DNA of 21,846 nt, from positions 1-21,846 of IMG/VR virus record IMGVR_UViG_3300033816_001129. One strand, given 5' to 3'. The position numbers and the translations under genes are program-made. A model generated the notes under the pieces. It saw nothing but the letters and a program-made list of their open reading frames with translations. It was not told the origin of the DNA and searched no databases. Below are positions 1 to 21,846 of the stretch, in pieces. The stretch comes from a virus. How positions within the stretch are numbered: the first letter of the stretch is position 1; each line of letters opens with the position of its first letter.

Positions 1-2821
1 TTGTGATCTTGCCGGTGTGACCCACCACGGCGAAGCCGCCCGGGCGAAAGATCGGCACGCGCCCATCGCTGGGCAGGCGCACCGGATCGATGCCAAGCAG
101 ATCAGCGTCCAGCGGCAGATAGCTGTAGGCGACCGCGCTGTAGCGCACGCTGGATGCAGCCACCGGCTCGGGCCGGAAGATCTTTCCGTCAGTGCCCACC
201 CGGTCGGCGGCGTACCAAGGCTGGCTCTCGTTCCCGGCCGCCGTGACCATCGTTCCGAAGCGCACGCGCACCAGACCGGTTTCGTAGTCGACGCTGCCGC
301 CGATGCCGGTTGCCTCGATCTTGCCGTCAATCCCGGCCGTCACGCTTTGCGTGCCACCAACCGCGCGGGCGTACTGGATCGACAGCGACCCCGGACGCAG
401 CGGGGCCGCGCCGGTGCGGAATACGTACTCGCTGGAGATGTTCTCGCCGACCGTGGTCACGCAACTGGCGCGTTGAATCGCGTTGTTCGTGCCCGCCGTC
501 CAGGACGTCAGCGCCACGTCCCCGGACAGGTAGTTGATCGTGCCGCGCGTGACCCAGCCACTGGTGGTGAACTCGCGCAGCGTGCCCTGTCCGTTGTCGC
601 CCCACGGCTGCGCGCCACTGATGGAGAGAAGCACCGTGCCAGTCACCACCTGGGCATTCACCCCCGGCACCAGCTTGAAGGCCGGGAGGAACTGAAACGT
701 CTCGGTCTGGTTGCTAGTCGAGCCCGCGCTGTTGTAGCGCAGCTTGACGTAGCCGGACTCGTCGTTGGGGTACAGCGACGGCGCATCCACGTAGGCGATG
801 CCGCCGTAGTTCAATCGCCACCGACCCGTACCGTTGATCGCCGCAGCCGTGTAGACCGGACGCGGGATGCGGATCGAGACATCCGGGTTGAAGGTCACCT
901 GACCGGTCGCGTAGTTGACGGAGCCGACCGATGCGCCGTTCAGAATCACGTTGCCATTGCCATCGTCGCGGGCGATCTGGATGGGGTCGCGCCAGATCGA
1001 GACGCCAATGCCCATCTCCTGCAACTGAGCGAACGTGTACGCACCGAGCACCGCCTCGTCGGTGAAGGTGTTCCATTCAACTTCTAGGGAGCCCGGCTCG
1101 ATGGCCCCAAGAGTCGCGGTAACCGGCAGCAACCCTGCACCATTGCGTGAGGGATGTGCGAAGGAATCCAGCTGCTTGGGGCCCGCCACGTAGGTGACGG
1201 TGAGCTCCGTGCCCACCGATGGCAACACGTTCGGCGCGAAGTCCACGCGGTTCTGCGCCACGCTGAGACTGCCAGTGGCGGCACCCGACAGCACGCCCGA
1301 GGTGGCCGCCGTGGCCGTCTTGGTGCCGCCGTACTCCCAGGACACGGTGAGCGACCCGGGCTGCACCGCCGTCCCTGCGGGCGGACTCAAAACAAGGCTC
1401 TGCGTCGCCTTCAGCGTGGTTGAGGGCTGCTGCGTTTCCTGGGTCGGGACGTTCCAGCTCAGGACGAGCGAACTACCCACGTCAGGCAAGGCCCCCAGCG
1501 TCACGACGAACGCACCGGTGTTTCTGTTGAACGTACCCGCGCCGTAGCTGGCATCCAGCCCCTTGAGTGAACCATTGCCGCCGTCGGACAGCACGTACCA
1601 GCGCCCTTGCGCCATGTAGCTGATCGCCAGCGTGCCAGGCTGCGGAATGGGGTTGACGGTGCCGACGTAGGACTGGCTGCGCGACTCCGGTGTGACCGGG
1701 ATTTCCGAGCTCTGCGGCGCACGAAGAATCTGTGCGGCGGGCGTGTAGGTGACCGCCTTCGCGTTGGACATCGTCCCGGAATTCAGGGTCAGGATGCCGT
1801 TGGCGTAGTCGATGGTGCCAACCGTCCCGCTGGCGGTCTTGAGCAAGCCCGCGTCATCGAAGATCGTGATGCCATCGGTCTGGATGGCCAGTGACCCGGG
1901 CAGGCATCCACCGGGCAGGTTGAACTTGATGCTGGTGGTCCAGGCGTGGCTGGCGGTGTAGCTCACCGCGACAGCCCCAGGCACTGGCAATCCAGCGGCC
2001 GCGTAGGGAGGGACGAAGGAGATCGGCGTCTCGGTCTGCGCGCTCGGCACCAGCTGCGTGTAGATCGAGGCGCCCCGGATCGTGAAGTCGCCGACCGCAG
2101 CGGCTTGGGTCAGTGGCACCACACCGACGTAGGTTCCGGCGTCGGCCACGACCGTGTCACGCACCTTGGTACCGTTGGTGGCGCGCGTGAACGTTCGGGT
2201 CGCGGGCGAGCCGGTGAAGTCGTACCTCAAGGCATCGCTGATGTCGACCGTGACGACGTTGGCCTTGTAGTCCTGGTCGCCGTTGTAGGTGAAGGTGCGC
2301 TCCACCACAGAAATCGAGGTGGCCCGGATGTACTGCTCCTTTTGCGTGCCCAAACCCTCGTTCTCGATCAAGACCAAGGTCTGCCCGACGTTGGGGATGG
2401 TGTCGGTGACGCGCTGGAAAAGCTGAATCACGCGCTGGCCCGCGATGTGGTTCTCGAACAGGTAGCCCGCCCACTCGGGGCCCTTGTTGAGGTAGGCCTC
2501 GATGCGCACTTGCGCCTGCTCGCGAGTGTCGAAAGTCTTCTCGGTGCTGAACAGCGTGACGCTGACGCGGGCATCCTGCGGCGGCTCGGCCACGATCACG
2601 TTGGCACCGAAGTAGGTGTCGGTGTCGTCAGTCTGCACCGAGACGAAGGACTTGCGCAGATTGACCCTTCCCCCGGCGCGATCCAGCTCGGAGATGTCGG
2701 GGAAGATGGCGTTCGAGACACCATCGGCAATGGTGATGCCTGTGGGTGCGCCACCGCCCTCGGGAACGTCCGCCATCACGGCGGACTTCAGCAGTTTCAC
2801 GTCGCCGGACTGGATCGGCAT
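1..2821 (-). CDS. large modular phage tail protein, 3' end outside the window
   Basis: I read this frame directly on the minus strand. It starts at an ATG one base after the stop of the preceding gene (TGA-A-ATG) and stays open for 940 codons to base 1, so the C-terminus is missing. Residues 1-270 form a distinct N-terminal region. From about 280 to 865 the protein is built of divergent beta-rich modules, each with a PG(S/T)L-x-(I/V)-x-(Y/W)-type strand (near 308, 395, 488, 576 and 810) followed by a G-(S/T)-(V/I)-(D/N)-Y-x-(T/S)-G-like turn (near 333, 428, 516, 632, 759 and 841). There is no signal peptide or membrane segment. Its position after the tape measure gene and its size suggest a tail-tip, hub or side-fibre protein, but I do not recognise the family. 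The existence of the gene is nearly certain; its precise role is inference. Confidence 0.85.
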   Translation of the reverse strand, partial: MPIQSGDVKLLKSAVMADVPEGGGAPTGITIADGVSNAIFPDISELDRAGGRVNLRKSFVSVQTDDTDTYFGANVIVAEPPQDARVSVTLFSTEKTFDTREQAQVRIEAYLNKGPEWAGYLFENHIAGQRVIQLFQRVTDTIPNVGQTLVLIENEGLGTQKEQYIRATSISVVERTFTYNGDQDYKANVVTVDISDALRYDFTGSPATRTFTRATNGTKVRDTVVADAGTYVGVVPLTQAAAVGDFTIRGASIYTQLVPSAQTETPISFVPPYAAAGLPVPGAVAVSYTASHAWTTSIKFNLPGGCLPGSLAIQTDGITIFDDAGLLKTASGTVGTIDYANGILTLNSGTMSNAKAVTYTPAAQILRAPQSSEIPVTPESRSQSYVGTVNPIPQPGTLAISYMAQGRWYVLSDGGNGSLKGLDASYGAGTFNRNTGAFVVTLGALPDVGSSLVLSWNVPTQETQQPSTTLKATQSLVLSPPAGTAVQPGSLTVSWEYGGTKTATAATSGVLSGAATGSLSVAQNRVDFAPNVLPSVGTELTVTYVAGPKQLDSFAHPSRNGAGLLPVTATLGAIEPGSLEVEWNTFTDEAVLGAYTFAQLQEMGIGVSIWRDPIQIARDDGNGNVILNGASVGSVNYATGQVTFNPDVSIRIPRPVYTAAAINGTGRWRLNYGGIAYVDAPSLYPNDESGYVKLRYNSAGSTSNQTETFQFLPAFKLVPGVNAQVVTGTVLLSISGAQPWGDNGQGTLREFTTSGWVTRGTINYLSGDVALTSWTAGTNNAIQRASCVTTVGENISSEYVFRTGAAPLRPGSLSIQYARAVGGTQSVTAGIDGKIEATGIGGSVDYETGLVRVRFGTMVTAAGNESQPWYAADRVGTDGKIFRPEPVAASSVRYSAVAYSYLPLDADLLGIDPVRLPSDGRVPIFRPGGFAVVGHTGKIT

Positions 2822-2822
2822 T

Positions 2823-3230
2823 TCAGATCTCCAGGAATCGCAGGGTCAGGCGATAGAAGTCGGTGTCAGCGCGGGCCGGAATGCCCAGAACCGGCTCGGA
2901 CTCGATGGGCGTTTCTGTATGGCGGAAGGCCACGGTGAACGCGCGGCCATCGTTGAGGCTCAAGACGAAGCGGCCTGCGTTGTTGCCGACGGGAATTGCG
3001 GACCACGCGCGCAACTGCTCGACCGTGGCACGCGTCACCCAGGCCATATCGGGCGCGCCCACCAGCGTGATGGGGCGACCGGCCTGCCGCGTGGCGGACT
3101 GGATCAGCAAGGCTCCGGTGATGAGGTAGGACGTGGCCGCCACAGCGGGCGACCACGCGTGCTCATCGCTCCACAGCAAATCGTCGGGCAGCAGCAAGGC
3201 CACCTCATTGGAGAGGTTCTTCAGTTGCAT
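2823..3230 (-). CDS. small tail protein downstream of the tape measure
   Basis: This 135-residue protein starts at ATG 3230 (MQLKNLSNEV...), ten bases after the tape measure stop. A longer in-frame start at 3347 would lie inside the tape measure gene and adds a poor-looking N-terminus, so I reject it. The protein is a compact alpha/beta sequence without a signal peptide, with LLLPDDLLW near the N-terminus and FYRLTLRFLEI at the C-terminus. In lambda-like gene order this slot holds minor tail proteins such as gpM that build the tail tip. I do not recognise a named domain, so that role rests on position only. Its stop is one base from the next start, which suggests coupling to the large tail protein. 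Confidence 0.8.
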   Translation of the reverse strand: MQLKNLSNEVALLLPDDLLWSDEHAWSPAVAATSYLITGALLIQSATRQAGRPITLVGAPDMAWVTRATVEQLRAWSAIPVGNNAGRFVLSLNDGRAFTVAFRHTETPIESEPVLGIPARADTDFYRLTLRFLEI

Positions 3231-3240
3231 CGGAATGGAC

Positions 3241-6200
3241 TCACACCGCCCGGGTACGAGCAGCGTCAAGAAGTTGCAGAAGGCGCGACTCGTCGCGCGC
3301 ATCGATGGAGGCGCTGACCTTGCGGTCTCCCGAGGAAAGCTCCACACGCACCGTGCGGCTGGGCCCGGCGTCTGTCGCCAGCACAGGTCGGGTCAGCCGC
3401 GTGGCGTTGGGCTGAACCAAGCCGCCTGTGGCGAAACCCTGAACGCCCGCGAGCGCGCGACCGGCCAAGGCCTGCGCCGGGGCGGACAGGTTGTTGATCG
3501 CTTCGAAGAAACCAGCGCCATAGCGAGACACCGCATCCTTGTTCACAACGTACTCGCCTGGCGTGAGCATCGCCGGGACGGTGTCGGACTTGGCCATGCC
3601 ACCGCGTCGGTAGAACTCGCCCTGGTTCTGCTCCATGTAGTCGATCAGATCCCGCTCCAGGTCTTTGCCATAGACCAGCGGCTGCGCCATCGCCTGCCGC
3701 CAGTTCTGCTTGATCCGATCCAGGGTCTGGCGCTCATTGCCGGTCAGTACCTTGCGGTCGACGAAGCCCTCCAGCGCGCGTCGGTCCTCTCGCGCCAGCT
3801 TGCCCCAGTACTCCATCGTCTTGCGTCGCATGTCCAGGCTGACCGAGGCACCGTAGTTCCACTGCAGCCAGCTGGTGTACTGGTCCAGCCCCTGCAGGCC
3901 GAGCTCGATCATCTTTTGAGCCTCGGCAGCCTCGCGGTTCTTCTTCGGGGTACTGAACTGCTCGCCGCCAGCCGGAGATCGACCGTCACCGAACGCTCGA
4001 ACCGAACCGCCGATGGCGAATCGGGCGACACCATTGGCCAGTCTCGACAACGCGCCGCCGCCGTACTTCTGCACCGCAGCCTTGCGAATCACGAAGGCGC
4101 CCGCATCCAAGGTGCGCGGCACCGTGTCGTGATGGCCGGAGCCGGGAACCGAGCCGCCACTCATCCGGGGAAAGGCCGGAGCCACCGCACCACCGTCGGC
4201 ATATCGGCGCACGCCACCACCGACCAGACCACCGGTGGCATTCGTTTCCACCTTCCTCACGTAGATCGTGTGCGTGCTCGAGGTGTTGGCCCCGTTCAGG
4301 CTCATGACCTCGGCGCGGGCCGCATCGGCGTTGGTGCTGACCTGGTGCCGGGATTCGGTCTGGATGCGATCCAGTGCCTTGATCTGACCCTCGACGTTGG
4401 TGATCGCGGCCTGCGCCTTCTCGGTCGCCACCTTCAGTTCGAACTGTGAGTTCTGGTCGGCGTAGGTCTTGAGCTTGGCCAGCGCCTCTTTGGCTTTGGA
4501 CACGTCGGCGTCCACCGGCAGCGTCTTGCCTTCCTTGAGCAGTTGCTCGTACTGCTGCAGCTTCTTCTCGGCCTCCTGCAAGTCAGCCTGAATCTTGAGC
4601 AGGTACTCCTTCTCGGCCAGCAACTTGTCCAGATCAGTGATGGCCTTGTCGAAGCGCGTCGTGTTGGCGTCCAGCGTGACCTTCAGGCCGTCTTTCAGCT
4701 TGGCCGTGATCTGGTCGATCTGGGTTTCGGTCTGCGTGAGGGTCTGCTGAATCTGCTCGCGCGCAGTCAGCGCAGCCTGTGCAGCCGTCTGGTGCGCCTT
4801 GGCTTCGGCATCCAGGGTCTTGTTGAGAATCTCCTCGGACTCGCGGATGCGCTGGATGGCTTGATTGACACCATCCTTGCCCTGTGCGATCTGTGCGTCG
4901 GCATCCTTGGTCTTCTGGGCCAGTTCGGCGCGCAACGCGTCTGCTTGGCGCATCAGGGCTTCGGCTTGCGCGTATTCCTGCTTGCGATAGGCATCGCGTG
5001 ACTGCGATTCGAGCTGGGTGACCTGCGAAACCGCCTGCTCGGACTGCTTGCGGGCGTCTTCGCCGCGCTTGGCTTCGCTGGTTTGCGAGCTGGCCACCTG
5101 CGAGGCCAAGTCCATCGCCTTCTGGGCCAGTTGTCGGGCCTGCTCGAACTCGCCGTTGGCAAGCGCCTCGCGGGCCTTCTCCTGGTACTCGGCGATCTGG
5201 CGCTTGCGGTCTTCCGTGGCCTCGAAGTCGGTCATGCCCTGGCGACGGATGTCGCGGACACGCTCCTCCGTCGTCATCGAGAGCTGGCGTTTCTCCTCCT
5301 CGATGCGTTTGATCTCGGCCAGATGCCGGTTGGCCTCGGTGTTGAGCGCGTCGATGTGCTGTCGGTACTCGGCCAGCGCCTGGGTCATCGTCTGGCGCTT
5401 GGTCGCCAGGATTTCGTTCTCGACCCGCTGGACGTTGGCCGCGCGCTCGGCTTCGGTCTGACCGTCACGGCGTGCCGCTTCGATCTTGGCCCGCGACTCG
5501 TCGTCGATCAGTTTCAACGCGTCGATAGTCGCCTGCCGCCGCAGCGTGGTCTGCTGGGTCAGCGCATCGGTCAGCAAGGCTGTCGACTTGGTGATCAGCG
5601 CGGCTTCGGACTGCTTCGAGACTTCCAGCGCGGATTGCTCCTGCTGGTAGCGTGCCTTCACCGCCTCTATCTGGCGCTGCAGGTTGGCTTCGACGATGGA
5701 CGTCAGGCCCTTGTAGGCCTCGGCCATCTTGGCAGTGGCGTCGTTGACCGTCTGATTGGCCTTGCCGACGGCCTGCTCGACCTCACCGAGGCGAGACTTC
5801 AGCTTCTCCAGGGCACCGTGGACGGCCTCGATGCCACGCCCGACCGCTTCCTGCGTACCCTGGCGCACGGCTTCGAGCCGCTTCGCGATCTCCTCGGCGG
5901 CGGTGGCGGCGGTGTTCATCGCGCCCTTGGCGGCGTCCGCGCCCTTGGTTGCGTCGGCGTACATCTGCGCGAAGATCTGGTTCATCTCCGCGAGGCGGGC
6001 CTCATGGCGCTTGGTGGCCTGCTCGATGGTGTCCGACGTGAAAACCGCCTTGAATACCTCCCAGCGGTACTGCAATTGCTCGATGCCTTTCATCAGCATC
6101 TCGACCATGAAGATGCCCGCCTTGCGGACGATCTCGAACTTCTCCGACAGCCACGTCCCGATCTCCCAGCCGACCAGGAAGGCACCCAGCACGGCGAACG

Positions 6201-7278
6201 CCGTCTTGAGCACGCCGACGCTGGCCACGGCCGCCGACACCGACAGGTTGGCCGTCGTCCAGGCTGCAGCGGTGGCACTGGCGGCCGTGACTGCCGCCGC
6301 ACCGGCGGTCTGCCACGCGGTGATGAGCGCCGGGATCAGGCGGTAGATCAGCACCGCAAGCCCGACTTCGGCGATGCGCTTCAACCACTGCATCAACGTG
6401 TCGAGGTTGTTGGCGAGAAAGGTCAGCGCCTCAGCCAGCTTCTTGGTCAGACCCGTCGATTCATCGACCCGGTTGATCCACTGCCCGAAGGCATTGCGCA
6501 GGCGCTCGAAGGCCTGGCTCACCGTCTGCGGCAGTTGGGAGTACTCGCTGGCCAGCTTGTCCTTCTGGCTCATCAGCGCGTTGACCACCACGTCGGCGGT
6601 CAAGCGCCCTTCTTCGGCCAGCTTGCGCAATCGCCCGATGGGCACGTTCAGACCATCGGCCAGGGCCTGCGCCAGACGGGGGCTGTTTTCGACGACGGAG
6701 TTGAATTCCTCGCCGCGCAGCACGCCGGAGGCGAGCGCCTGCCCGAACTGCAGCAGGGAGGACTGCGCTTCGGTGGCCGATGCACCCGACAGGCGCAGAG
6801 CCTGCGAGATGCTCTCGGTGATCGTCAGCGCGTCCTTCTGCTCGCCACCCAGCATCCGCACGGCCTGCTGGAGCTTGCCGTACAGGGTGGCCGTTTCCTG
6901 AATCGGCACGCCGATGCGCTGGGCGATATCGAACAGGGCCGCTTGGGCGGTGGTGAACTCACGCTGACCCGCCGTCGCCAGCTTCAGACGCGCGGACATC
7001 ATGTTCCAGGCGTCGGCGATCTGGACGATCTCCAGCACCTTGCCAGCAGCCCAGTTGATCGACAAGAAGGCCAGGAGCTGCGTTTTGGCCGTCGCCACCT
7101 GATCACCGAACGCCGACATCCCGGCCTTGACCTCGGCCATTCCGGCGGCGGCCTTCGCCCCGGCGGTCTTGGCGGTGGTCGACAGCTCGCCGAGACTGCG
7201 TTCGGCGGACGTGATGGCGCGTTTGAGTCCGTCGTCAGCCCCTTCGAGCGCGACGAGGATGGAAATTCGTTTGGCCAT
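3241..7278 (-). CDS. tail tape measure protein
   Basis: At 1345 residues this is the longest gene in the window. The region from about 155 to 240 (ALRLSGASATEAQSSLLQF... LRGEEFNSVVENSPRLAQAL) is the hallmark of the phage tape measure domain. A hydrophobic alanine-rich stretch at about 305-376 could be the membrane-active segment these proteins use during DNA delivery. A very long charged, Gln- and Ala-rich coiled coil follows at about 410-1000. The C-terminal part carries two copies of the GG-x-DTVP-x-L-x-G-x-(Y/F)-V-(V/I)-(R/N)-K motif seen in many tape measures, near residues 1046 and 1226. The protein sets tail length and serves as template for tail tube polymerisation together with the chaperone encoded upstream. 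Start is ATG, three bases after the previous stop. Confidence 0.97.
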   Translation of the reverse strand: MAKRISILVALEGADDGLKRAITSAERSLGELSTTAKTAGAKAAAGMAEVKAGMSAFGDQVATAKTQLLAFLSINWAAGKVLEIVQIADAWNMMSARLKLATAGQREFTTAQAALFDIAQRIGVPIQETATLYGKLQQAVRMLGGEQKDALTITESISQALRLSGASATEAQSSLLQFGQALASGVLRGEEFNSVVENSPRLAQALADGLNVPIGRLRKLAEEGRLTADVVVNALMSQKDKLASEYSQLPQTVSQAFERLRNAFGQWINRVDESTGLTKKLAEALTFLANNLDTLMQWLKRIAEVGLAVLIYRLIPALITAWQTAGAAAVTAASATAAAWTTANLSVSAAVASVGVLKTAFAVLGAFLVGWEIGTWLSEKFEIVRKAGIFMVEMLMKGIEQLQYRWEVFKAVFTSDTIEQATKRHEARLAEMNQIFAQMYADATKGADAAKGAMNTAATAAEEIAKRLEAVRQGTQEAVGRGIEAVHGALEKLKSRLGEVEQAVGKANQTVNDATAKMAEAYKGLTSIVEANLQRQIEAVKARYQQEQSALEVSKQSEAALITKSTALLTDALTQQTTLRRQATIDALKLIDDESRAKIEAARRDGQTEAERAANVQRVENEILATKRQTMTQALAEYRQHIDALNTEANRHLAEIKRIEEEKRQLSMTTEERVRDIRRQGMTDFEATEDRKRQIAEYQEKAREALANGEFEQARQLAQKAMDLASQVASSQTSEAKRGEDARKQSEQAVSQVTQLESQSRDAYRKQEYAQAEALMRQADALRAELAQKTKDADAQIAQGKDGVNQAIQRIRESEEILNKTLDAEAKAHQTAAQAALTAREQIQQTLTQTETQIDQITAKLKDGLKVTLDANTTRFDKAITDLDKLLAEKEYLLKIQADLQEAEKKLQQYEQLLKEGKTLPVDADVSKAKEALAKLKTYADQNSQFELKVATEKAQAAITNVEGQIKALDRIQTESRHQVSTNADAARAEVMSLNGANTSSTHTIYVRKVETNATGGLVGGGVRRYADGGAVAPAFPRMSGGSVPGSGHHDTVPRTLDAGAFVIRKAAVQKYGGGALSRLANGVARFAIGGSVRAFGDGRSPAGGEQFSTPKKNREAAEAQKMIELGLQGLDQYTSWLQWNYGASVSLDMRRKTMEYWGKLAREDRRALEGFVDRKVLTGNERQTLDRIKQNWRQAMAQPLVYGKDLERDLIDYMEQNQGEFYRRGGMAKSDTVPAMLTPGEYVVNKDAVSRYGAGFFEAINNLSAPAQALAGRALAGVQGFATGGLVQPNATRLTRPVLATDAGPSRTVRVELSSGDRKVSASIDARDESRLLQLLDAARTRAV

Positions 7279-7281
7279 GAG

Positions 7282-7926
7282 TCAGTCCACCGTGCTGATC
7301 TGGCGCTCGACCTCGGCCGCCAGACGCGGGATGCGACCCGCAACCAGACGCTCGATATCGATGCGCTTCTTGAGCGTGACCTTGGGCACCAGGACGGCGA
7401 TGGGCACGTCTGCACCGCGCTTGATGCGCTTGATGCCCTCAGCCTTGCGGTAACGGCGCTTGAAGCCCGCCAGTGGCCGGTCGTGCTCCTTGATGTTCTC
7501 GGCCATCAGGACGATGTTCCCTTTTGCGTTCTTGATGAAATAGGCATTGCCGCCGCGCATCAGCTCGGCCACCTGCGCCTTGAATCGCTTGCGACCCACC
7601 CGGCCGTTCAGTGGAATCAGCATCCGGCCAGCGATCTGCCCACCGGTCTCGTGCATCCCCGACCACGGAATGCGCGAACCCACGTAAAGCGCAGGCAACC
7701 GGTTCGGGTCTTTGGCCAGCACCTTGGCGGTGAAGCCCTTGAGGAAGGACTTCTTGACCACCGCCATCTGACTGGCGACGTGGCTGCGCACGTCCTGCTT
7801 GAGTTCGACCGCCTCACTGGCGATGGCGCGTGCGACCGCCTTCTTGACCTTGTCGCGGAACTCGCCGCCCCAGCGGCGCAGTTGCGCCTGGGCGGCGGCG
7901 CTATCGATCTGGACGGAAATGCGCAC
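7282..7926 (-). CDS. DUF6441-like phage tail or neck protein
   Basis: This 214-residue basic protein begins at GTG 7926. The in-frame stop just upstream leaves no earlier start, and no clear Shine-Dalgarno sequence precedes it, so it probably depends on coupling to the frameshifted chaperone product that ends five bases before. The N-terminus (MRISVQIDSAAAQAQL) and the WSGMHETGGQIAGRMLIPL segment resemble DUF6441 proteins, which occur between the tail chaperone and tape measure genes in lambda-like prophages. A role in tail completion or tail-tip assembly is possible, but nothing in the sequence proves it. Confidence 0.8.
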   Translation of the reverse strand: MRISVQIDSAAAQAQLRRWGGEFRDKVKKAVARAIASEAVELKQDVRSHVASQMAVVKKSFLKGFTAKVLAKDPNRLPALYVGSRIPWSGMHETGGQIAGRMLIPLNGRVGRKRFKAQVAELMRGGNAYFIKNAKGNIVLMAENIKEHDRPLAGFKRRYRKAEGIKRIKRGADVPIAVLVPKVTLKKRIDIERLVAGRIPRLAAEVERQISTVD

Positions 7927-7931
7927 AGCGG

Positions 7932-8545
7932 TCAGTCACGAAGGTTGGCCTTGTCGGTGAGGCGGTCGAGGGTCTGATCGAGGTGGCGGGCATCGCCGCG
8001 CGTGCCAATGGCAATCACCGAAAGCAGCCGTGCATCTCGGGCCGCATCGGTGCGCGCGGTCGCTGCGACGAAACCGCGCACCTGCGCCAAGGTGTAGTCG
8101 AGGATGTCGGGCAGGCGGTGGCCGTGCTCGATCAGGTGCTGAACGGCGTCGAACCACCCGCCACCGCCCTTGCCGACTTCACCCCGGGCGGCAGCTTCAC
8201 TTGGGTGAACAGACCGTCGAGTTTCGGGATCACCGTCCGGGTAAAAAAATCCGCGTTCACCTCGATCACTTTGGCCGCCAGCAGGATCGCTTCGTCGGCG
8301 GCCAGCTCATCGACCCACGCGCGAGGCTTGCCGACGGCGATGGCGATGGCCGACAGCAGGTCGTCGCCGCGTTCACCAAACAGCGCCAGCCAATCGATGT
8401 CCGTGGTGGTGAGTTGCTGCATCACCGGCGAGATCGCCCGCAAGAAGCCGGGCATTTGCCCGACCTTCAGCGGCTTGATGGCCAACGGCTCACCGTCGAT
8501 GACCAGTTCGATGCTTTGCGGAATAAGGGTTTCCAGATCACTCAT
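7932..8545 (-). CDS. tail assembly chaperone GT-type fusion made by a -1 frameshift
   Basis: In the -1 frame relative to the chaperone gene at 8132-8545, an open frame runs past the chaperone stop to a TGA at 7932-7934. It encodes a convincing protein domain: GWFDAVQHLIEHGHRLPDI, then DYTLAQVRGFVAATAR. No ATG, GTG or TTG precedes this domain in its frame, so it cannot be an independent gene with a normal start. A T-TTT-TTT heptamer in the zero frame at codons 99-101 is a classic slippery site. Slipping there gives 101 zero-frame residues plus 103 new ones, 204 in all. This matches the lambda G/GT logic: the short product is abundant and the long one recruits tail tube subunits to the tape measure. 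The frameshift itself is inferred. Confidence 0.75.
8132..8545 (-). CDS. tail assembly chaperone, G-type short product
   Basis: This 137-residue protein lies between the tail tube and tape measure genes, where tailed phages encode the tail assembly chaperone. It is acidic and compact, with a VIDGEPLAIKPLKVGQMPGF segment near residues 15-34 and a conserved-looking EVNADFF near 95-101. It ends in frame zero at TGA 8132-8134, about 110 bases after the slippery site. It has no signal peptide or membrane segment. In the family, the short form binds the tape measure during assembly and is absent from the finished particle. The start is ATG 8545, 13 bases after the tail tube stop. Confidence 0.88.
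   Translation of the reverse strand: MSDLETLIPQSIELVIDGEPLAIKPLKVGQMPGFLRAISPVMQQLTTTDIDWLALFGERGDDLLSAIAIAVGKPRAWVDELAADEAILLAAKVIEVNADFFTRTVIPKLDGLFTQVKLPPGVKSARAVAGGSTPFST
8243..8249 (-). promoter_or_regulatory. probable -1 ribosomal frameshift slippery heptamer
   Basis: Seven consecutive T residues on the minus strand are read as GAT-TTT-TTT in the chaperone frame, giving a perfect X-XXY-YYZ heptamer. It lies where the -1 frame is already open and continues to 7934. Phe is mostly TTC in the rest of this gene (three of four codons), so the tandem TTT codons stand out in GC-rich DNA. I did not evaluate a downstream stimulatory structure. Confidence 0.7.
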
Positions 8546-8557
8546 GGCGCACCCCGA

Positions 8558-9310
8558 TCAAAGCTGCACGATGCGGCCGAACTGGCCCAGCACCGCGTCG
8601 AAGGGCTTGGTGGTGTCGGCCAGCAGCGAGCCTTCCAGCTCGAACTTGTTGTATTCGTCCGAGATGAAGGAGATTTCCTTCAAGGGGTCGAAAGCTACGC
8701 GGTAGAGCTCGACCAGCACCTTGGCATTGCCCTGCGCCGTGTTGATACCTTCGAGCCGCAAAAAGCGCTCGGGCAGCGCCTGCGTGAAGATACCGATCTC
8801 GGTGGCCACACCGTAGGCATAGCTGGCCTTGAAAGGCGCGGTGAAGCCAGTGGTATCCAGAAACTGGATAGCACCGAAGTCGGTGTCGGCCGTGTAGTTC
8901 GTGCCCAAGACCAGGGTTGCGGGCGTGCCCGCCGAATCCACCACCACCAGGGTCGACACCTTGGGGTGGGCGAGGAAGTAGCGGTCACCAGCTGTCGGCG
9001 TGGCACCGCCCACAGGTTCGGCCGTGACGGTGCCCGGCGTGCCGACGACGTGGTTGCCGTAGAGGGCCAGCGCCAGGTTCTCCTTGGTGAATTCCTCGAT
9101 GGTGAGGTTCACGGTGGCGGACTTCTGCTTGACCATCCGGTGATCCAAGGATCGCTGGCCGGTCTGGCTCTCGTAGTGCTCCAGCACGTCGGTCTTGAGG
9201 GAGAGTTTCAGCTCGGCGACGTTGCCGGGCGAGCGAACTTCGATGGGGTGGCCGTCGATGTCGCGCTTGCCGAGGAAGACGCGGCCTTGAAAACTGGCAT
9301 AGGTGCTCAT
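8558..9310 (-). CDS. major tail (tube) protein
   Basis: This 250-residue protein has the composition of a siphophage tail tube subunit: beta-rich and soluble, with a strand-forming N-terminus (MSTYASFQGRVFLGKRD). A central region around residues 98-140, rich in Gly and Thr, may be an extra surface domain or loop. It sits between the tail terminator pair and the tail chaperone, the usual place for the tube gene. The product would polymerise around the tape measure to form the DNA conduit. Its ATG overlaps the TGA of the preceding small gene (ATGA), implying coupling. Confidence 0.88.
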   Translation of the reverse strand: MSTYASFQGRVFLGKRDIDGHPIEVRSPGNVAELKLSLKTDVLEHYESQTGQRSLDHRMVKQKSATVNLTIEEFTKENLALALYGNHVVGTPGTVTAEPVGGATPTAGDRYFLAHPKVSTLVVVDSAGTPATLVLGTNYTADTDFGAIQFLDTTGFTAPFKASYAYGVATEIGIFTQALPERFLRLEGINTAQGNAKVLVELYRVAFDPLKEISFISDEYNKFELEGSLLADTTKPFDAVLGQFGRIVQL

Positions 9311-9504
9311 TGCTTGGGTTCCTTGCGTTGGAGAGGTTTGGGTTCGAGTTCAGAAACGGGGACGATTGGCTCCGGGGTGGCGATACCGTGCGCGATCAGC
9401 CAGTCGGCGGAAGTCGCATCGATCTCGACCCGGTCACCGACGCCATACGCCTTGCCTGCGTGGGTGTGCGGGCGCGTCAAAACGAGGTGGGTCATAGGTG
9501 TCAT
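9307..9504 (-). CDS. small phage protein, DUF7210-like
   Basis: This 65-residue protein contains the THLVLTRPHTHAGKAYGVGD ... ADWLIAHGIA pattern found in many small phage proteins of the DUF7210 type, which are encoded next to tail genes. It has a lysine- and proline-rich C-terminus and no membrane segment. ATG 9504 overlaps the stop of the tail terminator gene (ATGA). A second ATG at 9495 leaves the conserved part intact and could be the real start. The function is unknown. Confidence 0.72.
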   Translation of the reverse strand: MTPMTHLVLTRPHTHAGKAYGVGDRVEIDATSADWLIAHGIATPEPIVPVSELEPKPLQRKEPKQ

Positions 9505-9941
9505 CCAAGGGTTGAAAGGTCATTGGCCAGCGTCCGGTACGTGATGCGATAGCGCGCAGGGAGCGCCACGGCCACTGCATCGGCGTCCTCGACTTCCCAC
9601 TCGCATTCCTGCTCCCGGATGCCGAGCGCCAAGCCACCGAGATTCCCGTCCGCCATCAAGGCGGCGTGGACGGCGGTAAGCAGGCGGTCGGCATCGGCTT
9701 CTGGAGATGCCGGTGGAACGGCCCGGGCCAGTGCGACGACGCGAAGAGTGAGTTCGCGCGTGACGCGGTCGTTGGCGCGTTCGGTGATGGACTCCGACTC
9801 AGGAAACACCGCCAACGCCGGGCATTGCTCGCGACTGATGGCCACCGTGGGGGAACGGTGCAGCGTGGCCCCAAGCCCTTCGGCTGCAGGCCGGGCAGCC
9901 GCCATCACCGCCAGCAGAATCCGCTCGCGGATCGAGTTCAT
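9501..9941 (-). CDS. probable tail terminator (minor tail) protein
   Basis: This 146-residue protein fits the gpU/gpZ-like slot between the head-tail joining and tail tube genes. The N-terminal helix (MNSIRERILLAVMAAARP) followed by PALAVFPESESI, a central helix (ADRLLTAVHAALMAD) and a final beta strand (VALPARYRITYRT) resemble the alpha/beta fold of tail terminators, which cap the tube and stop its growth. A TAGGAAG ribosome binding site sits five bases before ATG 9941. The assignment depends on position and general pattern rather than a diagnostic motif. Confidence 0.78.
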   Translation of the reverse strand: MNSIRERILLAVMAAARPAAEGLGATLHRSPTVAISREQCPALAVFPESESITERANDRVTRELTLRVVALARAVPPASPEADADRLLTAVHAALMADGNLGGLALGIREQECEWEVEDADAVAVALPARYRITYRTLANDLSTLG

Positions 9942-9950
9942 CGGTGCTTC

Positions 9951-10235
9951 CTACAGACGAGTGAGATCGGCGCGACGCTCGGTCCCGTCGCCGATGGCGC
10001 GCACATCACGCACCTGGTAGGTCTGGCCTGCGATGGCAAGGGTGTCCCCGGCATCCAGGTCGGGGAGCTGCGACAGCGGGTAGGTGATCGTGTAGGCCGC
10101 CGAACGAACCAACCCGTCGAGCAGGTTTTCGTCAAGGCACAGGAATCCAACCGAAACCGTTCGACCAGCCACCTCGGCACTCACCAGCAGGCCCGCACGC
10201 GCCGCCGCCTCATACAGGAGCTCGACGAAGGCCAT
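9951..10235 (-). CDS. head-tail joining protein, gpFII-like
   Basis: This 94-residue protein lies directly after the major capsid gene. It has an N-terminal helix (MAFVELLYEAAARAG) and a beta-rich remainder ending in GDTLAIAGQTYQVRDVRAIG, a pattern typical of lambda FII-like attachment proteins. These bind the portal-connector vertex and form the docking site for the tail. Its ATG starts three bases after the capsid stop, and the next gene begins nine bases after its own stop, so it sits within the same operon. Confidence 0.7.
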   Translation of the reverse strand: MAFVELLYEAAARAGLLVSAEVAGRTVSVGFLCLDENLLDGLVRSAAYTITYPLSQLPDLDAGDTLAIAGQTYQVRDVRAIGDGTERRADLTRL

Positions 10236-10238
10236 CGA

Positions 10239-11243
10239 TCAGCTCACAGTCAGCTTGACCAGCACCCCCGGGCGGTGACACATCGGCAGCGGGTTGGACT
10301 GCGTATGCAGGTCGGTACCGCGATCGAACTTGCGCGGCTCCTGCTTGGCATAGAGCGCCTGGCCCAGCGTGTTGGCTGTCTCGTTGAAGTCGGCCGGCGC
10401 GAAATAGGTGCCGAAGGTGTCCACCGTGCCGAGGGGAAAGGCGTGGGCTTCGCCAGCCGCGATGAAGCGACGCGACGTGCCATTGGCGTCCGTTGCCTGA
10501 CCACGATATTCCTCGAAGGTGACGCCGCCGAAGGTGAAGCCTGCGCGCATGTCGTTGATCAGTACCGCGCCTTGCTGCCAGTATGCAAACGACTCCTTGA
10601 CCTTGGGGTGATCAGTCAGCGCGTCGTAGAACTCCGGCGAGCACAGGCAGTGGATGCCGGTCATGAACTCGCCCTTGAGGTTGTCCTCCAGGTGGCGCAA
10701 AACGTCGGCGCACTTCTTCTTGACGTTCGCGCTGGCATTGGCCAGATCGAAGCTCACCGCAGCCGGGGTGATGTCGAACTCGTCGTAGAGGTCGTAGATC
10801 ACCGAGCCATCGGCGTCGAGGATCACGCCCTTCAAAGCGCCCATGCGAAGGTGCTCCAGCGTGATGGCGTGCTTGTTGCGCATGGTCTCCAGGTGACGTG
10901 CCATGACGCCCGCGACCGACTCCATCTCGGTTTCAGAGCCGAACGACCGAATGCCCTGGACTTCCTCGGGCAACACCACATCGTCATGCGGGATGTGCGG
11001 GATCACGAAGGAGCGCACCTTGCGCTTGCCACGGGTGCCGACGGTGCCCGGGGCACCGGGCGGCATCGTGGGCAGCAGATTGAGCACGCCGTTCTGCTCT
11101 TCGACGATCACCTGGCGGGTGCGCACCGGTTTGATCGGAAAGAGGTTCAGCGCCTCCATGCGACCGTAGCGATTGGGAATGATGTTGATGGCGGACGTCA
11201 GCGCCGCCATCGCGAAGGCCGGGGTGTTGAACGGATTGTTCAT
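10239..11243 (-). CDS. major capsid protein, lambda gpE family
   Basis: This 334-residue protein matches the lambda gpE capsid family in length and layout. It has an N-terminal FAMAALTSAINIIPNRYGR segment, a basic loop (GTRGKRKVRSFVIPHIPHDD), the GEFMTGIHCLCSPEFYDAL region and a C-terminal segment with NPLPMCHRPGVLVKL. It forms the HK97-fold icosahedral shell. ATG 11243 follows a strong AAAGGAA ribosome binding site, so I prefer it to the TTG two codons upstream. The strong site suits a protein needed in several hundred copies. The decoration protein gene is immediately upstream. Confidence 0.95.
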   Translation of the reverse strand: MNNPFNTPAFAMAALTSAINIIPNRYGRMEALNLFPIKPVRTRQVIVEEQNGVLNLLPTMPPGAPGTVGTRGKRKVRSFVIPHIPHDDVVLPEEVQGIRSFGSETEMESVAGVMARHLETMRNKHAITLEHLRMGALKGVILDADGSVIYDLYDEFDITPAAVSFDLANASANVKKKCADVLRHLEDNLKGEFMTGIHCLCSPEFYDALTDHPKVKESFAYWQQGAVLINDMRAGFTFGGVTFEEYRGQATDANGTSRRFIAAGEAHAFPLGTVDTFGTYFAPADFNETANTLGQALYAKQEPRKFDRGTDLHTQSNPLPMCHRPGVLVKLTVS

Positions 11244-11267
11244 GGACAAGTTCCTTTGGTAGATCGA

Positions 11268-11648
11268 TCAGGCGGATTGGCGGATGAGGATGCCGCGCGC
11301 TTCGAGTGCTGCAGTGGCAGCAGTCTTCTGCTCGGCGGTGATGCCGGTCGGCCAGACGACGGCATGCCTTGCGACGACGGCGTGACGCGCGAGCAGGACA
11401 GCGTCGTCGCGTTCGATCAGCGAGGCATTGCATGCGCCCAGCAAAATGCCTGCGGGGTGCTCGGTGCCATCGGCTGCGGCGGGATCGAAGCGCTTGACCT
11501 TGGCGGTCGCCACGACGCGGCCCACCACAGCGCCGAGCTCCAAGTTCTGACCTGATGCCACCGTGACCTGGTCACGCGAGTAGTTGAGGCAATCCTCTTC
11601 GTACTTGAGGAGGTCGCCGAGATTGAGGGGTTCGTTCAGAGCAGGCAT
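11268..11648 (-). CDS. head decoration protein, lambda gpD family
   Basis: This 126-residue protein has the gpD-type core: a beta-rich body with GQNLELGAVVGRV, the AAADGTEHPAGILLGA segment, and a C-terminal TAEQKTAATAALEARGI helix with a final strand. Such proteins bind as trimers on the expanded capsid and stabilise it against DNA pressure. The N-terminus (NLGDLLKYEEDCLNYSRDQV) is longer than in lambda gpD, as in other gene-D relatives of proteobacterial prophages. An AAAGGA site that overlaps the end of the protease-scaffold gene precedes ATG 11648. Confidence 0.92.
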   Translation of the reverse strand: MPALNEPLNLGDLLKYEEDCLNYSRDQVTVASGQNLELGAVVGRVVATAKVKRFDPAAADGTEHPAGILLGACNASLIERDDAVLLARHAVVARHAVVWPTGITAEQKTAATAALEARGILIRQSA

Positions 11649-11651
11649 GGG

Positions 11652-12035
11652 TCAGTCCTTTCCAGTGAGTTTCTTGACGGCTTTGATGAGGGGGTTCTGA
11701 TCGGCCGATGCCGCCTTGGCAGCTGCGTCCGGGTGGATCACCGAAGAGATTTCCGGGCTGTCGGCACGGGATGCCAACAGTGACCGACGCACCTGTCCTT
11801 CACTGGCGCCTTCGGCGAGGAAGGCCGCTGTGCGCTGCGGCTGGCCCGCCAGTTGGCAAAGCTCGGCGATCGCGACCGCATCAGCGCGGGCCGCCTTGGT
11901 TGCCGCGTTCACCGCGTCCTCCAACCCGACGTCGGAGTCCTTTTCAGACTCCGGTGCGGCTGGCGGCGCATCAGGTGCAACCGACGGATTCGGGTTTGCG
12001 GGATCGGTGCCGGTGTCAGGGTCTTCTGCGTTCAT
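11652..12035 (-). CDS. nested scaffold protein from an internal start, Nu3-like
   Basis: Inside the protease gene and in the same frame, ATG 12035 is preceded by a strong AAAGGAAG ribosome binding site at a spacing of five bases. The product would be the last 127 residues of the protease polypeptide (MNAEDPDTGTDPANPN ... LIKAVKKLTGKD). It is acidic at the start, helical and Ala-rich in the middle, and basic at the C-terminus, a common scaffold design in which the basic tail binds capsid protein. Lambda makes Nu3 from the gene C 3' end in the same way. The start signal is seen in the sequence; expression is inferred. Confidence 0.72.
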   Translation of the reverse strand: MNAEDPDTGTDPANPNPSVAPDAPPAAPESEKDSDVGLEDAVNAATKAARADAVAIAELCQLAGQPQRTAAFLAEGASEGQVRRSLLASRADSPEISSVIHPDAAAKAASADQNPLIKAVKKLTGKD

Positions 12036-12938
12036 GTGAACTTCCTTTCTGGGGGGCTTGGGTGGTGAATTTGCGGAAGCGGACAGGCTGTGGGTCGCCG
12101 CGTTCCGCACACGACGAGCCGAGAGAAACGTGGTGAAGTCGTTCACGGCAGCATCAAAGCCACCGAGGACATCTGCCAGGCCTGCCGCTACTGCGTCGGG
12201 GCCGAAATAGAGGCCGGCCTGGGTCGACCGCACAAAGCGCGGCTCCAGTCCCCGCATCGCGGCGACGTGGTCAATGAAGATCCCGTAGAGACGGTCCACC
12301 TCGCTTTGCAGACGCGCGGACGCTTCCTTGTCGAGGGGCTGGTGTGGCGAAAAGTCGTTCTTCTGGTCACCGGCGGTGATCGCCGTGTAGCGGTAGCCCG
12401 CCTGAGCATCCCGCGCAGACTGGTCGACGTGCATGGCGATGACACCGATCGAACCGACGCCGCCGGTCTGCGTGACGTAGACGCGAGATGCGGCACACGC
12501 GATGGCATAGGCCGCCGAGTACGCGGAGTCGGAGGCGATTGCCCAGACCGGTTTGACGGCATCGGCTGCGCGGACTCGCTGAGCAAGTTCGAACACGCCG
12601 CCTGCCTCACCGCCTGGTGAATCGATGTCGAGCAAGATGCCGGACACGGCAGGATCGGCAGCGGCCGCATCAAGCATGGCACCCAGCTCGGAGTACGACG
12701 CCAGTCCAGATGCCGCGTCCAGGCCGAGCGAGCGACGTACCAGTGTTCCGTAGACCGGGACCACGGCGATACCGGTGGGCGCGACCGACTGATTGCGGGT
12801 GACCGGGGTCGGTAGTGCCGACTGGGGCTCAGGCCAGTGAATGCGCTCGCCCAGCACGGACAGGATGATGTCCAGCTTCGAGCGCGCAACGAGGAGCGGC
12901 GTCCCGTACAACCGGGACGCCAAGTGATGTAGCTGCAT
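11652..12938 (-). CDS. head maturation protease with C-terminal scaffold, S49 (gpC) family
   Basis: Counting from ATG 12938, this is a 428-residue protein. An earlier in-frame start at 12992 lies inside the portal gene; the chosen ATG has an AAGGGAATTGAG site and begins just after the portal stop. Residues 55-270 form a ClpP/SppA-like S49 domain with GILLDIDSPGG (100-110), the probable nucleophile Ser141 in SAYSAAYAIA, and the probable base Lys193 in ITAGDQKND. After a proline-rich linker, residues 302-428 are acidic, Ala-rich and helical, as in capsid scaffolds. In the lambda gpC family the protease processes the scaffold during prohead maturation. Ser and Lys roles are assigned by family pattern. 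Confidence 0.93.
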   Translation of the reverse strand: MQLHHLASRLYGTPLLVARSKLDIILSVLGERIHWPEPQSALPTPVTRNQSVAPTGIAVVPVYGTLVRRSLGLDAASGLASYSELGAMLDAAAADPAVSGILLDIDSPGGEAGGVFELAQRVRAADAVKPVWAIASDSAYSAAYAIACAASRVYVTQTGGVGSIGVIAMHVDQSARDAQAGYRYTAITAGDQKNDFSPHQPLDKEASARLQSEVDRLYGIFIDHVAAMRGLEPRFVRSTQAGLYFGPDAVAAGLADVLGGFDAAVNDFTTFLSARRVRNAATHSLSASANSPPKPPRKEVHMNAEDPDTGTDPANPNPSVAPDAPPAAPESEKDSDVGLEDAVNAATKAARADAVAIAELCQLAGQPQRTAAFLAEGASEGQVRRSLLASRADSPEISSVIHPDAAAKAASADQNPLIKAVKKLTGKD

Positions 12939-12939
12939 C

Positions 12940-14424
12940 TCAATTCCCTTGGGGAGGCGGTTCGGTAGGAACCACCGGAGTCGGCAGTTCATGGCGCGGG
13001 TCAGAGTCGAAGACGAGCCCGAGCCCGTCAGCCCTCGCGTTGTCCGCCGCGATTTCCCGGTCGACGTCCTCGGCGTCGTATCCGTTGGCCGAGATCGCCT
13101 CTGACCGACTCATCAAACCGGAGCGAATCGCGGCCTTCATCGCATCGGCTTCCTTCAGCGGATCGACCCACTGCCAGCCCTGGGGAATCCACTTGACGGC
13201 TTGATAGGCGCGGCGCTTGGCCACCCCACCACGTGCGAAGCCGGGCAATTCCAGCGCGCCTTCGAGAACGGCTTGGGCCATCCACGCTTGCCAGATGGGA
13301 CGGCACAGTTGGTGGACGATCACGCCATGCTGCAAAGACTCCACTCGACGGCGAAACTCAAGCAGTCCGGCCCGGATCGACGAGTAGTTGACCTGGGTGA
13401 GATCCCCTGTCAGTTGCTCGTAGGTCACGCCCATGGCAGCCGCCACGGCGCGGAATTGCATGCGCAGGAACTCGGAGTAGGAACCACCAACGTCAGCGGG
13501 CTGAGAGAACTTGATGTCCTCCCCGGGCTCCAGGATCTGCATGGTGCCGGGCTCAAGGCCCGCGAGCGCCACACCGTTGCTGTCGGCAAGGCCTTCACCC
13601 AGGAGGCTGTCTTCGGGCGCGAGCCGCGTCACGAAGCCAGCGAACATCGCGGCGGTCTTCTTGCGAACCAGTTCGGCATCGTCGTACTGGTCGAGTTCGT
13701 TGAGCTTGACCAGCGCCCGTGCGAGCCACGGCTCGCCCCGGATCTGCCCAGGGCGCATCGGACGAAACAGATGCATCACTTCGGATGCATCCACGCGGAC
13801 CGTAGTCAGTCCACCATCGCTTGACATCGGCGCCAGCATTCCGTCTTCCGGATGCGAGCGATAGAGGTGGTAGGCCACCCGTCGACCCAAGCGGTCGAAC
13901 TCGATCCCGGCACGAATGACGTTGCCGTTGTCGGCCGTGGTGTTCAGCGTGACAGGAAGGTGCTCGGCCTCCAGCACCTGAATCTGCAGCGCCACCGGCA
14001 AACCGTCTTCAGGTCGGCGGTAGCGCAGCCGCACGATGGCCTCACCTCCTTCGAGCATCGCGCGACAGGCCAGCGCCTGCAGACCGTAGAAGTCCGTCAG
14101 CCCGGCCGCGTCGGCCTCAACCGCCCATTCGCGCCACAGGCTTTGGATCGCTTCACGCTGTTCTCCGGTCTGCACCATCGACTGCGGCTTGATACCCGTT
14201 CCGATGGCGTTCGCCACATAGGATTCCAGAGCCGCATTGGCCCAGGCATTGCGGCGCACCAGATCACGACTCTTGGTCCGCAGTTCGCTCTGCGTGTGAA
14301 GCAGCGCGGCTACAGCGCCGGGGTTTCCCACCATCCAGGCCAGCGATCGTCGGCCACCGCCAACGCCGTCGTAGGTGGGACTTGCGCCGAACAACTTGCG
14401 GCGAATGTTTTGGAACAGCCGCAT
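12940..14424 (-). CDS. portal protein, lambda gpB family
   Basis: This 494-residue protein is a lambda-family portal. Typical segments are TKSRDLVRRNAWANAALESY with NAIGTGIKP near residues 50-80, EGGEAIVRLRYR near 125-136, DDAELVRKKTAAMFAGFV near 248-265, and GGSYSEFLRMQFRAVAAAMG followed by YEQLTGDLTQVNYSSIRAGL near 313-354. The dodecameric portal occupies one capsid vertex, docks the terminase and passes DNA. Its ATG shares one base with the upstream gpW-like stop (TGATG), so translation is probably coupled. Confidence 0.96.
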   Translation of the reverse strand: MRLFQNIRRKLFGASPTYDGVGGGRRSLAWMVGNPGAVAALLHTQSELRTKSRDLVRRNAWANAALESYVANAIGTGIKPQSMVQTGEQREAIQSLWREWAVEADAAGLTDFYGLQALACRAMLEGGEAIVRLRYRRPEDGLPVALQIQVLEAEHLPVTLNTTADNGNVIRAGIEFDRLGRRVAYHLYRSHPEDGMLAPMSSDGGLTTVRVDASEVMHLFRPMRPGQIRGEPWLARALVKLNELDQYDDAELVRKKTAAMFAGFVTRLAPEDSLLGEGLADSNGVALAGLEPGTMQILEPGEDIKFSQPADVGGSYSEFLRMQFRAVAAAMGVTYEQLTGDLTQVNYSSIRAGLLEFRRRVESLQHGVIVHQLCRPIWQAWMAQAVLEGALELPGFARGGVAKRRAYQAVKWIPQGWQWVDPLKEADAMKAAIRSGLMSRSEAISANGYDAEDVDREIAADNARADGLGLVFDSDPRHELPTPVVPTEPPPQGN

Positions 14425-14645
14425 CAGAATCCTTTGCCCGTGGTGACCCGCACCTGCCGTGCGGGCGGCGACACAAGCCCGGTGGCAGCAGCCTGCTCGG
14501 CAAGGCCACGCTCGACAGCGCGCATCGCTTCTTTCAGTTCTTGTACCGATCGGTACTCGACCGTCTTGTCGCCGAAGCTCACGCGTTTCTCGCCTTTAGC
14601 GAGTGCAGCTTCGAGGGCCGTCAGTTGCTCAATCGTGTAAGCCAT
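14424..14645 (-). CDS. head-tail connector, gpW-like
   Basis: This 73-residue protein has the N-terminal pattern MAYTIEQLTALEAALAKGEK followed by a short hairpin (RVSFGDKTVEYRS) and a second helix (VQELKEAMRAVERGL), which is the two-helix plus hairpin fold of lambda gpW. It is encoded directly before the portal, as in lambda. gpW-like proteins bind under the portal and prepare the head for tail attachment. The C-terminal tail (PPARQVRVTTGKGF) is probably disordered. The start is two bases after the previous stop. Confidence 0.87.
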   Translation of the reverse strand: MAYTIEQLTALEAALAKGEKRVSFGDKTVEYRSVQELKEAMRAVERGLAEQAAATGLVSPPARQVRVTTGKGF

Positions 14646-14647
14646 GC

Positions 14648-15244
14648 TCAGGAAACCTTGTGTGCGATGAGGTGGCTACTGGCCTTCACCACCGCATTCG
14701 AGGCAGCAACCTCAGAGGCGAAGCGGATCTGCAGACTGCCCGCCGCCGCCGCCGTGACCACCAGCAGGTCGGCGCAGGCCAGGCTGTTGGTGTTGGCGAC
14801 GTCGATGCCGTTGGTGGCAGCACCGCTGTCCGCCGTGCGTTGGTTAGCTACCGTGTTGGCCGTCAACGATGTCGGCGTGGCCCATTGAGCGACAACAGTG
14901 GCGCCGACAGGGACCGTTTGCGTGAACCGGATGCCCGTCCCTGTCGCGGCGCACTGAAACATCACCCTGGCATTGATGGCGTAGGTGGCGTTTGCATCCA
15001 GGGCGATCGCCAACCCGGTGGCATTGGCCAAGGTCGTCGTGTTGTTGGTGACGTCAGCGGTCAGGCGTGCCACCGTCAGCCGAGCATCAGCACCAACCAG
15101 GAGCGCCAGGTCAACCCAGCCAGTGCCGTCGCACCAATAGGGCTTGTTGTCGGCAGCGAGGCGCACGATGACACCAGCCAGACCACTCGATGGCGCTGGC
15201 AAGGCCGATACGACCGGCACGACCCGGTAGGCCAGATCCTTCAC
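14648..15244 (-). CDS. tail-fibre-like or decoration-like protein
   Basis: This 198-residue protein starts at GTG 15244, three bases after the preceding TAA. The N-terminal 50 residues include LAADNKPYWCDGTGWVDL, a short module common in phage fibre proteins. The remainder is a Thr-, Ala- and Asn-rich beta-rich domain (for example TYAINARVMFQCAATGTGIR), like receptor-facing domains of tail fibres. No coiled coil or signal peptide is visible. It is encoded together with two other fibre-like proteins, between the terminase and gpW genes. The role as a particle surface component is inference. Confidence 0.72.
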   Translation of the reverse strand: MKDLAYRVVPVVSALPAPSSGLAGVIVRLAADNKPYWCDGTGWVDLALLVGADARLTVARLTADVTNNTTTLANATGLAIALDANATYAINARVMFQCAATGTGIRFTQTVPVGATVVAQWATPTSLTANTVANQRTADSGAATNGIDVANTNSLACADLLVVTAAAAGSLQIRFASEVAASNAVVKASSHLIAHKVS

Positions 15245-15247
15245 CGA

Positions 15248-16039
15248 TTACCCCATCACCACGACGCGATAGGCGTTCGCTGCAGGTGCCGCCGCGAAGT
15301 TGAGCCGGGCGCTGTTGGTGCTGGGCAGCGACACGTCGCAGTTGACCTGCTCGTAGTTGCCCGATGCCTGATAGACCTGGACGACGACATCGCGCGTGGC
15401 GAAGTTGTGATTGACGTCGAACTGCGTGCTGGTGCCGTCGCCAATGGTTGCTTGCGCGCGGCGGGTCTTGTTCGCCCACGCATTGAGCTTCAGGGGCGTG
15501 ACAAACCGGGCGTCGTCTGTTCCGGTGTCAGTTTCCGCCTGCGTGGCGATCTCCGCGATGCCGGAGCTGGTCTCCGATGCGGCGCCGACGGACGATCCGA
15601 ACTGAATCCAGGTGACCGTGCCCGTATCCAGCACGAAGTTGACGACAGACTGCCGCCAGCTCGTTCCGGCAGACGTGCCCTCCTCGACAGTGGTGACGGC
15701 CTGTTCCAGCTCTGCCGCAGCATTGGTATCAAGCGAGCGGGTCATGGAGACCGCCGCGCCGTTCCAGATGTAGATGCCGTTCTCCGAGCCGACCGTCTGC
15801 GCTTTGACCAGGGCGCGATCGCCCACGGTCATGGTTACGCCGTCGATCGAAGCACCTGGCGATGAAAGGTTGAGGTTGGTCTGGGACGCGACTCGGCAGG
15901 AGTCTTTCCATGCCAACCCCTCCACGGCCGAGTTGAGGTCGGCCAGGCGGGCCGGTTCGTCGGCGGTGACCGGCGACGGCAGGTTGCGTATGCGGGCGAC
16001 GCCGCCAAAGTCGAGGTCGGAGAGTTGCTTGCGGGACAT
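15248..16039 (-). CDS. short phage tail fibre protein
   Basis: This 263-residue protein starts with a conserved fibre-type N-terminus (LSDLDFGGVARIRNLPSP ... ADLNSAVEGLAWKD). A beta-rich region (about 50-150) with DRALVKAQTVGSENGIYIW follows, then the GIAEIATQAETDTGTDDARF repeat unit at 160-179 that marks fibre shafts of the Phage_fiber_2 type. The last 65 residues (197-263) form a beta domain with FDVNHNF and AAPAANAYRVVV. The C-terminal domain resembles that of the neighbouring 120-residue protein. A strong AAAGGAA site precedes ATG 16039. It probably contributes to host attachment, although it is encoded in the head module. Confidence 0.85.
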   Translation of the reverse strand: MSRKQLSDLDFGGVARIRNLPSPVTADEPARLADLNSAVEGLAWKDSCRVASQTNLNLSSPGASIDGVTMTVGDRALVKAQTVGSENGIYIWNGAAVSMTRSLDTNAAAELEQAVTTVEEGTSAGTSWRQSVVNFVLDTGTVTWIQFGSSVGAASETSSGIAEIATQAETDTGTDDARFVTPLKLNAWANKTRRAQATIGDGTSTQFDVNHNFATRDVVVQVYQASGNYEQVNCDVSLPSTNSARLNFAAAPAANAYRVVVMG

Positions 16040-16051
16040 TCAGTGTTCCTT

Positions 16052-16414
16052 TCAAATCAGTCGTGCCAACCCGGCAATCGGGATGGCGAATCGGATAACG
16101 AGCTGGTTCACACTCGTGTGCATCACATCGGCCTCGATCTCGTTGCCGCCGCTGTCGACAATCGACACGGCGGGTCTCAGCCCGAGGTTGTGGTTGATGA
16201 CCCAGGCGGCAGATGTAGACGTCTGGGTGTGCAGATACGCCACGCCGCTACTGCTACCTGTTGGTTCGCGAGCGGCCAACTCGTTGATGGCCGCTACGAG
16301 ATCGCCCTTGGCCGAGGTGCTGAGACGATCCATCGGCCCGGTGCGCGCGTCGATCTGCTCGAATAGCTCGGCGACACGCGCCACGAAGCTGTTGATTTGT
16401 GATTGCAGGCTCAT
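16052..16414 (-). CDS. small tail-fibre-like protein with a coiled N-terminus
   Basis: This 120-residue protein has an N-terminal amphipathic helix (about 1-50) containing LSTSAKGDLVAAINEL, a motif that recurs in tail fibres. A C-terminal beta domain follows at 58-118 with AWVINHNLGLRPAVSIVDS and IAGLARL. That domain has the same NHN-x and final-strand pattern as the C-terminus of the adjacent 263-residue fibre protein, so the two look related by duplication. It follows the large terminase gene by 12 bases. It may trimerise through its helix. The function is inferred from the motifs. Confidence 0.78.
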   Translation of the reverse strand: MSLQSQINSFVARVAELFEQIDARTGPMDRLSTSAKGDLVAAINELAAREPTGSSSGVAYLHTQTSTSAAWVINHNLGLRPAVSIVDSGGNEIEADVMHTSVNQLVIRFAIPIAGLARLI

Positions 16415-16426
16415 GGCGCACGGGCT

Positions 16427-18394
16427 CTAGCCCAACCAGCGACTGCGAATGACACGACGTGTCGGCCGGCTCGGTTTGGGTACTCCAGAAACACCGAGGC
16501 CACCTTCATCGGTGGCCTCTTTGGGTTGCTCGGTCGTGGGTGCATCCGGCGGACGCAAGCCCAGCTGACGCTCCAGCTCTCGCCAGTGGCGATCTTCAAA
16601 TCGCTCCAGGCCTGCAGACGACGCGGCCGCCCGGGCGTACACGTAGCAGTCGAGCGCTTCATTGCGTTCGCGCATCTTTTGCCACTCGCGGATCGGAAAT
16701 CCGTTGCGGTCGCGGCGGGTGATCAGTTGCTCGGCACAGAGCTGCTGGATGAACTCGGCATCCATCTTGGGCAGGTGCACGAACCCGGGTGGATAGACCG
16801 TGGTTACCCCGTCTTCGTTCACGTCCGCACTCTTGCGCAGGTTGTTGTAGAACTCGAGTTTGGCGATGCCCACGGCCACGGTGAAGACCTTGATGCCGCG
16901 CCGCAGCTTCCTTCCACCCAGCGTGACGTCCACGGCCGTCGGCGTACCGATGAGAGCCGCGCCGCGCGAGACTCCCTTGACTGGCATGACGCGCGGATCT
17001 CGGCATGCGCGCACAAACGCGTAGGCCTCCTGCGTTGCAAAGCCGGTGTCGAGCGCGAAGCGGGCCAGCGGCATTTCGACCCCTGAGGCGTGGGTCCAGG
17101 TCTCAGCAATCACTCCCCCGAGTTGCTTCCAGACGGAGTCGCGCACCGTATCGCCCATCAACACGCGGTGCTCCACCAGCCAGGATTCCTTGCCGCGACC
17201 GAAGGCCCAAACGGACACCTCGATTCGGTCCTTCTGTACGTCAGCACCACCGACCAGAAGCATGCCGCCATCAGGCACGGTGCCCAATGGGTAGTCCTCA
17301 CGGCGCTCGATCAACCTCTGCCAATCCGGGGCTTCACCCTCCTCGACCCAGGTTTCACCGAGTTCGGTGTTTTTGAATGTCTTGATGGCAGAGGCTGATC
17401 CGGACTCCTTGCTCACGGCTCCTTCCCATGCGGCAGCGACGTCTTGCCAACCCCGCCAGCCCACCGGGCTATACAGCGACGACAGGTGGAATCCAGCCGT
17501 CTTTGCGCGGTTTTCGGGCGTCATGGCCCGCCATTCGCCATGCTCCAGCATCCATGTCTTGTGATGCTCCTCGATGGGCGAGTCGCAGGATTCGCAGATG
17601 TAGGCAGCCGTCTGTGGCTCGCCTTTCGCCCAGCGCAGTTGCTCAAAGCGCAACCACTGGCGGTGCGAGCAGTGCGGGCACGGAACGAAGTAGCGGCGTT
17701 GGTCGCTGGCTTCGTACTCACGCTCAATCGAACTCGCCCCCGAGATCGTTGGTGTCGAGACGATGAAGATCTTGCGACGCGCAAAGGTACGGGTACGTGC
17801 TTCGGCCAGCGAGATCGCGTCACCCTCACCCTCGACGTCCAGCGGGTAGCCATCCACCTCGTCGAGGAACAGATACCGCACCGGCATTGACCGCAGACCA
17901 ACCGCACTGTTGGCTCCGGTCATCACCAGCACACCGCCCCGGAACTCCTTAGCCAGGATGGTGTTGCCCGAGTCACGCGAGCGCGCCGGGGCGATCAGTT
18001 CTGCCAGTGCGGCCGACTCCTCGATCAGCGGGTCGATCCGCTGCTTGGAGTTGCGCTTGGCCATTTCCACCGTCGGCCACACGGCCATCATCGGCCCCGG
18101 CGCGTGGTGGATCACGTAGCCGATCCAGTTCGAGCCCATTTCGGTGGCGCCGAGTTGCGCCGCCTTCATGAACACCACGCGCTCGATCGGCGAGGTCGGC
18201 GACAGGCAGTCCATGATGGCTTTCAGGTACGGCGTGCGGCTGGTGCGCCAGCGCCCCGGCTCGGCCGAGGCCTTGCTGGAAAGCATGCGATGGCGATCCG
18301 ACCACTCGGACACGGAAAGCAGCGGATCGGGTGTCAGCCCCTCACGCCATGCGCGCTCAATCTCGGCCGCGCCTTCGTAGTCAAGATCCTGCAT
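16427..18394 (-). CDS. terL: terminase large subunit, lambda gpA family
   Basis: This 655-residue protein is a GpA-type terminase that cuts concatemeric DNA and drives packaging by ATP hydrolysis. The ATPase part has a Walker A-like KAAQLGATE at 77-85, Walker B YLFLDEVD at 174-181 and the coupling motif VSTPT at 212-216. A probable zinc-binding loop holds Cys239, Cys242, Cys267 and Cys270 (CPHC and CESC). The nuclease part includes GADVQ (Asp385), ALDTGF (Asp449) and NEALDCYVYA (Asp582), candidate metal ligands. The N-terminal PGRWRTSRTPYL is characteristic of the family. Its ATG overlaps the small-subunit stop by one base (TGATG). Confidence 0.97.
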   Translation of the reverse strand: MQDLDYEGAAEIERAWREGLTPDPLLSVSEWSDRHRMLSSKASAEPGRWRTSRTPYLKAIMDCLSPTSPIERVVFMKAAQLGATEMGSNWIGYVIHHAPGPMMAVWPTVEMAKRNSKQRIDPLIEESAALAELIAPARSRDSGNTILAKEFRGGVLVMTGANSAVGLRSMPVRYLFLDEVDGYPLDVEGEGDAISLAEARTRTFARRKIFIVSTPTISGASSIEREYEASDQRRYFVPCPHCSHRQWLRFEQLRWAKGEPQTAAYICESCDSPIEEHHKTWMLEHGEWRAMTPENRAKTAGFHLSSLYSPVGWRGWQDVAAAWEGAVSKESGSASAIKTFKNTELGETWVEEGEAPDWQRLIERREDYPLGTVPDGGMLLVGGADVQKDRIEVSVWAFGRGKESWLVEHRVLMGDTVRDSVWKQLGGVIAETWTHASGVEMPLARFALDTGFATQEAYAFVRACRDPRVMPVKGVSRGAALIGTPTAVDVTLGGRKLRRGIKVFTVAVGIAKLEFYNNLRKSADVNEDGVTTVYPPGFVHLPKMDAEFIQQLCAEQLITRRDRNGFPIREWQKMRERNEALDCYVYARAAASSAGLERFEDRHWRELERQLGLRPPDAPTTEQPKEATDEGGLGVSGVPKPSRPTRRVIRSRWLG

Positions 18395-18951
18395 CAGTCC
18401 ACCCGGGGGCGCAGTTCGCCCAACTCCTGCAGGTGCTCACGTACCGCTGCCTCAAGGGCGACGTGCATCGTGTGCGCATCGATATTCAGCTTGGCCGCCA
18501 TCTGTGCTGAGATCCGCGCGGGCCAGTTAAGCCATGCATCACGTTCGGAGCGCGCCAACTTGAAGACGTGGGCGATGGCCTGCGGCCGGTCTACCAACTC
18601 GCCCTTCAATCGGGCCAGCCGAACCTTGTTGGTCTGTGCCTTGACGACCTCGTTGACGGTGCGCGCCTGAAGCAAGGACGTACCACCCGATGGCAGCGCG
18701 GCCGGCCCATCGCTGGTCGGCGCACTGGCTTCCGGCGTAGCGACCTTGACCGCCTTCGCTCGCGTTCCGGCCTTCGTCGTGTCGGAGTTGCGCGCCCATT
18801 CCCGATCGACACGCTCCGGCTCGATCGTGCCGTCGGCCTCTGGGGTGATCCGCCCAGAACGAATCGCCTTGTGCACAGCGGTATCGGTGACCCCACGGTG
18901 GCGGGCGTAAGCGCGAATCGAGATGCCCATTTTGTAAGCCGCCAGCCCCAT
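18394..18951 (-). CDS. terS: terminase small subunit, DNA-recognition
   Basis: This protein of about 185 residues directly precedes the large terminase gene. An N-terminal helix-turn-helix (GISIRAYARHRGVTDTAVHKAI, then RSGRI) is of the Nu1-like or excisionase-like winged-helix type and would bind the packaging site. A variable linker follows, then a helical region (about 95-175; VVKAQTNKVRLARLKGELVD ... WLNWPARISAQMAAKL) likely to oligomerise and bind the large subunit. ATG 18951 shares one base with the stop of a minus-strand mini-ORF upstream. TTG 18954 and ATG 18930 are alternatives, the latter just before the conserved domain. None has a strong ribosome binding site. Confidence 0.88.
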   Translation of the reverse strand: MGLAAYKMGISIRAYARHRGVTDTAVHKAIRSGRITPEADGTIEPERVDREWARNSDTTKAGTRAKAVKVATPEASAPTSDGPAALPSGGTSLLQARTVNEVVKAQTNKVRLARLKGELVDRPQAIAHVFKLARSERDAWLNWPARISAQMAAKLNIDAHTMHVALEAAVREHLQELGELRPRVD

Positions 18952-18971
18952 CAATCATTTGTTCGCCATTC

Positions 18972-19029
18972 CCAAGGATTCAGCTTGGCTTCCATCTGGA
19001 ACAGCGCGTTCATCCGTTCGTCATCAACC
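18972..19029 (+). repeat. composite leader repeat, copy 1
   Basis: This copy contains CCAAG (18972-18976) and CTTGG (18984-18988) able to pair around a seven-base loop, then 11 bases, then the box AACAGCGCGTT (19000-19010) and ATCAACC (19023-19029). It occupies the gap between the divergent small-terminase gene and the DUF6900-like gene. The stem is the shortest of the three copies. It may serve as an operator, promoter region or RNA leader element. Confidence 0.8.
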
Positions 19030-19047
19030 ACATCGAAGGACACGGAA

Positions 19048-19245
19048 ATGAACCAGCTCGAAAACCTCCTCACACAAATCGCCCAGCAGCACCTGCGGAT
19101 CGAGACCCTGGAGACACGCAAGTCGGACGGTCTCGACTTCCACGACGTGGCGGTCTGGTGCCTGCGCGACGCCCTCGAAGCCGCCTTCAACGCGGGCGTC
19201 GAACAGGGCAGCAAGGCCACGAAGTCGGACAAGGCCAACAACTGA
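19048..19245 (+). CDS. DUF6900-like small protein
   Basis: This 65-residue protein starts at ATG 19048 after a GAAGGA ribosome binding site. The open frame extends further upstream, but that part runs through the repeated leader and into DNA opposite the small terminase gene, so I reject it. The core IETLETRKSDGLDFHDVAVW followed by LRDALEAAFNAG resembles DUF6900 proteins carried on plasmids, integrative elements and prophages. It is predicted to be a small soluble helical protein. It is the first of three plus-strand genes, each with its own copy of the same leader. The function is unknown. Confidence 0.85.
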   Translation: MNQLENLLTQIAQQHLRIETLETRKSDGLDFHDVAVWCLRDALEAAFNAGVEQGSKATKSDKANN

Positions 19246-19257
19246 TCAAGAACTTTC

Positions 19258-19323
19258 GAAGCCAAGCAGATAGCGCTTGGCTTCACTCCCGAACAGCGCG
19301 TTCATCACGTCACCCCATCAACC
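19258..19323 (+). repeat. composite leader repeat, copy 2
   Basis: This copy has the strongest hairpin: GAAGCCAAGC (19258-19267) and GCTTGGCTTC (19275-19284) form a perfect ten-base-pair stem with a seven-base loop. The box AACAGCGCGTT (19292-19302) follows 11 bases after the CTTGG core, and ATCAACC lies at 19317-19323. It fills most of the 98-base gap between the DUF6900-like and DUF3489 genes. Confidence 0.85.
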
Positions 19324-19343
19324 CCTTGCACAAGGAGAAGCAA

Positions 19344-19859
19344 ATGACCACCACCCAACTGACCCCGGCGCAGCACGCGATCCTGGCCTACGCCCTCGAA
19401 CACACTGGCGGCAAGATCGACTGGTTCCCCGACAACATCAAAGGCGGCGCACGCAAGAAGGTGCTCGACGGCCTGCTCAACCGCGCGCTGATCACCTCCG
19501 ACGGCACCCGCTGGTTCGTGGCCGCCGAGGGCTACGACGCGATGGGGCGCGCCCGGCCTGCGCCTGCGCCCTTGGAGGCAGACCCCGAAATCGAGGCCAC
19601 CGTCGCGGCCGCAGAGGCCACGTGGGCCAAGGAGCGCGCAGAGGCCAAGCCCCGCACCCGCGAGAACAGCAAGCAGGCCACCGTGATCCAGATGCTGCAG
19701 CGCCCCGAGGGTGCAACCGTGCAGCAGATCTGCCAGACCACCGGCTGGCAGGCGCACACGGTGCGCGGCACCTTTGCCGGAGCCTTCAAGAAGAAGCTCG
19801 GCCTGACCATCGTCTCGGACAAGGCCCAGGGCGGCGAGCGGGTCTACCGGATCGCCTGA
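19344..19859 (+). CDS. DUF3489 winged-helix protein
   Basis: This 171-residue protein starts at ATG 19344 with an AAGGAG ribosome binding site at six bases. Residues 104-171 form the DUF3489 domain (RENSKQATVIQMLQRPEGAT, then CQTTGWQAHTVRGTFAGAF and RVYRIA), a winged-helix-like fold. Residues 5-62 (LTPAQHAILAYALEH ... GGARKKVLDGLLNRALI) look like a second helical DNA-binding-type domain, and the linker between them is Ala- and Glu-rich. DUF3489 proteins are frequent on mobile elements. DNA binding is likely from the fold but untested, and regulation of the surrounding leaders is speculation. It is the middle gene of the plus-strand island. Confidence 0.9.
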   Translation: MTTTQLTPAQHAILAYALEHTGGKIDWFPDNIKGGARKKVLDGLLNRALITSDGTRWFVAAEGYDAMGRARPAPAPLEADPEIEATVAAAEATWAKERAEAKPRTRENSKQATVIQMLQRPEGATVQQICQTTGWQAHTVRGTFAGAFKKKLGLTIVSDKAQGGERVYRIA

Positions 19860-19879
19860 TCAGAAAGATCGAGAAAGAG

Positions 19880-19900
19880 GCCAAGCAGCGCTTGGCTTTT
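19880..19900 (+). terminator. terminator-like hairpin in leader copy 3
   Basis: A GC-rich seven-base-pair stem with an AGC loop is followed by four T residues. It lies 20 bases after the stop of the DUF3489 gene, the expected place for an intrinsic terminator. The short T run and the presence of a gene 60 bases downstream also allow partial termination or attenuation. Confidence 0.4.
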
Positions 19901-19942
19901 CAATCGAACAGCGCGTTACTACGGGTGTCGCAACGATCAACC
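19880..19942 (+). repeat. composite leader repeat, copy 3
   Basis: GCCAAGC (19880-19886) and GCTTGGC (19890-19896) form a seven-base-pair stem with a three-base loop, extendable by A-U and G-U pairs. The box AACAGCGCGTT (19907-19917) again starts 11 bases after the CTTGG core. ATCAACC lies at 19936-19942, just before an AAGGAG ribosome binding site. This copy differs from the other two after the box (ACT in place of CAT). Confidence 0.85.
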
Positions 19943-19956
19943 CCAAGGAGCCAGAG

Positions 19957-20325
19957 ATGAACACCAACCAGCAAATGCCCGCCACCCAGAATGAAGCCTG
20001 GGGCTTTTGGGGCACGATGAACGAACACGCCAACGCCGCGTGGCCACTGGCGATGACCGCCATCTCGGACGCCACCAACCAGCCCCTCGAATCAGTCCTG
20101 GTCTTCCTCGACAGCCGCCACGGACGACACTTCGCCGACGACGTCCTCAACCAACTGCACGCGGGCCGCGATCTGGCAGACGCCATCAACGCCGCCACCC
20201 AGCAGTGGATGCGCTGGACGATTGGCCGCCAGACCAGCAAGCAATACGGCATCCCGCGCGGTCTGCCCTACCTGACGGGCTTCGTGATTCACTGCGAGAT
20301 CACCGACGAGTCGCTGGCCGCCTGA
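19957..20325 (+). CDS. conserved mobile-element protein of unknown function
   Basis: This 122-residue protein starts at ATG 19957 with an AAGGAG site at six bases. It is soluble and rich in Trp, Gln and Asn. Notable segments are EAWGFWGTMNEHANAAWPLA, LDSRHGRHFADDV (residues 51-63), NAATQQWMRWTIG and the C-terminal YGIPRGLPYLTGFVIH. I do not recognise a named family, though proteins of this look occur among small accessory genes of plasmids and integrative elements. Its last 37 bases overlap the 3' end of the opposing methyltransferase gene. It is the last gene of the plus-strand island, and no terminator is visible after it. Confidence 0.85.
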   Translation: MNTNQQMPATQNEAWGFWGTMNEHANAAWPLAMTAISDATNQPLESVLVFLDSRHGRHFADDVLNQLHAGRDLADAINAATQQWMRWTIGRQTSKQYGIPRGLPYLTGFVIHCEITDESLAA

Positions 20326-21557
20326 TCGAACGTCACGCCATCCGCCTCGCGGGTGGCTTGCTTGCACGCCCAGTCCTGCCAGCGGCGCACGATCACGTCG
20401 ACGTACTTGGGGTCGAGCTCGATCAGCCGGGCCAGCCGTCCTGACTTTTCAGCGGCGATCAGCGTCGTGCCGGAACCGCCGAACGGGTCAAGCACCAGGT
20501 TGCCGGAGCGGCTCGAATTGCGGATCGCGCGCTCGACCAGCTCCACCGGCTTCATCGTCGGGTGCAAGTCGTTCTTGTGCGGCTTCTTGATCTGCCAGAC
20601 GTCGCTCTGATCACGGTCGCCGCACCAGTGGCGCGTCGCGCCGTCAGGCCACCCGTAGAGGATGGGCTCGTACTGGCGCTGGTAGTCGGAGCGGCCCAGC
20701 GTGAACGTGTTCTTGGCCCAGATGACAAAAGTTGACCACTTGCCACCGGCGGCGCGGAACGCAGACTGCAGCACATCCAGTTCGCTGGACGACATCGCCA
20801 CGTAGATACCGCCCCGGCAGTGCGCGATGGTCGGCGTCAGCGCCGCCAGCAGGAAGGCGTAGAAGCCGTCGCCCAGGTTGTCGTTCAGGATCGCGCGATC
20901 CTTGCCGCGCATCTTGTCCTTGGCGCTGTTGGCGTAGTTGACGTTGTAGGGCGGGTCGGTGAAGACCATGTCGACTGTCTCGCCCTTGAGCAACTGCTGG
21001 TAACTCTCGGCCACGGTGGAGTCCCCGCACAGCAGGCGGTGACCACCTAGCAGCCAGACATCGCCCGGGCGAGAGATCGGCGTCTCCGACAACTCGGGCA
21101 CCGCATCGTCATCGGTTTCGCCTTCGCCATCCGGCTCATCGCCCGCCATCAACTCGGCCAGCGCATCGGCATCGAAGCCGGTCAGCGACACGTCGAAGTC
21201 GTCGTCCTGCAAGGCTGCGATCTCGATGCGCAGCATCGCGTCGTCCCAGCCCGCGTTCTCGGCGATGCGGTTGTCCGCGATCACCAGGGCCCGGCGCTGT
21301 GTCGGGCTCAGATGATCCAGCACGACCACCGGCACCACCTCCAGACCGAGCTTGTGAGCGGCGGCAAGCCGTCCGTGCCCGGCCACGATGACGCCGTCGC
21401 TACCGGCGAGGATTGGGTTGGTAAATCCGAACTCGGCAATTGACGCGGCGATCTGAGCCACCTGATCGTCCGAGTGGGTGCGCGCGTTGCGGGCATAGGG
21501 CAGCAGCTTGGCGGTCGGCCACTGCTCAATCTTGTCGGCAAACCAAGAGGCGGTCAT
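20289..21557 (-). CDS. ParB-like domain plus DNA methyltransferase
   Basis: This 422-residue protein joins an N-terminal ParB/Srx-like domain (about 10-135; KLLPYARNARTHSDDQV, then GHGRLAAAHKLG) to a DNA N4/N6-methyltransferase domain. The catalytic motif DPPY is at 201-204 and the S-adenosylmethionine-binding DPFGGSGTT at 357-365. This order, with the catalytic motif first, is that of beta-class enzymes. HPTMKPVEL at 332-340 is also typical. It would methylate adenine N6 or cytosine N4; phage enzymes of this kind often protect phage DNA from host restriction or act with packaging. No restriction partner is visible. Its ATG overlaps the stop of the upstream methyltransferase (ATGA). Confidence 0.93.
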   Translation of the reverse strand: MTASWFADKIEQWPTAKLLPYARNARTHSDDQVAQIAASIAEFGFTNPILAGSDGVIVAGHGRLAAAHKLGLEVVPVVVLDHLSPTQRRALVIADNRIAENAGWDDAMLRIEIAALQDDDFDVSLTGFDADALAELMAGDEPDGEGETDDDAVPELSETPISRPGDVWLLGGHRLLCGDSTVAESYQQLLKGETVDMVFTDPPYNVNYANSAKDKMRGKDRAILNDNLGDGFYAFLLAALTPTIAHCRGGIYVAMSSSELDVLQSAFRAAGGKWSTFVIWAKNTFTLGRSDYQRQYEPILYGWPDGATRHWCGDRDQSDVWQIKKPHKNDLHPTMKPVELVERAIRNSSRSGNLVLDPFGGSGTTLIAAEKSGRLARLIELDPKYVDVIVRRWQDWACKQATREADGVTFDQAASDSSVISQ

Positions 21558-21846
21558 TGCTTGGCCTCCGTGGTGGCCAGACGTTCATTGACCACCTCGT
21601 CGAAGGACTGGCCTGTTGCCAACAGCGTGACGGGCACGCCGGGGTGATTCTGTTGGAAGCGCTTGATGGCGACATCCACGTACTCCGGCGCGATCTCCAC
21701 GCTGCGGCACACACGACCGGTGCGCTGCGCGGCCAGCATCGTCGTGCCGCTGCCGCCGAAGGGTTCGAACACAAGGTCGCCTGCGTCGGAGTAGGCCTCG
21801 ATCACGAACTCCGGCAGCGCCACCGGGAACACGGCCGGGTGGTCGA
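21554..21846 (-). CDS. second DNA methyltransferase, 5' part outside the window
   Basis: Only the last 96 residues are in the window. The frame is open to the window edge and begins DHPAVFPVALPEFVIEAYSD, so the GTG at 21832 is an internal valine and not a start. The S-adenosylmethionine-binding motif EPFGGSGTT and the following helix (MLAAQRTGR) with VEIAPEYVDVAIKRFQ are typical of the C-terminal half of beta-class DNA methyltransferases. The catalytic DPPY-type motif would lie beyond the edge. The target specificity cannot be read from this fragment. It is translationally coupled to the downstream ParB-like methyltransferase. Confidence 0.9.
   Translation of the reverse strand, partial: DHPAVFPVALPEFVIEAYSDAGDLVFEPFGGSGTTMLAAQRTGRVCRSVEIAPEYVDVAIKRFQQNHPGVPVTLLATGQSFDEVVNERLATTEAKQ

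Follow-up and report, generated by a model that had tools for sequence, protein, structure and literature searches.

A gene in the tail region of this viral DNA very probably encodes a tail assembly chaperone of the lambda G/GT kind, with two products made from one gene through a -1 slip at a run of seven T. The window, by which we mean the whole 21,846-nucleotide stretch that was analysed, carries this gene on its minus strand, and its parts are arranged as follows.

8132-8545, minus strand: 0-frame open reading frame (ORF) of the probable G-type tail assembly chaperone (137 amino acids; PHROG 1442; dN/dS 0.17)
8260-8263, minus strand: Shine-Dalgarno-like GAGG, a candidate stimulator by its position and its frozen Glu95 codon
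8243-8249, minus strand: slippery heptamer T TTT TTT, placed by sequence and phase and conserved in homologues
7935-8243, minus strand: extension of 103 codons in the -1 frame, open in all 117 homologues
7935-8157, minus strand: T-like domain of about 75 amino acids (W-F-D..H-G-H-R..D-I..Y-T-L-x-Q), delimited by PHROG matches and alignment
7932-7934, minus strand: TGA stop of the -1 frame, read from the sequence

The heptamer, which the plus strand reads as A7 at 8243-8249, occupies phase 2 of the chaperone ORF, giving GAT TTT TTT ACC as the 0-frame codons. A -1 step at this site gives ...NADFF-YPDGD..., where the hyphen marks the junction, and the -1 reading then runs to the TGA at 7934-7932, yielding the 204-residue fusion that the sequence-only reading had predicted. 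The 0-frame stop (8134-8132) is 108 nt past the heptamer, in line with the earlier estimate of about 110 bases, and both frames share the stretch 8243-8135. The earlier span of 7932-8158 for the second domain agrees with the conserved domain at about 8157-7935 but not with the -1 reading, which already starts at 8243. No other A or T run in the window (64% GC) reaches six bases, base composition predicts about 0.25 A7 or T7 runs in all, and this one lies at exactly the place and in the phase that a -1 frameshift needs. The window coding sequences that were checked contain two Phe-Phe pairs, one written TTC TTC and the other, at the slip site, TTT TTT.

Conservation of the site was assessed in 132 distinct homologues, collected by scans of viral contigs and species genomes, with identical genes removed and both domains readable. 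The second domain is in the -1 frame in every one of them and the phased heptamer is at the same place, as T TTT TTT in 125 and as T TTT TTC in 7, although these counts are not independent trials because the members share ancestry. In all readable homologues the slip site falls where the two frames overlap, close to the 3' end of the G part, the outcome favourable to a frameshift in the alignment that the sequence-only reading had proposed as a check; with the phase right and the -1 frame open, its probable -1 frameshift at 8243-8249 is supported. The heptamer is kept down to about 28% identity, the Stenotrophomonas members being 28-29% identical in the N part. Most of the hosts named for these genomes belong to the Burkholderiales and other Betaproteobacteria, with Lysobacterales and Stenotrophomonas also represented. 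Individual records show some variation: L143 has a point stop early in the gene and still carries the T7, L164 has N bases at the heptamer position, L186 has the T7, and the phased heptamer of L121 lies within a T8 run. L070, L071 and L199, a Hydrogenophaga metagenome-assembled genome (MAG) and two viral contigs, have no G region at all, and their major tail protein continues without a change of frame into the T domain, joining its second half (L070:2700-3210; ...GFTAPFKASY-TLAQLRGF...). This state is probably a short-homology deletion or an assembly chimaera of one element.

Constraint at the site extends to the choice of codons. Asp99, before the run, is GAT in all 132 homologues against an overall preference for GAC (GAT 788, GAC 1707), and Phe100 is likewise always TTT although Phe is usually TTC (TTT 109, TTC 443). 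All 34 members that are less than 88% identical in DNA read GATTTTTTT at the site. When the 60 N-domain columns with a conserved amino acid were ranked by synonymous variation across 117 main-family members, F100 TTT, D99 GAT, E95 GAG and F101 TTT varied least. The Glu95 codon, third most frozen among the 60 and GAG in 114 of the 115 Glu-bearing sequences, forms part of a GAGG upstream of the heptamer, with 10 nt between the two. The dnaX gene of E. coli has a Shine-Dalgarno-like stimulator some 10 nt ahead of its X XXY YYZ heptamer, and by this analogy the GAGG may raise the slip rate. Since distant relatives have GGGG, GGAG or GGGC at this position and the element is not evident in the group of Stenotrophomonas phages Summit and DLP, we infer its role rather than read it from conservation across the family. 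The site differs from dnaX in its heptamer and in the conserved downstream stem-loop of dnaX, which was not detected here: under pseudoknot-free folding, downstream windows of 43-93 nt had no stability beyond that of dinucleotide shuffles (mean z about +0.3, within -0.4 to +0.5). The frameshift signal appears to consist of the heptamer and perhaps the GAGG.

The same T7 raises the question of whether RNA polymerase, rather than the ribosome, could slip on it. By adding or dropping bases on the run, polymerase would place the fused frame in some of the mRNAs; homopolymer runs can induce such transcriptional slippage (PMC3711429), and the fusion would be nearly the same protein. We regard this as improbable, because programmed transcriptional realignment has been reported for runs of more than eight T (PMC3711429), whereas the run length here is fixed at seven, with the single T8 of L121, and because the seven T TTT TTC relatives shorten the run to six while keeping the tandem-tRNA slip site. 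Constraint falls on the phased heptamer.

Downstream of the 0-frame stop, the -1 frame has a dN/dS of 0.24. The two remaining frames have 1.17 and 2.59, off-frame values that are inflated by construction and serve as contrast only. Purifying selection thus acts on both parts of the fusion, at 0.17 in the N part and 0.24 in the extension. In all 117 members of the set the -1 frame is open, as the way the set was built ensures. The third frame, which contains an Arg/Pro-rich ORF at 7936-8157, is open in just 49 of 117 relatives with dN/dS above 1; we reject this ORF as a gene, as the sequence-only reading had done in calling it spurious.

That the T domain is instead a gene in its own right, using a start codon of its own or re-initiation where the 0 frame stops, is suggested by the short separate ORFs annotated in relatives (DLP5 gp016, DLP3_016 and B3ORF45), by PHROG 13355, a 58-position family that begins inside the T domain, and by the Stenotrophomonas siphophage Salva, for which two unlinked chaperone genes have been reported (PMC7953286), so that linkage by frameshifting is not universal. 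The distribution of start codons makes this very unlikely. No ATG, GTG or TTG stands ahead of the last 70 codons of the -1 frame in 130 of 132 homologues, and the first possible start in the window is a TTG that leaves 52 codons and lies inside the conserved domain. Candidate starts in the homologues also fall within the domain, at positions that differ, and the ORFs annotated here in DLP5 and DLP3 begin inside it; both of these phages carry the T7. The second domain therefore has no usable start, as first proposed, and neither of the findings that the sequence-only reading had named against its frameshift, a separately started second domain or a slip site that is not conserved, was what the homologues showed. 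A separate gene would, moreover, leave the frozen GAT TTT TTT codons unexplained. The remaining explanation, that a homopolymer indel from sequencing, assembly or prophage decay split a single ORF, would suit an error-prone homopolymer in a window from a metagenome-type virus collection, but it is refuted, to the point of having almost no probability left, by the conservation of the same split state in over 100 distinct genes, carried by viral contigs and bacterial genomes that are independent of one another, by purifying selection on both parts, and by the homologues, among which no in-frame fused form was seen.

The surroundings of the gene are consistent with a frameshifted chaperone. Three tail genes flank it on the same strand.

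8558-9310, minus strand: major tail protein with an Ig-like domain (PHROG 807, E 2.3e-80), directly upstream of the chaperone
7282-7926, minus strand: DUF6441 tail-module gene (Pfam PF20039, E 6.7e-80; PHROG 6367), directly downstream of the chaperone
3241-7278, minus strand: tape measure protein (Pfam TMP_3, E 3.4e-64; PHROG 8010)

The chaperone lies between the genes for the major tail protein and the tape measure, the location expected of G/GT genes; the one DUF6441 gene that intervenes before the tape measure gene is a point against. Also upstream are genes for a tail terminator, head-tail attachment, capsid E, decoration protein D, an S49 protease, a lambda-family portal and GpA terminase. 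The DUF6441 gene (7282-7926, minus strand) is a candidate tail-module protein without a named function, and many of the same viral contigs were recovered independently by the chaperone and DUF6441 queries. Antisense to the tape measure gene is an open frame of 964 codons (5083-7977, plus strand), most likely a side effect of the GC-rich codons of that gene. Elsewhere on the minus strand, three genes at 14648-16414 have head-decoration or tail-fibre-like matches (15248-16039, PHROG 2647, E 2.9e-50) and sit between the terminase large subunit (16427-18394) and a small pre-portal gene, an unusual location for fibre-like genes. A gene combining ParB-N with an N6/N4 DNA methylase occupies 20289-21557 and is preceded on its strand (minus) by what seems to be the end of another DNA methylase (21554-21832), at the edge of the window.

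Profile searches matched the N part to PHROG 1442, 'tail assembly chaperone' (E 1.4e-31), and the T part to unnamed families only, namely PHROG 13355 (E 7.9e-25) and the end of PHROG 14432 (E 1.8e-06); fused proteins match PHROG 14432 across the junction. In Pfam, the T domain had no match and the N domain had a sub-threshold one to DUF6631. Sequence searches of solved structures with the N and T domains gave no significant match to a solved chaperone, nor did Foldseek give a significant structural match with the medium-confidence models built for both domains (mean pLDDT 70 and 75). Assignment to the G/GT type therefore rests on gene order, anatomy and profile, the fold being no part of its basis. 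Among cultured phages, tblastn with the fused protein and the DUF6441 protein found nothing at the limits used, and a relaxed search with a diverged family member found the DLP/Summit group.

The resemblance to lambda lies in organization. In both, the gene lies between those for the major tail protein and the tape measure, a -1 shift, here a probable one, falls near the end of G, the T domain has no start of its own, and there are two products, here predicted ones. The slip heptamer of lambda is G GGA AAG, whereas here it is T TTT TTT; the proteins have no detectable sequence similarity in the libraries searched, and here the DUF6441 gene stands between chaperone and tape measure. Xu, Hendrix and Duda reportedly described lambda gpG/gpGT and its analogues in 2004. 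These are reviewed in PMC5009743, according to which lambda G binds the tape measure and T the major tail subunit, at a G:GT ratio near 30:1.

Closer counterparts, with homologous or similarly organised chaperones and protein identity of at most about 38%, are found in cultured phages. The Stenotrophomonas phages Summit, DLP3 and DLP5 (Delepquintavirus) have a homologous chaperone with the same T7, and Pseudomonas phage SM1 has a T7 encoding Phe-Phe with the T domain in the -1 frame. Stenotrophomonas phage Suso and Pseudomonas phage PotUPM1 have T6C (T TTT TTC) and a -1 T domain, and Vibrio PG28 has a candidate A6G slip site. Summit is annotated with a 'tape measure chaperone frameshift product', and Suso is likewise annotated as a frameshift product. 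T-rich sites that make a -1 extension of a tail gene also occur in contractile-tailed phages, at T6G in P2 E/E' and, by prediction, at T7G in the P2-like Smp131 (PMC3931495), where the proteins are reported to be unrelated in sequence to those of lambda. The novelty attached to the T7 by the sequence-only reading was hence overstated, the Summit site being the same T7 and already annotated. The gene is a well-supported member of the well-known G/GT frameshifting kind, a standard device of long-tailed phages, and the biology here is ordinary and established. In Pseudomonas phage B3 (L150:5118), the chaperone gene B3ORF44 contains a phased CCCTTTC (C CCT TTC). The -1 frame that overlaps it has a T-like domain at its end (MTERQILLLHEAEQ...) and is only partly annotated, as ORF45, so this is a possible unannotated frameshift.

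Our model predicts that most ribosomes would translate 8545-8132 and release the 137-amino-acid G-like protein. A minority would slip back one base on GAU UUU UUU and continue in the -1 frame to make the 204-amino-acid G-T fusion, at a rate that the GAGG 10 nt upstream may boost. Because both tRNA-Phe can re-pair fully on UUU UUU, a tandem slip of the two is the simplest reading. Against the model, U_UUU_UUU is reported to be less shift-prone than A_AAA_AAG in E. coli (PMC5009743), although a low slip rate is what G/GT needs; frameshifts in tail chaperones of another family reach 6-7% in reporters (PMC3711429). The two products should act as tail chaperones, and if the analogy with lambda holds, the G part would coat the tape measure protein and the T part would recruit the major tail protein. 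A more general proposal, which is plausible but which we advance tentatively, is that a minimal signal, consisting of a fixed Phe-Phe U7 heptamer and an upstream Shine-Dalgarno-like GAGG without downstream RNA structure, sets the G:GT ratio across a wide lineage of beta- and gammaproteobacterial prophages, and that the PHROG 13355/14432 T domain recruits the tail tube.

Altogether, the main gain of this analysis is the annotation of a T domain that has been filed under 'unknown function'. In many prophages of the Burkholderiales and Lysobacterales, gene callers break this tail gene up or place it in the wrong frame, and the analysis supplies its correct product; it also gives two protein families that lack a name a likely role. 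The conserved codon pattern offers a simple means of finding such slip sites.
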